From: Sphaerotilus mobilis
Lineage (GTDB): Bacteria; Pseudomonadota; Gammaproteobacteria; Burkholderiales; Burkholderiaceae_C
Assembly: GCF_004216565.1 (NCBI RefSeq)
Contig: NZ_SGWV01000010.1
Coordinates: forward strand, 310,001 to 374,000
DNA length: 64,000 nt
Direction of reading: 5' to 3'
Under the pieces are notes generated by a model. The model was not told the origin of the DNA. It ran no database searches and saw only the letters and a program-made list of their open reading frames with translations. This document shows positions 1 through 64,000 of the stretch, piece by piece (position 1 is the stretch's first letter; each line of letters starts with the position of its first letter). A program made the translations under genes and the position numbers.

Positions 1-33
1 GCCGCCGCTCGCCCGCCTCGCCCAGCGTGTGCG

Positions 34-51
34 GTCATCCCAGAGGATGAC
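34..51. promoter_or_regulatory. Candidate operator upstream of the luxR-type gene
   Basis: GTCATCCCAGAGGATGAC is a palindrome with 7-base arms and a 4-base spacer. Thirteen of its bases (34-46) recur in inverted orientation at 945-957, upstream of the neighbouring binding-protein gene, at nearly the same distance from the start codon. Seen: the repeat. Inferred: a binding site for the adjacent LuxR-type regulator. Confidence 0.45.
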
Positions 52-102
52 GCTGGACTCGCCCCTCGCCATCCCCTGCGCCACCCGCCTCCGCCCATCC
101 CC

Positions 103-915
103 ATGACCGTCCTGCCCCTTGACTCCCGCACCGGCCCGGCCTGGGCCGCCGGCTTCAGCGACGTGGTCCAGGCCATCGGCGAGCCCGACTTCGCCGAACG
201 TGCGCTCGGCGCGCTCAACACCGCCCAGCTGCGCGCGGCGTCGTGGTCGGTCTACCAGGTGCGGCGGCAACAGGCGCCGGTGCTGCATCTGTCGGCCAGC
301 CTGGGCGTGCCCGACACCACGCGGCACTGTTTCGCGGCCTACCGCGCCGGCCTGTACCGGGCCGACCGCAGCTTCGACGCCGTGCGCCCGGGCCATGCCG
401 CCGTCCTGCGCATGCATGCCGACGAGGCGCCCAGTGCCGACCACCGCGAGGCGATCTACCGTCGCCACGGCATGCTGGAACGGCTGTCCGTCGTGACACG
501 CCCGGACGACGCCGAGGTGTTCGCCGTCAACCTCTACCACCACGACCACCAGGGCCGCTTCAGCCCCGGCGAGATCGAAGGCTTCGCCGGCCTGGCGCCG
601 TTGCTGCTGGCCTGTGTGCAGCGCCATCTGCGCCTGCGCCCGGTCGCGCCCGCCGTCGACGTGTCAGCCCCGTCCGCCGCGCCCGCCGCCGACACGACCT
701 CACCCCGCACCCTGCTGCAGGCCCGCTGCCCAACGCTGACCGAGCGCGAACTCGACGTCTGCGAGCGCCTCTTGCGCGGCTGGAGCTACGACGGCATCGC
801 CGCCGACCTCGGCCTGTCGCTGGCCACCGTCAAGACCTACCGCGCCCGCGCCTTCGAGCGCCTGGGCATGCACTTCAAGAGCGAGCTGTTCGCGGCCCTG
901 CTGCCACGCCAGTGA
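103..915 (+). CDS. LuxR-family transcriptional regulator
   Basis: A 270-residue DNA-binding regulator. The C-terminal part (about residues 210-268) is a GerE/LuxR helix-turn-helix, with the family signature LTERELDVCERLLRG followed by ATVKTYRARAFERLG. The N-terminal 190 residues match no sensor domain I recognise; they lack an obvious receiver aspartate pocket or acyl-homoserine-lactone pocket, so this is probably a stand-alone LuxR regulator with an unknown ligand. An alanine/proline-rich linker (about 185-205) joins the halves. The next gene in the same direction encodes a Bug-type periplasmic binding protein, and a 13-bp motif upstream of both genes suggests that this protein controls itself and its neighbour. 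The start ATG follows the operator-like palindrome by about 50 bases. Confidence 0.85.
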   Translation: MTVLPLDSRTGPAWAAGFSDVVQAIGEPDFAERALGALNTAQLRAASWSVYQVRRQQAPVLHLSASLGVPDTTRHCFAAYRAGLYRADRSFDAVRPGHAAVLRMHADEAPSADHREAIYRRHGMLERLSVVTRPDDAEVFAVNLYHHDHQGRFSPGEIEGFAGLAPLLLACVQRHLRLRPVAPAVDVSAPSAAPAADTTSPRTLLQARCPTLTERELDVCERLLRGWSYDGIAADLGLSLATVKTYRARAFERLGMHFKSELFAALLPRQ

Positions 916-918
916 ACC

Positions 919-938
919 GGCCAGCCCGGCGGCTGGCC
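919..938 (+). terminator. Terminator-like hairpin after the luxR-type gene
   Basis: GGCCAGCC and GGCTGGCC form a perfect 8-bp stem with a CGGC loop directly after the stop codon. There is no T-run, so it may only stabilise or attenuate the transcript. Confidence 0.4.
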
Positions 939-944
939 TGTCCA

Positions 945-965
945 CCTCTGGGATGACAGGTCATC
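945..965. promoter_or_regulatory. Candidate operator upstream of the Bug protein gene
   Basis: CCTCTGGGATGAC (945-957) is the exact reverse complement of bases 34-46. It continues into a second palindrome, GATGAC-AG-GTCATC (952-965). It lies about 50 bases before the ATG of the binding-protein gene, matching the position of the first copy before the regulator gene. Confidence 0.45.
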
Positions 966-1011
966 GGCAGGCGCGCGGCACACTGCCTCGCACTTCAAGA
1001 GGAGCCTGCCC

Positions 1012-1989
1012 ATGCGCACCCGCCGCCTTGCCCTGCTGACCGCCTGCGCCGCCGCCGTCCTGGCCGCGTCCGCACCCGTCGCGGCCCAGACCTACCCGGA
1101 CCGTCAGGTCAAGCTGGTGGTGGGCTTCCCGCCCGGCAGCGGCCCGGACGTCGTCGCCCGTCACCTGGGCCAGAAGCTGGGCGACCTGCTCAAGCAGCAG
1201 GTGGTGGTGGACAACCGCGCCGGCGCCGGCGGCCAGATCGCCGCCCAGGCGGTGGCCCGCTCGCCCGCCGACGGCTACACCCTGCTGCTCGGCGAGGTCG
1301 GCTCGATCAGCATCTCCCCGGCCGCCTACGGCAAGCTGCCCTACGACCCCGCGCGTGACCTGCAGGGCGTGGCCGAGGTGGTGCGCTCGGACTTCGTGCT
1401 GGTGGTCCCGGCCGACTCGCCGTCGCGCAGCGTGGCCGACTTCGTCAGCGCCGCCAAGGCCCAGAAGGACAAGGTCAACATCGGCACCTTCGGCGCCGGC
1501 ACCCCCGGCCACTTCGGCGCCGAGGTGTTCGGCAGCCTCGCCGGCTTCGCCGTCGAACCGGTCCACTACCGCGCCACCGGCGACGCCATCAGCGCCATCA
1601 TCACCGGCGACGTCAAGGGCGCCTTTGTCTCCACCGCGCTGGCCATGGCCCAGGTCAAGGGCGGCAAGATGCGCGCCCTGGCCACGACCGCCGCCGAACG
1701 CTCGCCGCTGCTGCCCGACGTGCCCACCTTCACCGAGTCCGGCTACCCCAAGGCCGACTTCTCCGCCTGGTTCGCCGTCCTGGTCCCCACCGGCACACCT
1801 ACCGGCACGCTCGACCTCCTGAACCGCCAGACGGTGGCCGCCATTCAGAGCCCCGAGGTCCGCCAAAAGCTCCAGGAAGCCGGCTTCACCGTCATCGGCA
1901 GCACCCGGTCCGACACCGAGCGCATGCTCAAGTCCGAAGCCACCCGCTGGTCCACCGTCGTCAAGGCCACCGGCTTCAAGGCCGACTGA
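1012..1989 (+). CDS. Bug-family (TctC-like) periplasmic substrate-binding protein
   Basis: A 325-residue solute-binding protein of the Bug/TctC family, which is greatly expanded in Burkholderiales and binds carboxylates or aromatic acids in the periplasm. Residues 1-25 form a signal peptide ending in PVAAQ. The mature start YPDRQVKLVVGFPPGSGPD and the later VDNRAGAGGQIAAQAVA are the classic Bug motifs. A ribosome site AGAGGAG sits just before the ATG. No TctA or TctB membrane gene is adjacent, so it may be an orphan receptor or sensor, as many Bug proteins are. The adjacent LuxR-type gene with a shared upstream motif suggests ligand-responsive control. The ligand cannot be read from sequence. 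Confidence 0.9.
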   Translation: MRTRRLALLTACAAAVLAASAPVAAQTYPDRQVKLVVGFPPGSGPDVVARHLGQKLGDLLKQQVVVDNRAGAGGQIAAQAVARSPADGYTLLLGEVGSISISPAAYGKLPYDPARDLQGVAEVVRSDFVLVVPADSPSRSVADFVSAAKAQKDKVNIGTFGAGTPGHFGAEVFGSLAGFAVEPVHYRATGDAISAIITGDVKGAFVSTALAMAQVKGGKMRALATTAAERSPLLPDVPTFTESGYPKADFSAWFAVLVPTGTPTGTLDLLNRQTVAAIQSPEVRQKLQEAGFTVIGSTRSDTERMLKSEATRWSTVVKATGFKAD

Positions 1990-2013
1990 ACCCCCTCGTA
2001 CACTCCCGCCCGC

Positions 2014-2092
<79 letters not shown>

Positions 2093-2120
2093 GGACACGG
2101 TTTCAGGATGGTTGGATATG

Positions 2121-2156
2121 ACGGCTCGATGCGATGCATCGGGCCGTTGGTGTTTG
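2121..2156 (+). terminator. Rho-independent terminator of the tRNA gene
   Basis: ACGGCTCGATGC (2121-2132) and GCATCGGGCCGT (2136-2147) form a 12-bp stem with one G-U pair and a GAT loop, followed by TGGTGTTTG. Near-identical hairpins occur at 2451-2478 and 4470-4497, each after a tRNA 3' remnant, so tRNA end and terminator were copied together. Confidence 0.75.
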
Positions 2157-2338
2157 TGGGGTGTGCCGTTTGCTGAGTTGGACAAGGTAGACGACTCAAG
2201 CCGAAAGTTGTGCCCTGGAGGCGAAAGCATCCGCGTACACGTCTCGTGTTCGGCGATACCTGACGGCTCACCGGGGGCAGAGCAACTGCGAGCCCAGCAC
2301 GGTGCCCGCCTACAGACCCTCCCGGGTCCACGGCGAAG

Positions 2339-2494
2339 GCATGGTCCAGGGAGTCCGGAAACGGGCACAAACCGGAATACTTTGGTCGTTGGTTCAAGTC
2401 CAACGCGGCCTACCACCCCACCCACTCCACCCGCGAGGAAGTGTTCATCGACGGCTCGGTGCCTGTGCATCGGGCCGTTGGCGTTTGAGGGGTG
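2339..2494 (+). repeat. Direct repeat, left copy: tRNA 3' remnant plus terminator
   Basis: About 156 bp, closely matching 4356-4513. It holds a shared leader (2341-2380), a tRNA 3' end at 2381-2415 (intact T-arm GTTGG-TTCAAGT-CCAAC, acceptor strand and CCA) and a hairpin terminator at 2451-2478. The 5' half of a tRNA is missing, so it cannot be a functional tRNA. It could be an attachment-site duplicate or the relic of a lost tRNA gene. The stretch 2157-2338 before it shows nothing recognisable. Confidence 0.7.
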
Positions 2495-2872
2495 CGAGTT
2501 GTCGGGATGCACTCGCGGAATCGTTGCTGCAGTCGATCGAATTTCGCGGTCAGCCGTGTTGAGGCCACCGCCTCAGGTCGCTGGACCGTCCCCGCTTACC
2601 CAAGAAGTCGCCCCGTGGACACCATGATTGCCTCACTTGGCAAAGCGGCGGACTGTCGACAAAATCGGTAGCAAACGCCGCGCCTGACAGCAATTGCAAT
2701 TCTGTATAAACGTACAGCCTTAGGGGTCAGATGCGACGTACCCACGGGTCATGTTAGGCGAACCCGATCCGGACGACTGTTGGCGTTCTAGGCGATAGTG
2801 TGAGGTCGTTTGTAACACTACATGGGCATCCCTGTTAGACCGCTATCAAACACCAAAAGGTCTGCGTTCGCC
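2495..2872. other. Gene-free leader of the accessory module
   Basis: No supported gene. It contains the LexA-type operator and promoter (2684-2717) and GTTAGGC at 2753-2759, which matches the integron core consensus GTTRRRY. AT content rises from about 2630 onward, marking the entry into accessory DNA. Confidence 0.5.
2684..2717 (+). promoter_or_regulatory. LexA-type SOS operator overlapping a promoter
   Basis: CTGTATAAACGTACAG (2702-2717) fits the proteobacterial LexA consensus CTGT-N8-ACAG exactly in its arms. TATAAA (2705-2710) inside it could be a -10 element, with CTGACA (2684-2689) as -35 at a short 15-base spacing. This overlap is typical of SOS-repressed promoters. The first downstream start codon is 105-156 bases away. 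Confidence 0.55.
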
Positions 2873-3547
2873 ATGGAAAAGCCAAAAGTATTCATCAGCG
2901 TTGGCAGCAATGGCACGGAAGTGCAGCGTGCAGCCACAGATCAGATATTTTCGCTTGTCAAGGCCATCGGGCTTTCGCCTCGCCAAATGGAGAAGAACGA
3001 ATGGTCATCTGAACAGCCACTGCGCGCGATTCGCAAAGTTATTGATGAGTGCCATGGAGTTGTAGTGGTAGCTTTCACCCGCTATGAATTTGCATCTGGT
3101 GTTGAGTACAAGAAGAACAATGAATCATCCCCACTTCAGCACGTTCGACTCCCGACAGTCTGGAATCAAATTGAGGCAGCAATGGCCTACGGAAGAGGCT
3201 TGCCGCTACTCGTGATCTGCGAGCACGGGTTACGGGACGACGGGCTCCTCGAAGGCAAGTACGACTGGAAAGTGCTATGGACAGATTTTTCTACCGCCGA
3301 CATCAACTCAGAAAAGTTCTCTGGATTTGCTGAATCTTGGAAGCGCCTTGTTGAGGAGCAGGCCGCAAAACAGTCATCCGTGCCTCATCCCAAAGAAGTA
3401 GACCTCGCACGAGTTTCAATTTCTAAGCTACTCGGGATGCTTACCTTTTCTCAGTTCACTAGTATCATTGCAGCACTCGCTTCTGCATTTGCGTCAGTGG
3501 CTGCAGTCGCGTTTAAAGTTGGCGGGGGGAAGTGGCCGTGGGAGTAG
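2873..3547 (+). CDS. TIR-like domain protein with C-terminal membrane segment
   Basis: About 224 residues if started at the ATG at 2873; an in-frame ATG at 2822 would add 17 residues that look non-conserved. The N-terminal part reads like a TIR-like or nucleoside-deoxyribosyltransferase-like Rossmann domain. It has an opening strand KVFISVGSN, a second strand GVVVVAFTRYEF, then WNQIEAAMAYGRGLPLLVI, where the glutamate of QIEAAMA sits where TIR NADases carry their catalytic Glu. A hydrophobic stretch near residues 188-216 (FTSIIAALASAFASVAAVAF) looks like one transmembrane helix. Base composition is far more AT-rich than the core genes. It lies behind a LexA-type operator and before a HEPN-like gene, so an abortive-infection effector is plausible. 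The domain call is by eye and not certain. Confidence 0.6.
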   Translation: MEKPKVFISVGSNGTEVQRAATDQIFSLVKAIGLSPRQMEKNEWSSEQPLRAIRKVIDECHGVVVVAFTRYEFASGVEYKKNNESSPLQHVRLPTVWNQIEAAMAYGRGLPLLVICEHGLRDDGLLEGKYDWKVLWTDFSTADINSEKFSGFAESWKRLVEEQAAKQSSVPHPKEVDLARVSISKLLGMLTFSQFTSIIAALASAFASVAAVAFKVGGGKWPWE

Positions 3548-3702
3548 CTCAAACCTATGGGCGGCCCTATCGTATAACAAGCCAATCAGTTGATTTGCAT
3601 CTCAAACTGGGGAGTCATCCCGGCTCCAACTGGTCGTCCAACTAGAGACTAGTGTGCTGCGCGCTCTGGCGCCAGTTAACTTCGGCGACCGACTTCGGAG
3701 AG

Positions 3703-4293
3703 ATGTATTATGAGCCTCGTGCAGTCGTGAACAATAGAACTTCAGCCGTTTCATTGACGGACGCACAGTTACACCGACTGATCTACTCAAACTGGGACTT
3801 CCAGCAAGCGCTGTCCGCACTGACCTTCCTGATTGAAGATTGCGACTTCCAAGCGAAGTACAGCCCGGTCGAATTGCGAAGATTGCGCTGCTATGAAACC
3901 AGCTTCATCGTCTCCTTTGCTCGACCGTTTGAGATGAGTAGAGGCCAGACTACTTTGGGACTGAAGGCTATCGGTGTGAGGCTCGATAGCAAAGACACCC
4001 AGTTAAAGGACAAGATTGTCTCGTTGCGTCAAAAAGTGGTTGCGCACTCGGATGAAGACTACATGCATTATCGGGGGGTAGTGCTCGCGCCATTTAACGA
4101 TTCAGCAATTGGGTTGCCAGTACTGAAGTACAGCGAATCACTACACCTCGAAGAGTCAGACTTGCGTCCGATCGAGGGTCTGCTCCAAAGGCTACTGACA
4201 CATATCACGAAGGCGTTGTTCCAAGTCGCCCAGTCAGATCCTGAAAGACTCAGTGTCTACAAAACACCGATTCAACCGCCCGCCAAGGCCTAA
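3703..4293 (+). CDS. HEPN-like protein, possible RNase partner of the TIR-like gene
   Basis: About 196 residues from the ATG at 3703, which is preceded closely by GGAGAG; a GTG at 3652 is an alternative. The protein is helix-rich and unrecognised overall. It contains LRQKVVAHSDEDYMHY near residues 108-123, where R109 and H115 are spaced as in the R-X4-6-H motif of HEPN ribonucleases, particularly the AbiU2-like group (RNK..AH.D). The gap of about 155 bases after the TIR-like gene holds no clear promoter, so co-transcription is likely. Composition is AT-rich like its neighbour. The stop codon lies within GCCTAAC (4287-4293), the inverse of GTTAGGC at 2753. Function beyond a possible toxin or defence role is unknown. 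Confidence 0.55.
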   Translation: MYYEPRAVVNNRTSAVSLTDAQLHRLIYSNWDFQQALSALTFLIEDCDFQAKYSPVELRRLRCYETSFIVSFARPFEMSRGQTTLGLKAIGVRLDSKDTQLKDKIVSLRQKVVAHSDEDYMHYRGVVLAPFNDSAIGLPVLKYSESLHLEESDLRPIEGLLQRLLTHITKALFQVAQSDPERLSVYKTPIQPPAKA

Positions 4294-4355
4294 CTTATAT
4301 ACAAGGATCTCCCTGCGATCCGCCGCCTCCGCGGCAGGCATTGGATACTACGAAA

Positions 4356-4513
4356 GCATAGTCCAGGGAGTCCGGAAACGGGCACAAACCGGAACCCTAG
4401 GGTCGTTGGTTCAAGAACAACACGGCCTACCACCCCCCACCCTTCAATCCAGCGAGAACGCGTCCATCGACGGCTCGGTGCCTGTGCTTCGGGCCGTTGG
4501 CGTTTGTGCGGTG
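4356..4513 (+). repeat. Direct repeat, right copy: degraded tRNA 3' remnant plus terminator
   Basis: About 158 bp matching 2339-2494. The tRNA-like part (about 4401-4432) still ends in GCCTACCA, but its T-stem has a mismatch (GTTGG against ACAAC), so it is more decayed than the left copy. The hairpin at 4470-4497 is retained. The two copies bracket the two-gene module. Confidence 0.7.
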
Positions 4514-4538
4514 ATCAGTTCGTGGGCCTCGGGGGTCT

Positions 4539-5087
4539 TTACTTCGCAACTTCGAGGCATTTGATCATTTTCTTTTCGTTTACTATTTTCAGGCAATCTT
4601 GAATGTTTGGTGTTTTCTCGGAAGCTGTCGCCTGAGTTGTGGGTGGATCTTTCTGAACAGGTGCCCCGATGGGTAGATTGGGCTTTAACGGCGCACGGTT
4701 AATGGTCGGCGGCGCTACAGGCCCCGACTGCGGATAAGATGATGTCGCATCCGCACTGAACTTGGCGACAACAACTAACAGGACAAATGCTGCTAGTAGC
4801 ATGGCCACCACGCGGAGCCAACTTGTTTTGTTCTCTGGATTTTCGACCTTCTTGCTGAAAGGCTCTGAAATACTTTCTTGGGTCTCTTTCGGATTGACCA
4901 TTTTCAGTGCAAACCAAGTGCCGATCGCGACAATCAGCAAATCGACACCTGTGTATGATGATCCGCCAAGCTCAATGGCAATATATGCCATAAAAATTGC
5001 CATCGCCCAGACGAGAGGCTTGCTATTTTTTAGATGAGCAATTAGTATTATTGGAATAGCATGCAAAAGAGCGATGAAGAGGATCAT
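4539..5087 (-). CDS. Hypothetical membrane protein
   Basis: 182 residues, family not recognised. The N-terminal 65 residues hold two or three hydrophobic helices, a charged loop follows (about 66-90), and another helix lies near residues 91-111 (LRVVAMLLAAFVLLVVVAKF). The C-terminal 70 residues are proline-rich and probably extracytoplasmic, with two cysteines in the last 20 residues. The gene ends 26 bases after the right tRNA-remnant repeat and is AT-rich, so it may belong to the accessory region. It lies 80 bases downstream of the DUF4124 gene on the same strand and may share its transcript. Confidence 0.6.
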   Translation of the reverse strand: MILFIALLHAIPIILIAHLKNSKPLVWAMAIFMAYIAIELGGSSYTGVDLLIVAIGTWFALKMVNPKETQESISEPFSKKVENPENKTSWLRVVAMLLAAFVLLVVVAKFSADATSSYPQSGPVAPPTINRAPLKPNLPIGAPVQKDPPTTQATASEKTPNIQDCLKIVNEKKMIKCLEVAK

Positions 5088-5167
5088 TTCATTCCTTTAT
5101 TGCACTCTCGGTTACTTGAGCAAGGCTGCTGAGTGCCTCCTTTAGCAAGTCAATGAATGCAGTTGCC

Positions 5168-5677
5168 TCAGTTTCGAACGCAATTGAAGTCCCTGTTGTC
5201 GCCGCACGGGCGAGTAATGCCTTGCGGTCGAATGATGATTGTGTCCGGCTCCTTCTGTCCGCAAGCAATAAACATCTCGCTTCGCCTGGCCTCCAGTTCC
5301 TTCTTCTTCGGAGCATATGAGCTAGCAAGCACCTCATAGCTTCGTTTGGCTTGCTTGCATTCCTCTGTCAGCGGCATATTCGCCTGCCTTTCTGGCGAGC
5401 GATCAAGTTGCTGTTGCGGTGCGCGCTGTTGACGCAATTCGATGTTTTCTCGTTGCAGTCGCTCGTTCTCTTCTCGCAACAGCAACTCCCGCGACTCTGA
5501 TGCGTTGAGCGTATTGCCAGTGACATTTACTTCACGCTGCTTATTGGATGGCGGGCAAGGTCTGTCGGAATAGGTGAACTTTCCGTTCCCTGCGTCGCAC
5601 TTGTACGCGCTTTGCGCGATTGCGTCAGATGCCAGTAGAGGCAGTGCGACAAGGATTGCAAGTGCCAATTTATCCAT
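5168..5677 (-). CDS. DUF4124 domain secreted protein
   Basis: About 169 residues from the ATG at 5677; an ATG four codons earlier is possible. A signal peptide (DKLALAILVALPLLASDAIAQ) is followed by the DUF4124 signature YKCDAGNGKFTYSDRPCP, a small periplasmic domain common in Beta- and Gammaproteobacteria. A coiled-coil-like stretch rich in Glu, Arg and Gln follows (about 60-90). The C-terminal part has several cysteines (TEECKQ, FIACGQ, RPCG, FNCVR) that may form disulfides. Function is unknown in this family. Composition is somewhat AT-rich, like its downstream neighbour. Confidence 0.75.
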   Translation of the reverse strand: MDKLALAILVALPLLASDAIAQSAYKCDAGNGKFTYSDRPCPPSNKQREVNVTGNTLNASESRELLLREENERLQRENIELRQQRAPQQQLDRSPERQANMPLTEECKQAKRSYEVLASSYAPKKKELEARRSEMFIACGQKEPDTIIIRPQGITRPCGDNRDFNCVRN

Positions 5678-5728
5678 TTCAAGCCCCATTCAATAGATCA
5701 ATGATATTGACGTCGTTTACTCCACGCC

Positions 5729-6361
5729 TCACCTCGCCCTGCGCGTATCCATATTCCCCCCCAGCGTCTCCAACTGGATCGTGTGCCCGCTGAAGTTGTT
5801 CCCCACCCGCGTGAACTCGATCGGCTCGACCACCTCGCGGGCATCCGTCGTGATGTGGAACAACTTGCCCGGCCCCTGCCAGATCAGGCCCTTCATGATG
5901 GTCATGCGATAGCGGCCCAGCGGCATGTCCAGAGAGGTGGACTGGCCTGAGCGGATCGGCACCAGCGCGACGGCCGCGTGGGTGTCCCAGTGGTCGAGGC
6001 GGACGGCGAAATCGGCCGGGCCGGTGTACGGCGCCTGCAGCGTCAGAGGGGCCGTCGGGCCGGGGGTGTCGGCGACATACCAGTGGACGGTGCCGGGTGA
6101 CGGGAAGGGCTGTTGTCGTCTCAGGCCGCCGATGACGAAGGCGACCAGCAGCCCGCCGAGGATCAGGCCGCACCACAACATCCAGGGCGAGCGGGCCGTT
6201 GCGCCGCGCCAGCGGGACGGGTCCAGGTGCGGGCGCAGTTGCTGCGGTTGTGGGAACGAGCGAAGCGGGTCGGCCTTGCGCTGCTGTCCTTGCTGACCTT
6301 GCCGAGCGCCGCGCTGCTGCCGGTGGTGATCCCGGTAGTAGTCACGATCGTGGATGCCCAT
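5729..6361 (-). CDS. Single-pass membrane protein with MGIHDRDYYRD N-terminus
   Basis: 210 residues from the ATG at 6361, chosen because GGGAGAA lies just before it and because MG(I/L)xDRDYxRD is a recurrent N-terminus in Burkholderiales proteins. A glutamine/arginine-rich cytoplasmic head (about 1-60) is followed by one transmembrane helix (MLWCGLILGGLLVAFVIGGL, about 65-84) and a periplasmic domain of about 120 residues beginning VHWYVADTPGPTAPLTLQAP. No enzyme motif is visible, and the aspartic-protease motif that often follows this N-terminus is absent. Base composition is back to host level. Confidence 0.65.
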   Translation of the reverse strand: MGIHDRDYYRDHHRQQRGARQGQQGQQRKADPLRSFPQPQQLRPHLDPSRWRGATARSPWMLWCGLILGGLLVAFVIGGLRRQQPFPSPGTVHWYVADTPGPTAPLTLQAPYTGPADFAVRLDHWDTHAAVALVPIRSGQSTSLDMPLGRYRMTIMKGLIWQGPGKLFHITTDAREVVEPIEFTRVGNNFSGHTIQLETLGGNMDTRRAR

Positions 6362-6662
6362 GAGTTCTCCCTGCGCGGAGGTGCATCCCCCGTCGCGGCC
6401 TGATTCTGTCGGGGGTGCGCTGACCGCAGCGTGCAGATTTCGCACATCTGACCGGTTCGGCGCGCGCTGTACCGCAGAGCAAGCGGCGCCGCTGAAGCTC
6501 CGCCGGCTGGACCCTGGGCGTGCGGACGACCTTCAAGCTAGCCGAGTCCGCGTAAGAACCTCGCACCACCCTCGACCGACGCTCAGCCGCCTGATGGGCA
6601 TGCTCTGGACGGGCATCCGGCGGGGCGGTTTTCACCACCGATTGATACGAGGCACCCGAACC

Positions 6663-7712
6663 ATGACTCACGACCTGCAGCACCGTTTCCGTTCGTCCAC
6701 CCTGAACCTGGCCCTGCGCGCATCGGCCGTCTCTGCCTTGCTGGCGGCTGGCTTGCCGGTCCATGCGGCCGACATGACGCCGGTCGATCCGACACGGCTG
6801 GTCGACGCCTTCGAGGCCACCAACGGCAAGTTCGAGGGCTACCGCCGCTCGGGCGCCAAGGGCATCTGCGCGATGGGCGAGTTCATCGGCTCGGCCGATG
6901 GGCGGGCCTTGTCCAGCGCGTCCGCGTTCTCTGGCCAGGCGGTGCCGGTGATCGTGCGTTATTCGGTCGGCGGGGCCAATCCGAAGGCGACCGACAACAC
7001 CCGCGGCCAGCGCAACATGGCGCTGCAGTTCAACCTGCCGGGCGGCGAGGTCTGGCAGATGGGCAACATCTCGTCGCCCGTCTTCGGCGCGTCAACGCCA
7101 GCCCAGATGCTGGGCCGCGTCGAGTCGCTGCGGCCGGATCCGGCCACCAAGGCGGCCGATCCCGCCAAGGTCAAGGCCTTTGCCGATGCCAACCCGGAGG
7201 TCCTGCTGCAGGGCCGCTATTTCGCGTCGCAACCGGTGCCGGCCAGCTTCACGACGCTGAACTACTGGGGCGTGCACGCCTTCGCCTTCGTCAATGCCAA
7301 GGGCGACCGCCAGTTCGGCAAATGGGTCTTCGAGCCGGTCGGCGGCGTGATGGGCCTGAGCGACGACGAGGCCAAGGCCAAGGGCCCGAGCTTCCTGTTC
7401 GACGACCTGCGCCAGCGGGTGCGCGACGGCCAGGTCGCCTTCAACTTCAACCTCGAACTGGCACAGGCCGGTGACCGTCTGGACAGCGCCACCGTGCCGC
7501 TGCCCGAAGGCCGCCGCAAGGTGACGCTGGGCACGCTGCGGCTGACCTCGGTCTCGCCGGATGCGGGCGGCGCCTGCCTGGACCTCACCTTCAACCCGAC
7601 CGCCTTGCCCAAGGGCGTGGAGCCGTCCGCCGACCCGATGTTGGCCGCCCGCGCGGCGCCCTATGCGGTGTCGCTGGGCCGGCGTCTGGGTGAAGGCTCG
7701 AAGCAGCAGTGA
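6663..7712 (+). CDS. SrpA-like catalase-related peroxidase, periplasmic
   Basis: About 349 residues from the ATG at 6663, selected because a signal peptide (LRASAVSALLAAGLPVHAAD) follows. The mature part is the small catalase fold of the SrpA/YdgF-like group: LVDAFEATNGKFEGYRRSGAKG, then VPVIVRYSVGGANP, RGQRNMALQFNLPGGE and the later YWGVHAFAFVNAKGD. Family knowledge: a heme protein using peroxide, shorter than true catalases and exported. Its likely role is disposal of periplasmic peroxide. It ends before an inverted-repeat terminator and precedes a small membrane-protein gene; in many proteobacteria such catalases pair with a cytochrome b561, which I do not see here. Confidence 0.85.
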   Translation: MTHDLQHRFRSSTLNLALRASAVSALLAAGLPVHAADMTPVDPTRLVDAFEATNGKFEGYRRSGAKGICAMGEFIGSADGRALSSASAFSGQAVPVIVRYSVGGANPKATDNTRGQRNMALQFNLPGGEVWQMGNISSPVFGASTPAQMLGRVESLRPDPATKAADPAKVKAFADANPEVLLQGRYFASQPVPASFTTLNYWGVHAFAFVNAKGDRQFGKWVFEPVGGVMGLSDDEAKAKGPSFLFDDLRQRVRDGQVAFNFNLELAQAGDRLDSATVPLPEGRRKVTLGTLRLTSVSPDAGGACLDLTFNPTALPKGVEPSADPMLAARAAPYAVSLGRRLGEGSKQQ

Positions 7713-7728
7713 GGCCCTGAGACTTCGC

Positions 7729-7799
7729 AAAACCCGCAGCCAGGCTTCTCCGCAGGCCGGTTTCTCCGAAGCCGGTCTGCCGCGAGACTTGCGGGTTTT
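7729..7799. terminator. Long inverted repeat, possible bidirectional terminator
   Basis: AAAACCCGCA (7729-7738) and TGCGGGTTTT (7790-7799) are exact inverse complements separated by 51 bases. The intervening DNA itself can form a G-U-containing hairpin around 7755-7777. The A-run and T-run on opposite sides could serve either strand. Confidence 0.5.
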
Positions 7800-7821
7800 C
7801 GACAACTCGGGAAGCCACACC

Positions 7822-8205
7822 ATGTCCTACGCCCTCGTCTGGTCCGTCACCGTCGTCCTGCTCGCCCTGTGGTCCTTCACCGTCTGGGCGCTCAACGCGG
7901 TCAGCGTGTGGACCCTCAGTCACGCCGGTGACCTGGGCGGCGCCGCCTCGGGCGTCGGTGCCTTGCGCCTTCCGGAATGGCTGGCGATCTGGGTTCCGCA
8001 AGAGATCGTGCAGGCCGTGCCTGCCATGCTGGCCGACCTCGCGCCCTTCGTCCAAGCCGTGCTGGAAACGGCCCCGGTGCTGGCCGGCGGTGTCACCGTG
8101 CTGGCCTGGGTGATCTGGACCCTCGGCAGCCTGATGCTGATCGGAGCCGGCGTGGCCGGGCATCTGGGCATGGCGGTGTGGCGTCGGCGGGTGGTTGCGG
8201 CTTGA
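7822..8205 (+). CDS. Small hypothetical membrane protein
   Basis: 127 residues, not recognised. Three hydrophobic segments are visible: residues 1-30 (YALVWSVTVVLLALWSFTVW), about 50-75 and about 85-115 (TVLAWVIWTLGSLMLIGAGV), with an Arg-rich C-terminus. GC content and codon use match the host. The ATG at 7822 lies after the inverted repeat, so the gene is probably not co-transcribed with the catalase. Confidence 0.65.
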   Translation: MSYALVWSVTVVLLALWSFTVWALNAVSVWTLSHAGDLGGAASGVGALRLPEWLAIWVPQEIVQAVPAMLADLAPFVQAVLETAPVLAGGVTVLAWVIWTLGSLMLIGAGVAGHLGMAVWRRRVVAA

Positions 8206-8295
8206 CCCTGATCCGATGAAGACCGGGAACATCGGCCCCTGCAGCCCAGCCGCACCACCAAGATCGCCAGCGTCAACGGCACGTTGACCAGCGGC

Positions 8296-8886
8296 TCATC
8301 GCATCGCACCGATCACCGTGCGCGACAGCACCTGTCCGCGCTGCACGATCAGCACCACATGGGTCCGATGCTGCGGCTCGCCGTCGACCTCGCCGATCGG
8401 CTGGCCGCGCGGCACGATGACGTGGCCGGTGTAGCCGTGCGCTCGGGCGGGCGACTCGCCGTAGCGACCGAACTCCCGCACGTCGAAGGGCTTGCCCAGG
8501 TCCAGACAGGGATCGATGACGACGCGCACCAGCTGCAACTCACCATCCCGGACGTGCCAATGGGCCTTGTAGCCCTTGCCGGTGACGGCACACCTTGGGC
8601 CTTCGGGGCGTCCCTGCTCCAACGCTTGCAGGTCCTCTTTGTGTTGCATGAGCTGTCGTTTTCGGATCCGATCCTCCAGCGGCTCGATGCCGATCGCATC
8701 GATCTCGCTGACCTCGCCGTCGAGCTCGATCACGTCCGGGTCGTGCCCCCAAGCCTGCGCCGCGCGGGCGGTGACGATGGCGGCAACAACGGCGACGGCC
8801 GTGGCAAGCACGCCCATGCCCGACAACAGGCCCCGCCCGCGCCACGACGCCAGCGGCGTCAACGCCATGTCTTGCCTGTCTACCAT
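8296..8886 (-). CDS. Hypothetical exported protein, paralogue of the preceding gene
   Basis: About 196 residues. The ATG at 8886 overlaps the end of the upstream gene; an ATG at 8868 with AGGC just before it is equally possible. An N-terminal hydrophobic helix (LLSGMGVLATAVAVVAAIVT) suggests export or anchoring. The mature part opens with DVIELDGEVSEID and ends with YTGHVIVPRGQPIG and VVLIVQRGQVLSRT. These landmarks recur in the same order in the upstream protein (DEIELDGKPGEV, YTGVVYVAQGKPTH, ALVIERGRVRSRT), so the two are diverged tandem duplicates. The family is not recognised. The coupled layout would fit an immunity or cargo-maturation role, but nothing proves it. Confidence 0.7.
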   Translation of the reverse strand: MVDRQDMALTPLASWRGRGLLSGMGVLATAVAVVAAIVTARAAQAWGHDPDVIELDGEVSEIDAIGIEPLEDRIRKRQLMQHKEDLQALEQGRPEGPRCAVTGKGYKAHWHVRDGELQLVRVVIDPCLDLGKPFDVREFGRYGESPARAHGYTGHVIVPRGQPIGEVDGEPQHRTHVVLIVQRGQVLSRTVIGAMR

Positions 8887-9395
8887 CTTGGTGTCGGCGC
8901 CTGATCCAGGGTGGTGCGGCTGCGCACCCGGCCGCGTTCGATCACCAGGGCGATGCAGCGCTTGTCCTGCTGCACAGGCTGGCCCGAGTGGGTCGGCTTG
9001 CCCTGTGCCACATAGACCACCCCGGTGTACCAGGTGGCGTCGACCGGGCCGCGCGCGGACCTGCCGAATCGCCCCAGGTCCACCACCTTGCGGCGACCGT
9101 CGCACTGCGTGACCGATGCGTGCAGCAACTGCAGTCGCTCACCCCGGATGCGCCATCGCGCCTCGCTCATGCCCCTGGCCGGATGACATCGATCCAGCGT
9201 CGACCCGGACGGCCTCCGGTCATACATGTCCGGATGTAGGCTCAGGTGCCCGGCCCAGCGGCGGCGACACACCTCACCGGGCTTCCCGTCGAGTTCGATC
9301 TCATCGGCCGTATCGCTCGGTTTCCAGGCGCACGCTGGCGTCTGGCTGAGGGTGGTCAGCAAGGTGGACAGGGCGATGCACGCAAGGACCTTCAT
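8880..9395 (-). CDS. Hypothetical exported protein, tandem paralogue
   Basis: 171 residues with a signal peptide (KVLACIALSTLLTTLSQTPACAW). The mature part starts DEIELDGKPGEVC and holds several cysteines. The C-terminal half matches the downstream gene product in order and spacing (LQLLHASV..C, VDLGRFGR, YTGVVYVAQGKP, IERGRVRSRT). The ATG overlaps the stop of an upstream open frame as ATGA, and its own end overlaps the next start, so the three frames look translationally coupled. The family was not recognised. Confidence 0.7.
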   Translation of the reverse strand: MKVLACIALSTLLTTLSQTPACAWKPSDTADEIELDGKPGEVCRRRWAGHLSLHPDMYDRRPSGSTLDRCHPARGMSEARWRIRGERLQLLHASVTQCDGRRKVVDLGRFGRSARGPVDATWYTGVVYVAQGKPTHSGQPVQQDKRCIALVIERGRVRSRTTLDQAPTPRW

Positions 9396-9640
9396 CGCGT
9401 TGACGCCGCGCTCAGCGCCTGCATGCTGGCCGGATCACGCAGCGCCGGTGTCATCAAGAACATCGGCAAGGGCATGCCCCTGCGCATGACGACGCCGATG
9501 ACATGGGTCTTGGCGGCCTCGGCCAGATGTTGCATGTGCGATTCGAAGGTTCTGCGCCAATGCCTCTGCAACTTGGCTGTGCGGACTTGGCTCAGATAAG
9601 GCGGATGGGTGGGATGTGTGTCTATTTTGAGGCCGCCGGG
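9392..9640 (-). pseudogene. 3' end of a truncated gene coupled to the tandem paralogues
   Basis: The minus strand is open in one frame from about 9660 to TGA at 9392-9394. It reads plausibly as protein: KIDTHPTHPPYLSQVRT, then KLQRHWRRTFESHMQHLAEA, then MRRGMPLPMFLMTPALRD. Codon use is host-like with high GC at third positions. The stop overlaps the ATG of the next gene. No convincing start is visible: the first ATG in frame (9535) would give only 47 residues and cut into the conserved-looking part. Upstream the frame runs into the AT-rich lipoprotein gene. I read it as a gene that lost its 5' end, though a short real gene from 9535 cannot be excluded. Confidence 0.45.
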
Positions 9641-10254
9641 CTTGGTGGTTCTAGATTGACCCCTACGGCTACCGGTTGAGTTGGCGATGTCTGGGGGCCC
9701 TGTTGAGATCGACTTATTGCATTAAAGGAAAGAGCGTCGGCTTTTGCCGGCGCCAATGAGCAATTCAAAGCCATGTTTACAGCTGTGACGACCTTCTTAT
9801 TTGCATCACCTGCCTGCGCGTATTGATTTTGACCTTCGCTTGCAGCTGAGACCACCTGCATTCTTCTGTTGGCCTGTATTGCCTGAGAGAACGAAGAGTC
9901 AATGGCAGAATTAATGCCGTTTGTTGCCCCGGAAAGGCTTGACCAGGCGGTGGCTGTCGCGCCCGATGTTATCGGCGCGAAGACGGCGCCTGCAAACACA
10001 CCAAGCGCGGTAACGCCCATGCGGACATTGCTCGCGTCGCCGTCCTTGTTTTCGTAGTAATTATGTACGTCCCGACAGAATATGCTGGCTTGCAAAAAAG
10101 CTGATGCCGCTTCGCCTTCTGTGCAAGCGTTATTTGCGCAAATTTTTGGAGCGCTGACAGTGCCTCCTGCCTTCCACGGCCAATTGGCCGGGGTTGCGCA
10201 ACCGCTGGTGAGAAGAGCAGCCAAAAATAGTCCAATGTTAGACTTTGTGTTCAT
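9622..10254 (-). CDS. Hypothetical lipoprotein, low GC
   Basis: 210 residues from the ATG at 10254, chosen because a lipoprotein signal follows (NIGLFLAALLTSGC, Cys about 18). Upstream in-frame sequence to 10533 lacks such logic. The mature part has paired cysteines (KICANNACTEG, SIFCRDVHNYYENKD), a hydrophobic GVTALGVFAGAVFAPITSG segment and an Asn/Gln/Ser-rich tail. GC content is clearly lower than the flanks, which points to transfer. Its 3' end overlaps the truncated gene described above by about 20 bases in another frame. Family unknown. Confidence 0.6.
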   Translation of the reverse strand: MNTKSNIGLFLAALLTSGCATPANWPWKAGGTVSAPKICANNACTEGEAASAFLQASIFCRDVHNYYENKDGDASNVRMGVTALGVFAGAVFAPITSGATATAWSSLSGATNGINSAIDSSFSQAIQANRRMQVVSAASEGQNQYAQAGDANKKVVTAVNMALNCSLAPAKADALSFNAISRSQQGPQTSPTQPVAVGVNLEPPSPAASK

Positions 10255-10739
10255 TCTTGCCTCAATACGTAAAGAGCCGAATTTCGAAACTTGAAGGTAT
10301 CGCGGTATCGAATATTTTTTGGTTCTATTGCCGTCCTTTCTGCGTGCCATTTTCAGGGCCTCTACCGACCAAGCTTTCTTGCCCAAGCCGACAACCGCCC
10401 TCACCAATTGCCCGATCGCTCTCGCGACCACGCCCAATTGCAGGCTGATTAGCCAATCGTTTGCCGACATCCGACTCCCCTGTTCGTCCCGGTTGATCCA
10501 CGCCGTTTCACCGAGACTTCCAGCAAGCAGCAACGTGATTTAATTGGGCGCCAGCCACATTTGCACTTCATCACCCGCATTGGGGATGGCACACAGCCCC
10601 ACCTCGGACTACAAGCCGCTCCAAAAACACCGCCCGCATCGATGTGCAGTGCAACAAATGGCCCCGGCGCGGCGCGAGGTGGGTGGATTCCGTGAAAACC
10701 ATCACACACCATCTGGGCTCACTTGATCAGGGGGGTGAA

Positions 10740-10981
10740 CTTCTTCTGGCGAATATGAACGTTCGCAGAATGGTCAATTCAGACCGGCACATGCCCACCC
10801 CATCCACCCCGAATCCCGCGCCGCCTTTGCGAAACACCCGCACATCCAGCAGACCGAGCATCTGATCGTGCGGGCGTTGCGGGATGCGGGGGCGTTGAGC
10901 GTGTTGCTGGTGGCGCGTGGTGGTGCGGTTTCGTGGGGCGTTCGGGGTGACGCAGGAGGCCTGAAAGCCAACAAGCCGTGA
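10740..10981 (+). pseudogene. 5'-truncated coding remnant
   Basis: The plus strand is open without any ATG from about 10738 to TGA at 10979-10981. Its last 60 codons look genuine by third-position GC and content: HPIHPESRAAFAKHPHIQQ, then EHLIVRALRDAGALSVLLVA, then RGGAVSWGVRGDAGG. An in-frame stop lies just before 10738. The family is not recognised. The remainder of 10255-11106 (about 850 bp without an intact gene) holds only this remnant and the terminator at 10987-11015; I see nothing in 10255-10735. Confidence 0.35.
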
Positions 10982-10986
10982 CCCAT

Positions 10987-11015
10987 AAAAAAAAACCCTC
11001 GGCAAATGCCGAGGG
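10987..11015 (-). terminator. Rho-independent terminator of the DUF5666 gene
   Basis: CCCTCGGC (10996-11003) and GCCGAGGG (11008-11015) form a perfect 8-bp stem with an AAAT loop. On the minus strand the stem is followed by nine Ts (10995-10987), a textbook intrinsic terminator about 90 bases after the lipoprotein gene. Confidence 0.9.
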
Positions 11016-11106
11016 CTTGCACCCAGGTTGAAGGGAATGAACGATTCGGGCGCGAACGGTGTGCCCGAGGGCGGGCATCCGGGGGGTCAGGTGGACGAGC
11101 GGGCGA

Positions 11107-12483
11107 TCAGGGGTTCAGGCCCGTTCCGACGGCGCGGGCCGAGGCGGCCAGGGCGGATGTGGCGGGGCGGCTTTCGAGCTTGATGCGCTTGAGCTTGTAG
11201 GTGTTGCCGTCGGCCATCAAGTAGCCCTTGACCTCGACGGTCTTGCCCTGACGGGCCCAGCTCAGCACGTCGTCGAGGGTGACGCCAGCGGGCAGCACGA
11301 TGGCGGCGGTGTCGCTCAGGTCGAAGGTCAGGCCGCGGACGACCAGGGTGTTCGGCGCGGTGCCGAGCTCGAGGGTGCCGTGCATTTCAAACTCCTGCGA
11401 TGAGGCGCTGTCGTCCAGGCCGCGTTCGGATCGCTTGCGGGCCTTCTTGAACTCGATCTTGCTGGCGACGAGCACACCGTCGACCACCGTGCCTTCGACC
11501 TCCACGCGGGCACCGACCTGCAGTTGGTCCAGGGTTCCGCCGTCGACAGCGTCGAAGCCGCTGGGCAGGCTGACGCTGATGCCGTTCACGCTGAAGCCAC
11601 TTACCACGACGCCGATCGTGCCTGCCGAGGGCTGGGTCACGACCAACTCGATGAAGCCCTCCTGCTCCGTGTGCTTGCCCTGGTCATCGCGGCCGTAGGA
11701 GCGTTCGCTGGACTTGAAGGACATCACCACCCAGCGACCTTGCGCATCGGGTGTGGTCGACAGCTTGACGCGCACAAACTGGCCGTCGGTGGCGGCGTTG
11801 TAGCGCGCCAGGTCTTCGGCGGTCAGCGTCCCGAAGGACATCGGTTCGCCGCCGATGGCGCCGGCCACCTTGTCGAAACGACCGCGCAGACGGTAGCTGG
11901 CGACCGGGCCGCTCTTGACCTCGACCAGGCTGGCCGAGATCTGGCTGGGCGTCACCGATCGGTCGACCAGACCATGCACCTCGACGATGTCGCCCACGGC
12001 CGGCTGGACGCCGCCGTCAAAGCGCGTGCTGGTCGTCAGGGCGATGGTCTGGCCCAACACGACCAGCGTGTTGCCGTCGGTCGACAGGCTGCTGACCGGT
12101 CCGCGGATCGACGATCCGACGTGGATCGACCGGGCCACCGATGTCGGTGTCGTGCCGTCACCGGACGAGCGCACGTCGTCGCCTTCGATCTCGACCTCCA
12201 TGCCCATCTTCAGGCCGCAGTTGCTGGCGTTGTCGCTGCAGTTGCTCGACGTGCCGGTGCTTTCGTCGACCACGGTGGTGCTGTTCAGCTCATAGCGCAC
12301 GCCGTTGGTGATGACCGAGCCGAAGCCGGTGATCGTGCCGGCAGCGCTCGACCCCGAGGCACCCACGACGCTGGTGGAATTGCCGCCGCCGCAGGCGGTC
12401 AGCATGAGTGATGCGGCAAGCGCCACGCCTGAACAGGCGAGAAGAGGGCTGCGACGGGCGTGGTGTCGATGGGTCCTGGACAT
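11107..12483 (-). CDS. DUF5666 domain lipoprotein
   Basis: 458 residues. It starts with a basic n-region, a hydrophobic core and the lipobox LTAC (Cys about 31) followed by GGG and a Ser/Thr-rich linker. The rest is a chain of repeated small beta-barrel units of DUF5666 type, each marked by phrases such as GTITGFGSVITNGVRYE, MEVEIEGDD, VGDIVEVHGLVD, VGARVEVEGTVVDGVLVASK and GKTVEVKGYLMADG. At least four units can be counted. Such proteins sit at the outer membrane with unknown function. It stands alone, ends in a strong terminator and is divergent from nothing nearby. Confidence 0.8.
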   Translation of the reverse strand: MSRTHRHHARRSPLLACSGVALAASLMLTACGGGNSTSVVGASGSSAAGTITGFGSVITNGVRYELNSTTVVDESTGTSSNCSDNASNCGLKMGMEVEIEGDDVRSSGDGTTPTSVARSIHVGSSIRGPVSSLSTDGNTLVVLGQTIALTTSTRFDGGVQPAVGDIVEVHGLVDRSVTPSQISASLVEVKSGPVASYRLRGRFDKVAGAIGGEPMSFGTLTAEDLARYNAATDGQFVRVKLSTTPDAQGRWVVMSFKSSERSYGRDDQGKHTEQEGFIELVVTQPSAGTIGVVVSGFSVNGISVSLPSGFDAVDGGTLDQLQVGARVEVEGTVVDGVLVASKIEFKKARKRSERGLDDSASSQEFEMHGTLELGTAPNTLVVRGLTFDLSDTAAIVLPAGVTLDDVLSWARQGKTVEVKGYLMADGNTYKLKRIKLESRPATSALAASARAVGTGLNP

Positions 12484-12633
12484 GGGTAGGCTCCTGAAGA
12501 TTGGGGCAAAAGGAGCACTTCCTCCTTCTGATGTGGGAAATCATCCCATCTTCACGGAGCCTGAGGCAAGTCAATTTTGACTTTGGCCGGTCCGCCTTAA
12601 GTTCAAGCTAAGAGAGGTGCTGGCGCACCTGCC

Positions 12634-13245
12634 TCATTGGTCGCCAACCGCCAGATACGGCCCGATCACCCCCATCGCCCGCGCCACATAGCTCTCCTTC
12701 TCCCCCACCGGCGCGACGTCGTGCAAGGCGCTGCGGGCGGCGTCCTCGCCTTGCAGGCGGGCGATCAGCCAGGCGGCGAGGTAGGGCGAGGCCAGGCAGC
12801 CGCCGGCCGTGGCGACGTTGCCGCGGGCGAAGAAGGGTTGGTCCAGCACGGCCACGCCGGCTTCCTGCACCCACGGCTTGGTCAGCAGATCGGTGCAGGC
12901 GGGCACGCCGTCGACCAGGCCAAGGCGAGCCAGCAGCAAGGTGCCGGAACACTGCGCGCCGATCAGTTGGCGCTGCGGGTCCAGGTTCAGGCGCGCCATC
13001 AGGGCCGGATCGGCGGCGATGTCGCGGGTCTTGATGCCGCTGCCCACGATCACCGCATCGGCCTGCGCCGCCTCTTCCAGCGTGGCCTGCGCGTGCACGG
13101 TCACGCCGTTCATCGACGTCACCGTGGCCGTCGGACAGGCCAGCGACACGCGCCAGCCCGGCACCTTGACGCGGTTGAGCACGCCCAGCGCGATCAGGGA
13201 ATCGAGCTCGTTGTAGCCGTCGAAGGTGAGGATGGTGATGTGCAT
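12634..13245 (-). CDS. DJ-1/PfpI family protein
   Basis: 203 residues from the ATG at 13245 (MHITILTFDGYNELDS). This is the glutamine-amidotransferase-like DJ-1/PfpI fold. The nucleophile-elbow cysteine lies in IGAQCSGTLLLA (about residue 98), and the early glutamate is in the YNELDS strand-helix turn. This subgroup resembles the DJ-1-type halves of AraC regulators and isonitrile hydratases, but no HTH is attached. Substrate is unknown; activity could be glyoxalase-, chaperone- or hydratase-like. It lies on the same strand as, and 34 bases downstream of, the DUF4411 gene. Confidence 0.8.
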   Translation of the reverse strand: MHITILTFDGYNELDSLIALGVLNRVKVPGWRVSLACPTATVTSMNGVTVHAQATLEEAAQADAVIVGSGIKTRDIAADPALMARLNLDPQRQLIGAQCSGTLLLARLGLVDGVPACTDLLTKPWVQEAGVAVLDQPFFARGNVATAGGCLASPYLAAWLIARLQGEDAARSALHDVAPVGEKESYVARAMGVIGPYLAVGDQ

Positions 13246-13279
13246 GAGGAGGCTCGGGTTGGGGCGGGTGTGATGGTCC

Positions 13280-13777
13280 TCAAGCGGCCAGCACGAAGCG
13301 AGCGCCCGAGCGGCCCAGCAGGTCGAAGGTGTCGAGGCAGGCAACGCCGAAGCTGGCCGCCACGTTCGGGATCAGGAACTTGCGACGGCTGGCGCTGTTG
13401 CTGCGTTCGTGGGTGACGATGGTCGCGCCAGTGGCGCGGGCCTTGGCGATCAACCAGGGGTCGGCACCGGAGAGAAACTCTGCCAGCGCGCCGCTGCGCA
13501 TCCCGACTTGAGCGCTGGCCACGTGGTTGACGACCTCCGAGTAAGCCACTTGCGTCGCTTCGTCGGTGACATCGACGAAGAAGTCCCGGTGGTGACGCGC
13601 CCATTCAGCCAGATCGTCATGGCCGCGCCGCAGTTCGTCGCCGACCCGTTCGATGCTGGCGAGTTCGCCGACAGCATGCGCGTCCAGCAGCCAGTCCCAA
13701 TAGGCCGGACAGAACTCGGGCCGGTAGTACCGGTTCTTGGCTTCGATGAAGGTGTTGCTGTCGCGCAGGAATCTCAT
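13280..13777 (-). CDS. DUF4411 PIN-like protein (putative toxin)
   Basis: 165 residues starting MRFLRDSNTFIEAKNRYY, the family opening in which the Asp near residue 6 corresponds to a PIN-nuclease acidic residue. FCPAYWDWLLDAH and DPWLIAKARATGATIVTHE are the other DUF4411 landmarks; the latter carries a further acidic residue. The family is usually found with an ImmA/IrrE-type XRE protein, as here. The start overlaps the 3' end of that gene (ATGA at 13777-13774), so translation is coupled. Expected role: RNase toxin of a two-gene toxin-antitoxin or stress module inside a defence island. Confidence 0.8.
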   Translation of the reverse strand: MRFLRDSNTFIEAKNRYYRPEFCPAYWDWLLDAHAVGELASIERVGDELRRGHDDLAEWARHHRDFFVDVTDEATQVAYSEVVNHVASAQVGMRSGALAEFLSGADPWLIAKARATGATIVTHERSNSASRRKFLIPNVAASFGVACLDTFDLLGRSGARFVLAA

Positions 13778-14919
13778 GTATCCAGTTCCTTGGCGAGTCG
13801 TTGCAGCTTCGATGGCTGCATGCCCAGCAATTGCCCCGCGTCGCGCAGCAGCAGCCGACCGCTCAGGGCTTCGGCCAGCACGGCACGGGCAAAGCGCTTG
13901 CTGTTCTTGGCGCTGACGTTGCGGTAGTAATTGCCCGCCCCTCCGACTTGATCGCGAAAGCGCTGCAATTCGGCGAGGTAGTGTTCCCGCCAGACGTCCT
14001 GCGAGATCAAGCTCAGGTCCAGAGCCCGTCGCATGACCACCTGAGCGCTGACGTGCAAGGCCTTTGCGATTCGGGCGGCACGTGTCGTGACATCCACGTC
14101 GCCCGCAGCGTTCCAACGTTTGATGAAGCCCTCCCCCGGCGCCAGAAACTCCCCCGCCACCGCATTGCACAACCGCTCCACCGCCCGATGGTTGCCGGGT
14201 TGCAGGTCAGACACGCCGCTGCTGCCGATCCAGATGTGGGCCAGTTCGTGGACGAGTGTGAACAGCCGGGCGGTCGGGGCGTCTGCGAGGTTGACGAACA
14301 CCAGCGGGGCCAACGGGTCGACGATGGCGAAGCCTCGGAACTCGGCCACGTCGAGCGTGCGGTGGGTGTCGCTGCCGACGCAGCCGCTGCGCATGACCAG
14401 CACGCCGCAACGCTCGGCGGCTTCGATAAGCGCCTGCATCGGGTCGGCGGGGCGGCCATCGGGCTGCTGGGTCCGGGGCGTCAGCGTGGCGTGCATGTCC
14501 GCAGCGATCAGCTCGGCGCGTGTCTGCGTCCTCATCCGGCCAACGAAGGGCAAGGGAGTGTCGTCGCCGGTTTCGCGAAGGTGATCGGCATACCAGGCCT
14601 GCCGCTGCAGGGCCGTCCGGATCGTGTCCTGGAGGTTCAGCGACAGGCGTGGCGCCGCGTGGCTGTCGACGGTGCGCAGGTCGGGAATCGGCAAGGCCTC
14701 ATCGGGTGCCTGCGACAGGAACAGGTAGCCGAGCGGTGCATGCAGCGCAGCCGCCAGCTTCACGGCTTGCAGCAAGGTGGGCGCGGCATCGCCCGATTCC
14801 CAGGCCTCGAAACGCTGCATCGGCACGCCGCTGGCGCGGGCGGCGGCATCAACCGTCAGGCCGGCGCGCTCGCGCATCCAGGCGAGTTGCTGCGGGTTGA
14901 TTCGGGCGGCGTTGGCCAT
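13774..14919 (-). CDS. XRE regulator fused to ImmA/IrrE metallopeptidase (putative antitoxin)
   Basis: 381 residues from the ATG at 14919, with GAAG just before it; an ATG four codons earlier is also possible. The N-terminus (about 8-60) is an XRE helix-turn-helix (LAWMRERAGLTVDAAA followed by MQRFEAWESGD). The middle holds the ImmA/IrrE zinc motif HELAHIW in LFTLVHELAHIWIG, with downstream AVAGEFLAPGEG. Family knowledge: such proteins act as repressors whose peptidase domain may be self- or partner-directed. It is divergent from the methylase gene and coupled to the DUF4411 gene, which fits a toxin-antitoxin pair guarding the type III system. Confidence 0.85.
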   Translation of the reverse strand: MANAARINPQQLAWMRERAGLTVDAAARASGVPMQRFEAWESGDAAPTLLQAVKLAAALHAPLGYLFLSQAPDEALPIPDLRTVDSHAAPRLSLNLQDTIRTALQRQAWYADHLRETGDDTPLPFVGRMRTQTRAELIAADMHATLTPRTQQPDGRPADPMQALIEAAERCGVLVMRSGCVGSDTHRTLDVAEFRGFAIVDPLAPLVFVNLADAPTARLFTLVHELAHIWIGSSGVSDLQPGNHRAVERLCNAVAGEFLAPGEGFIKRWNAAGDVDVTTRAARIAKALHVSAQVVMRRALDLSLISQDVWREHYLAELQRFRDQVGGAGNYYRNVSAKNSKRFARAVLAEALSGRLLLRDAGQLLGMQPSKLQRLAKELDT

Positions 14920-15107
14920 GGCTTCAAGCATAGGACATGGCTCGACGCCGGCCATCTGTTGGCTTGTCAGGTCCTGCCACCTGTCGCGCCGATCCCGCAT
15001 TCACCCTATTTCCGCAACTTCCCTACATCTTCCAGTGATCCCCACACCCAAACCCGCATGGCAACTTCCCCCGGCTTTCACCCGGCCGGCCCGAGGCCCT
15101 GCGCACC

Positions 15108-16988
15108 ATGCCCATCCAGAAAATCCAGTCCGGCGATGCCGAAACCCTCAGCGCGGACCTGCGCGCGGACAACCTGGCGCGTTTGCGCACGCTGTTCCCG
15201 GAACTCGCCACCGAAGGGCCGGGCGGGGTGGCGATCAATGTCGACGTGCTCAAGGGCCTGATCGGCGACGCCAGCGTCGGCGATGCCGACGAGAAATACG
15301 GCCTGACCTGGCACGGCAAGCGCGCCGCCCGCCAACTCGCCCTGACCCCCAGCAGCGCGACGCTGCGGCCCTGTCGCGAGGACAGCGTCGACTGGGACAC
15401 CACCCGCAACCTGATGATCGAGGGCGACAACCTCGAAGTCCTGAAACTGCTGCAGCGCAGTTATGCGGGCAAGGTCAAACTGATCTACATCGACCCGCCC
15501 TACAACACCGGCAAGGATTTTGTCTACCCCGACAATTTCCAGGACAGCATCCGCAACTACCTCGAATTGACCGGCCAGGTCGAAGGCGGCCGCAAGATCA
15601 GCAGCAACCCGGAGGCGAGCGGTCGGTTTCACACCGACTGGCTCAACATGATGTATCCGAGGTTGAAGTTGGCGCATTCGTTGTTGCGGGATGATGGGGT
15701 CCTTTGCGTGAGCATTGATGACTGCGAAGTCGCCGCACTGCGGCAAATCTGTATGGAGATTTTTGGCGGGGAGAACTTCTTGGGCACATTCGTCTGGCAG
15801 AAGAGGGTTTCGCCGGACAACGATGAAAGGCACATGACGGCGACCCATGACTACGTCGTGTGCTTCATGAAGAATAAGTCTGAACACATCGTTCAAGGTT
15901 TTTCCAGAACCGATCATCAAGACGATCGATACCTGAACCCTGACTCCGACCCCAGAGGCGCCTGGACATCTTCGGATTTAACTCGCCGCGAATATCGTGA
16001 GCGAGATTTCTACGAAATCACGTTGCCAAGCGGCAGAAAAGTCACGCCCGCAGCGGGGCGCAGTTGGTCGGTTCCGCCAGAAAAATTTAAAGAATTGGTT
16101 GCTGACAAGCGAATTTGGTTCGGGCCTGCAGGCGACTCGATGCCAAGAACAAAGCGCTTTTTGACCGAAGTGGCAAATCGGGTTGTGCCTGTAAGTTGGT
16201 TGCCAAGGAATCTATCGGGGGACAACCAAGCGGGGAAAAAGCACCTAAAGTCATTATTTCCTGAGGTAATGGATATTTTTGAAACACCAAAACCGGTCGA
16301 GCTTATCGCAACGATGGTTCAGATCTTCAGCGGGAAGGGCGATGTTGTTCTCGATTTTTTTGCTGGCACTGGAACAACGGGTGAGGCAGTCGCCCGGCAA
16401 AATCGATTGGACGAAGGGGAGCGTCGCTTCGTCTTGGTTCAATTGCCCGAGCAGACTGATCGCTCCGGGTTTGGGTCAATCGCGGGATTGACGAGAGAAA
16501 GGCTCCGTCGAAGCTTCAGGCGCATTCGTGAAGAATCCCCACTCTTCACCGGCGACCTCGGCTTCAAATCCTTCCGCCTCGACACCTCCAACCTCAGCGC
16601 CTGGACCCCGCGCCGGGATGATCTGGTGGGGACCTTGTTCGATCACCTCGAACACGTCCTGCCCGACCGCAGCGACGATGACTTGTTGCACGAGATGTTG
16701 CTCAAGCTGGGCTACGACCTGTGTGTGCCGATCCAGACCCGCCGCATCGCCGGCAAGGCCGTGCAGCGGGTGGGTGACGGGGTGCTGGTGGTCTGCCTGG
16801 ACCGCCACATCGGCCATGCCGACGCCGAGTCGCTGGCGCTGGGCATCGCGGACTGGCTGGCGCGTGAGCCGGTCGACGGCGAGGTCACCTGCCTGTTCCG
16901 CGACAGCGCCTTCGCCGACGACGTCGCCAAGTCCAACCTGGCCGCGATCCTCGAACAGCACGGGGTCAAGCGGGTGCGCAGCTTGTGA
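15108..16988 (+). CDS. Type III restriction system methyltransferase (Mod)
   Basis: 626 residues, an adenine-N6 DNA methyltransferase of beta arrangement. The catalytic motif DPPYNTG is at 129-135 and precedes the AdoMet-binding DFFAGTG at 416-422. The region between holds the target-recognition domain, and a C-terminal domain typical of Mod follows. It modifies host DNA and supplies specificity for the Res partner 13 bases downstream. Odd: the first 180 and last 140 codons are GC-rich like the host, but about 15650-16540 (residues 181-478) is AT-rich with different codon use. The frame is intact, so it is probably functional. This looks like allelic exchange of the specificity module. Confidence 0.93.
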   Translation: MPIQKIQSGDAETLSADLRADNLARLRTLFPELATEGPGGVAINVDVLKGLIGDASVGDADEKYGLTWHGKRAARQLALTPSSATLRPCREDSVDWDTTRNLMIEGDNLEVLKLLQRSYAGKVKLIYIDPPYNTGKDFVYPDNFQDSIRNYLELTGQVEGGRKISSNPEASGRFHTDWLNMMYPRLKLAHSLLRDDGVLCVSIDDCEVAALRQICMEIFGGENFLGTFVWQKRVSPDNDERHMTATHDYVVCFMKNKSEHIVQGFSRTDHQDDRYLNPDSDPRGAWTSSDLTRREYRERDFYEITLPSGRKVTPAAGRSWSVPPEKFKELVADKRIWFGPAGDSMPRTKRFLTEVANRVVPVSWLPRNLSGDNQAGKKHLKSLFPEVMDIFETPKPVELIATMVQIFSGKGDVVLDFFAGTGTTGEAVARQNRLDEGERRFVLVQLPEQTDRSGFGSIAGLTRERLRRSFRRIREESPLFTGDLGFKSFRLDTSNLSAWTPRRDDLVGTLFDHLEHVLPDRSDDDLLHEMLLKLGYDLCVPIQTRRIAGKAVQRVGDGVLVVCLDRHIGHADAESLALGIADWLAREPVDGEVTCLFRDSAFADDVAKSNLAAILEQHGVKRVRSL

Positions 16989-17001
16989 ACGGGGCACCGC
17001 G

Positions 17002-20000
17002 ATGAAACTCCACTTCGACCCCGACCTCCCCCACCAGCAGGCCGCCATCGAGGCGGTGTGCGACCTGTTTCGCGGCCAGGAGGTCTGCCGCAGCGACTTC
17101 AGCGTCAGCGGGCCGGTCGGCGACGACGGGCAGGGGCAGGGTGTGCTGGACGGCATGCTGGCCACCGGCGACGGCGGCATCGGCAACCGGCTGAGCATCG
17201 ACGACGCGGCGATCCTGCGCAATCTGCAGGCCGTGCAACTGCGCCACGGCCTGCCGCCAAGCGAGCGGCTGACGCCAGACTTCACCGTCGAGATGGAGAC
17301 GGGCACCGGCAAGACCTATGTCTACCTGCGCACGATGTTCGAGCTGCAGCGGCGCTACGGCTGGACCAAGTTCGTGATCGTGGTGCCGTCGGTGGCGATC
17401 CGCGAGGGCGTGCACAAGACGCTGCAGATCACGCGCGAGCACTTCGGCACGCTCTACCCTGGCGCCAAGGGCTGCACCTTCTTCACCTACGACGCGGCCC
17501 GGCTCGGGCAGGTGCGCCAGTTCGCCACCAGCGCGCAACTGCAGGTGATGGTGGTGAGCGTGGGCGCGATCAACAAGTTCGGCGATGCCGAGGCGGCTGC
17601 AGCCGAGGAAGCCGATGAGGCGCAGCGGCGCGAGCGCAGCCGCAACGTCATGTACCGGGCCAGCGAGAAGACCGGCGGCGAACGGCCGATCGACCTGGTG
17701 CGGGCGACGCGGCCGATCGTCATCGTCGACGAGCCGCAGAGCGTGGACGGCGGCATCGACGGCCGTGGCCGGCAGGCGCTGGCGCGCATGGACCCGCTGT
17801 GCACCCTGCGCTATTCGGCCACCCATGTGGACACGCACAACCCGGTCTACCGGCTCGATGCGGTCGAGGCCTGCGAGCGTGGGCTGGTCAAGCAAATCGA
17901 GGTCGCTTCGGCCACCGTCGACCAAGCGCACAACCGGCCGCATGTGCGGCTGCTGCGCATCGCCAGCCGGGCCGGCCAGATCACCGCGAGCGTCGAGCTG
18001 GATGTGCTGGGCAGCGCCGGCCATGTGCGGCGCCAGACGGTGTCGGTGCAGGACGGCGACGAGCTGCAGCGCATCACCGGCCGCGAGCTGTACGCGGGGA
18101 TGCGCATCGGCACCTTGCGGACCGCCGCGCGGCAGTCGAAGCAGGAAGCCCTGATGGCGCTGCATCTGCCGGACGGCCCGGTCTACCTGCGCGAGGGCGA
18201 GCAACACGCCGGCATCGAGCCGCTGGTGCTGGCGCGGCTGATGATCCGCCGCACCATCCGCGAACACCTGCGCAAGCAACGCCGGCTGCGTCCGCTGGGC
18301 GTCAAGGTGCTGAGCCTGTTCTTTGTCGAGGCCGTCGCACGCTACCGGCTGCACGATGAACACGGCGATCCGCAGCCGGGCCCCTACGCGACGATCTTCG
18401 AGGAGGAGTACGAGCGCTGGTCCCGTCACCCAGATTTCAGCGACCTGTTCGATCCGGCCTCGCCGGACGTGCGTGCGGCGGGCGAGGTCCACGCCGGCTA
18501 TTTTTCGGTCGACCGCCAGCGCATCGGCAAGCGCATGGTCGAACTGGCACGCGACACCAGCGGCAGCAGCACCGCCGACGACGAGACCTACGGGCTGATC
18601 ATGCGGGACAAGGAAAAGCTGCTGGGCTTCGCCTCGCCGCTGCAGTTCATCTTCAGCCACTCGGCGCTGAAGGAAGGCTGGGACAACCCCAACGTGTTCC
18701 AGATCTGCCAGTTCAGCACCCGCCAGACCGAACGCTGGCGCCGCCAGACCATCGGCCGCGGCCTGCGCCTGTGTGTCGACCAGACGGGCGCGCGGGTCGG
18801 CGGCGCAGAGGTCAACACGCTGACGGTGATCGCCCATGAGGGCTACCGCGAGTTCGCCGAGGCGCTGCAAAAGGAGTTCGAGACCGACGGCCTGGCCTTC
18901 GGGATGGTGCCCGGCCACCTGTTTGCCGCCACGCCCGTGGCCTTGCCCGATGGCGGCGTGACGGCGCTGGGGCTGGCCGCGTCGACCGCGCTGGTCGAGC
19001 ACCTGCGTGCGCGGGCGATGGTCGATGCCGACGGGCATGTCACGGATGCCCTGCGGCGCGCGCTGCACGGCGGCACGCTGCCCTTGCCGGCCGAGCTGGA
19101 GCCACACCGCGGCTCGATCGAGGCGGCGTTGCGCAAGGTCTGCGGCCGCATCGAGATCGGCAACACCGACGAGCACTGCGTCGTGCCGGTGCGGCGCGCC
19201 GTGCTGGACAGCCCCGAGTTCAAGGCGCTGTGGGAGCGCATCAAGTTCAAGACCACCTACCGCGTCGCCTTCGACCCGGAGCGGCTGATCCAGACCTGCA
19301 TCGACGCGGTGCGCCGGGCCGCGCCGATCGGCCGGGCGCGGCTGCAGTGGCGTCAGGCGGGGCTGGCGATCGGGGCGTCCGGCATCGAGGCCGAGGAGCG
19401 CGCGGGTGCCGAGCTGCTGGCGCTGGACGAGTCCGACGTCGCCCTGCCCGATCTGCTGAGCGACCTGCACGACCGCACCCAGCTGACCCGCCGCAGCCTC
19501 GTGCGCATCCTGGTCGAGAGCGGCCGGCTGGACGATTTCGCCCGCAACCCGCAGCGCTACATCGAGACGGTGGCCGAAGCGATCAAGCGCTGCAAGCAGC
19601 TGGCGCTGGTCGACGGCATCCGCTACCAGCGCCTGGGCGACGAGGCCTATTACGCGCAGGAGCTGTTCGAGCAGCAGGAACTCAGTGGCTATCTGCGCGA
19701 CATGCTGTGCGACACGCGCCGCTCGGTCTACCAGCATGTGCTGTGCGACTCGGAGGTCGAACGCGCCTTTGCCGATCAGCTGGAGAAGAACGACGCGATC
19801 AAGGTCTACGCCAAGCTGCCCAAGTGGTTCAAGGTGCCGACGCCGCTGGGCCACTACAACCCCGACTGGGCCGTGCTGGTCAGCACGCCAGCCGGCGAGC
19901 GCCTGTACTTCGTCGCCGAGACCAAGGGCAGCCTGGTGGCCAGCGACCTGCGCGAGGCCGAACGCGCCAAGACCGACTACGGCCGGGCCCACTTCGAAGC

Positions 20001-20118
20001 CCTGGCCGAGTCGCTGGCGCCGTCCCTGCCGGTCGGCGAGAAGGCGGTCTGCTACGAACGCTTCACCGATGTCGCCGGCTTGGTGGAACGGGCGCAGCAG
20101 GGCAGCATGCCGGCATGA
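17002..20118 (+). CDS. Type III restriction endonuclease subunit (Res)
   Basis: 1038 residues from the ATG at 17002. An SF2 helicase core is clear: Walker A METGTGKTY near residues 98-106, Walker B-like IVDEPQS near 241-247, and motif LKEGWDNPNVFQ near 552-563, with the arginine-rich RQTIGRGLRL after it. The C-terminal PD-(D/E)XK nuclease is visible as NPDWAVLV near 953 and VAETKGS near 971-977. With Mod it cleaves DNA between head-to-head unmodified sites. It ends ATGA-overlapped with the phosphatase gene. All key motifs are present and composition is host-like. Confidence 0.93.
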   Translation: MKLHFDPDLPHQQAAIEAVCDLFRGQEVCRSDFSVSGPVGDDGQGQGVLDGMLATGDGGIGNRLSIDDAAILRNLQAVQLRHGLPPSERLTPDFTVEMETGTGKTYVYLRTMFELQRRYGWTKFVIVVPSVAIREGVHKTLQITREHFGTLYPGAKGCTFFTYDAARLGQVRQFATSAQLQVMVVSVGAINKFGDAEAAAAEEADEAQRRERSRNVMYRASEKTGGERPIDLVRATRPIVIVDEPQSVDGGIDGRGRQALARMDPLCTLRYSATHVDTHNPVYRLDAVEACERGLVKQIEVASATVDQAHNRPHVRLLRIASRAGQITASVELDVLGSAGHVRRQTVSVQDGDELQRITGRELYAGMRIGTLRTAARQSKQEALMALHLPDGPVYLREGEQHAGIEPLVLARLMIRRTIREHLRKQRRLRPLGVKVLSLFFVEAVARYRLHDEHGDPQPGPYATIFEEEYERWSRHPDFSDLFDPASPDVRAAGEVHAGYFSVDRQRIGKRMVELARDTSGSSTADDETYGLIMRDKEKLLGFASPLQFIFSHSALKEGWDNPNVFQICQFSTRQTERWRRQTIGRGLRLCVDQTGARVGGAEVNTLTVIAHEGYREFAEALQKEFETDGLAFGMVPGHLFAATPVALPDGGVTALGLAASTALVEHLRARAMVDADGHVTDALRRALHGGTLPLPAELEPHRGSIEAALRKVCGRIEIGNTDEHCVVPVRRAVLDSPEFKALWERIKFKTTYRVAFDPERLIQTCIDAVRRAAPIGRARLQWRQAGLAIGASGIEAEERAGAELLALDESDVALPDLLSDLHDRTQLTRRSLVRILVESGRLDDFARNPQRYIETVAEAIKRCKQLALVDGIRYQRLGDEAYYAQELFEQQELSGYLRDMLCDTRRSVYQHVLCDSEVERAFADQLEKNDAIKVYAKLPKWFKVPTPLGHYNPDWAVLVSTPAGERLYFVAETKGSLVASDLREAERAKTDYGRAHFEALAESLAPSLPVGEKAVCYERFTDVAGLVERAQQGSMPA

Positions 20119-20807
20119 CACGCAAGACCCTGACCTTCATCCGCCACGGCCAGAGCCTGGCCAACATCGGTGGCGTGACGATGCCGCATCACAGCATCCC
20201 GCTGACCGACGTGGGGCGGGCTCAGGCCCTGTGGCTGGCCGATGCCTTGCACGGCGAGCCGGGCGAGGTGCTGGTCAGCCCCTTCGACCGGGCCCGCGAC
20301 ACCGCCGCGCCCTACCTGGCGCGCACCGGCGCGGTCCCGCGCGTGCTGGACCTGCTTCGCGAGTTCGAGTCCATCGACCCGGACGAGCTGCGCGGCCTGA
20401 CCGGCGAGCAGCGCCGCCCGATCACCGATGCCTACTGGGCCGACGGCCAGCCCGATCGCCGCATGGGCGCGCGGGCCGAAACCTTCCGCGAGTCCGTCGC
20501 ACGGGTGCAGGCCTTCATCGACACCGAACTGCCCGTCCTGCCCGACCGCAGCGTGGTGTTCGGCCACGGCATGTGGACGGCCATGCTGGTCTGGCGCCTG
20601 CTCGGCTTGCGGGCCGACGACAGCGCGGCGATGGTCGCCTTCCGCCGCTTCCAGCTCGCCCTGCCGATGGCCAATGGCGCGGTCTGGCGGGTCCATCTGG
20701 ACGCTGGGACAGGCCTGCTGCGCTGCGAGGTCGACGATGCGCTGTCGCGCGCGGCGGCGGCACTTGTTCACGTGAGCGATCCGCCCGAGCGCCGGCCTTC
20801 CCCGTGA
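20115..20807 (+). CDS. Histidine phosphatase family protein
   Basis: 230 residues. The phosphohistidine motif is FIRHGQS (about 8-14), and the second catalytic histidine lies in VVFGHGMWTAMLVWRLLG (about 155). DVGRAQALWLADAL and SPFDRARDTAAPY are the usual surrounding blocks, so this is a branch-1 acid phosphatase/phosphoglycerate-mutase-like enzyme, not GpmA itself, which is at 49533-50276. The start overlaps the Res stop as ATGA, so it is translated with the restriction genes. Whether it has a defence function, such as dephosphorylating a nucleotide or protein, or was captured by chance cannot be told from sequence. Confidence 0.85.
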   Translation: MTRKTLTFIRHGQSLANIGGVTMPHHSIPLTDVGRAQALWLADALHGEPGEVLVSPFDRARDTAAPYLARTGAVPRVLDLLREFESIDPDELRGLTGEQRRPITDAYWADGQPDRRMGARAETFRESVARVQAFIDTELPVLPDRSVVFGHGMWTAMLVWRLLGLRADDSAAMVAFRRFQLALPMANGAVWRVHLDAGTGLLRCEVDDALSRAAAALVHVSDPPERRPSP

Positions 20808-20816
20808 CCCAGGGGG

Positions 20817-20834
20817 TTGTCACGGGACTGTCAC
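20817..20834 (+). promoter_or_regulatory. Pho-box-like direct repeat
   Basis: TTGTCACGGGACTGTCAC consists of two TGTCAC heptamers separated by four bases, the 7-4-7 layout of PhoB sites (CTGTCAT-N4-CTGTCAC). It stands 58 bases before the ATG of an operon whose second protein has a PstS-like domain. The AT-rich spacer of the E. coli consensus is missing. Confidence 0.4.
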
Positions 20835-20891
20835 GAGCCCGCTGAGACGGCCGCGCAGACTGCGCCGCCTGATCGATTCGGGTTCGGCGAC

Positions 20892-23800
20892 ATGCAACAT
20901 TTGCTGATTTTTCTGGGCCGGGACCGCACCGGCGTGGCTGCGGCCTGGCGCCTGCGGCCAGCGGACACATCGGTGCGCAGCGGGCGATTGGCGGTGCTGC
21001 ACCTGGATGTCGCGCCGGCACCTGCCGCCGCCGAGGCCAGCGGTCTGCGGCTCGCCCTGCAGGCCGAGGCCAGCGACCTGCAAGCGTTGCTGGCCTTGCG
21101 TGAGGACCTGCGCCGGCCCTGGCAGGACGAGCGCACGCCCGGCCGTTGGACGGCGACTTGGCTAGCGGCCTGGGAGGCCTTCTCGCAGGCCGCCAGCGCC
21201 CCGCCCGAGTCCGGTCCGGCGCATTGGCCGGTGGCGAGCCGGGCGCTGGCGCGCAGCCTGCTGGCACTGCGCAAGGCCGAGGTGCTGGCGCTGCTGCAGC
21301 AGGCGATGCACACGCTGGCGCCGGCCTCGCCGGCCTCGCCGGACGGTGCGGACGAGGCCAGCGACACGGGCCTGTCGTCACTGACCTGCCATGTGCAGGT
21401 CGACCTGGGCGATCCGGTTGGCGGCGGCCTGCTGGTCGACCTGCTGGCCTTGCTGCGGCTGAACCTGCCGCCTGGCACTGCGGTGCACCTGCATGCCAGC
21501 CTGCCGGACGGCGACGCGGCCGAAAGTTCGGCCGGCCATGACCTGGCGCAGGCGGCGGTGCTGATGCAGGAACTGGCCCTGCTGGCCGACGGACAGGGCT
21601 GGCCGGCCCGGCTGGCCGATGGCATGGCGAGCGACATGCTGGCGCAGACGCCCGCCTTCGAACGCTGCTGGCTGACCGGCGACAGCGACGAACACGGCCT
21701 GCCGCGCCGCGACGTCGCCGCGCGTGCCAGCGCCTGCGCCAACCTGCTGCACGACCTGATCGAGTGGCCGGCCGCCGGGACGCCGCTGCGGGCCGAAGCG
21801 GACGGCGGGGCCGCCACGCGCTTTGTCGCCTGGGGACAGGCGCAGGTGCGCTGTGACCTCGGCGCGATCGGCCGTCACCTCGCCCATGAGCTGTTGCTGC
21901 GCCTGCTCAAGCAGCTGCGCCACGACCACTGGCGGCCGGCGCTGGGCTATGTCGCCAGCGCCTCGACGGCCGAACGAGACCTGCGGCTGGACCCGGCCCA
22001 GCTCGACGACTGGGGCCTGGGACCGGCCCACCTGGGCGGTCAGGTCGGCATGGCCGAGATCGGCCTGGTCGACGAGCCGCCCGGCGCGATCGAGCAGGAG
22101 TGGCAGGCCCTCACCGAACACGCGCTCGGGCTGGTCGCGCTGGCCCCGGCCGAGAGCCGCGCCGCGCAACTGGCGCAGCTGATGACACAGGCCGAGCGGG
22201 AGCGCTTCCGCGGCGTCGGCGTGCAGGCGGCCTTCGAGCCCGGCAGCGAGGCCTTGCAGCGGCGTGCCGTGGCGGTGCGCCAGCGGGTCGAACGCACGCT
22301 GTGGCTGGACTGGCGCGACGAGCGCCGTTCGCTGCACGGCTGCGGCCAGTTGCTGGCGCTGGTGCTGGCGCATGTCGGCGAGGCGATGACCCGCTTCGAC
22401 ACCCTGCGTCAGGAGCGCGAAGGGCAGGCGCTCGGCGTGGGCCAGCAGGCCGAGGCGCTGATCCCCGCCAGCGGCGGCGGCCTGTGGCGGCGCTGGGGCG
22501 CGGCGGCCAACGCCAGCCTGGAACAGCTGCAGCCGCTGGCCTATCTGCTGCGCGACGCGGCACTGGCCCGCAGCCACGCGACGCGCCTGGCCACGTCGGT
22601 GCAGTTCTGCGCGGCCTTGCAGCAGCAGCTCACCGTGCTGCAGGGCCTGATCGACGACAGCGAGGCCGAGCTGGCCCGGCTGACCGAGCGGGTTGACCAG
22701 CTCGCCGCCGCCAGCCTGCCGAACAGCGGCGCGGCGGGGCTGCCGGGCCTGCCCACGTTGGCGATCCCGACATCCGGCGCTGACGACCTGCCGCCGCTGC
22801 GCGCCGGCCAGCGTCTGGACAGCCGCGAGCTGATCGCCCTGCACCGCCAGCGCCTGGTCAATGAGCCGGGCGTGCTGCGCGAGCACCTGGCGGTGGTCCG
22901 TCCGGCCACCTTCGCGCACTGGGCCGCCCGCTGGGGCGAGCGGGCTGGCTTCCGCATGCTGGCGCCCTGGTGGCGCGAGGTCGATCCGGTCGAGGTCCTG
23001 CGCCCGTTGTGTGACGCCCGCGTGCGGCCGGCCGACCTGGACGAGGTCGCCGCCGATGCCTGGGCCGCCGTCGGCCGGCGCTGGCGTCAGGACGCCGGCC
23101 GGCGTGAACGTGACCTGCGTGGCCTGCTGTCGCAGGCGCCGCTGGGCCTGACGCCGGCAGGTGATGTGGTGGCTGGTGCGACAACCCTGCAGGTTCAGAC
23201 CCTCTGGAGCCTGCCGGAGGCGCTGATGTCGGCGCTGGTGTCCACGACCACGGGCACGTCGACGACGTCCGCCGCCGATGGCACGGCCGCTGCACCGGCC
23301 GCCGCATCGGTCGAGGCCGCCGGTACGGGCCTGACCGCGAGCGAGCGGCTGGCCCCGTTGCTGCCCGATGCCGGCACCGCCGTCCGGCTGGTGCCCGCCG
23401 CGCAGCCGGTGCTCACGCTGTGGCGGCTGGGCTCGCTGGCCGATCTGTCCGGCTGGCGCCAACTGGCGGGGCTGCAGCATGGCCTGGAAGGCTGGCACCA
23501 GCGCCACGGCCGTGCGGCGCGCTGGCTGGGGCTCGATCCGGTCGCGGGCCCGGTCGCGCCGGTCCTGCGCGATCCCGGCCAGCTGACGCTGCGCGCCCGT
23601 GTGGCGGTGCTGCTGGCCGAGGCGCTCGGGCTGATCGAGGTCGCGCCAACCCGCGTCACCCATGTCCGCCGCGATGCCGACGGTTTCGAGATCGACCGCA
23701 GCACGCTGGGCGCCAGCCTGCCTGAGGCGGTCGCCCTGCAGGCCGGCGTGCTGGCCGGTGCGCTGCACGACAGCGTGCTGGACCGCCTGCATGAGCAGCC

Positions 23801-24053
23801 GCCGTCCGCTGACGAGGTGCTGCGCTGCCGCGAGTCGATGCAGCGCCGCATCGAGGCGCTGCGGCGCGCGGCCGAGGTGGTGCAGGCGGTGGCACAGGAA
23901 GTCGCCGATGAGGTCGTCGCTGCCGACACCCGGCCGGCCGGACCGACCCGCACCGACCCGAGTACCACGACACCCGATGAACAGATGCGCCCCTGGCACG
24001 ACGCTGCCCGCCAGGCGATGAAGATCCTTCGACAGGAACCCACCCAGCCATGA
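20892..24053 (+). CDS. Large protein of unknown function in a Pho-box-like operon
   Basis: 1053 residues, not recognised with confidence. It opens MQHLLIFLGRDRTGVAAAWRLR, which faintly recalls the nucleotide-binding start of bacterial tubulin-like (Tubulin_2) proteins but lacks their GGTG loop. Most of the chain is Ala/Leu-rich and helical, with likely coiled coil near residues 575-615. There is a Ser/Thr/Ala-rich linker near residues 780-830 (TTTGTSTTSAADGTAAA) and a Pro/Thr-rich tail. No signal peptide or transmembrane helix is visible, so it should be cytoplasmic. Its stop overlaps the next start (ATGA), binding it to the PstS-like/OmpA fusion. Composition is host-like, which argues against recent transfer. 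Confidence 0.6.
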   Translation: MQHLLIFLGRDRTGVAAAWRLRPADTSVRSGRLAVLHLDVAPAPAAAEASGLRLALQAEASDLQALLALREDLRRPWQDERTPGRWTATWLAAWEAFSQAASAPPESGPAHWPVASRALARSLLALRKAEVLALLQQAMHTLAPASPASPDGADEASDTGLSSLTCHVQVDLGDPVGGGLLVDLLALLRLNLPPGTAVHLHASLPDGDAAESSAGHDLAQAAVLMQELALLADGQGWPARLADGMASDMLAQTPAFERCWLTGDSDEHGLPRRDVAARASACANLLHDLIEWPAAGTPLRAEADGGAATRFVAWGQAQVRCDLGAIGRHLAHELLLRLLKQLRHDHWRPALGYVASASTAERDLRLDPAQLDDWGLGPAHLGGQVGMAEIGLVDEPPGAIEQEWQALTEHALGLVALAPAESRAAQLAQLMTQAERERFRGVGVQAAFEPGSEALQRRAVAVRQRVERTLWLDWRDERRSLHGCGQLLALVLAHVGEAMTRFDTLRQEREGQALGVGQQAEALIPASGGGLWRRWGAAANASLEQLQPLAYLLRDAALARSHATRLATSVQFCAALQQQLTVLQGLIDDSEAELARLTERVDQLAAASLPNSGAAGLPGLPTLAIPTSGADDLPPLRAGQRLDSRELIALHRQRLVNEPGVLREHLAVVRPATFAHWAARWGERAGFRMLAPWWREVDPVEVLRPLCDARVRPADLDEVAADAWAAVGRRWRQDAGRRERDLRGLLSQAPLGLTPAGDVVAGATTLQVQTLWSLPEALMSALVSTTTGTSTTSAADGTAAAPAAASVEAAGTGLTASERLAPLLPDAGTAVRLVPAAQPVLTLWRLGSLADLSGWRQLAGLQHGLEGWHQRHGRAARWLGLDPVAGPVAPVLRDPGQLTLRARVAVLLAEALGLIEVAPTRVTHVRRDADGFEIDRSTLGASLPEAVALQAGVLAGALHDSVLDRLHEQPPSADEVLRCRESMQRRIEALRRAAEVVQAVAQEVADEVVAADTRPAGPTRTDPSTTTPDEQMRPWHDAARQAMKILRQEPTQP

Positions 24054-25726
24054 GCAAGAACAACGCCTCGTCCGCACGCGCCCTGGGCGTGTGCACCAAC
24101 CTGCCCAGCGCCTGCAGCCACGCCGCCGCGCGCACGCCATTGCCGATGGACGACGCCGGCAGCCGCTGTCCGGGCTGCGGCGCCAGCCTGCTGCCGACCG
24201 CCTCGGGCAAGGCCTCCGGCGCCGCCGCCGTGCGCCAACCGGCCACCGTGCTGGCGATCGTCGGCCTGCTCCTGATGATGGTGCTGGCGGGCTGGTGGTT
24301 CATGCGCGCCGCCGATCCGGCACGGCCGGCCGGCGCGGTGCCGGTGGTCAGCGCGGTGGTCGGCCTGCCGACCTCGACCGCTGCGGCGCCGGGCGCTGGG
24401 CCGGCGTCGACCGTGGTGCCCGCCGCTGGCGAGCAGACCCTGCGCGTGCATGGCTCGAACACCGTCGGTGCCAAGCTGGCCCCTGCCCTGCTGGCCGCCT
24501 TCCTGAACCAGCAAGGCTATGCCGAGGTCACCGTGCAGGCCGGCGACAAGCCCGAGGAACGGGTGCTGCAGGCCCGCAGCGCGGACGGCAAGGCCCGCGT
24601 GCTCGTGCAGCTGCATGCGCATGGCACGGCCACGGCGTTCTCGGGTCTGGCTGGCGGACAAGCGGACGTGGGCATGGCCTCGCGCCCGATCAAGGCCGAG
24701 GAGCTGGTCGCCACGCAGTCGCTGGGCAAGCTGGCTTCAGCCGGCAGCGAACACGTCGTGGCGCTGGACGGCGTCGCGGTGATGGTCCATCCGGGCAACA
24801 CCGTGCCGCGCCTGAGCCTGGCGCAGCTGCGCGGCATCTTTGCCGGCCAGATCACCGACTGGGCCGCCGTGGGCGGTCCGGCCGGGCCGATCAAGGTGCT
24901 GGCGCGCGACGAGAAGTCGGGCACCTGGGACACCTTCAAGTCGCTGGTGATGGGCAAGGACGCGCTGGTCGCCAGCGCCCGCCGCTTCGAGGACAGCGCC
25001 GAGCTGTCGGACACCGTCGCGCTGGACCCGCAGGCCATCGGCTTCGCCGGCCTGCCCTATGTGCGCAATGCCCGCGCGGTCGCCATCTCGGACGGCGACG
25101 CCGCCCCGCTGAGGCCGAGCCGCTTCACCGTGTCGACCGAGGACTACGCGCTGTCGCGCCGGCTGTTCCTCTACGTCAGCCCGCAGGCCAGCGAGCTGGC
25201 CCGGCGCTTCGTGAACTTCGCCGTCTCCGACGAGGCCCAGCGCATCGCCGACGCGCAAGGCTTCATCGGTCAGGTGCCCGACACCGCCGAGTCGGTCGCC
25301 GCTTCGCCGGCCGCCGATCTGCCCGCCAGCTACCGCGAACTGACCGGCCCGGCGCGGCGCCTGTCGGTCAACCTGCGCTTCCTGCCCGGCGCCGACCAGC
25401 TCGACAACAAGGCCCGCCGCGACCTGGACCGCATCGTCCGGCTGCTGGAAAGCCGCGCCCGCCAGAACGAGCGTGTGCTGCTGCTGGGCTTCTCCGACAA
25501 GACCGGCGCGGACTGCAGCAACCTGCGCCTGTCGCAGCAGCGCGCCGACGCCGTCGCGCGTGAACTGGCGACCTATGGCGTGCGCCCGGCGGTGGCCCAC
25601 GGCTACGGCCCGATCGCCCCGGTGGCCGCCAACGACACCCCGGCCGGCCGCGATCGCAACCGCCGCGTCGAGGTCTGGCTGACCTCGGCGGACGTCAAGG
25701 CGCTGCCGGTGGAGGCGTGCCGCTGA
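24050..25726 (+). CDS. Zinc-ribbon, PstS-like binding domain and OmpA fusion protein
   Basis: 558 residues in four parts. Residues 1-55 carry a CX6C...CPGCG zinc-ribbon-like head. A transmembrane helix follows (about 68-85, VLAIVGLLLMMVLAGWWF), then an Ala/Pro linker. Residues 125-420 are a phosphate-binding-protein-like domain: LRVHGSNTVGAKLAPALL, GQADVGMASRPIKAEEL, ARDEKSGTWDTFKSLVMG. Residues 430-550 are an OmpA peptidoglycan-binding domain (LLLGFSDKTGADCSNLRLSQ, RDRNRRVEVWL). The predicted layout is a cytoplasmic ribbon, one membrane span, and a periplasmic sensor attached to the cell wall. Joint coding with the 1053-residue protein suggests one machine. PstS-like domains in this setting need not bind phosphate. 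Confidence 0.85.
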   Translation: MSKNNASSARALGVCTNLPSACSHAAARTPLPMDDAGSRCPGCGASLLPTASGKASGAAAVRQPATVLAIVGLLLMMVLAGWWFMRAADPARPAGAVPVVSAVVGLPTSTAAAPGAGPASTVVPAAGEQTLRVHGSNTVGAKLAPALLAAFLNQQGYAEVTVQAGDKPEERVLQARSADGKARVLVQLHAHGTATAFSGLAGGQADVGMASRPIKAEELVATQSLGKLASAGSEHVVALDGVAVMVHPGNTVPRLSLAQLRGIFAGQITDWAAVGGPAGPIKVLARDEKSGTWDTFKSLVMGKDALVASARRFEDSAELSDTVALDPQAIGFAGLPYVRNARAVAISDGDAAPLRPSRFTVSTEDYALSRRLFLYVSPQASELARRFVNFAVSDEAQRIADAQGFIGQVPDTAESVAASPAADLPASYRELTGPARRLSVNLRFLPGADQLDNKARRDLDRIVRLLESRARQNERVLLLGFSDKTGADCSNLRLSQQRADAVARELATYGVRPAVAHGYGPIAPVAANDTPAGRDRNRRVEVWLTSADVKALPVEACR

Positions 25727-25750
25727 GGTCAGTCTCCGAGGCTCGTCGAT

Positions 25751-25783
25751 GAGGGGGGCGTGAGGGGGGCGTGAGGGGGTCGT
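25751..25783. repeat. Three tandem 11-bp G-rich units
   Basis: GAGGGGGGCGT occurs twice and is followed by GAGGGGGTCGT. The block lies between the convergent ends of the OmpA-fusion gene and mutY. Its G-runs could form a quadruplex; no terminator hairpin is otherwise obvious in this gap. Confidence 0.6.
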
Positions 25784-25850
25784 CAGGCCCGCGCCGAAGA
25801 CGTCGACCGCGCGTGGCTTCGGGCCCAGCGGGTCTGCGGCCCCCGACGCC

Positions 25851-26936
25851 TCAGCCGACCGACAGCGCCTTCCCGATCGGCGCCGGCAGGCCCAGCGTGG
25901 CGAGCGCCGCGCGGTCGAACCAGCGGCCGGGGCCAAGCGCGGCGGACGGGTCGAGCGGGGCTTGCACGCTCACGCGCAGCGGATGCAGCAACCAGTCCAG
26001 GTGGGTCAGCACGTGCTTGAAGGACGGCAGGGCCTCGGCGCTGGCGTCGACCTCGCCGAGCAGGGCGCTCAGGGCAGCCTCGCGCCCCGAAGCGTCGTCG
26101 AACAGGGGCCAGGTCCAGAGGCCCGCCCAGATGCCGCTGTGCGCACGCTGCTGCAGCCAGACCTGCGTGGCGTCGCCCGTGCCGGCTTGCAGCCACAGGC
26201 ACCAGCTCTCGCGGCGGCCGCGCTTCAGGCGTTTTTCCTTGACCGGGAAATCGGCTTGCCGGCCGCTGGCGCGGGCCGCGCAATGGACCGTCAGCGGGCA
26301 GACCCCGCACTGCGGCTTGCGCGGCGTGCAGACGGTCGCGCCGAGGTCCATCACGCCCTGGGTCCAGGCCGGCATGTCGGCGCTGTCCTCGGGCAGCAGC
26401 TGATCGGCGATGCGCCAGAGCGTGCGGGTCGGGCCGGACTGGCCGATGTCGCCGTCAAAGGCCAGCACACGCGCCAGCACCCGCTTGACGTTGCCGTCGA
26501 GGATGGCCACACGCTCGTCAAAACAGAAGCTGGCGATCGCCGCAGCGGTCGATGGCCCGATGCCGGGCAAGGTCGCCAGCACGGCGGCGCGTTGCGGGAA
26601 GCGCCCGCCGTGATCGGCCACGACGGCCTGGGCGCAGCGGTGCAGGTGGCGGGCGCGGCTGTAGTAGCCCAGCCCGCTCCATTGGCCGAGCACATCGTCC
26701 AGCGGCGCCGCAGCCAGGGCGGCGACATCGGGCCAGCGGGCCAGGAAACGCTCGTAGTAGCCGAGCACGGTCGTGACCTGGGTCTGCTGGAGCATGACCT
26801 CGGACAGCCAGACCCGGTAGGGATCGCGGGTGTGTTGCCACGGCAGGCCGTGGCGCCCCTGGGCGCGTTGCCAGCGCACCAGATCGGCGGCGATGCGCGG
26901 CAGTGGCCGGCCCGCGTCGGCCCCAGCAGGACTCAA
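25851..26936 (-). CDS. mutY: Adenine DNA glycosylase
   Basis: 361 residues. It removes adenine mispaired with 8-oxoguanine, the partner repair step to MutM encoded nearby. Visible: LSEVMLQQTQV with the catalytic Glu, the helix-hairpin-helix LPGIGPSTAAAI, the catalytic Asp in ILDGNVKRVLAR, and the 4Fe-4S loop C-X6-C-X2-C-X5-C starting CTPRKPQC. A NUDIX-like C-terminal domain follows for 8-oxoG recognition (WLQQRAHSGIWAGLW). The likely start is TTG at 26936-26934, overlapping the stop of the upstream GTPase gene, so translation is coupled. No ATG gives a sensible alternative. Confidence 0.95.
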   Translation of the reverse strand: MSPAGADAGRPLPRIAADLVRWQRAQGRHGLPWQHTRDPYRVWLSEVMLQQTQVTTVLGYYERFLARWPDVAALAAAPLDDVLGQWSGLGYYSRARHLHRCAQAVVADHGGRFPQRAAVLATLPGIGPSTAAAIASFCFDERVAILDGNVKRVLARVLAFDGDIGQSGPTRTLWRIADQLLPEDSADMPAWTQGVMDLGATVCTPRKPQCGVCPLTVHCAARASGRQADFPVKEKRLKRGRRESWCLWLQAGTGDATQVWLQQRAHSGIWAGLWTWPLFDDASGREAALSALLGEVDASAEALPSFKHVLTHLDWLLHPLRVSVQAPLDPSAALGPGRWFDRAALATLGLPAPIGKALSVG

Positions 26937-29053
26937 GCCGGACGGGCCTGGACGGCGGACGGGCTGGACGACACGTCGTGGCCCGCTTCAGCCCTGTGCG
27001 TGCCGGCGAGCACCGAGCCGGCGAAGGCCTGGTCGATGCCCAGCGTAGGCACGCTCTCGGGCGCCCGGCGCAGCGGCATCGGCGGGGCGTCGCCGCTGGC
27101 GATGTCGCGTCGCGTGGCCGCCGTGCGGGCGCCGTCGAACAGCCCGTTCAGGCGGGCCTCGATGCGCGCGAGGCGGTCGTCCTGCTGTTCCAGCTCAGAC
27201 AGCCGGACCTCGAGTTCGGCGGAGGCCTGCTGGATGCGTTCGAGCGATTCGCGCCGCCGCTTGAAGGCACGCCGGCGCTCGCGCAACTGGCCGTCGACCT
27301 GGGCCGAGGCGGTGCGGTTCCACAGCTCGATCTCGCTGGCCGCGCTCTCGAAGACGACACGCAGGCGCGACATCAGCATGCGCCGGAACTGCTCCAGGAA
27401 ACGCGGCTGAGCCAGCCGCATCGCCTGGGTCAGGCCGAGGTACTGGATGTAGTTGCGCTCGATCAGCGCGAGGTCGTCACGGAAGCGCGTCAGGTCGGTG
27501 GTCTGGCCCAGCACGAGGCTGAAGCCGAACTCGGTGTTGAGCCGCGTGAACGAGGCTGCGAGCATGTCGCGGATGTCGTGTTCGCGCTGGTGGGTCTCGT
27601 CGAGCACGCGGCGCAGCGCGGCAAACAGCTGCGTGAAGGAACGCTTGGCGCCGAGCTTGAGCAGCGAGTCGCGGATCGAGCGGATCATCCCGTCGACATG
27701 GCCGCGCAGCGGCTCACCGGACAGCGCCACCAGCAGGTCCTTGAGCATGCGGGTGTGGACCGCGCGCATGGCCTGCAGCTGGGTCGTGCAGCTCTCGAAC
27801 TCGGCGGTCTCGGCGGCCACGCGCTGCAGCATCAGGTTGATCTTGCTGCTGTTCTTGCCACGCAGGCCGCGCAGCTCGGAGATTTGTTCGACCAGGTGGC
27901 GACGCAGGTCGGTGAGGTTGCGACCGGTGCTTTGCTGGACCACCGACAGGGCTTCGAGCGTGAGCTGCTCGAACACCGCCCGGCGCTGCGGCAGCAGCTG
28001 TTGGGCCAGCGCCTGTTCGAGCGCCAGCAGGCGGCTGTCGACCAGCAAGCGGGCATTGCCTTCGACGCGGGCTTCGAGCGCCTGGCGCGCCGACAGCGGG
28101 AAGACGCGCGCGCTGGGCATCTCCAGCGTGCGCGCCACCGAGGCGCACTGGGCGGCGATCTGGGCCTCGTTTTGCTCGACGCTGGACAGCGGGTCGTGCA
28201 GCGCGTCGATCTTGTTGAGCACGACGTAGCGGGTCAGCGCCTGCGAGGACAGGTGGTCGCGCCAGATCGCCAGATCGGACTTGGTCACGCCGGTGTCTGC
28301 GCCCAGCACGAACACGACCACGTGGGCGCTGGGCAGCAGGCCCACAGTCAGCTCGGGCTCGGCGCCGATGGCGTTCAGGCCGGGGGTGTCGATGACGACC
28401 AGACCGCGCTTGAGCAGCGGGTGGGGCACGTTGATCAGGGCATGCCGCCAGAGCGGGATCTCGACCTGACCGTCGTCGGTCATCGGTGGGTTGTCTTCGG
28501 GCAGATCGTCGTTCCAGAAGCCCAGCGCCCGGGCCTCCTCGATGCTGGCGCTGCGCGTGCCCATGACGGCCTTGAGCGCGTCGGCAAAGGACTCCGGGTC
28601 CTTCACGTCGATGATGCGTTGCTCCCAGGCGCGCGGCTGGCTGCGCAGCTCCGACAGCGAGGCGCCGTCCAGCCGGGTGTCGATCGGCAACAGCGACAGG
28701 CCGGGCGGATCTTCGGGTTCCCAGCGCAACTCCACTGGGCACATGGTGGTGCGGCCCGGGGTGGCCGGCATGATGCGGCGCCCGGCGTCGGCGAAGAAGA
28801 TCGCGTTGATCAGCTCGGACTTGCCGCGCGAGAACTCGGCCACGAAGGCCACGACGAGCTTCTCGCCCGCCAGCCGCTGGCGCAGCGAATCGAGCAGGTC
28901 ATGCGCGGACTCGTCGAGCAGGCCGTGCTCACGCAGGTAGCGCACCAGCTCGCGCACACGCTCTTCGAGGTCGGCGCGCCACTGCCCCATCGCGTCGAGG
29001 CTGCGGACAAAGGGCTCGTGGGGGGTGTCGATGGGGATGTCGATCATGGGCAT
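26933..29053 (-). CDS. Dynamin-like GTPase
   Basis: About 706 residues from the ATG at 29053; the ATG two codons later is equally good. The GTPase domain shows a P-loop AEFSRGKSELINA, in which the usual first Gly is Ala, then TPGRTTMCP (switch), VVIDTPGLNA (G3) and VVLNKIDAL (G4). A long helical stalk with coiled-coil character follows up to the end (for example RRAFKRRRESLERIQQAS and LEQQDDRLARIEARL). Bacterial dynamins act on membranes, in fission or repair, and some protect against phage or membrane damage. It lies between mutM and mutY on the same strand and overlaps mutY, a stable core neighbourhood. Confidence 0.88.
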   Translation of the reverse strand: MPMIDIPIDTPHEPFVRSLDAMGQWRADLEERVRELVRYLREHGLLDESAHDLLDSLRQRLAGEKLVVAFVAEFSRGKSELINAIFFADAGRRIMPATPGRTTMCPVELRWEPEDPPGLSLLPIDTRLDGASLSELRSQPRAWEQRIIDVKDPESFADALKAVMGTRSASIEEARALGFWNDDLPEDNPPMTDDGQVEIPLWRHALINVPHPLLKRGLVVIDTPGLNAIGAEPELTVGLLPSAHVVVFVLGADTGVTKSDLAIWRDHLSSQALTRYVVLNKIDALHDPLSSVEQNEAQIAAQCASVARTLEMPSARVFPLSARQALEARVEGNARLLVDSRLLALEQALAQQLLPQRRAVFEQLTLEALSVVQQSTGRNLTDLRRHLVEQISELRGLRGKNSSKINLMLQRVAAETAEFESCTTQLQAMRAVHTRMLKDLLVALSGEPLRGHVDGMIRSIRDSLLKLGAKRSFTQLFAALRRVLDETHQREHDIRDMLAASFTRLNTEFGFSLVLGQTTDLTRFRDDLALIERNYIQYLGLTQAMRLAQPRFLEQFRRMLMSRLRVVFESAASEIELWNRTASAQVDGQLRERRRAFKRRRESLERIQQASAELEVRLSELEQQDDRLARIEARLNGLFDGARTAATRRDIASGDAPPMPLRRAPESVPTLGIDQAFAGSVLAGTHRAEAGHDVSSSPSAVQARPA

Positions 29054-29170
29054 GCCGGGCCGGGGAGGGAGGTCAGCCTCGATCCATCTTAATGCACGCC
29101 CCGTGCCGCCTGGGTTCATCAGAACGCGCAGGGCGTCACGAACGGCAACCGTCCGGGACGGGCCAGCCCG

Positions 29171-30010
29171 CTAGCGTTTCTGACAGCTGGCGCAGAAGTA
29201 GGTGGCGCGCTGGCCCTGCACGATGCGGCGGATCGGCGCGCCGCAGCTCAGGCAGGGCAGGCCGGCCCGGTCGTAGACGCGGGCGTGGTCCTGGAAGGCG
29301 CCGCCCATGCCGTGGGCATCGTGGAAGTCGCGCAGCGTCGAGCCGCCGGTGGCCACGGCCTGGCGCAGCACGCGCTGGATCGCGTCGACCAGGCGTTCGC
29401 AGCGCTTCGGACCGATGCGCGAGGCCGGCGTGCGCGGGTCGATGCCGGCGCCGAACAGGGCCTCGGAACAATAGATGTTGCCAACGCCCACGACCACGTC
29501 GCCCGCCAGCAGGGCCTGCTTGATGGCCACGCGGCGACCGCGCAGGCCCTCGTGCAGCACCGAGGCGCTGAAGCCGGCTTCGAGCGGCTCGACGCCGAGC
29601 TTGTCCAGCAAGGCACGCGCGGGCGGCAGGTCCGGCGCGGCAGACCAGACCACCGCGCCGAAGCGGCGCGGGTCGGTCAGGCGCAGCACGCCGCGGTCGG
29701 TCTGCAGCTCGACATGGTCATGCGGCCCGGGCGGCGGCAAGCAGGTCTCGAAGCGCAGCGCACCGGACATGCCCAGGTGCCACAGCAGGCCACCGGACAC
29801 GGCCGCGTCGGGCGCATCGGCCGACAGCGGCATCCACAGGTATTTGCCACGCCGCACCAGCCGGCCGATGCGCAGACCGGCGAAGCTGGCCGGGTCGCGG
29901 CCCAAGGGCCAGCGCAGCGGTTTGCCCAGCCGCATCGACCGGATCGTGGCCTGATCGAGCCGATCGACCAGGCTCAGGCGCGTGACTTCAACTTCAGGCA
30001 GCTCAGGCAT
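29171..30010 (-). CDS. mutM: Formamidopyrimidine-DNA glycosylase
   Basis: 279 residues. It excises 8-oxoguanine and nicks the backbone. The start is fixed by MPELPEVEV, since Pro2 is the Schiff-base nucleophile and Glu3 the general acid. RGKYLWMPL holds the beta-hairpin lysine, and [11 protein letters not shown] is the helix-two-turn-helix region. The C-terminal zinc finger is C-X2-C-X16-C-X2-C (CLSC and CASC). The -10-like GATAAT sits only six bases before the ATG, so the transcript may be leaderless. It is divergent from the TPR gene. Confidence 0.96.
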
Positions 30011-30016
30011 GACGGG

Positions 30017-30061
30017 ATTATCGAATCGCGGCCTGGCCCGTCGGAGGCCCCCACCTAGAAT
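30017..30061. promoter_or_regulatory. Divergent mutM and TPR promoters, start-proximal -10 boxes
   Basis: On the minus strand GATAAT (30022-30017) is six bases before the mutM ATG. On the plus strand TAGAAT (30056-30061) is six bases before the ATG at 30068. Both would place transcription starts at or beside the first start codon. -35 matches are poor. Confidence 0.4.
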
Positions 30062-30085
30062 GATTCGATGCCTGGAGCCCGACCG

Positions 30086-31999
30086 ATGCGCGACCTGCCC
30101 CGCCCCGCCACCCACGCCCTGAACGGTGCCCGGTCACGCTCGAAGACGCCGATGTGGCGCGTGCGCTGGCACGCCGCGGCGATCGTGGCGCTGCTCGGCG
30201 CGAACGCGCCCGCACAAGCCTTGACGGCGCCCGAACCCGGCCCTGCGCTGGCCCAGGCCGCGAAGGCCGCGTCCACCGCCGGATCAACGCGCCGGCCGGG
30301 CAACTCGACCCTTGATGCACAAACCTTCTACCAGCTGCTGGTCGCCGAGCTGGAGCTGCGCAACGGCGAGCCGGCCATTGCCCATCAGGTCCTGCTGGAC
30401 GCGGCCCGCCGCACCCGCGACGAGGCCTTGTTCAAGCGCAGCATCGACATCGCCATTGAGAACCGCGCCGCCGAGCAGGCACTGGCCGGCCTGAAGGCCT
30501 GGCGCCTGAGCCTGCCCAAGTCCCACAACGCCGCCGCGATGCAGGCCCAGGTGCTGATGGCGCTCGGGCAGGTGCAAGACGCGCTCGAACCGATGCGCGC
30601 GACCATCGAGCTGGCACCGGTGGCCGACCGGCCGGGCGTGATCGAGGCCCTGTCCGGCCTGGTGATGCGCGGCGAACAGGCCGCCGCCGCAGCGGCCGTG
30701 CTCGACAAGGCGGTCGAGCCCTGGAAGGAAGGCAGCCTGACACGCAACGCCGCGCTGCTGGCCGCCGCACGCGGCTGGCTGGCAGCGGGCGAGACACGCC
30801 GGCCGCTGGACCTCGCCCAGCAGGTCCAGCAGGTCGATCCGGGCAGCGACGGCGCCGCGCTGATCGGCCTGGAGCTGTTCGGCAAGGACCCCCGCGCCGA
30901 GGCACTGGCCGAGACCTACAACCGGGCGCCCAAGGCCAGCGCGCCGATCCGCCTGATCTACGCCCGCCGGCTGACCGCCGCGCAGCGTTACCGCGAGGCC
31001 CTTGCCGTCACGACCGACCTGGTCACCTACCAGCCCGACCACGCGCCGGCCTGGCTGATGCGTGGCGCCTTGCAGATCGAGCTGGCCGAGATGGAGGCGG
31101 CGCGGACATCGCTGACGCGCTACCTGGATCTGAAGGAGACCGGCAAGCCCGTCGCCAAGGCTGACGGCGATGGCGATGAACAGGCCAACGACAGCGACGA
31201 GGCGGCCGAGGCCCACGCCGCCGCCGATGACCAGGAGCGCAACCAGGCCATCCTGATGCTGTCGCAGGTCAGCGAGCAGCTCAAGGACTACGAAGGCGCC
31301 CAGCGCTGGCTGGAACGCCTGAGCGGCACGGGCGATGCGTCCGGCGTGATCCTGCGGCGCGCCTCGCTGCTGGCGCGCACCGGCAAGCTCGATGAAGGCC
31401 GCGCGCTGATCCGCACCCTGCCCGAGCGCAATGCCGAGGACCGCCGCGCCAAGGTCATGGGCGAGACCCAGCTGCTGCGTGATGCACGCCAGTGGCAGGC
31501 CGCCTACGAGCTGCTGACCCGCGCCAACCAGGCTCAGCCCGACGATCCCGACCTGCTCTACGAGCAAGCCCTGCTGGCCGAGAAGCTGCTGCGCCACGAC
31601 GAGATGGAGCGGCTGCTGCGCCGGGTCATCGAGGTCAAGCCCGACCAGCAACACGCCTACAACGCGCTGGGCTACAGCCTTGCCGATCGTGGCCTGCGGC
31701 TGGAGGAGGCCCGCGCGCTGATCCAGAAGGCGCTCGAACTGGCCCCAGGCGACCCGTTCATCGGCGACAGCCTGGGCTGGGTCGAGTTCAGGCTCGGCCG
31801 ACGCGAAGAGGCCCTGCGCATCCTGCAGGGCGTCTACCAGCAGCGTCCGGACGTCGAGATCGGCGCCCACCTCGGCGAGGTGCTGTGGTCGCTGGGCCGG
31901 CAGGACGAGGCGCTGCAGATCTGGCGCGCCGGTCAGCAGCGCGACGCCAGCAACGACGTGCTGGCCGAGACGCTGACGCGCCTCAAGGTCCGCCTGTGA
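30086..31999 (+). CDS. TPR-repeat protein, exported
   Basis: About 637 residues from the ATG at 30086, which has GGAG nine bases upstream; the ATG at 30068 is an alternative. A signal-like hydrophobic segment ([18 protein letters not shown]) comes first. Several tetratricopeptide repeats follow, clearest near the C-terminus ([59 protein letters not shown]). An acidic Asp/Glu-rich insert lies near residues 355-380. The gene precedes lolB with overlapping stop and start (GTGA), a conserved betaproteobacterial pairing, so a role at the outer membrane or in lipoprotein sorting is a reasonable guess. Function is unproven. Confidence 0.85.
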
Positions 32000-32538
32000 G
32001 GCTGACGCGCCCGCGCAGGGCCGGTCCGGCCTTGCTGCTGGCCGTGTCAACGCTGCTCGCAGCCTGCCAGAACCTCGCGCCCGTCGTCCGGCCCGAAGGC
32101 GCCAGCCACAGCGGCCGCCTGGCCGTGCAGGTCGATGGTGATGCCGCGCGCTCGTTCAGTGCCAGCTTCGAGCTGCACGGTCGGCCGGAAGCTGGCTGGA
32201 TGGCGCTGGCCAACCCGCTGGGCGCGCAGATCGGCGTGGCCGAATGGTCGCCCGCACAGGCGGTGCGGCTGCGCACGCCCGACGAGACCCGCCGCTATGC
32301 CAGCCTGGAGGACATGGCCGAGGAGCTGACCGGTCAGAGCCTGCCGATCGCCGCGCTGTTCGACTGGCTCGAAGGCCGTCCGTGGCCGGCCCGCACCCAT
32401 CAGGCCGGCGGCGCCGACGGCTTCGAGCAACTCGGCTGGGACGTGCGCACCGACCGCATCGCCGATGGCCTGCTGGTGGCGGTGCGCGCACAACCCTTGC
32501 CGCGCGTGACCGTGCGCGCCAAGCTTGACGGTCGCTGA
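31996..32538 (+). CDS. lolB: Outer-membrane lipoprotein receptor
   Basis: 180 residues from GTG at 31996, overlapping the TPR stop. A lipobox LLAAC (Cys about 19) follows the hydrophobic signal. The mature part shows LolB features: GRLAVQVDGDAARSFSASFE, then PLGAQIGVAEWSP, ASLEDMAEELTGQSLPIAAL and FDWLEGRPWPA. It accepts lipoproteins from LolA and inserts them into the outer membrane. The position between the TPR gene and ispE is the usual one. No feature is missing. Confidence 0.92.
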   Translation: MRLTRPRRAGPALLLAVSTLLAACQNLAPVVRPEGASHSGRLAVQVDGDAARSFSASFELHGRPEAGWMALANPLGAQIGVAEWSPAQAVRLRTPDETRRYASLEDMAEELTGQSLPIAALFDWLEGRPWPARTHQAGGADGFEQLGWDVRTDRIADGLLVAVRAQPLPRVTVRAKLDGR

Positions 32539-32559
32539 GAGCCCCGCACGCCCAAGGCC

Positions 32560-33450
32560 ATGATCGACGCGCTGCACGACCTGCCGGCTCCGGCCAAGCT
32601 CAACCTCTTTCTGCACGTCACCGGCCGACGCGCCGACGGCTATCACCTGCTGCAGTCGGTCTTCTGCCTGATCGACTGGTGCGACACGCTGGACCTGCTG
32701 CGGCGCGACGACGGCGTCATCTCGCGGGTCGACCTCGGTCCCGCGCTGCCAGATGACGACCTGTGCACCCGGGCCGCCCGCGCGCTGCAAGCGGCCTCGG
32801 GCACGCGTCAGGGCGTCGAGATCCGCATCGACAAGCAGGTGCCCTGGGGCGCCGGCCTGGGCGGCGGCAGCTCGGACGCGGCCACCGTGCTGATCGGCCT
32901 GAACCGGCTGTGGGGCTTGGGCTGGTCGCGCGCCCGTCTGGCCGCGCTGGGCCTGACGCTGGGCGCAGACGTGCCCTTCTTCATCGGCGGCAGCAACGCC
33001 TGGGTCGAAGGCATCGGCGAGCAGCTCACCCCGATCGACCTGCCGGCGCACGGCTTCGGACTCGTCAAGCCGCCCGTGGCCATCCCCACGGCCGCGATTT
33101 TTGGCAGCCCCCTCTTGTCACGGTCCACACCGCCCGCTATAGTGGCGGACTTTCTTGCAGACACCCTGGCGTTTGGCAGAAACGACTTGCAGCCGTGTGC
33201 CGAGGTATACAGCGAACAGGTTGGACAAGCCGCCAGATTGCTGGAGCGCCATGTGGGCACAAGCCGCATGAGTGGATCAGGCAGCACGGTGTTTGCAGGA
33301 CAACGAACAGAGTGCGCGGGGCTGGTCCCCGGCGCCATCGGCGAACCGACAGGTTGGCGGCGGGTTCTGGCGACCCTGCCCGATGACTGGATCGCCCGGT
33401 GGTGTCGCAGTCTGCCGGACCATCCGCTGCGCGGCTGGCTCGACGACTGA
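32560..33450 (+). CDS. ispE: 4-diphosphocytidyl-2-C-methyl-D-erythritol kinase
   Basis: 296 residues, a GHMP kinase of the non-mevalonate isoprenoid pathway. The start MIDALHDLPAPAKLNLFLHV carries the catalytic Lys/Asn strand (PAPAKLNL). The ATP loop is PWGAGLGGGSSDAA, and the C-terminal GHMP motif is SRMSGSGSTVFA. The gene continues the TPR-lolB run at 21 bases spacing. Odd: about 33090-33330 is less GC-rich than the rest and contains a good sigma70 promoter (33115-33143) inside the reading frame, apparently serving tRNA-Gln. Confidence 0.95.
   Translation: MIDALHDLPAPAKLNLFLHVTGRRADGYHLLQSVFCLIDWCDTLDLLRRDDGVISRVDLGPALPDDDLCTRAARALQAASGTRQGVEIRIDKQVPWGAGLGGGSSDAATVLIGLNRLWGLGWSRARLAALGLTLGADVPFFIGGSNAWVEGIGEQLTPIDLPAHGFGLVKPPVAIPTAAIFGSPLLSRSTPPAIVADFLADTLAFGRNDLQPCAEVYSEQVGQAARLLERHVGTSRMSGSGSTVFAGQRTECAGLVPGAIGEPTGWRRVLATLPDDWIARWCRSLPDHPLRGWLDD
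33115..33143 (+). promoter_or_regulatory. Sigma70 promoter inside ispE for tRNA-Gln
   Basis: TTGTCA (33115-33120) and TATAGT (33138-33143) are separated by exactly 17 bases. Transcription would start near 33150, about 345 bases before the tRNA, within the ispE coding sequence. Confidence 0.6.
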
Positions 33451-33495
33451 GGCGCCAGACAGTTCAAGGTCTGCTCGTCAGAGTGGTCCTGTGTA

Positions 33496-33571
33496 GGGGA
33501 GTCGCCAAGTTGGTCAAGGCATCGGATTTTGATTCCGACATGCGAGGGTTCGAGTCCTTCCTCCCCTGCCA
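33496..33571 (+). tRNA. tRNA-Gln (TTG)
   Basis: A 76-base cloverleaf with encoded CCA. The acceptor strand AGGGGAG pairs fully with CTCCCCT, with G as discriminator. The anticodon stem TCGGA/TCCGA closes the loop TTTTGAT, giving anticodon TTG. The T-arm is GAGGG-TTCGAGT-CCTTC. It lies between ispE and prs, the usual betaproteobacterial place. Confidence 0.97.
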
Positions 33572-33664
33572 AACCATGCATCAGGCGCCCGTCGGTCTCC
33601 GGCGAGGCGCCTGTTTCTTGATGTCGCCACATCACGCGGCTTCGCCCGCTCCGGGATCACGCGC

Positions 33665-34627
33665 ATGCTCGCCGACACCGTCCTCTTCACCGGCAACGCC
33701 AACCCGACGCTCGCGCAGGAGATCGCCAACGATCTGCGCATCGAACTGGGCAAGGCGTCGGTCGGTCGCTTCTCCGATGGCGAAGTCACCATCGAGATCC
33801 AGCAGAACGTGCGCGCCCGCGACGTCTTCGTGGTCCAGCCCACCTGCGCGCCGACCAACGAGAACCTGATGGAGTTGCTGCTGATGGTCGACGCGCTCAA
33901 GCGTGCCTCGGCCCGGCGCATCACGGCGGTGATCCCCTACTTCGGCTACGCCCGCCAGGACCGCCGCCCACGTTCGACCCGCGTGCCGATCAGCGCCAAG
34001 GTCGTTGCCAACATGCTGGAAGCCGCCGGCGTCAACAGGGTCCTGACGATGGACCTGCACGCCGACCAGATCCAGGGCTTCTTCGACATCCCGGTCGACA
34101 ACATCTACGCCTCGCCGGTGCTGCTGTCTGACCTCCAGGGCAAGCGCTACGAGGACCTCGTGGTCGTCTCGCCGGACGTCGGCGGCGTGGTGCGTGCCCG
34201 CGCGCTGGCCAAGCAGCTGGGCTGCGACCTGGCGATCATCGACAAGCGCCGCCCGAAGGCCAACGTCTCCGAAGTGATGCACGTCATCGGCGAGATCGAC
34301 AAGCGCAACTGCGTGATCATGGACGACATGATCGACACCGCTGGCACGCTCGTGAAGGCGGCCGAGGTGCTCAAGGAGCGCGGCGCCAAGAGCGTGTTCG
34401 CCTACTGCACCCACCCGGTGTTCTCGGGCCCGGCGCTGGAGCGCATCGGCAAGTCGCACCTCGACGAGGTCGTGATCACCAACACCATCCCGCTGCACGG
34501 CGACGCCAAGGCCACGCCCAAGGTGCGCCAGCTGTCGGTGGCCTTCCTGTTCGCCGAGACCATCCGGCGCATCTCGGACGGCGAGTCGGTGACCTCGCTG
34601 TTCTCCGAGCAGAACAACAACTTCTGA
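33665..34627 (+). CDS. prs: Ribose-phosphate pyrophosphokinase
   Basis: 320 residues, the standard length. It makes PRPP from ribose 5-phosphate and ATP for purine, pyrimidine, His, Trp and NAD synthesis. Visible: the flexible-loop region [12 protein letters not shown], the metal and PRPP site [12 protein letters not shown], and the PRPP-binding loop [11 protein letters not shown]. The Asp-Glu pair FSDGEV is near residue 37. It sits after tRNA-Gln and before rplY, a conserved order; a hairpin between prs and rplY may tune read-through. Confidence 0.97.
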
Positions 34628-34642
34628 TCCCTTTTTCGAGGC

Positions 34643-34661
34643 CGCGTCCAGCCTGGACGCG
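34643..34661 (+). terminator. Hairpin between prs and rplY
   Basis: CGCGTCCA and TGGACGCG form an 8-bp perfect stem with a 3-base loop, 16 bases after the prs stop. No T-run follows, so partial termination or transcript protection is more likely than a full stop. Confidence 0.4.
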
Positions 34662-34733
34662 ACCTGTTCCGGCGGAGCTTCCGCCAACCTCGGACGCCTG
34701 GTCGCGGGCGCCCTTCCAAGTCTGGAGAAAACC

Positions 34734-35357
34734 ATGAAATTCGTCGCTTACGCGCGTGAACTGCAGGGGACCGGAGCGAGCCGCCGCCTGCGCGTGTCGG
34801 GCAAGGTTCCGGGCATCGTCTACGGTGCTGGCCAACCCGCCTCGATCGAGCTGGACCACAACGCGCTGTTCCATGCGCTGAAGAAGGAAGCCTTCCATTC
34901 CTCCGTGCTGGAGATGGACCTGGCCGGCAAGTCCGAGAAGGTCGTGCTGCGCGACGTGCAGATGCACGCCTTCAAGCCGCTGGTCCTGCACGTGGACTTC
35001 CAGCGCGTGGACTCGACCACCCGCATCCACAAGAAGGTGCCGCTGCACTTCGTCAACGAAGCCGAGTCGCAGGCCGTCAAGTTCGACAAGTGCCTGATCA
35101 CCCACGTGATCGCCAGCGTCGAGATCGAGTGCCTGGCCGAGAAGCTGCCCGAGTTCCTGACCGTCGACCTGGGCGGCCTGGCCAAGGGCCAGTCGCTGCA
35201 CATCGACGACATCAAGCTCGATGAAGGCGTCAAGATCATCACCCACGGCAAGAAGAACCCGGTCGTCGCGACCGTGGTGCCGATCGTCGAGGAAGAGATC
35301 GTTGTCGCCGCCGCGCCCGCGCCCGCCAAGGGCAAGGCCGCCAAGGGCAAGAAGTAA
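34734..35357 (+). CDS. rplY: 50S ribosomal protein L25/general stress protein Ctc
   Basis: 207 residues, the long (Ctc-type) form. The N-terminal L25 domain begins [20 protein letters not shown] and includes [20 protein letters not shown], which binds 5S rRNA. The C-terminal TL5 domain has [20 protein letters not shown] and ends in an Ala/Lys-rich tail. A ribosome site GGAG lies before the ATG. A strong intrinsic terminator follows at 35396-35420. Confidence 0.96.
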
Positions 35358-35395
35358 GCTGCGGACTGGTCGCCCCGTGCGGCCTGCCCGAACAA

Positions 35396-35420
35396 CCCCG
35401 CTGCGGCGGGGTTTCGTCTT
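35396..35420 (+). terminator. Rho-independent terminator of rplY
   Basis: CCCCGC (35396-35401) and GCGGGG (35406-35411) form a stem with a TGCG loop, followed directly by TTTCGTCTTT. Confidence 0.85.
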
Positions 35421-35440
35421 TCTGGACTGGACCCTTCGCC

Positions 35441-36905
<1,465 letters not shown>

Positions 36906-36922
36906 TTACAGGGGCGTGCAGT

Positions 36923-37552
36923 TTACCGGGGCACTTCCTGGGCAACGCCCGGCGCCAGCGGCGTCAGCAGGTGGAAGTGCACCAGGCCCGCGCGACCGTG
37001 GCGGTGCAGCCTCAGGCCGACGGCGGCGGCCTGTGTCTCGTCCAGCGGCTGGCCTGATTCGAGGTAGATCCAGCCGTCGTCGCGGATGACGCGGCGCGCG
37101 GCCTGCAGGGCCGGGCCGTCCAGGCCGAGGCCAAAGGGCGGATCGAGCAGCACCAGGTCCCAGGCCTGCGCCGGCTGGCCGCGCAGCCAGGCCTGTGCAT
37201 CGGCACGCACGACCTGCACCCGATCGGTCGCTCCGAGGCGCTGCGAGGCAGCCAGCAGCGTGTGCACCAGCATGGCGTCGTGCTCGATCAGCACGACCCG
37301 CGCCGCGCCGCGCGAAGCGGCCTCGAAGCCCAGTGCGCCGCTGCCCGCATAGGCGTCGACCACCTGCCAGCCCGCCAGGTCCTGCCCGAGCCAGTTGAAC
37401 AGGGTCTCGCGGACCCGGTCGGGCGTCGGGCGCAGGCCGGGGCGGTCGGGCACGGCGAGCTTGCTGCGCTTCCACTGGCCGCCGATCAGCCGGACCTCGC
37501 CAGCTGGACGTGCAGAGGGGGACAAACGCGGGGAACGGGGGGACGTGGTCAT
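36923..37552 (-). CDS. rsmD: 16S rRNA (guanine-966-N2) methyltransferase
   Basis: 209 residues. It methylates G966 during 30S assembly using AdoMet. Landmarks: VRLIGGQWKRSKLAVP, the start block RPTPDRVRETLFNWL, the AdoMet loop VVDAYAGSGALGFEAASRGA, and the catalytic LLDPPFGLG. The -10-like TACAAT is seven bases before the ATG and resembles the hemE arrangement, so the mRNA may be leaderless. It is divergent from ftsY, the usual genomic layout. Confidence 0.95.
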   Translation of the reverse strand: MTTSPRSPRLSPSARPAGEVRLIGGQWKRSKLAVPDRPGLRPTPDRVRETLFNWLGQDLAGWQVVDAYAGSGALGFEAASRGAARVVLIEHDAMLVHTLLAASQRLGATDRVQVVRADAQAWLRGQPAQAWDLVLLDPPFGLGLDGPALQAARRVIRDDGWIYLESGQPLDETQAAAVGLRLHRHGRAGLVHFHLLTPLAPGVAQEVPR

Positions 37553-37558
37553 CGCGGG

Positions 37559-37623
37559 ATTGTAGGAAGCGGCTCTGCAAGGGCCCGGGCGGGCAACGGC
37601 GCGGCGCCGGGGCTGCCTACAAT
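37559..37623. promoter_or_regulatory. Divergent rsmD and ftsY -10 elements
   Basis: TACAAT is found on the minus strand at 37564-37559 (six bases before the rsmD ATG) and on the plus strand at 37618-37623 (83 bases before the ftsY ATG). -35 boxes are weak on both sides. Confidence 0.4.
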
Positions 37624-37706
37624 TTCAGGCTTCCCATCCAACCACGTGACCGGACCGGCGGGCCTCCCCGCACCACGACGGATTCGTCGCGGTCCCGCGC
37701 CCGACC

Positions 37707-38717
37707 ATGTTCAGCTTCCTGCGCCGCAAGGCGACCCCGGCGCCCGCCCCTGCGGTCACGCCCGCACCGTCCACACCCGCCACGCCGACCGCCCCCGGCG
37801 GCTGGCTGGACCGCCTCAAGGCCGGCCTGCGCCGCACCGGCTCGTCGATCGCCCAGGTCTTCACCGGCACGCAGATCGACGAGGCGCTCTACGAGGACCT
37901 CGAAGCCGCGTTGCTGATGGCCGATGCCGGCGTCGGCGCCACCCAGCACTTGCTGGGTGAACTGAAGCGCCGCGTCAAGGAAACCAAGGCCACCGACCCG
38001 CAGGCCGTCAAGGCGCTGCTGGTCGAGGTGCTGACCGAGCTGCTGCAGCCGCTGGAGGCCACGCTGAAGGTCGACGCCCACCAGCCCACCGTGATGATGG
38101 TGGCGGGCGTCAACGGCGCCGGCAAGACGACCACCATCGGCAAGCTGACCCGCCACCTGGCCGAGGCGCAGTGCAAGGTGCTGCTGGCGGCGGCCGACAC
38201 CTTCCGCGCAGCCGCGCGCGAGCAGCTGTCGGTCTGGGCCGACCGCAACCAGGTGGAGATCGTCAGCCAGGAAGGTGGCGACCCGGCCGCCGTCTGCTTC
38301 GACGCGGTCAAGGCTGGCCAGGCACGCGGCTGCGACGTCGTGATCGCCGACACCGCCGGGCGGCTGGCCACGCAGACCCACCTGATGGAAGAGCTGCGCA
38401 AGATCCACCGCACGCTGGGCCGGGCGATGGACGGCGCGCCGCACGAGGTCGTGCTGGTGGTGGACGGCAACACCGGCCAGAACGCGCTGGCACAGGTCAA
38501 GGCCTTCGACGCGATGCTGGGTCTGACCGGCCTGGTCGTGACCAAGCTCGACGGCACCGCCAAGGGCGGCGTGCTGGCCGCGATTGCGCTGTGGGGCCGC
38601 GAACGAGCGGCCCAAGGCAAGGGCGGCGTGCCGGTCTACTTCATCGGCGTTGGCGAGGGTCTGGCCGACCTGCAGCCCTTCGACGCCCGCGAGTTCGCAC
38701 AGGCGCTGCTGGACTGA
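37707..38717 (+). CDS. ftsY: Signal recognition particle receptor FtsY
   Basis: 336 residues. It docks SRP-ribosome complexes at the inner membrane. A short Ala/Pro-rich A-domain (about 8-32) replaces the long acidic one of E. coli. The N domain follows (GWLDRLKAGLRRTGSSIAQ), then the G domain with GVNGAGKTTTIGKLT (G1), the AADTFRAAAREQL insert, DTAGRLATQ (G3) and TKLDGTAKGG (G4). The C-terminal GEGLADLQPFDAREF is family-typical. It is convergent with the exopolysaccharide block. Confidence 0.97.
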   Translation: MFSFLRRKATPAPAPAVTPAPSTPATPTAPGGWLDRLKAGLRRTGSSIAQVFTGTQIDEALYEDLEAALLMADAGVGATQHLLGELKRRVKETKATDPQAVKALLVEVLTELLQPLEATLKVDAHQPTVMMVAGVNGAGKTTTIGKLTRHLAEAQCKVLLAAADTFRAAAREQLSVWADRNQVEIVSQEGGDPAAVCFDAVKAGQARGCDVVIADTAGRLATQTHLMEELRKIHRTLGRAMDGAPHEVVLVVDGNTGQNALAQVKAFDAMLGLTGLVVTKLDGTAKGGVLAAIALWGRERAAQGKGGVPVYFIGVGEGLADLQPFDAREFAQALLD

Positions 38718-38767
38718 GGTCGCCCTGGCGGGAGCTGAGCCGCTCCGCCGCTCAACCTTTCAACCTT

Positions 38768-41350
38768 TCAGGCGGTCGCCGCAGCCGCTGCGGCCGTCGC
38801 AGCGGCCACGGTCTCGCGCAGCGAGGCCGCCGCCTGGGCCTCGGTGGCCCGGCGCACCCGCCAGGCGCGCAAGCGCGTCAGCACGGCCTCGACCGCACCG
38901 CCCTGCCCTTCGGGCAGTTCGCGCTGCAGGTCCTGCCCGGTGGGCGCCGGCTGGGCGCTGAGCCAGACCGCCAGCGTCTCGCGCTGATCGGCCACATGGC
39001 GCACGCCCGGACTGCCGGACTCGCGCACCAGCGGCAGCTCGACGTAGGCGCCGTCCTGCCAGGCGAGCGCGGGCACGCCGAGCAGCTCGGCCGCGTCGGC
39101 CATCACCTGGCCGGCGTCAACCGCTGCCCAGCGGGCCCCTCGCAGCATGCTCATCTGGTCGGGCAAGGAGTCGACCTCGCGGCACAGCACGCGGGCCTGG
39201 GCGATGCGGTCGCGCTCGGCCTCGGCCCGCGGGCCATCGCCTTCGACCAGCACGACGCGGGTGGCGAGGTCGGCGTGTTCGGCCAGGCGCATGCGCAAGG
39301 CCTGGATGCCGGCGCGGTCCATCAGCCAGACGATCTTGTCGGTCTGCGGCAAGGCCAGCAGCCGGGTCACGGTGGCGACAACGGCATGGCTGTCGTTGAC
39401 GTCGAAATGGTGGGTCGCCAGGCCATAGGGCATCTCGGCGCCGAACTGGCCGGACCAGCCCGGATCCAGGTCGTAGGGCAGGCCCAGGCGCATCAGCGCG
39501 CCACGCAGGCTGCTGACTTCGGACCAGACGGCAGCCAGGGCATCCACGCGCAGCTGGCCGGGAATGCTGACCACCCGCTCGGCATCGATGCCCAGCCGGC
39601 GCAGCGCCCGCAGCGGCGCCGGGCGGGCCGGCGCGAGCAGCAGTTCCGACAGCGGATCGAGCAAGGCCGGTCGCGCCGACAGGCCCAGTCCGGCTTCGAG
39701 CCGCACCAGCGGCAAGCCGCGCCGGTGCGCGCACAGCGCCAGCGTCTGCAGCGCTTCGCTCTCGCCCAGCAGCAGCACGGCGGCGGGCTGGAGTTCGTCG
39801 ATCACCCGGCCCATGCGTTCGAAGGCCAGCGGCAGCACACGCTCGAAGGCCGCATCGGCCGGCAGACCCAGGTGCAGCGCCTCGTCGGGCGAGGGCAGCA
39901 GCCGCTCCATCTGTTCCCAGGGCCAGATCCGGGCGCGGGCGCCGGGGTTGACCAGCACGACACGCGGCGCGTCGGCCTGCGTCGCCAGACCCTTGACCAG
40001 CGCGGCCAGCTTGAGGGCACCGCTTTCGGTGTCGACCAGACACAGCAGCACCTCGCCGCGACGGCGGGCGCCCATCTTCTCGGTGCGTTCGACCGCCGCA
40101 GCGGCCAGCGGCAGATCGGCGGGCGTGGCCGACAGCACCCGGCCGGCGATCGCGTCGAGGTCCAGCGCCGCGTCGTCCCGAACCTGGGCCTCGATCGCCT
40201 CCAGGTGGCGGGCCGAGGCCGCCAGCAAGGCATCGACGTCGTCGAGCAGTTCCTCGCTCGGCGGCTCGGGCAAGCTCGCGTCGAGCGTGTCCAGGTCGAC
40301 CAGCGGATCGGCTTCGGTAGCCGATTCAGCAAGCGGTTCGGCACCCGGTTCGGCGATCGGTTCGGCAACCGGCTTGTCGATCGGTTCGGCCGACACGGCA
40401 GGCGCCTCGACCGCGACGGGGGCCGGCACCGGGGCCGGTGCAGCCGCTGCGGCCGCTTCGGCCGCTTCGGCCTCCTCGCGGGCGGCCAACGCGCCCAGGC
40501 TGCGCGCCGGCACGGCAACGGGGGTGAAGTCGTTCTCGCCGATCTCCTGGCGCAGTTCCTCGGCGGTGCGCTCGACCAGCGCGCCGTCGATGTGGTCGCG
40601 GCCGTCCAGGAAGGCCGCCAGCAGCACGCGGTTGCACAGGCGGTTCAGGCGCCGCGGCACGCCGCCGGTCCAGCGGTAGAGGCTGTCGAAGGCCTCGGGC
40701 GAGAAGGTTGGCCGGTCGGTCCAGCCAACATGCTTCAGGCGGTGTTCGACATAGCCCTGGGTCTCCTCGAAGCCCAACGGGCCGAGGTGGTAGGAGGCGG
40801 TGACGCGCTGGCGCAGCTGCTCCATCGAGGGCGATTCGAGGATGCGGCGCAGCTCCGGCTGGCCGACCAGGAAGCTCTGCAGCAGCGCCTTGTTGCCGAG
40901 CTGGAAGTTCGACAGCATGCGCAGTTCCTCGACCGCGCGCGGGTCCAGGTTCTGGGCCTCGTCGACGATCAGCAGCGCATGCCGGCCCTGCGCGGCCAGT
41001 GCCGTCAGGAAGGCTTCCAGCGTGGCGATCAGGTGAGGCTTGGAGGTCCCGCTGGCGGGGATGCCGAAGGCCGTGATGATGGCCTGCAGCAGTTCGCCCG
41101 ATTCCAGCTGCGTGCTGACGATTTGGGCCGGCAGCACCTTCTGGCGGTCCAGGCCTTCGAGCAGCATGCGCAGCAGCGTCGTCTTGCCCGCGCCGATCTC
41201 GCCGGTGATGACGATGAAGCCCTCGGACTGCGTGACGCCGTACTGCAGGTAGGCCAGCGCCCGGCCGTGGCCGCGGCTGTTGAAGTAGAAGGCCGGGTCG
41301 GGATTGAGCTGGAAGGGCTGGCCGTGGAAGCCGAAATGGGACTCGTACAT
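38768..41350 (-). CDS. XrtA-associated ATPase fused to a degenerate UDP-GlcNAc 2-epimerase-like domain
   Basis: 860 residues, far longer than the 280-400 usual for this ATPase. Residues 1-285 are an ExeA/GspA-like AAA ATPase: MYESHFGFHGQPFQLNPDP, Walker A GEIGAGKTTLL, Walker B ALLIVDEAQNL, and GGVPRRLNRLCNR. A disordered Ala/Pro/Glu linker (about 295-390) follows. The C-terminal part (about 430-800) follows the order of WecB-type epimerases (LLCLVDTESGALKLAALVKG, LLLGESEALQTLALCAHRRG, VRLEAGL, VSIPGQLRVDAL). The GD of the usual H-G-D-T has become GE, and the P-E-E-x-N-R motif is lost, so enzymatic activity is doubtful. It is the last gene of the exopolysaccharide run. Confidence 0.8.
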   Translation of the reverse strand: MYESHFGFHGQPFQLNPDPAFYFNSRGHGRALAYLQYGVTQSEGFIVITGEIGAGKTTLLRMLLEGLDRQKVLPAQIVSTQLESGELLQAIITAFGIPASGTSKPHLIATLEAFLTALAAQGRHALLIVDEAQNLDPRAVEELRMLSNFQLGNKALLQSFLVGQPELRRILESPSMEQLRQRVTASYHLGPLGFEETQGYVEHRLKHVGWTDRPTFSPEAFDSLYRWTGGVPRRLNRLCNRVLLAAFLDGRDHIDGALVERTAEELRQEIGENDFTPVAVPARSLGALAAREEAEAAEAAAAAAPAPVPAPVAVEAPAVSAEPIDKPVAEPIAEPGAEPLAESATEADPLVDLDTLDASLPEPPSEELLDDVDALLAASARHLEAIEAQVRDDAALDLDAIAGRVLSATPADLPLAAAAVERTEKMGARRRGEVLLCLVDTESGALKLAALVKGLATQADAPRVVLVNPGARARIWPWEQMERLLPSPDEALHLGLPADAAFERVLPLAFERMGRVIDELQPAAVLLLGESEALQTLALCAHRRGLPLVRLEAGLGLSARPALLDPLSELLLAPARPAPLRALRRLGIDAERVVSIPGQLRVDALAAVWSEVSSLRGALMRLGLPYDLDPGWSGQFGAEMPYGLATHHFDVNDSHAVVATVTRLLALPQTDKIVWLMDRAGIQALRMRLAEHADLATRVVLVEGDGPRAEAERDRIAQARVLCREVDSLPDQMSMLRGARWAAVDAGQVMADAAELLGVPALAWQDGAYVELPLVRESGSPGVRHVADQRETLAVWLSAQPAPTGQDLQRELPEGQGGAVEAVLTRLRAWRVRRATEAQAAASLRETVAAATAAAAAATA

Positions 41351-41360
41351 CGAGGCTCCG

Positions 41361-43004
41361 TCAGAAGCGGTGCAGCAGGCCGAAGGACAGCGAGGACTGG
41401 TTGGCGTCGGCCAGCACGGTCGAATCGATCCAGAGCCGGTTGAGCGACGCCGTGGCCGTGGTGCGCGGCGAGAAGGCCTGGCTCAGGCCGAGCCGGACGC
41501 TGTTGCTGCGCGTGCGGGTGGCGGCGTTGGGACCGAAGCCCACCACGCGGGTGCGGCCGAACGTGAGGTCGGCGGTGGTTTCCGGTCGCAGCCGGCGGTT
41601 CAGGCCCAGCGAGGTGCCGTACTGGCGCGCGTCGCTGGAGATCAGCGGCGGCAGGTCGTTGCCGATCAGGTCCTCGGTGCGGTTGTAGAAGCCGCGCAGC
41701 GTGACGGTGTGGCGCACGCCCAGCAGCGCCAGCGACAGGTTGGCGCTCTTTTGCAGCTGCGCGGTGGCCGAGAACAGGTTCAGCGCGCTGCCCAGCGTGG
41801 TCGGCAGGTTGCGCTGCGCGATCAGCTGCTGGACGGCGGCGGCGCGTTCGGCCGGGTTGGCGATGCGCGTGCTGAGCATGGCGTCGAACAGCGCCGTCAG
41901 GTCGGCACCGGCCGGCAAGGTGGCGACCTGGGCGGCATAGGTGGTGGCCTGCTGGCTGAGTCCGGCGCCGATGCCCAGGAAGGGCGAGCGGTGCGCGAAG
42001 TTGACATTCCAGCCGGTGCCGAAGAAGCGCTTCTCGGCCTGCAGGTCCAGCCGCGTGCGTTCGGTTGGCGTCCAAATCAGGCCGCCGCCGCGCAAGGTCT
42101 CGCGCACGTCGTTGCTGCCGTAGCGGCCGTGGTCGGTGCCGCCGGTGGCGATCAGCACCAGCTGAGCCGGCAAGACCGCGTAGAGCAGCGAGGCGCGTGC
42201 GTTGGTGAAGGTGACGTCCGAGCTGTTCGAGCCGGAGAAGGTCGACGCCTGGCGCTGGCCCTGCAGGCGCAGGCCGAAGGGTTGCGGCCGCAGCTCGTAC
42301 AGGCCCGTCTGTTCGGACAGGCGGGCATCGCCCAGCGTCGAGATGCCGGCCTCGTTCTGGACCCAGCTGTGATCGGTGCGCAGCTGCAGGCGCGCATCGG
42401 GCCCGACCTCGCGGTCGATGTAGGGGCTGATGCGCTCGCGGGTGGTCGTGCTGCGGGTGAAGACCGTCTGCGCCGGTGCATCGAGCAGGCCGAAGGGATT
42501 GGGCGTGCTGGTGTCCGCGCTCAGGCTGCCGTCGACGAACAGCAGCCGCTCCAGCAGCTGCACGGTGGCGTCGGTGCGGGCATTCGGGAAGATCCGGTCG
42601 GCGCGGCTGCGGCCGACGTAGGCGACCAGGTCAGCGGCCAGCGCCGCATCCAGCCGCAGGCCGGGCGTGTTGATGCGGGCATCGAGCCGGGGCGTCGCCA
42701 CGACGACGCTGTCGGCGCGGGCGGTGTCCGAGCCGGTCAGCGAGATGTTGTTGGTGGTCGTGCTGCGCACCTGCAGCGCCGGCCGCACGGCATAGGCCTG
42801 CGACACGCCGGGCGGCGGGGCCGCGTCGACGAGCTGCGAAGGATCGAGGGGCTGACCGTTCGGGCCGGTGCGGACCTCGGCAGGCCGGGCCATGCCCTGG
42901 GCGACGACCTGACCGGGGCCGGCCATGCACAGGGCGCCCAGCAGGAACGCCAGCCACGGCGTGCGGTGCATGCGCTCAGGAGGCGTAGTAGTAGCCATAG
43001 GCAT
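41361..43004 (-). CDS. XrtA-system outer-membrane beta-barrel protein (TIGR03016-like)
   Basis: 547 residues from the ATG at 43004, chosen because AGAGGGA precedes it; ATG at 42971 would also leave the signal peptide (LAFLLGALCMAGPGQVVAQ) intact. The mature part is rich in alternating beta-strands with aromatic ends and finishes in LSFGLLHRF, a C-terminal Phe typical of outer-membrane barrels. Its place between the tyrosine kinase and the ATPase is the standard one for the PEP-CTERM/XrtA exopolysaccharide locus, which is the main ground for the name. It may be the export or sugar-binding outer-membrane partner. Confidence 0.75.
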   Translation of the reverse strand: MPMATTTPPERMHRTPWLAFLLGALCMAGPGQVVAQGMARPAEVRTGPNGQPLDPSQLVDAAPPPGVSQAYAVRPALQVRSTTTNNISLTGSDTARADSVVVATPRLDARINTPGLRLDAALAADLVAYVGRSRADRIFPNARTDATVQLLERLLFVDGSLSADTSTPNPFGLLDAPAQTVFTRSTTTRERISPYIDREVGPDARLQLRTDHSWVQNEAGISTLGDARLSEQTGLYELRPQPFGLRLQGQRQASTFSGSNSSDVTFTNARASLLYAVLPAQLVLIATGGTDHGRYGSNDVRETLRGGGLIWTPTERTRLDLQAEKRFFGTGWNVNFAHRSPFLGIGAGLSQQATTYAAQVATLPAGADLTALFDAMLSTRIANPAERAAAVQQLIAQRNLPTTLGSALNLFSATAQLQKSANLSLALLGVRHTVTLRGFYNRTEDLIGNDLPPLISSDARQYGTSLGLNRRLRPETTADLTFGRTRVVGFGPNAATRTRSNSVRLGLSQAFSPRTTATASLNRLWIDSTVLADANQSSLSFGLLHRF

Positions 43005-43911
43005 TGCCGGTCCCTCTGCTGTGGCATTTGTTGAGCACCGACAGCACGACCGGGCATTCGGCCACGGCGGCATAGGCCTGCGTCACCTGCGCATGGGTGG
43101 TCTTCTCGGCCTCCACCACCATCACGACCTGGCCCATGTGGGTGGCCAGCACGCGCGATTCGGTGGTCGGGATCAGCGGCGGGGCATCGAAGACGATGAT
43201 GCGGTCGGCGTACTTCGCGGCCAGCTCGTCGAGCAGCTCATCCATCCCCGTGCTGGCCAGCAGCTCGGTCGAGTTCTTGTTGGCGGTGCCGGCGGGCAGC
43301 AGGCTGAGCTTGTCGATGTTGGTGCGCAGCAGCACGTCGCCCAGCGACAGGTCCTTGTTCTTGAGCACGTCCAGCAGACCCGGCGCCGGCTCGACGCCCA
43401 GGCGTCCCAGCACGGACGGCCGCAGCACGTCGGCATCGACCAGCAGCACGTGGTGGTCGACCTCCATGGCGATGCTCATCGCCAGATTGATCGCAAAGAA
43501 GGTCTTGCCCTCGGCGGGCAGCGCGCTGGCCACCTGGATCAGGTTGGGCCGGGCGATCTGCTGGCCGCTGTCGCCGCGGGCATTGGCCAGCAGCGGGCGC
43601 TTGACGATGCGCATCTGCTCGGCGAGTTGCGAGCGGGCCTGCGAGGGCACCAGATAGCCCTCGCGTTCCAGCCGGGTGACGTCGATGCGGACCTCGCGCG
43701 AGCGCCGTGGCGCTTCAACCGGCGCAGGCGCCACCGGCATGGCCACGGCCGCCGCCACCGCCGCCCGCACGTCGGGACGGATCGGCGTGGCCGCCGCCGC
43801 GCCCTGCACGGGCGCTGGCGCGCTGGCCGGCGGCATCGGCATGTTCGGCACCTCGATGCCGGCGCGTCGGAGTTCTTCGAGCCGCTTGGCGGCCTGTTCG
43901 ATGATGCTCAT
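42976..43911 (-). CDS. XrtA-associated tyrosine autokinase
   Basis: 311 residues, a BY-kinase (CpsD/Wzc C-terminal domain type). The Walker A-like loop is ALPAEGKTFFAINLA, Walker A' is VLLVDADVLRPS, and Walker B is IIVFDAPPL. The C-terminal NAYGYYYAS is a tyrosine cluster for autophosphorylation. An Ala/Pro-rich stretch (about 27-65) precedes the kinase fold. It should work with the chain-length protein encoded just upstream to regulate polymer export. The last 29 bases overlap the next gene if that gene starts at 43004. Confidence 0.88.
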   Translation of the reverse strand: MSIIEQAAKRLEELRRAGIEVPNMPMPPASAPAPVQGAAAATPIRPDVRAAVAAAVAMPVAPAPVEAPRRSREVRIDVTRLEREGYLVPSQARSQLAEQMRIVKRPLLANARGDSGQQIARPNLIQVASALPAEGKTFFAINLAMSIAMEVDHHVLLVDADVLRPSVLGRLGVEPAPGLLDVLKNKDLSLGDVLLRTNIDKLSLLPAGTANKNSTELLASTGMDELLDELAAKYADRIIVFDAPPLIPTTESRVLATHMGQVVMVVEAEKTTHAQVTQAYAAVAECPVVLSVLNKCHSRGTGNAYGYYYAS

Positions 43912-43935
43912 CGCATGCGTCCTTGGGCGTCGTGG

Positions 43936-45501
43936 TCAGGAGCCGGAATGCATCGCCACGAAGGCGATCCAGCCGATGTGGCCGAGCAGGAAAAGCCCTG
44001 CCGCGCCGGCGATGCGCAGCCGCTCCTGGCGCAGCAGGTCGAGCGCGGGGCCGTCGACGATGCGCGTCAGGCCACCCAGCACCGGGCGCTTGGTGAACTC
44101 GCGCAGCTCGCGCTCGCTGGAGAAGGTCGGCTTGAGCAAGGTCATCACCCAGGCCGTGCCGATGCCGGCCAGCAGCGCCAGCACCATCAGGGCCAGCGCC
44201 AGCTGGGTGCGGCTGGGGAAGACTGGCTGGGGCAGCACGCGCGGCGGCTCGATCAGGCGGAAGTCGGCGATCGACGCGGTCTGGTCGATCTTGACGCCCA
44301 GCGAGGCGGCCTCGCGGCGCGACACCAGCTGCTCGTAGTTCTTGCGGATGATGTCGTAGTCGCGGTTGAGCTGGGCCAGCTCGGCCTCGGCCTGCGGCAT
44401 GCGGCCGGCCTGGGCGCGGATCTCTTCAAGCCGGACCTGCTGGGTGCCGACCTGGGCACGCAGCGAGGCGACGTTGGCCTCGGCCTCCGTCAGACTGATG
44501 CGCAGGCGCTGGTAGACCGGGTTGGTCGCTGCGCCGGTGACCTTGGGTCGGGCGCTTTCCACGCGCGCCTTGGCCTCCTGCTCGACCCGGCGCTGCTCTT
44601 CGAGCTGGGCGACGGTGCGGCGGGTGGTGATGACGTCCGGGTGCGCGTCGGTGTAGCGGCGCAGCAGGTCATCGAGCTGGCGGCGCTGGGCATCGAGCCG
44701 CGCGTCCAGCTCGGGCGTCAGCGAGGACGGCGCCGAAGCTGCCTCCACCGGCAGCGCCGGCAGCTCGGTGGCCAGCTCGCGCTTGATCGCGTCACGCGAC
44801 TGCTCGGCCGCGCTGAGCGCGGTGCGCAGCTTGTTGATCTCGTCGGTCATCGCGCCCATGCGGGCGAAGTAGTCCTGGTTGGTGGTCGAGGCCACCGTCA
44901 GGTTGCGCAGCTTGAAGTCCTTGAGGCGGTTCTCCGACTCGATCAGCTTGGCCTCGTAGACCTTGATCTGCTCGTCGATGAAGCGGCTGGCGTCCTGCGA
45001 GTCCTTGCGCTTGCCTTCGGTGCCCGAGGCCATGAACAGGTTGACCAGCGCGTCGACCAGTCGCAAGGCGCGCTCGCTGTCGGGATCGCGGTAGCTCAGC
45101 ACATACATGTTCGGGCCGCCGGTGTTCTCGACCTTGATGGACTTCATCAGGGTCTCGATCGTGCGGTCGTCCTCGGCCTGGTTGCCACTGCCCAGCCCGA
45201 TCGCCGGATCCTTGACCAGCACCTCGATGTTGGGCCGCGAGATCAGCGTGCGGCCGAGCATGCGCACCTGCTGGTCGACGTCGGGCTGGAAGGCCAGCCC
45301 GGCCATCAGCGGCTTGAGCACGGTCTGCGTGTCGACGTAGACCCGCGCGGTGGCGGCGAAGCGTTCGGGCACCAGCCAGACCACGGCCGCACCGACCAGG
45401 GCGAACGCCCAGGTCACGCTGACGGCCAGCCAGCGGTAGCGCCAGACACCGCGCGCGGCCTGCGCGACCTGTCTGGAAATCTCGTTCATTCCTGGATTCA
45501 T
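43936..45501 (-). CDS. Polysaccharide chain-length determinant (Wzz/GNVR family, XrtA type)
   Basis: 521 residues. An N-terminal transmembrane helix (WLAVSVTWAFALVGAAVVWL) begins the Wzz domain. A long periplasmic coiled coil covers about 155-410 (KVYEAKLIESENRLKDFKLR, LDAQRRQLDDLLRRYTDAHP, AELAQLNRDYDIIRKNYEQL). The GNVR-like C-terminal block (VKIDQTASIADFRLIEPPRV) precedes a second membrane helix (LALALMVLALLAGIGTAWVM) and a third near the end. It sets polymer length and, with the separate kinase, forms a split Wzc. A 111-base gap separates it from the export-protein gene, with no promoter seen. Confidence 0.88.
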   Translation of the reverse strand: MNPGMNEISRQVAQAARGVWRYRWLAVSVTWAFALVGAAVVWLVPERFAATARVYVDTQTVLKPLMAGLAFQPDVDQQVRMLGRTLISRPNIEVLVKDPAIGLGSGNQAEDDRTIETLMKSIKVENTGGPNMYVLSYRDPDSERALRLVDALVNLFMASGTEGKRKDSQDASRFIDEQIKVYEAKLIESENRLKDFKLRNLTVASTTNQDYFARMGAMTDEINKLRTALSAAEQSRDAIKRELATELPALPVEAASAPSSLTPELDARLDAQRRQLDDLLRRYTDAHPDVITTRRTVAQLEEQRRVEQEAKARVESARPKVTGAATNPVYQRLRISLTEAEANVASLRAQVGTQQVRLEEIRAQAGRMPQAEAELAQLNRDYDIIRKNYEQLVSRREAASLGVKIDQTASIADFRLIEPPRVLPQPVFPSRTQLALALMVLALLAGIGTAWVMTLLKPTFSSERELREFTKRPVLGGLTRIVDGPALDLLRQERLRIAGAAGLFLLGHIGWIAFVAMHSGS

Positions 45502-45612
45502 GCGTGCTCTTGGCCGTTGGGCAGGATGCTGCGATCCGGGGCCGCGCCCGTGTCGGACGACCCCTGCGGATGCCGGAGCGGGGTCACGCCGGCTGGCGCG
45601 TCCCCGGGTTCA

Positions 45613-46257
45613 TCAGAACCAGCTCTGCGGCACGATGATGATGTCGCCCGGCTTGACGTCGACGTTGGCCGAGATGTCGCCGCGCTTGAGCAGGTCCTTC
45701 AGGCGGACGCTGTACTGCTTGCCGGACTCCGAGCCGCGCACCAGCACGGCGCCGTTGCCATCGGCGAAATCGGTCAGGCCGCCGGCCTGGATCATGACGT
45801 CGAGGATGGTCATGTTCTGGCGGAAGGCGACCGCCTGCGGGCGGGTGGCCTCGCCGACGATGCGGATCTGTTCGGCAAACGCGCCCTGGAAGCTGCTGAC
45901 CACGACGGTCACGACCGGGTCGCGGATGACCTTGGAGAGGTACTGCTCGATCTCGCGCGCCAGGTCGGCAGGGTTCTTGCCGGCGGCCAGCACGTCATCG
46001 ACCAGCGGCGTGGAGATGCGGCCGTCCGGGCGCACGGTCACGTTGGCCGACAGCTCGGGGTTGCGCCAGACCACGATGCTCAGCCCGTCCAGCGGGCCGA
46101 TCTTGTAGCGGTGCCCGACCGTCTCGGCGGTGCGCGGCGCGGGCGGGAAGCCGCTGCTGATGCTGGCGCAGCCACCCAGGCTGGCCAGCGTGCCGGCGGT
46201 GGCCAGCGCCAGTGCGGCACCGCGGAAGGCGCGGCGGATCGTCGAAGTCGGTGTCAT
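45613..46257 (-). CDS. Polysaccharide export lipoprotein (Wza-like, XrtA type)
   Basis: About 214 residues from the ATG at 46257, spaced seven bases from AGAGGT; the ATG two codons earlier is too close to it. A lipobox LGGC is seen in the signal region. The polysaccharide-export domain follows: YKIGPLDGLSIVVWRNPELS, VRPDGRISTPLVDDVLAAGK and LAREIEQYLSKVIRDPVVTV. A SLBB-like part comes next (IRIVGEATRPQAVAFRQNM), ending VKPGDIIIVPQSWF. It is expected to form the outer-membrane export channel or its periplasmic base. Confidence 0.9.
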   Translation of the reverse strand: MTPTSTIRRAFRGAALALATAGTLASLGGCASISSGFPPAPRTAETVGHRYKIGPLDGLSIVVWRNPELSANVTVRPDGRISTPLVDDVLAAGKNPADLAREIEQYLSKVIRDPVVTVVVSSFQGAFAEQIRIVGEATRPQAVAFRQNMTILDVMIQAGGLTDFADGNGAVLVRGSESGKQYSVRLKDLLKRGDISANVDVKPGDIIIVPQSWF

Positions 46258-46371
46258 GTGCATACCTCTGTGGATGGGAAGGGCCTGACTGCAAGCACGC
46301 CGGGAATCCTAGCGTGACCAGCCGAAGAAACCCGAGCGAAGCCCCTCCCCGTCCGGCCGGACGTGCACTAT

Positions 46372-46400
46372 GTACGGGGTGTAGGACGCACTTTCCGTAC
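46372..46400. promoter_or_regulatory. Inverted repeat upstream of the export operon
   Basis: GTACGG (46372-46377) and CCGTAC (46395-46400) are perfect inverse complements with 17 bases between, about 115 bases before the export-lipoprotein start. It could be an operator for the exopolysaccharide genes; the rest of 46258-46435 shows no clear promoter. Confidence 0.3.
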
Positions 46401-46423
46401 CGCCCTGGGGTCCGAACCTGAAC

Positions 46424-46458
46424 TGAAAAAACAAAAGGCGCATCCGGAGGATGCGCCT
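46424..46458 (-). terminator. Rho-independent terminator after the sugar transferase gene
   Basis: AGGCGCATCC (46436-46445) and GGATGCGCCT (46449-46458) form a perfect 10-bp stem with a 3-base loop. On the minus strand it is followed by TTTTGTTTTTTCAG. It ends the transcript of the 46668-48086 gene and separates it from the export operon. Confidence 0.9.
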
Positions 46459-46490
46459 GGGCGGGTGGAAAGTCAGCGGATTCGATCAAC

Positions 46491-46665
46491 GGGCCGAGCG
46501 CCGGGCCGCCCCAAGCCGGCCCATCCCCTCGGGGGATCGCCCGACGTACCCATCGAGCGAGGGGCCAAGATCAGCGACGCGTGCCCCGGGCCGAGCGCCG
46601 GGCCGCCCCAAGCCGGCCCATCCCCCCGGGGGATCGCCCGACGTACCCGTCGGGCGAGGGGTCAA
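46491..46665. repeat. Tandem copies of a GC-rich intergenic repeat
   Basis: Two copies of a unit of about 76 bp begin GGGCCGAGCGCCGGGCCG at 46491 and 46588 (97-bp period) and differ at about four positions. Each contains CCCC..GGGG and, best preserved in the second, CCCGACGTACCCGTCGGG, which is a hairpin. The block starts right after the sugar-transferase stop. It looks like a dispersed palindromic element similar to REP/BIME. Confidence 0.7.
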
Positions 46666-46667
46666 TA

Positions 46668-48086
46668 TCAATGCGCGCCTTCGCGGAAGAGCACCACCGA
46701 CACCGTCTCGATCAGCACCTGCAGGTCCAACAGCAGGGAGTTGTTCTTGACGTAGTACAGGTCGAACTGGTGCTTGCGGCGCGCGTCCTCGATCGAGGCG
46801 CCGTAGGAGAAGCGCACCTGGGCCCAGCCGGTCAGGCCTGGCTTGACGGTGTGACGCAGGTCGTAGAAGGGGATCTGCTCGCGCAGCTGGGCGACGAAGG
46901 ACGGGCGCTCCGGACGCGGGCCGACCATCGACATCTCGCCCCGCAGCACGCTGATGAGCTGGGGCAGCTCGTCGATGCGGGTCTTGCGGATGAAGGCGCC
47001 GATGCGGGTGATGCGGTTGTCGTTCTTGGTCGCCCAGCGCGCCACGCCATCCTTCTCCGCGTCGGTGCGCATGCTGCGGAACTTGATGCACTGGAAAGTC
47101 TCGCCGCCCAGGCCGACACGCTCCTGGCGGTACAGCGCCGGACCGCGGCTGTCGAGCTTGATCAGCACGGCGGTGACCAGCATCAGCGGCGAGGCCAGCG
47201 CCAGCAGCGTGGCCGAGCTGACGATGTCGAAGGTGCGCTTGGTGAACTCGCGCAGACGGCCCTGGACGAAGCCTTCGCCATAGACCAGCCAGCTCGACTT
47301 CAGGCTGTCGACCGGCACCTCGGCCTTGGTGCGCTCGTAGAAGCCGGCCAGGTCCAGGATGGGCACGCCGGCGATGCGGCAGTCCAGCAGCTGGTCCATC
47401 GGGACACCGCCGCCACGCTGCTCGCGCACCGCGACGATGATCTCGCTGATGCGGTGCTCGCGCACCAGATCGGTCATGCGGCGACGTGCATCGAAGACCG
47501 GCACGCCGGCTTCGGTCGTTGCCGCCGAAGGCGCAGAGGATGCATGGGCCGAGGGATAGACACCGACGACCTCATAGCCCTGCCACTGTTCGGCCGAGCG
47601 CAGATCGGCGCAGACCTGGCCGGCTTCCTCGCCGCTGCCGACGATCATCACGCGGCGCGTGCCGACCGCGCGGCGGACCATGAAGGCGGTGCCGCGGTAC
47701 AGCGCCATGCCGCCCATCAGGTAGAGCAGCGAATAACCGGTCAGGCGGCTGGCATAGCCGTCATAGGCCATGAACTTGACGGCCAGATAGGTGATGTAGC
47801 CACCGACCAGGAAGACGAAGGCGACCCGCAGCACGACCGGGAACAGGCCCAGATTGCGGTGGCGGTACAGACCAACGAAGGAATACATCAGCGCCATGAC
47901 CAGCGCGAAGGCCAGCGCCGACAGGATCACATCGGGCGTGCCAACCGAGGCAAAGGCGCTCGGGCTGGAGGCCGCGCTGGACAAGGTCATCGCGGCCATC
48001 AGGGTGGCGACGAAGCACAGCAGACCGTCGGCCAGCAGCTCGACGAAGTGCGTGCCGGACGTGCGATGCTGAAAGACTCGGAACAT
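46668..48086 (-). CDS. XrtA-type sugar transferase (undecaprenyl-phosphate glycosyl-1-phosphotransferase)
   Basis: 472 residues. Four N-terminal membrane helices (about 10-140) lead to a nucleotide-binding-like middle (VMIVGSGEEAGQVCADLRSA). A fifth helix (VSSATLLALASPLMLVTAVL) anchors the catalytic PglC/WbaP domain: ALYRQERVGLGGETFQCIKF, then RTDAEKDG, FIRKTRIDELPQLISVLRGE, MVGPRPERP and VKPGLTGWAQV. It transfers a sugar phosphate to undecaprenyl phosphate to start exopolysaccharide repeat synthesis. It has its own terminator, so it is transcribed apart from the export operon that follows. Confidence 0.93.
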   Translation of the reverse strand: MFRVFQHRTSGTHFVELLADGLLCFVATLMAAMTLSSAASSPSAFASVGTPDVILSALAFALVMALMYSFVGLYRHRNLGLFPVVLRVAFVFLVGGYITYLAVKFMAYDGYASRLTGYSLLYLMGGMALYRGTAFMVRRAVGTRRVMIVGSGEEAGQVCADLRSAEQWQGYEVVGVYPSAHASSAPSAATTEAGVPVFDARRRMTDLVREHRISEIIVAVREQRGGGVPMDQLLDCRIAGVPILDLAGFYERTKAEVPVDSLKSSWLVYGEGFVQGRLREFTKRTFDIVSSATLLALASPLMLVTAVLIKLDSRGPALYRQERVGLGGETFQCIKFRSMRTDAEKDGVARWATKNDNRITRIGAFIRKTRIDELPQLISVLRGEMSMVGPRPERPSFVAQLREQIPFYDLRHTVKPGLTGWAQVRFSYGASIEDARRKHQFDLYYVKNNSLLLDLQVLIETVSVVLFREGAH

Positions 48087-48271
48087 TCAGGAACCCCCTC
48101 GTGTGTCACTGCCGGCCGGAGATCCGGTGGCTTCCTTGACACGATGAAAGGGATTTTCGGCACGCTTGGGCCCGGGACAACCCTTCATCCGCGTGTTGAA
48201 GGCCCATGTTGCAAGCAACAGGTCCGAAGCGTGAAGGAGTGGCGCGCCGATGCGACGTGCGGACAACGCGT

Positions 48272-48310
48272 TTGTTCAGTTCCAGCAGCCCGGACGACGG
48301 AACTGAACAA
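48272..48310. promoter_or_regulatory. Perfect 12-bp inverted repeat upstream of the sugar transferase
   Basis: TTGTTCAGTTCC (48272-48283) and GGAACTGAACAA (48299-48310) flank 15 bases. A third GTTCAG stands at 48321-48326. It lies in the 285-bp gap between ubiE and the sugar transferase gene. It has no T-run, so an operator or RNA hairpin is likelier than a terminator. Also nearby is TGTTGCAAGCAACA (about 48203-48216). Confidence 0.4.
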
Positions 48311-48371
48311 GTCGAACGGCTGTTCAGCCCCTCAGGACGTCAGCCCTTCAGTCCGTCCGTCCTTCATTCCT

Positions 48372-49103
48372 TCAGCACTTGAGTCCGACGTGCAGCGCCA
48401 CCACGCCGGCCGACAGGTTGTGCACGTCGACATGGCCGAAGCCGGCGGCCTTCATCATCCGCTTGAGCTCAGCCTGCGGCGGGTGCATGCGGATCGACTC
48501 GGCCAGGTACTGGTAGCTCTGCGCATCGCCGGCAATCAGCTGGCCCATGCGAGGCAACACCTTGAAGGAGTACCAGTCGTAGACCTTGCGCAGCGGCGCG
48601 GCGACCTGCGAGAACTCCAGCACCAGCAGCTTGCCGCCGGGCTTGAGCACACGCGCCATCTCGGCCAGCGCGATGTCCTTGTGGGTCATGTTGCGCAGAC
48701 CGAAGGCGACGCTGACGATGTCGAAGCGGGCATCCGGAAAGGGCAGCTTCTCGGCATCGCAGCAGGCCGCCGGCAGGCCCATGCCGGCATCGAGCAGGCG
48801 ATCCCGGCCGGTGCGCAGCATGGCTTCGTTGATGTCAGTGTGCACCACCAGGCCGCTCGGTCCGACCTTGCGGGCGAACTGCTGCGTCAGGTCGCCGGTG
48901 CCGGCGGCGATGTCGAGCACCTGCTGGCCCTTGCGCGCACCCGACACCGCGATGGTGTAAGCCTTCCAGACCCGGTGCAGGCCCATCGACATGACGTCGT
49001 TCATGACGTCGTAGCGCGAGGCCACCGAATCGAAGACGCCCCGCACCATGCGGGCCTTCTCGCGCTCGTCGACGGTCTTGAAGCCGAAGTGGGTGTCGCT
49101 CAT
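48372..49103 (-). CDS. ubiE: Demethylmenaquinone/2-methoxy-6-polyprenyl-benzoquinol methyltransferase
   Basis: 243 residues. A C-methyltransferase of ubiquinone (and menaquinone) synthesis. It starts [20 protein letters not shown], with the UbiE block [25 protein letters not shown]. The AdoMet loop is [16 protein letters not shown], and the second signature is [19 protein letters not shown]. The gene follows a DUF971 gene after eight bases, a common Burkholderiales pairing. Tim44, UbiJ and UbiB genes, often nearby, are absent here; the exopolysaccharide block replaces them. Confidence 0.96.
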
Positions 49104-49111
49104 CGCATGCC

Positions 49112-49525
49112 TCAGTGGCTGGAACAGGCGCTGCCGGCGGGCGGCGGCATGGCGGCGTCACGGTCGACGCCGGCGGCCTGCAGGCGGGCCTCGTAGTCGG
49201 CCCACAGTTCGGCCTGACGCGCACCCAACTGGTACAGGTAGTCCCAGGTGAAGATGCCGCTGTCATGGCCGTCGCTGAAATGCGGCTGGATGGCGTAGTG
49301 ACCGACCGGCTCGACAGCATCCACGTTGACCAGCCGCTTGCCGGTCTGCAGGGTTTCCTGGCCCGGGCCGTGGCCCTGGACCTCGGCCGACGGCGAGTAA
49401 ACGCGCATCAGCTCGAAGGGGATGGAGAAGCTCGCGCCGTCGGCGAACTCGATGGCCAGCGCACGGCTTTGCTGGTGCAGGGTCAGCGCAACGGGCTGGG
49501 CCTTGGGGGTGTGGCGCGATGTCAT
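49112..49525 (-). CDS. DUF971 (GBBH-like N-terminal domain) protein
   Basis: 137 residues from the ATG at 49525. The DUF971 domain is recognisable by [40 protein letters not shown] and the C-terminal [17 protein letters not shown]. It resembles the N-terminal domain of gamma-butyrobetaine hydroxylase and, in some family members, is tied to Fe-S or quinone metabolism. The catalytic domain is absent. Adjacency to ubiE suggests a shared transcript. A His/Cys-containing tail (ACSSH) is present but no full metal motif is seen. Confidence 0.85.
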
Positions 49526-49532
49526 GGCGGCC

Positions 49533-50276
49533 TCAGGCCTTGCCCTGGCTGGCCACCGCGGCTGCGGCCTTGGCGACCGCCTCGGCATCGCCCAGGTAGT
49601 AGCTGCGGATCGGCTTGAGGTCGGCATCGAGCTCGTAGACCAGCGGCACGCCGTTGGGGATGTTGACGCCGACGATGTCGGCGTCGGCGATGTTGTCGAG
49701 GTACTTGACCAGCGCGCGGATCGAGTTGCCGTGCGCGGCGATCAGCACCCGCTTGCCCGAGCGGATGGCCGGTGCGATCGCGTCGTTCCAGAACGGCAGC
49801 ACACGGGCCACGGTGTCCTTCAGGCACTCGGTCAGGGGGATGTCCTCAGGATTGAGCTTGGCGTAGCGCACGTCATCGCGCTGGCCGCGCGGATCGGCTG
49901 CTTCGAGCGACGGCGGCGGCGTGTCGTAGCTGCGGCGCCAGATCAGCACCTGCTCGTCGCCAAACTGCTTGGCCATGTCGGCCTTGTTGAGGCCCTGCAA
50001 GGCACCGTAGTGGCGCTCGTTGAGGCGCCAGCTGTGCGCCACCGGCAGCCAGGTGCGGTCCATCTGGTCGAGCGCATGCCAGAGCGTCCAGATCGCGCGC
50101 TTGAGCACGGACGTGTAAGCCAGATCGAACTCGTAGCCACCGGCCTTCAGCAGACGGCCGGCTTCCTTGGCCTGATCGACGCCGGTGGGCGTGAGTTCCA
50201 CATCGGTCCAGCCGGTGAAGCGGTTCTCGAGGTTCCAGGTGGATTCGCCGTGGCGGATCAGGACGAGCTTGTACAT
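49533..50276 (-). CDS. gpmA: 2,3-bisphosphoglycerate-dependent phosphoglycerate mutase
   Basis: 247 residues, standard length. It interconverts 3- and 2-phosphoglycerate. The phosphohistidine motif is [12 protein letters not shown], with [38 protein letters not shown] and the second catalytic His in [18 protein letters not shown]. It lies seven bases upstream of the DUF971 gene on the same strand and divergent from the rhodanese gene, a conserved layout. Confidence 0.97.
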
Positions 50277-50310
50277 GGTGGTCGGGCCGGTTCGTTGGGG
50301 CCGCGAATTC

Positions 50311-50316
50311 TATAAT
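50311..50316 (+). promoter_or_regulatory. -10 element of the rhodanese-grxC promoter
   Basis: A perfect TATAAT lies 45 bases before the GTG start of the rhodanese gene in the gpmA intergenic region. Its -35 is weak. The surrounding GAATTCTATAATCC can also be read as a -10 (TATAGA) for gpmA on the other strand. Confidence 0.5.
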
Positions 50317-50361
50317 CCGCCCCCTTCTTCCAGAGACCGGCTAGACCCCGGCCGCCGCCCC

Positions 50362-50766
50362 GTGAGCTTCCTCATCGACAACTGGTATTGGCTCGCTGCA
50401 GCCGCGATCTCCGGCCTCGCGCTGTTCGTGCCCGGCCTCGGCGGAAGCCGCGCCGGCATCGCCGTGCAGGACGCGGTGCGGCTGATCAACCGCGAGAAGG
50501 CCGTCGTGATCGACGTCTGCTCGAAGGACGAATACGCCACCGGCCACGTCGCCGGCTCACGCAACATCCCGCTGGACCAGCTGGATACGGCCAAGAACCT
50601 GCCGACCAACAAGGACCAGCCCCTGGTCGTGGTCTGCGCCACCGGCACCCGTGCCGGCCGGGCAGCCGCCCAGCTCACCAAGCTGGGCCACCAGAATGTG
50701 CACGTGCTCAGCGGCGGCATGGGCGCCTGGCGCGAGGCCAACCTGCCGGTCGAGAAGACCGCCTGA
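50362..50766 (+). CDS. Membrane-anchored rhodanese
   Basis: 134 residues from GTG at 50362. One N-terminal transmembrane helix (WYWLAAAAISGLALFVPGL) anchors a single rhodanese domain: VVIDVCSKDEYATGHVAGSR, then the active-site loop VVCATGTRAGRAA with the sulfur-carrying Cys near residue 92, and HVLSGGMGAWREANLP. It probably handles sulfane sulfur at the cytoplasmic face. It precedes grxC, as in most relatives. Confidence 0.92.
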   Translation: MSFLIDNWYWLAAAAISGLALFVPGLGGSRAGIAVQDAVRLINREKAVVIDVCSKDEYATGHVAGSRNIPLDQLDTAKNLPTNKDQPLVVVCATGTRAGRAAAQLTKLGHQNVHVLSGGMGAWREANLPVEKTA

Positions 50767-50927
50767 GCGGACCGCTCGGGCCGCACGATTGCGCCTGTCG
50801 CCAACGGGGCCGCGCCAACGCGGGGCTGCACGTGCGTGACGGGCCGATGACAATCACGGCCTGACGCGCGGCGACGGCATCCGCCGCGCAACCTTCCCCT
50901 GGCCCGATGCTTGCGAAGCCGCCCGCC

Positions 50928-51188
50928 ATGAACCACGTCAAGATGTACACCACGCAGGTCTGCCCGTACTGCCTGCGTGCCAAGGCCCTGCTCAAGCAGC
51001 GCGGGGTCGAGCAGATCGAGGAGATCCGCATCGACCTCGACCCGCAGCAGCGCGACGCCATGATGTCGCTGACCGGTCGCCGCACCGTGCCGCAGATCTT
51101 CATCGGCGAGACCCACGTCGGCGGCTGCGATGACCTGATCGCCCTGGATCAGCGCGGCGGGCTGCAGCCCTTGCTCCAAGCGGCCTGA
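50928..51188 (+). CDS. grxC: Glutaredoxin 3
   Basis: 86 residues from the ATG at 50928 ([15 protein letters not shown]); an ATG seven codons earlier is possible. The dithiol active site CPYC and the glutathione-binding [10 protein letters not shown] and HVGGCDDL are all present. It reduces disulfides using glutathione. It follows the rhodanese gene. Confidence 0.95.
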
Positions 51189-51309
51189 TGGCCCTGCCGC
51201 AGCGTCCGTTCGTGGCGCGGACGGCACGCAGGGGCGCTTGCATCGGCAAGGCCGACGCGCACAATCGCGCTCCCTGCCACACCGGTCGATCCTGGATCGC
51301 CCCTGCTTC

Positions 51310-53196
51310 GTGAGCACTGCCTCCTCCTCCCAAGCCAGTCCGCGCGCACTCGCCGGCCTGACCCTCGGCGCCCTGGGCGTGGTCTACGGCGACATCGGCA
51401 CCAGCCCGCTGTACGCCCTCAAGGAAGTCTTCCACGCCGGTCACGTGCCGGCCACGCCCGACAACATCCTCGGCGTGCTCTCCCTGATCTTCTGGACCAT
51501 GACGATCGTGGTCTCGTTGAAGTACGTGCTGCTGATCCTGCGGGCGGACAACAACGGCGAAGGCGGCCTGATCGCGATGCTGGCGCTGGCCACGCATGCC
51601 GTGCGCGAACGGCCCCAGCTGCGCGACACCCTGATGGTGGTGGGCCTGTTCGGCACGGCGGTGTTCTATGGCGACGGCGTGATCACGCCGGCCATCTCGG
51701 TGCTGTCGGCCGTCGAGGGCCTGGAGGTCGCCGCACCGCAGCTGCACAACGTGGTGCTGCCGATCACCCTCGTGGTGCTGACCGGCCTGTTCGCGGTGCA
51801 GCGCTTCGGCACCGGCGGCATCGGCAAGTTCTTCGGCCCGATCACGCTGGTCTGGTTCATCGTGCTGATCGCCCTGGGTCTGCCGCATGTGCTGTCCAAC
51901 CCGGCGGTGCTCGTGGCCTTGAGCCCGACCTACGCCGTCGGCTTCTTCGTCGACAACCCGCTGGTGGCCTTCATCGCGCTGGGCGCGGTGGTGCTGTGCG
52001 TGACCGGCGGCGAGGCGCTCTATGCCGACATGGGCCACTTCGGCAAGCTGCCGATCCGGCTGGCCTGGTACGGCCTGGTGATGCCCGCGCTGGTGGTGAA
52101 CTACTTCGGCCAAGGCGCGATGCTGCTGGCCGAACCGGCCCACGTCGAGAACCCCTTCTACCTGATGGCACCGCAGTGGGCCCGCCTGCCGCTGGTCTTC
52201 CTGTCGACGGCAGCGACGGTGATCGCCTCGCAGGCACTCATCTCCGCCGCCTTCTCGGTCACCAAGCAGGCGATCCAGCTGGGCATCCTGCCGCGCATGG
52301 CGATCAAGCACACCTCTGTGCGCGACACCGGCCAGATCTACGTGCCCTTCATCAACTGGGGCCTCTACGTCTTCATCGTGCTGGCGGTGGCGCTGTTCAA
52401 GAGCTCGTCGAACCTGGCCTCGGCCTACGGCATCGCGGTCACGCTGGACATGACCATCACCACCGTGATGACCTTCTACGTGATCCGCTACGGCTGGCGC
52501 TACCCGCTGTGGCTGTGCCTGGCGGCGACCGGTTTCTTCTTCGTCATCGACATCACCTTCTTCGCCTCCAACATGCTCAAGCTGTTCGGTGGCGGCTGGT
52601 TCCCGCTGGTCATCGGCATGGGCATGTTCACGCTGATGCTGACCTGGAAGCAGGGCCGCGCGCTGATGAGCGAGCGGCTCCGGCATGACGCCATCGACCT
52701 GAAGAGCTTCCTTGAAGCGGTCTTCATCAGCCCGCCGACCCGGGTCGAAGGCACGGCCGTCTTCCTGGCCGCAGAGGCCGGCATCACGCCGAACGCGCTG
52801 CTGCACAACCTCAAGCACAACAAGGTGCTGCATGAGCACAACCTGTTCGTGACGGTGCGCCACCACGACATCCCGTGGATCGGCTTCGAGCAGCGCATCC
52901 AGATGGAGCCGCTGGGTCACGACTGCTGGCAGGTGATGCTGAACTTCGGCTTCAAGAACGACCCGGACGTGCCCGAGGCGCTCAAGCTGCTCGAAGGCCG
53001 TGGCGTGCCGCTCGATGAGATGGACACCAGCTACTTCCTGTCGCGCGACATCGTCATCCCGACCTTCGGCGACGGCATGGCGATGTGGCGCGAGAAGCTG
53101 TTTGCCAACATGCACCGCAACTCGGCGGCTGCGGCGGACTTCCTCAACCTGCCGTCGAACCGGATCGTCGAACTCGGCGCCAAGGTCGAGATCTGA
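51310..53196 (+). CDS. kup: Low-affinity potassium transporter
   Basis: 628 residues from GTG at 51310. The KUP/HAK/KT signature [19 protein letters not shown] is near residue 22, and [20 protein letters not shown] near 115. About 12 membrane helices fill residues 15-455, followed by a cytoplasmic tail of about 170 residues ending [10 protein letters not shown]. It imports potassium with protons. In many relatives secB and gpsA follow grxC; here kup occupies that place, a local rearrangement. It is convergent with the rhombosortase gene. Confidence 0.95.
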
Positions 53197-53205
53197 GCGC
53201 GGCCC

Positions 53206-53832
53206 TCACGGTCGCGCCGCTTGCGTCAGCCGGATGACCAGCAGCGCCAACAGCGCGCCCCAGAAGGCACCGGCCGCATGGGCCAGCGGGGCCACGACGA
53301 TGTCCAGCCCAGCGACGCGGTTCAGCGGCGCTTCCCAGGCCCGCTCCAGCAGCAGCTTGAGCAGCAGCCCAGCGGCCAGCGCCTGACCGAGGTGGCGCTC
53401 GCCACGCCGCTCGCCGCGTGACCAGAGCCAGACGGCGCAGACGGCCACCCCGGCATGCAGCACGCCCGACAGGCCGCCGTAGCGCGTCAGGCCGGGTTGC
53501 AGCAACAGGCTCAGGTGGGTCAGCGGCCAGGCCAGCGCCCAGGCCCAGGCCATGCGCCGGTCCGGCTGCAGCAACCAGCCCAGCGCAGCGACCAGCACGG
53601 CGCCCGACAGATTGGCCAGCAGGTGGGCCGTGTTGAGGTGCATCCAGGCGGCGCTCCACCAGCGCCACGGTTCGTCCCAGGCCCGGTCGGGTCGCCAGGC
53701 CAGCACCTCGCGGGCCAGTGCGTCACCTGGTCCGGACAACACGGCCGGCACCACCAGCACGCTGAGCATGACCAGCCAGGCGACCTGACCGGCGCTCCAG
53801 CGGCGCGGGCGCAGCAGCAACTTCCAGCTCAT
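53206..53832 (-). CDS. rrtA: Rhombosortase (rhomboid-family intramembrane protease)
   Basis: 208 residues with about six hydrophobic helices. WRWWSAAWMHLNTAHLLANLSGAV is the rhomboid-like second segment. The catalytic Ser is in YGGLSGVLHAG (G-x-S-G), and the His is in PLAHAAGAFWG. The short length and LSGVLH motif fit the rhombosortase subgroup, which in other species cleaves C-terminal GlyGly-CTERM sorting tails. No such target protein was recognised in the window. It lies 5 kb from the XrtA-type block and may act independently of it. Confidence 0.8.
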   Translation of the reverse strand: MSWKLLLRPRRWSAGQVAWLVMLSVLVVPAVLSGPGDALAREVLAWRPDRAWDEPWRWWSAAWMHLNTAHLLANLSGAVLVAALGWLLQPDRRMAWAWALAWPLTHLSLLLQPGLTRYGGLSGVLHAGVAVCAVWLWSRGERRGERHLGQALAAGLLLKLLLERAWEAPLNRVAGLDIVVAPLAHAAGAFWGALLALLVIRLTQAARP

Positions 53833-53867
53833 CGTTCAGGGCGGCGTGGGCGGACGCCCTGAGGGCG

Positions 53868-56624
53868 TCAGCCGTTGAAGACGTGAGCCCACAGCGCCAG
53901 CACGGCCTCGCGGTGCGGCGCCAGCGGGCCCAGTTCGTCCAGCGACGGCCGGGCGTTGTCCTCGTCCAGACGGGCCCGGTGCTGGGCGCGGCGCATCTCG
54001 CGGTAGGCGTCGGCCGCTGCCTGGCCCATGCCCGGTGCGAGCAGGCCGGCGGCCTCGGCGCGCTGCAGCAGCGCGATGTTGCCGGCGTTGTCCTGCAGCG
54101 GCGGCACGGCCGCGCTGTGGCTGAGCACGAGGTGCTGCACGGCGAACTCCACGTCCATCATGCCGCCCGGGCTGTGCTTGAGGTCGAACTGCCCCGCAGG
54201 CACGGACTGGGCCGCGCGGACTTTCTCGCGCATCGAGCGGATCTCCTCGCGCAGCGCTGCCTCGTCACGCGGCGCACACAGCACGGCGCGTCGGGTCGCC
54301 TCGAAGGGCTCGGCCAGCTCGCGCGCACCGGCGCAGAAGCGGGCCCGCGTGATGGCCTGGTGTTCCCAGGTCCAGGCGGTGTTGCTGCCGCGACCTTGCT
54401 GATAACGCTCGAAGGAGGCCAGCGAGGTCACCAGCAGGCCCGAGTTGCCGTTGGGCCGCAGGGCGGTGTCGATGTCGAACAGCGCGCCGGCCGAGGTCCG
54501 CAGCGACAGCCACGGGATCAGCTTGCGGGCGAAGGCGGCGTAGACCTCGCTGGCGCGCTCGTCCTCGTCGTCGAACAGGAACACGATGTCGAGGTCGCTG
54601 CCGTAGCCCAGTTCCTTGCCGCCGAGCTTGCCGTAGGCGATGACGGCAAAGCGCGGGGTCTCGCGGTGCCGCTGGCGCAGGTGCTGCCAGGCCCAGCGCA
54701 GCGTGCAGTCCAGCGTCGCGTCGGCCAGCAGCGACAGGTCGTCGGCGACCTGCTCGACGCTGATCTCGCCCTCGACGTCGCGCACCAGCGTGCGGAAGGT
54801 CTCGGCATGGTGGGCGCGCCGCAAGGTGTCCAGCAGCGACTCCTCGTCGGCCTGACCGGAGCGCACCCAGGCCGAGTGGCGATCCTCCAGGTCCTGCTGG
54901 AAGCCGGCGGCGTCGAAGCGTTCATGGGCCAGCCGGGTATCGGCCAGCTCGTCGATCACGCCCGGGTGCTGCATCAGGTAGCGCATCGGCCAGCGCGCCA
55001 GCGCCAGCAGACGCAGCAGGCGGCCGAGCACCTGCGGGCGTTCGGCCAGCAGCGCCAGGTAGCTGTCGCGGCGCAGCAGGGGTTCGACCCAATCGATGAA
55101 GCGCAACAGGGCCTCGTCACGCTGTCTCGGCGTCAGGGCCTCGTGTTCATCGATGATCTTGCGCGATCGCACGAACAGATGGGTCAGGCGCTGGCGGGCC
55201 TCGTCGCGCAGCATGACCACGCGCGGATGCTCGATGAAGCGCTGCAGGCGCTCGGCCACGTCGGCACTCAGTCCGACCAGCAGCGCCGGGCTGTCGAGCT
55301 GCACCGGTTCGCCGCCGCAGCCCTTGCAGCCGCCGTTGTGGCGCACCGGCGGGCGACCGTCATGCAAGAGCGCGTCGAACTCGGTGGCCACGGTCTCGCG
55401 GTGGCTGCACAGCTGCTCGATCAGCTCGCAGGTCTCGGCCTTGCAGACCAGGCCCAGCGAGCGCGCGATCCAGGCCAGGTCGGCATCGGCCGTCGGCAGC
55501 TGGTGGGTCTGCTGGTCATCGAGGTACTGGATGCGGTGTTCGACCCGGCGCAGGAAGGTGTAGGCCTGGGCCAGCTTGTCGGCGATCTCCGGCTTGATCA
55601 GGCCGACCGCCGCCAGCCTCGGCAAGGCCTTGAGCGTCTGGCGGGTGCGGATCTCGGGGAACTGCCCGCCACGCACGACCTGCAGCAGCTGGACGATGAA
55701 CTCAATCTCGCGGATGCCCCCGCGCGAGAGCTTGACGTCGTTGGCGCGTTCGGGCCGGCCGGCGGCGCGGCGGTTGGCCTCGTCGCGGATCTTGCGGTGC
55801 AGCTGGCGCAGGCCCTCGAACACGCCGTAATCGAGGTAGCGGCGGTAGACGAAGGGCGCGACGACCTCGCCCAGCGGCTTGGCGCGGCCGGTGTCGACGG
55901 CCGAACGCGGCGCGACGACGCGGCTCTTGAGCCAGGCGAAGCGTTCCCACTCGCGGCCTTGCACGAGGAAGTACTCCTCCAGCATCGCCAGACTGACGAC
56001 CGGCGGGCCGGCGTTGCCGTTCGGGCGCAGCGCCAGGTCCATGCGGAAGACAAAGCCGTCCTCGGTCGCCTCGCCGATCAGGCTCTGCAGCGAGCGCGCC
56101 AGCCGCGCGAAGTACTCATGCGCGGTGATCACGCCACGGCCGTCGGGGCGGCCGGTGGTCTGGCCTTCTTCCTCGTAGACGTAGACCAGGTCGATGTCGG
56201 AGGACACGTTGAGCTCGCGTGCGCCGAGCTTGCCCATGCCGATGATCCAGAAGTCGATGTCGTCACCGGCCTCATTGCGCGGCGCGCCATGCAGCGCGTC
56301 CAGCTCGGCCCGCGCATGGGTCAGCGCGGCATCCAGCGTGACCTCGGCCAGCTCGGTCATCGCCAGCGTCACCACCGGCATCGGCGCTTGCTGCTCGATG
56401 TCGAGCACGACCAGGCGCTCCATCACCATCTGGCGGACCAAGCGCAGCGCCGAAGGCAGCGGCCGATGGTTCAGGCTGGCCAGCGCGGCCTCGATGCTGG
56501 CGCGGCAGGGCGGGCCCGAGGGCAGACGCTCCAGTTGCGCACCCAGCACGCGGCGCACCCGCTGCACATAGCGGCTGTGGGCCGCATCGGCCTGGGGCGG
56601 CGCCTCGGCGCCCGTTTCGGTCAT
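53868..56624 (-). CDS. glnE: Bifunctional glutamine synthetase adenylyltransferase/deadenylase
   Basis: 918 residues from the ATG at 56624, typical length. Two nucleotidyltransferase domains are visible. The N-terminal deadenylase has IIGMGKLGARELNVSSDIDL, and the C-terminal adenylylase has AYGKLGGKELGYGSDLDIVF. The linking region includes RRVEHRIQYLDDQQTHQLP. It reversibly adenylylates glutamine synthetase in response to PII. It contains an odd HNGGCKGCGG insertion near residue 425 with closely spaced cysteines. It is divergent from the nitrilase-family gene. Confidence 0.95.
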   Translation of the reverse strand: MTETGAEAPPQADAAHSRYVQRVRRVLGAQLERLPSGPPCRASIEAALASLNHRPLPSALRLVRQMVMERLVVLDIEQQAPMPVVTLAMTELAEVTLDAALTHARAELDALHGAPRNEAGDDIDFWIIGMGKLGARELNVSSDIDLVYVYEEEGQTTGRPDGRGVITAHEYFARLARSLQSLIGEATEDGFVFRMDLALRPNGNAGPPVVSLAMLEEYFLVQGREWERFAWLKSRVVAPRSAVDTGRAKPLGEVVAPFVYRRYLDYGVFEGLRQLHRKIRDEANRRAAGRPERANDVKLSRGGIREIEFIVQLLQVVRGGQFPEIRTRQTLKALPRLAAVGLIKPEIADKLAQAYTFLRRVEHRIQYLDDQQTHQLPTADADLAWIARSLGLVCKAETCELIEQLCSHRETVATEFDALLHDGRPPVRHNGGCKGCGGEPVQLDSPALLVGLSADVAERLQRFIEHPRVVMLRDEARQRLTHLFVRSRKIIDEHEALTPRQRDEALLRFIDWVEPLLRRDSYLALLAERPQVLGRLLRLLALARWPMRYLMQHPGVIDELADTRLAHERFDAAGFQQDLEDRHSAWVRSGQADEESLLDTLRRAHHAETFRTLVRDVEGEISVEQVADDLSLLADATLDCTLRWAWQHLRQRHRETPRFAVIAYGKLGGKELGYGSDLDIVFLFDDEDERASEVYAAFARKLIPWLSLRTSAGALFDIDTALRPNGNSGLLVTSLASFERYQQGRGSNTAWTWEHQAITRARFCAGARELAEPFEATRRAVLCAPRDEAALREEIRSMREKVRAAQSVPAGQFDLKHSPGGMMDVEFAVQHLVLSHSAAVPPLQDNAGNIALLQRAEAAGLLAPGMGQAAADAYREMRRAQHRARLDEDNARPSLDELGPLAPHREAVLALWAHVFNG

Positions 56625-56848
56625 CTCGTGTTCGGTCAAGTCCTCGCCCTCGCATGCCCGCACCGATCGACTCGGCCCGGCTCTGTCGGGGTGGTGTCCC
56701 CTCGGGGCACCGCAGCAGAAACGGCGCGAGTATCGTCGTCGCCTCGTGGCTGACGGGGCAATGGGGATTCTCCCCCGCCACCCCGGCACCGCCTGACGCA
56801 GGTCCGGACAGCCGGGCCGCCGTGTGACTTTCGAGCAGGACATCCGCC

Positions 56849-57718
<870 letters not shown>

Positions 57719-57730
57719 GCCGGTGGCCGC

Positions 57731-59020
57731 TCAGCGCGAGCCGAACATCATCCGCCGCGCGACCTGCGACTTCAGCGGCCCCAGCCGATCCAGCAGCGCC
57801 AGCCCGACGCCCCGCACGGTGCTCAGGCCGGGGGCGTTCCAGGTGAAGCTGCGGGCGAGGAAATCGGTCGTCGCGATCAGCGTCCAGCGGTCCGGCGCGC
57901 GGCGCCACGCGGCACGGGCCAGCGCACGGTCCATGTCTGCCGCCGGATCGGTCACACCCGCCAAGGCACCGAGCAGCTCATGGGCGTCACGCAGCCCGAG
58001 GTTGAGGCCTTGGCCGGCCACCGGGTGCAAGGTCTGCGCCGCATTGCCGATGCGCACGGTGCGGCCCTGCACGAGGCTGCGTTCGGCGTTCAGGCCGAGC
58101 GGGAAACACTTCAGCGGGCCGATGCCGGTGAGCCGCCCGACCCGGCGCGGCAACTGGTCGGCCAGCACCAGCAGGCGCTGGCGATCGTCGAGGTCCTTGA
58201 CCGGATCGTCATCGGTCGGCACGCACCAGACCAGCGCGGCGCGCTGGCGGCCGTCACGCGGCGGCAGGGGCAACAGGGCCAGCGGGCCCTGCGGGGTGAA
58301 GCGTTCATAGGCGGTGCCGGCCTCGGCGCCTTCAAGGTCGACCGTGCCGACCCAGGCCGACTGGCGGTAGTCGTGGTGCACGCCCTTGCGGGCCTGGTCG
58401 GCGAACACGCCACCTTCGGCGATGACCGCGACGTCATGGGCCTCGGTCACGCCCGCGTCGATCTCGACCTCATGGCCCCGCGTCACCACGCCGGCAACCT
58501 TGGTGCCCCAGCGGGCCGACAGGCGCTGCGGCTCCTCGGCACAGGCGGCCAGCCAGGCAGCTCGCATCGGCGCGACCAGGTGCCCGTAGGCGATCACCGC
58601 GCCGAGCTGCGACAGGCCTTCATGCTCGGCCCGGATCAGGACCTCGGGCTCCCCGAAACGGCCGCGTCCGGGCAGCGGCAGCAGGTCCAGCAAGGCCGGC
58701 TGCTGCTGCGACACATGCACTGCGCGGATGGGCTCGGCCTGGGCAGCGATCACGCCGTCCCACAGGCCCAGCCGACGCAGGTCCAGCACGGAGCCCTGTG
58801 CCAGCGCCAGCGTGCGGGCATCGCGCGAGACGTCGTGTTCGGGCGGCAGCGCGTCGTGCACCGTGATGCGCGCCTGTGGCAGTGCGCGCCGGGCCTGCAG
58901 CGCCAGCGCCAGGCCGACCGGTCCGGCGCCGATGACGGCCAGCCGCAAGGGCGCGGCAGGAGGGGCGGCAGGGCTCTCGGGGGATGCGGTCGACGAGACG
59001 TCAGGGTTCATGGCGTTCAC
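57731..59020 (-). CDS. UbiH/UbiF-family FAD-dependent monooxygenase
   Basis: 429 residues. The FAD-binding LAVIGAGPVGLALALQAR lies at about 27-44, the DARTLALAQGSVLDLRRLGLW block is typical of aromatic hydroxylases, and the second FAD motif is VRIGNAAQTLHPVAGQGLNL. These are the marks of the ubiquinone hydroxylase group (UbiH, UbiF, UbiI); which ring position it acts on cannot be decided. A roughly 25-residue Ala/Pro/Ser-rich extension precedes the FAD motif. It lies between the nitrilase-family gene and priA. Confidence 0.9.
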   Translation of the reverse strand: MNAMNPDVSSTASPESPAAPPAAPLRLAVIGAGPVGLALALQARRALPQARITVHDALPPEHDVSRDARTLALAQGSVLDLRRLGLWDGVIAAQAEPIRAVHVSQQQPALLDLLPLPGRGRFGEPEVLIRAEHEGLSQLGAVIAYGHLVAPMRAAWLAACAEEPQRLSARWGTKVAGVVTRGHEVEIDAGVTEAHDVAVIAEGGVFADQARKGVHHDYRQSAWVGTVDLEGAEAGTAYERFTPQGPLALLPLPPRDGRQRAALVWCVPTDDDPVKDLDDRQRLLVLADQLPRRVGRLTGIGPLKCFPLGLNAERSLVQGRTVRIGNAAQTLHPVAGQGLNLGLRDAHELLGALAGVTDPAADMDRALARAAWRRAPDRWTLIATTDFLARSFTWNAPGLSTVRGVGLALLDRLGPLKSQVARRMMFGSR

Positions 59021-59112
59021 CAGGCATTGGGTCCGATCGGATCGGGCGATTCTGCGGTCAGCCCGGTGGCAACCACGTCGTTGCGGTCAAGGCCGGTCGC
59101 CGCGGCACACGT

Positions 59113-61341
<2,229 letters not shown>

Positions 61342-61698
61342 TCAGTTAGCCGGAGGAGTTCGTGCGGCTTCGAGATGGAAGACGCAAGTGCCTGATCAAA
61401 AAGGCTTTTCCCTATCTGTCCACGGGTCCTGTGGATAACTTTGTGGGTAAGCTGCGAAAACGCCCCGCAAGCCCTTGCAGATCAAGCCTTGTCCTTGGTT
61501 TGCGGCATTTGGAGGCAGGCTCAAAGCTTTTCCAGATCAAGGACTTAGCACCGGCCTTGTGCGTTGGCATGTGCCATTGCAACAAGCTTGACATCTCCCC
61601 GGTTCCTCATCCGACCTGGGGACAAGTGGGGTGGAAGCGCCACAGATTCATGAAGCGAAACCCCATAAAAAGGGGATTTCGCTGCGCTGTGACCGATG
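61342..61698. other. Gene-free priA-hemE gap with DnaA-box-like sites
   Basis: No supported gene. TGTGGATAA (61430-61438) is the exact complement of the DnaA box TTATCCACA, and TGTGGGTAA (61442-61450) is a one-mismatch copy in the same orientation, three bases apart. The stretch 61365-61600 is noticeably less GC-rich than its flanks and contains AGATCAAG twice. An inverted repeat before hemE ends the gap. Confidence 0.5.
61655..61682 (-). terminator. Inverted repeat after hemE
   Basis: GCGAAACCCC and GGGGATTTCGC pair with one bulged base around an ATAAAAA loop, 17 bases after the hemE stop. The T-rich part lies in the loop, so termination strength is uncertain. Confidence 0.5.
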
Positions 61699-62775
61699 TC
61701 ACGCCGCCGGTGACTGGCGCATGCGGCGGGAGTGGCTGTGCACCGCGTCGACCAGGGCGCTGACCGCCTCGGGCGGGGTGAACTGGCTGATGCCGTGGCC
61801 GAGATTGAAGACATGGCCGGGGTGGTTGCCGTAGCTGTCCAGCACCTTGCAGGCTTCCTCGGCGATCTGTTCCGGGCCGGCAAACAGCACGTTCGGATCC
61901 AGGTTGCCTTGCAGCGCGACCTTGTGCCCGACCCGTTCACGGGCACGCCCAAGGTTGACCGTCCAGTCCAGGCCGATGGCATCGGTGTCGAGATCGGCAA
62001 TCTCGTCGATCCACAAGCCGCCGCCCTTGGTGAAGACGATGCGCGGGATCTGCTGGCCGTCGTGCTCGCGCTTGAGCTGGTCCAGCACCCGGCGGGTGTA
62101 GGCCAGACTGAAGGCTTGGAAGGCACCGTCGGCGAGCACGCCGCCCCAGCTGTCAAACACCATCACGGCCTGGGCGCCGGCCTCGATCTGGGCGTTTAGG
62201 TAGGCCGCGACCGCATCGGCATTGACCGCCAGGATGCGGTGCATCAGGTCCGGTCGGCGGTACATCAGGGACTTGACCAGGCGGTAGTCGTCGCTGCCGC
62301 CGCCTTCGACCATGTAGCAGGCCAGCGTCCACGGGCTGCCCGAGAAGCCGATCAGCGGGACACGGCCATTCAAGGCCTTGCGGATCGACGTCACCGCATC
62401 GAAGACGTAGCGCAGCTTGTCCATGTCGGGCACGGCCAGTTCGGCCACGGCAGCCTCGTCGCGCACGACCTTGGCGAACTTCGGGCCCTCACCCTGGGCG
62501 AAGCTCAGGCCCAGGCCCATCGCGTCGGGCACGGTCAGGATGTCCGAGAACAGGATCGCCGCGTCCAGCGCATAGCGGTCCAGCGGCTGCAGCGTGACCT
62601 CGGTGGCATACGCCACATTCGTCGCCAGACCCATGAAGCTGCCAGCCTTGGCGCGTGTGGCGCAGTACTCCGGCAGGTAGCGTCCAGCCTGGCGCATCAG
62701 CCAGACAGGGGTGTGGTCGGTCGGCTGGCGACGCAGGGCGCGCAGGAAGGTGTCGTTGAGCAGTGGGGCGTTCAT
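61699..62775 (-). CDS. hemE: Uroporphyrinogen decarboxylase
   Basis: 358 residues. It decarboxylates uroporphyrinogen III to coproporphyrinogen III in heme synthesis. Signature [15 protein letters not shown] near residues 23-37 holds the substrate-binding Arg; [19 protein letters not shown] and [19 protein letters not shown] are also typical, and the C-terminal FNLGHGI is present. TACAAT lies six bases before the ATG on the coding strand, with the same surroundings as at rsmD, so the transcript may be leaderless. Confidence 0.97.
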
Positions 62776-62823
62776 CGTGCGATTGTAGGAAGCGTCCCGC
62801 TGTCGAGGCGGCCGCAGAAACGA

Positions 62824-62849
62824 CAACGCCCGCTGGGCAGCGGGCGTTG
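62824..62849 (-). terminator. Terminator of the ATP synthase operon
   Basis: CAACGCCCGCTG and CAGCGGGCGTTG form a perfect 12-bp stem with a 2-base loop, 39 bases after the atpC stop. The minus strand then reads TCGTTTCTG, a weak T-run. Confidence 0.75.
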
Positions 62850-62887
62850 CAGGGGGTTGACGCGCGGTCAGACCGGCATCGTGCCGA

Positions 62888-63304
62888 TCACTTCTTGCGG
62901 AAGCGGCGCACGGCGGCGATCTGGGCGGCCATGGCCGCGAACTCGCTCTGTGCGCGGGCCAGATCGAGATCGCTCTTGGCGTTCTTGATGGCCTCTTCGG
63001 CAACCCGCTTGGCCTCTTCGGCCTTGGCCTCGTCCAGGTCGTGACCGCGGATGGCGGTGTCGGCCAGCACGGTGACACGGTCCGGCTGGACCTCGAGGAT
63101 GCCGCCAGCGACGAAGACGAACTCTTCTTCGCCCGTGTCAGCCCGCTCGATGCGCACCGCACCCGGCTTGATCCGCGTGATCAGCGGCGTGTGCTTGGGC
63201 AGGATGCCCAGCTCGCCGTTCTCGCCCGGCAGCGCGACAAACTTCGCCTCGCCCGAGAAGATCTGCGCTTCGGCGGAGACGACGTCGACGTGAATCGTTG
63301 CCAT
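62888..63304 (-). CDS. atpC: F1 ATP synthase epsilon subunit
   Basis: 138 residues, standard length. The beta-sandwich begins [20 protein letters not shown] and includes [19 protein letters not shown] and [20 protein letters not shown]. The C-terminal helical hairpin ([20 protein letters not shown]) is the inhibitory arm of the rotary enzyme. It follows atpD after 77 bases and closes the atp operon before a strong hairpin. Confidence 0.97.
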
Positions 63305-63381
63305 GGTTCTCTTTCTTTCGCGATGGAAGAAGGTTCAGGAAGCCAGCAGACGGCGCCCGGGATGGACGCCGCGCGTGCCGC

Positions 63382-64000
<619 letters not shown>

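What the first reader, a model, noticed from the sequence alone, without database searches (positions are those of the whole stretch)
2684..4293. LexA-box-controlled TIR-like/HEPN-like gene pair: candidate undescribed defence module
Seen: AT-rich DNA with two same-strand genes, the first with a TIR-like fold (Glu in WNQIEAAMAYGRG) and one C-terminal membrane helix, the second with a HEPN-style R-X5-H motif (LRQKVVAHSDED). Both follow CTGTATAAACGTACAG, a match in both arms to the LexA consensus. Known: TIR domains deplete NAD and HEPN domains cut RNA, and both serve abortive infection; DNA damage often signals phage attack. Inference: a two-gene defence or suicide unit turned on by the SOS response, with a membrane-tethered TIR effector. 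I know of no described system with this pairing.
Basis: partly seen in the sequence, partly recalled or inferred. Interest (0 to 1): 0.75.

Follow-up and report, generated by a model that had tools for sequence, protein, structure and literature searches.

The report
SOS-controlled TIR-like and HEPN gene pair
Two acquired bacterial genes behind a DNA-damage switch site look like a membrane-tied nucleotide-cutting enzyme and an RNA-cutting toxin, probably a phage-defence or self-arrest unit, but the two genes are not a standing pair in the other genomes examined.

Summary
A LexA box (2702-2717), gene 1 (2873-3547) and gene 2 (about 3703-4293) share one strand in a low-GC stretch. The box is among the six best matches in the genome to the host's SOS motif, better than the lexA and recA boxes. 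Gene 1 is modelled well (pLDDT 89) as a TIR/deoxyribonucleotide-hydrolase fold plus a C-terminal membrane helix; its nearest solved structures are DNPH1, MilB and NDT, TIR domains close behind. Gene 2 is a helical bundle of a sporadic family with invariant R-x5-H; 8 of 13 members, not the window's own, weakly match HEPN_AbiU2. Gene 1 belongs to an uncurated family of many phyla, often near conflict genes (SLATT, caspase, ThsB-type TIR, EAD7). None of 80 genome loci with gene 1 shows gene 2 in the flanks held, so the pair is not a conserved module. Integron-type motifs GTTAGGC/GCCTAAC mark both block ends and occur nowhere else in the window, but no folding attC is left; gene 2 relatives in three genomes sit in attC arrays, one beside a TIR cassette. 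Best reading: a cassette-like, SOS-induced pair of toxic effectors, probably defensive. Activity and cooperation are inferred.

The parts
2702..2717 (+). LexA (SOS) box CTGTATAAACGTACAG; it overlaps a TATAAA (2705-2710) that could be a -10 element, with CTGACA at 2684-2689 15 bp before it (read by eye; the promoter scan, spacers 16-18, did not report this pair)
2753..2759 (+). GTTAGGC, identical to an integron attC core (GTTRRRY), at the 5' end of the block; a second GTTRRRY, GTTAGAC, lies at 2834
   Evidence: the stretch 2682-2759 does not fold like an attC
2873..3547 (+). gene 1: TIR/DRHyd-fold domain (residues 1-162, conserved E101) with one C-terminal membrane helix (192-217); 224 aa from ATG 2873
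3703..4293 (+). gene 2: HEPN-like protein, R-x5-H motif RQKVVAH; start uncertain (ATG 3703, open frame from GTG 3652)
4288..4294 (+). GCCTAAC (reverse complement of GTTAGGC) overlapping the stop of gene 2, where an attC site begins in integron cassettes; no complete attC follows
2334..2494 (+). left direct repeat: 3' end of a degenerate group I intron, 3' exon of a tRNA(CAU) and the stretch behind it
4351..4513 (+). right direct repeat (86% and 82% identical in two pieces to the left one)
2014..2092 (+). intact tRNA with CAT anticodon, without intron

Best explanation
The block is a horizontally acquired, cassette-like pair of toxic effector genes under host SOS control. DNA damage, for example during phage attack, would lead to LexA cleavage and expression of (1) a membrane-anchored N-glycosidase-like enzyme of the TIR/DRHyd superfamily, which would hydrolyse NAD or a (deoxy)nucleotide or make a nucleotide signal at the membrane, and (2) an AbiU2-type HEPN protein, which would cut RNA. 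Together or singly they would stop growth of the infected or damaged cell. Shown here: the SOS box in its genomic context, the predicted fold of gene 1, its membrane helix, the conserved HEPN-type motif, the unusual composition and the mobile context of some relatives. Inferred: enzyme activity, substrate, co-transcription, cooperation of the two genes and an anti-phage role.
Against: The two genes do not travel together. LexA-type boxes are absent upstream of gene 1 relatives (0 of 83 exact, 0.3 expected by shuffling; 6 within one arm mismatch), so SOS control is local. The window's own gene 2 protein is not among the HEPN_AbiU2 matches. Foldseek gives gene 2 no hit with E of 0.001 or less, and its VIA scores (best 9.2, HepT types 7-8) are in the range where helical bundles match by chance. 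Foldseek's list for gene 1 (best E 2.2e-4, TM-score by query at most 0.43 in the rows shown) also holds unrelated Rossmann-like folds. Gene 2 has Q after the motif R (RQKVVAH) where 7 of 9 aligned sequences have N. No PADLOC match for either protein, no NCBIfam match over a cut-off, and only one weak PHROG, for gene 2 (E 0.045). The 155-bp gap leaves co-transcription open.
Confidence: 0.45

Rival explanations
1. Two unrelated single-gene effectors that landed side by side, as successive cassettes or insertions in a tRNA hotspot; each works alone and the LexA box drives only gene 1.
For: No conserved pairing in either direction; in the 37 gene 1 loci inspected, same-strand partners vary or are missing; 155 bp between the genes; gene 2 relatives in three genomes sit as attC-bounded cassettes, and the TIR gene next to one of them (L175) is separated from it by an attC.
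Against: No attC-like site was found on the + strand between the two window genes; the GTTAGGC/GCCTAAC motifs bound the pair as one block; L028, one of the two closest gene 1 relatives, also has a protein with an R-N-P-F-S-H motif 57 bp downstream, although it has no Pfam or PADLOC match.
Confidence: 0.37
2. A toxin-antitoxin pair in which the HEPN protein is the toxin and the nucleotide-handling gene 1 product neutralises or modifies it, as in HEPN-MNT systems.
For: HEPN toxins with nucleotide-handling partners are known (MntA-HepT structures are in the fold list of gene 2).
Against: The best structural matches of gene 1 are N-glycosidase and TIR folds, not nucleotidyltransferases; it carries a membrane helix, and each gene was found without the other.
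Confidence: 0.08
3. A decaying remnant without a present function.
For: The flanking repeats are degenerate (86% and 82% identity), the neighbouring intron-containing tRNA copy is broken, and no complete attC is left.
Against: Both reading frames are intact and keep the family motifs, and the SOS box is near consensus.
Confidence: 0.1

Closest known systems
TIR / DRHyd / SLOG superfamily (nucleotide N-glycosidase fold of conflict systems)
   Same: Predicted fold of gene 1 residues 1-162: best solved matches DNPH1, MilB and NDT, then TIR domains. PMC7159879 (passages read) treats TIR, DRHyd and SLOG as related and as effector or messenger domains in conflict systems.
   Different: Only one weak Pfam match (DUF4062, E 4.8e-5, below its cut-off; 1 of 29 members); a C-terminal membrane helix in many of the closer relatives.
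Thoeris, notably type IV (TIR plus caspase-like protease)
   Same: In L027, one of the two closest gene 1 relatives, a ThsB-type TIR gene and a caspase gene lie upstream on the same strand, the caspase 34 bp before the gene 1 open frame. PMC12847820 (passage read) describes type IV as TIR plus caspase-like protease.
   Different: Neither was seen beside gene 1 in the window, and the four window proteins scanned have no PADLOC match.
HEPN toxins, AbiU2 and HepT types
   Same: R-x5-H motif, helical bundle with the motif before the last long helix, weak HEPN_AbiU2 match in 8 of 13 family members.
   Different: No curated family over its cut-off; the window protein itself does not match AbiU2; no nucleotidyltransferase antitoxin was recognised beside it.
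Integron cassettes that carry anti-phage genes
   Same: Gene 2 relatives in three genomes lie in attC arrays; the window block ends carry GTTAGGC and GCCTAAC; the host has an integron integrase gene. Cassettes as stores of defence genes are described in PMC12409362 (passages read).
   Different: The window block is not in an array, lacks a folding attC and has its own SOS box.

Membership tests
LexA regulon of this host | Box matching the sites before the host's own lexA and recA | tested here: met
   2 mismatches to the best genomic box, against 3 for the lexA and recA sites; 11 places within 3 mismatches in the genome, 0 and 1 with the pattern reversed
LexA regulon of this host | Induction by DNA damage | not testable with these tools
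   needs an expression experiment
TIR/DRHyd superfamily | Rossmannoid fold with a conserved Glu after the third core strand | tested here: met
TIR domain proper (Pfam TIR, TIR_2, ThsB_TIR) | Sequence match to a TIR family model | tested here: not met
   only DUF4062, below cut-off
Thoeris | ThsB TIR gene plus ThsA-type effector in one operon | tested here: not met
   no PADLOC match for gene 1, gene 2 or two downstream ORFs; upstream window ORFs were not scanned
HEPN superfamily | R-x4-6-H motif, invariant in the family | tested here: met
   R and H invariant in 7 of 7 and 13 of 13
HEPN superfamily | HEPN fold | tested here: inconclusive
HEPN superfamily | Match to a HEPN profile above cut-off | tested here: not met
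   HEPN_AbiU2 matched by 8 of 13 members at best E 0.0054, not by the window protein
Integron gene cassette | Core sites GTTRRRY and RYYYAAC at the two ends | tested here: met
   GTTAGGC at 2753 and GCCTAAC at 4288, the only two in the window; the relaxed motifs are common (27 and 20 on the + strand)
Integron gene cassette | attC that folds into a long hairpin | tested here: not met
   2682-2759 z +0.96, against z -12.2 for a relative's attC; no complete attC behind gene 2

The most novel reading that the evidence does not exclude
An uncurated family of membrane-anchored TIR/DRHyd effectors, whose membrane part is fused or supplied by a SLATT partner gene, has here been combined with an integron-borne AbiU2-type HEPN RNase into one cassette that carries its own SOS switch: a mobile, damage-triggered, dual-effector suicide module.
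Probability: 0.25. Interest if true: 0.75.

Novelty: new variant of a known kind. Interest (0 to 1): 0.52.

Why it matters
Gene 1 opens a family without a curated model in the libraries searched (Pfam, NCBIfam, PHROGs, PADLOC), found across many phyla and repeatedly near SLATT, caspase, ThsB-type TIR and EAD7 genes or domains: a testable case of nucleotide-handling effectors tied to the membrane. The gene 2 family adds a likely HEPN family that can move as integron cassettes. Direct SOS control of such a pair would link DNA damage to toxic effectors without a dedicated phage sensor. My searches of the held paper library for LexA with anti-phage and HEPN (0 papers), SOS-inducible phage defence (2 papers, listing only) and TIR with HEPN in abortive infection (5 papers, listing only) showed no described system of this make-up in title or abstract start; the library is partial and these papers were not read.

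Tried and rejected
A conserved two-gene module: rejected, 0 of 80 and 0 of 13. SOS control as a feature of the family: rejected, 0 of 83 exact boxes, 6 with up to one mismatch in the arms. The stretch 2682-2759 as a working attC: rejected by folding. Kinship of the L028 downstream protein with gene 2: no profile match. A sequence link of gene 1 to the TIR gene of L011: not significant (probability 3.6). Solved-structure sequence searches gave nothing convincing. Rfam found only the tRNA in window 1900-6000; in five relatives' loci it lists the group I intron family at E 2.5e-7 or better in four (two of them, L120 and L121, over the gathering score) and at E 0.18 in the fifth, L130. Phage records: no match for either protein. 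In one search the attC script failed with a division by zero; one search is the corrected run.

Dropped or partial: of 15 gene 2 places in other genomes, 13 were fetched; G720 and the second G949 place were left out. Of the three gene 1 loci with attC-like palindromes (3 of 80) I use only L071; the one of L037 lies over 400 bp upstream, and that of L101 is 39 bp behind the frame with 6 of 7 matching core bases. Single palindromes in L113 and L174 are not counted as arrays. Partner inspection by eye covered 37 of 80 loci (L027-L063); the output was cut. In the tree, 82 of 84 rows were kept. The integron motif was picked after seeing the sequence. In neighbour clusters caspase membership was confirmed by Pfam only for L027, SLATT only for L045 and L050, ThsB_TIR only for L027, L022 and L065.

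Full report
Check of the observation. The block has GC about 0.50-0.55; upstream GC is 0.62-0.64 and then 0.70-0.75, downstream the low GC runs on to about 5.7 kb. Gene 1 runs from ATG 2873 to 3547; the earlier ATG 2822 would add 17 residues, and several relatives' ORFs start at the later point. Gene 2 ends at 4293 and may start at ATG 3703.

SOS control. The bare pattern CTGT-N8-ACAG is found once in the window, with 0.59 expected, and at 12 places in the genome. The host's lexA gene lies at C1:68058 and recA at C10:50082; upstream of them are CTGGATGAACAGCCAG and CTGTACAAACATCCAG. The best genomic site, CTGTATGAACATACAG, lies before a gene that I read as imuA (by eye; no family scan). Searching the genome with that site and up to 3 mismatches gives 11 distinct places; the pattern read backwards gives 0 and 1. 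The window site, with 2 mismatches, is among the best six and shares the central AAC with the lexA, recA and imuA sites. I take the box as real. It overlaps TATAAA, with CTGACA 15 bp upstream, which would fit repression, but the promoter scan, limited to spacers of 16-18, did not report it.

Relatives of gene 1. It was found in no other of 120 related genomes (1 of 120, the own one), in 4 of 72,556 plasmid records at low identity and in no phage record. The scan of genome contigs returned 80 loci, which is the cap, from many phyla. In a tree of 82 rows the window protein groups with L027 (a betaproteobacterium) and L028 (a Bacteroidota MAG), support 100/99. Neighbour clusters among 91 loci include TIR-like proteins (12 loci), a caspase-like peptidase (8 loci) and a SLATT-type protein (9 loci). 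Pfam confirms ThsB_TIR and Peptidase_C14 in L027, DUF4231/SLATT in L045 and L050 and DUF4145 in L056, EAD7 fused to gene 1 in L044 and L058, a CAP12-type TIR before L062, and ThsB_TIR in L022 and L065. In seven of the nine SLATT loci (L045, L054, L081, L087, L093, L098, L101) the SLATT-type gene ends 1-31 bp upstream of a gene 1 without its own helix; L050 has both, and in L074 the SLATT gene is farther off. The membrane part may thus be in cis or in trans. In 83 upstream regions there was no exact LexA-type box.

Gene 2. Relatives are sporadic: 3 of 120 relatives (single protein), 2 of 369 in the class (profile A2), 6 of 398 in the phylum and 10 of 399 in the family (profile A12), each count including the own genome, and 7 of 72,556 plasmid records. 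R, H and D of R-x5-H-x-D are invariant in 13 members. The model (7 sequences, pLDDT 75) is a four-helix bundle. Foldseek alone finds nothing at E of 0.001 or less; the second look lists HepT-type structures among unrelated bundles. HEPN_AbiU2 is matched by 8 of 13 members, weakly (best E 0.0054), the window protein not among them, while each other family listed is matched by one. I read it as a HEPN family, likely but not proven.

Pairing. A profile of gene 2 found none in the 80 genome loci of gene 1 (flanks up to 5 kb, many cut by contig ends), and a profile of gene 1 found none in 13 regions around gene 2. Looser parallels exist: a protein with RNPFSH 57 bp behind gene 1 in L028, a DUF4145 gene 39 bp before gene 1 in L056, a TIR_2 gene before gene 2 in L011/L175, and GmrSD plus RiboL-PSP-HEPN genes behind gene 2 in L107. 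These are anecdotes without a background rate.

Mobility. Gene 2 relatives in three of the 13 genome regions lie in arrays of attC sites (L169 and L172 nine each, L175 three); in L175 the TIR gene is the neighbouring cassette. One gene 1 relative (L071) has an attC at its stop codon. In the window, GTTAGGC occurs only twice on both strands, at 2753 (+) and 4288 (-), the two ends of the pair. The expected number in the window is 2.2, so it is their placing that is telling; the relaxed motifs are common (27 GTTRRRY and 20 RYYYAAC on the + strand), and the motif was picked after the fact. The host has an integron integrase gene at C2:904 with an attC-like site near it. Against a cassette: no folding attC is left. 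Around the block are direct repeats (2334-2494, 4351-4513) that consist of the 3' end of a group I intron, the tRNA(CAU) 3' exon and what follows, by comparison with relatives in which Rfam lists the intron. The block therefore sits in a tRNA-associated insertion site.

Conclusion. The most likely reading is an acquired, SOS-induced pair of toxic effectors. Whether they act as one system is undecided, and the comparative evidence speaks against an old, fixed partnership. Literature: passages of PMC12847820, PMC7159879 and PMC12409362 were read; other papers were seen as search listings only, and searches returned none.

Noticed in passing
window 2165-2415 and 4351-4431: Broken copies of a tRNA(CAU) gene with an Azoarcus-type group I intron (type name recalled), beside an intact intron-less tRNA at 2014-2092; intron-bearing relatives in G019, G032, G002, G024 (L119-L122).
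   Followed up: partly
G000:C2:144-1848 (L182): Integron integrase gene (TIGR02249, E 1.8e-135) with an attC-like site near it at a contig end.
   Followed up: partly
   Followed up: yes
L013 5570-6493: 308-aa ORF behind a gene 1 relative in a viral contig, apparently with a C-terminal membrane stretch (by eye); no Pfam or PADLOC match.
   Followed up: partly
window 4539-5689 and about 9500-10750: Two further low-GC stretches; the first codes for a DUF4124 protein (5168-5689) and a possible membrane protein.
   Followed up: no
L107 2948-5078: GmrSD_N and RiboL-PSP-HEPN genes directly behind a gene 2 relative in a viral contig; the first matches PADLOC NsnA (E 3.5e-76).
   Followed up: partly
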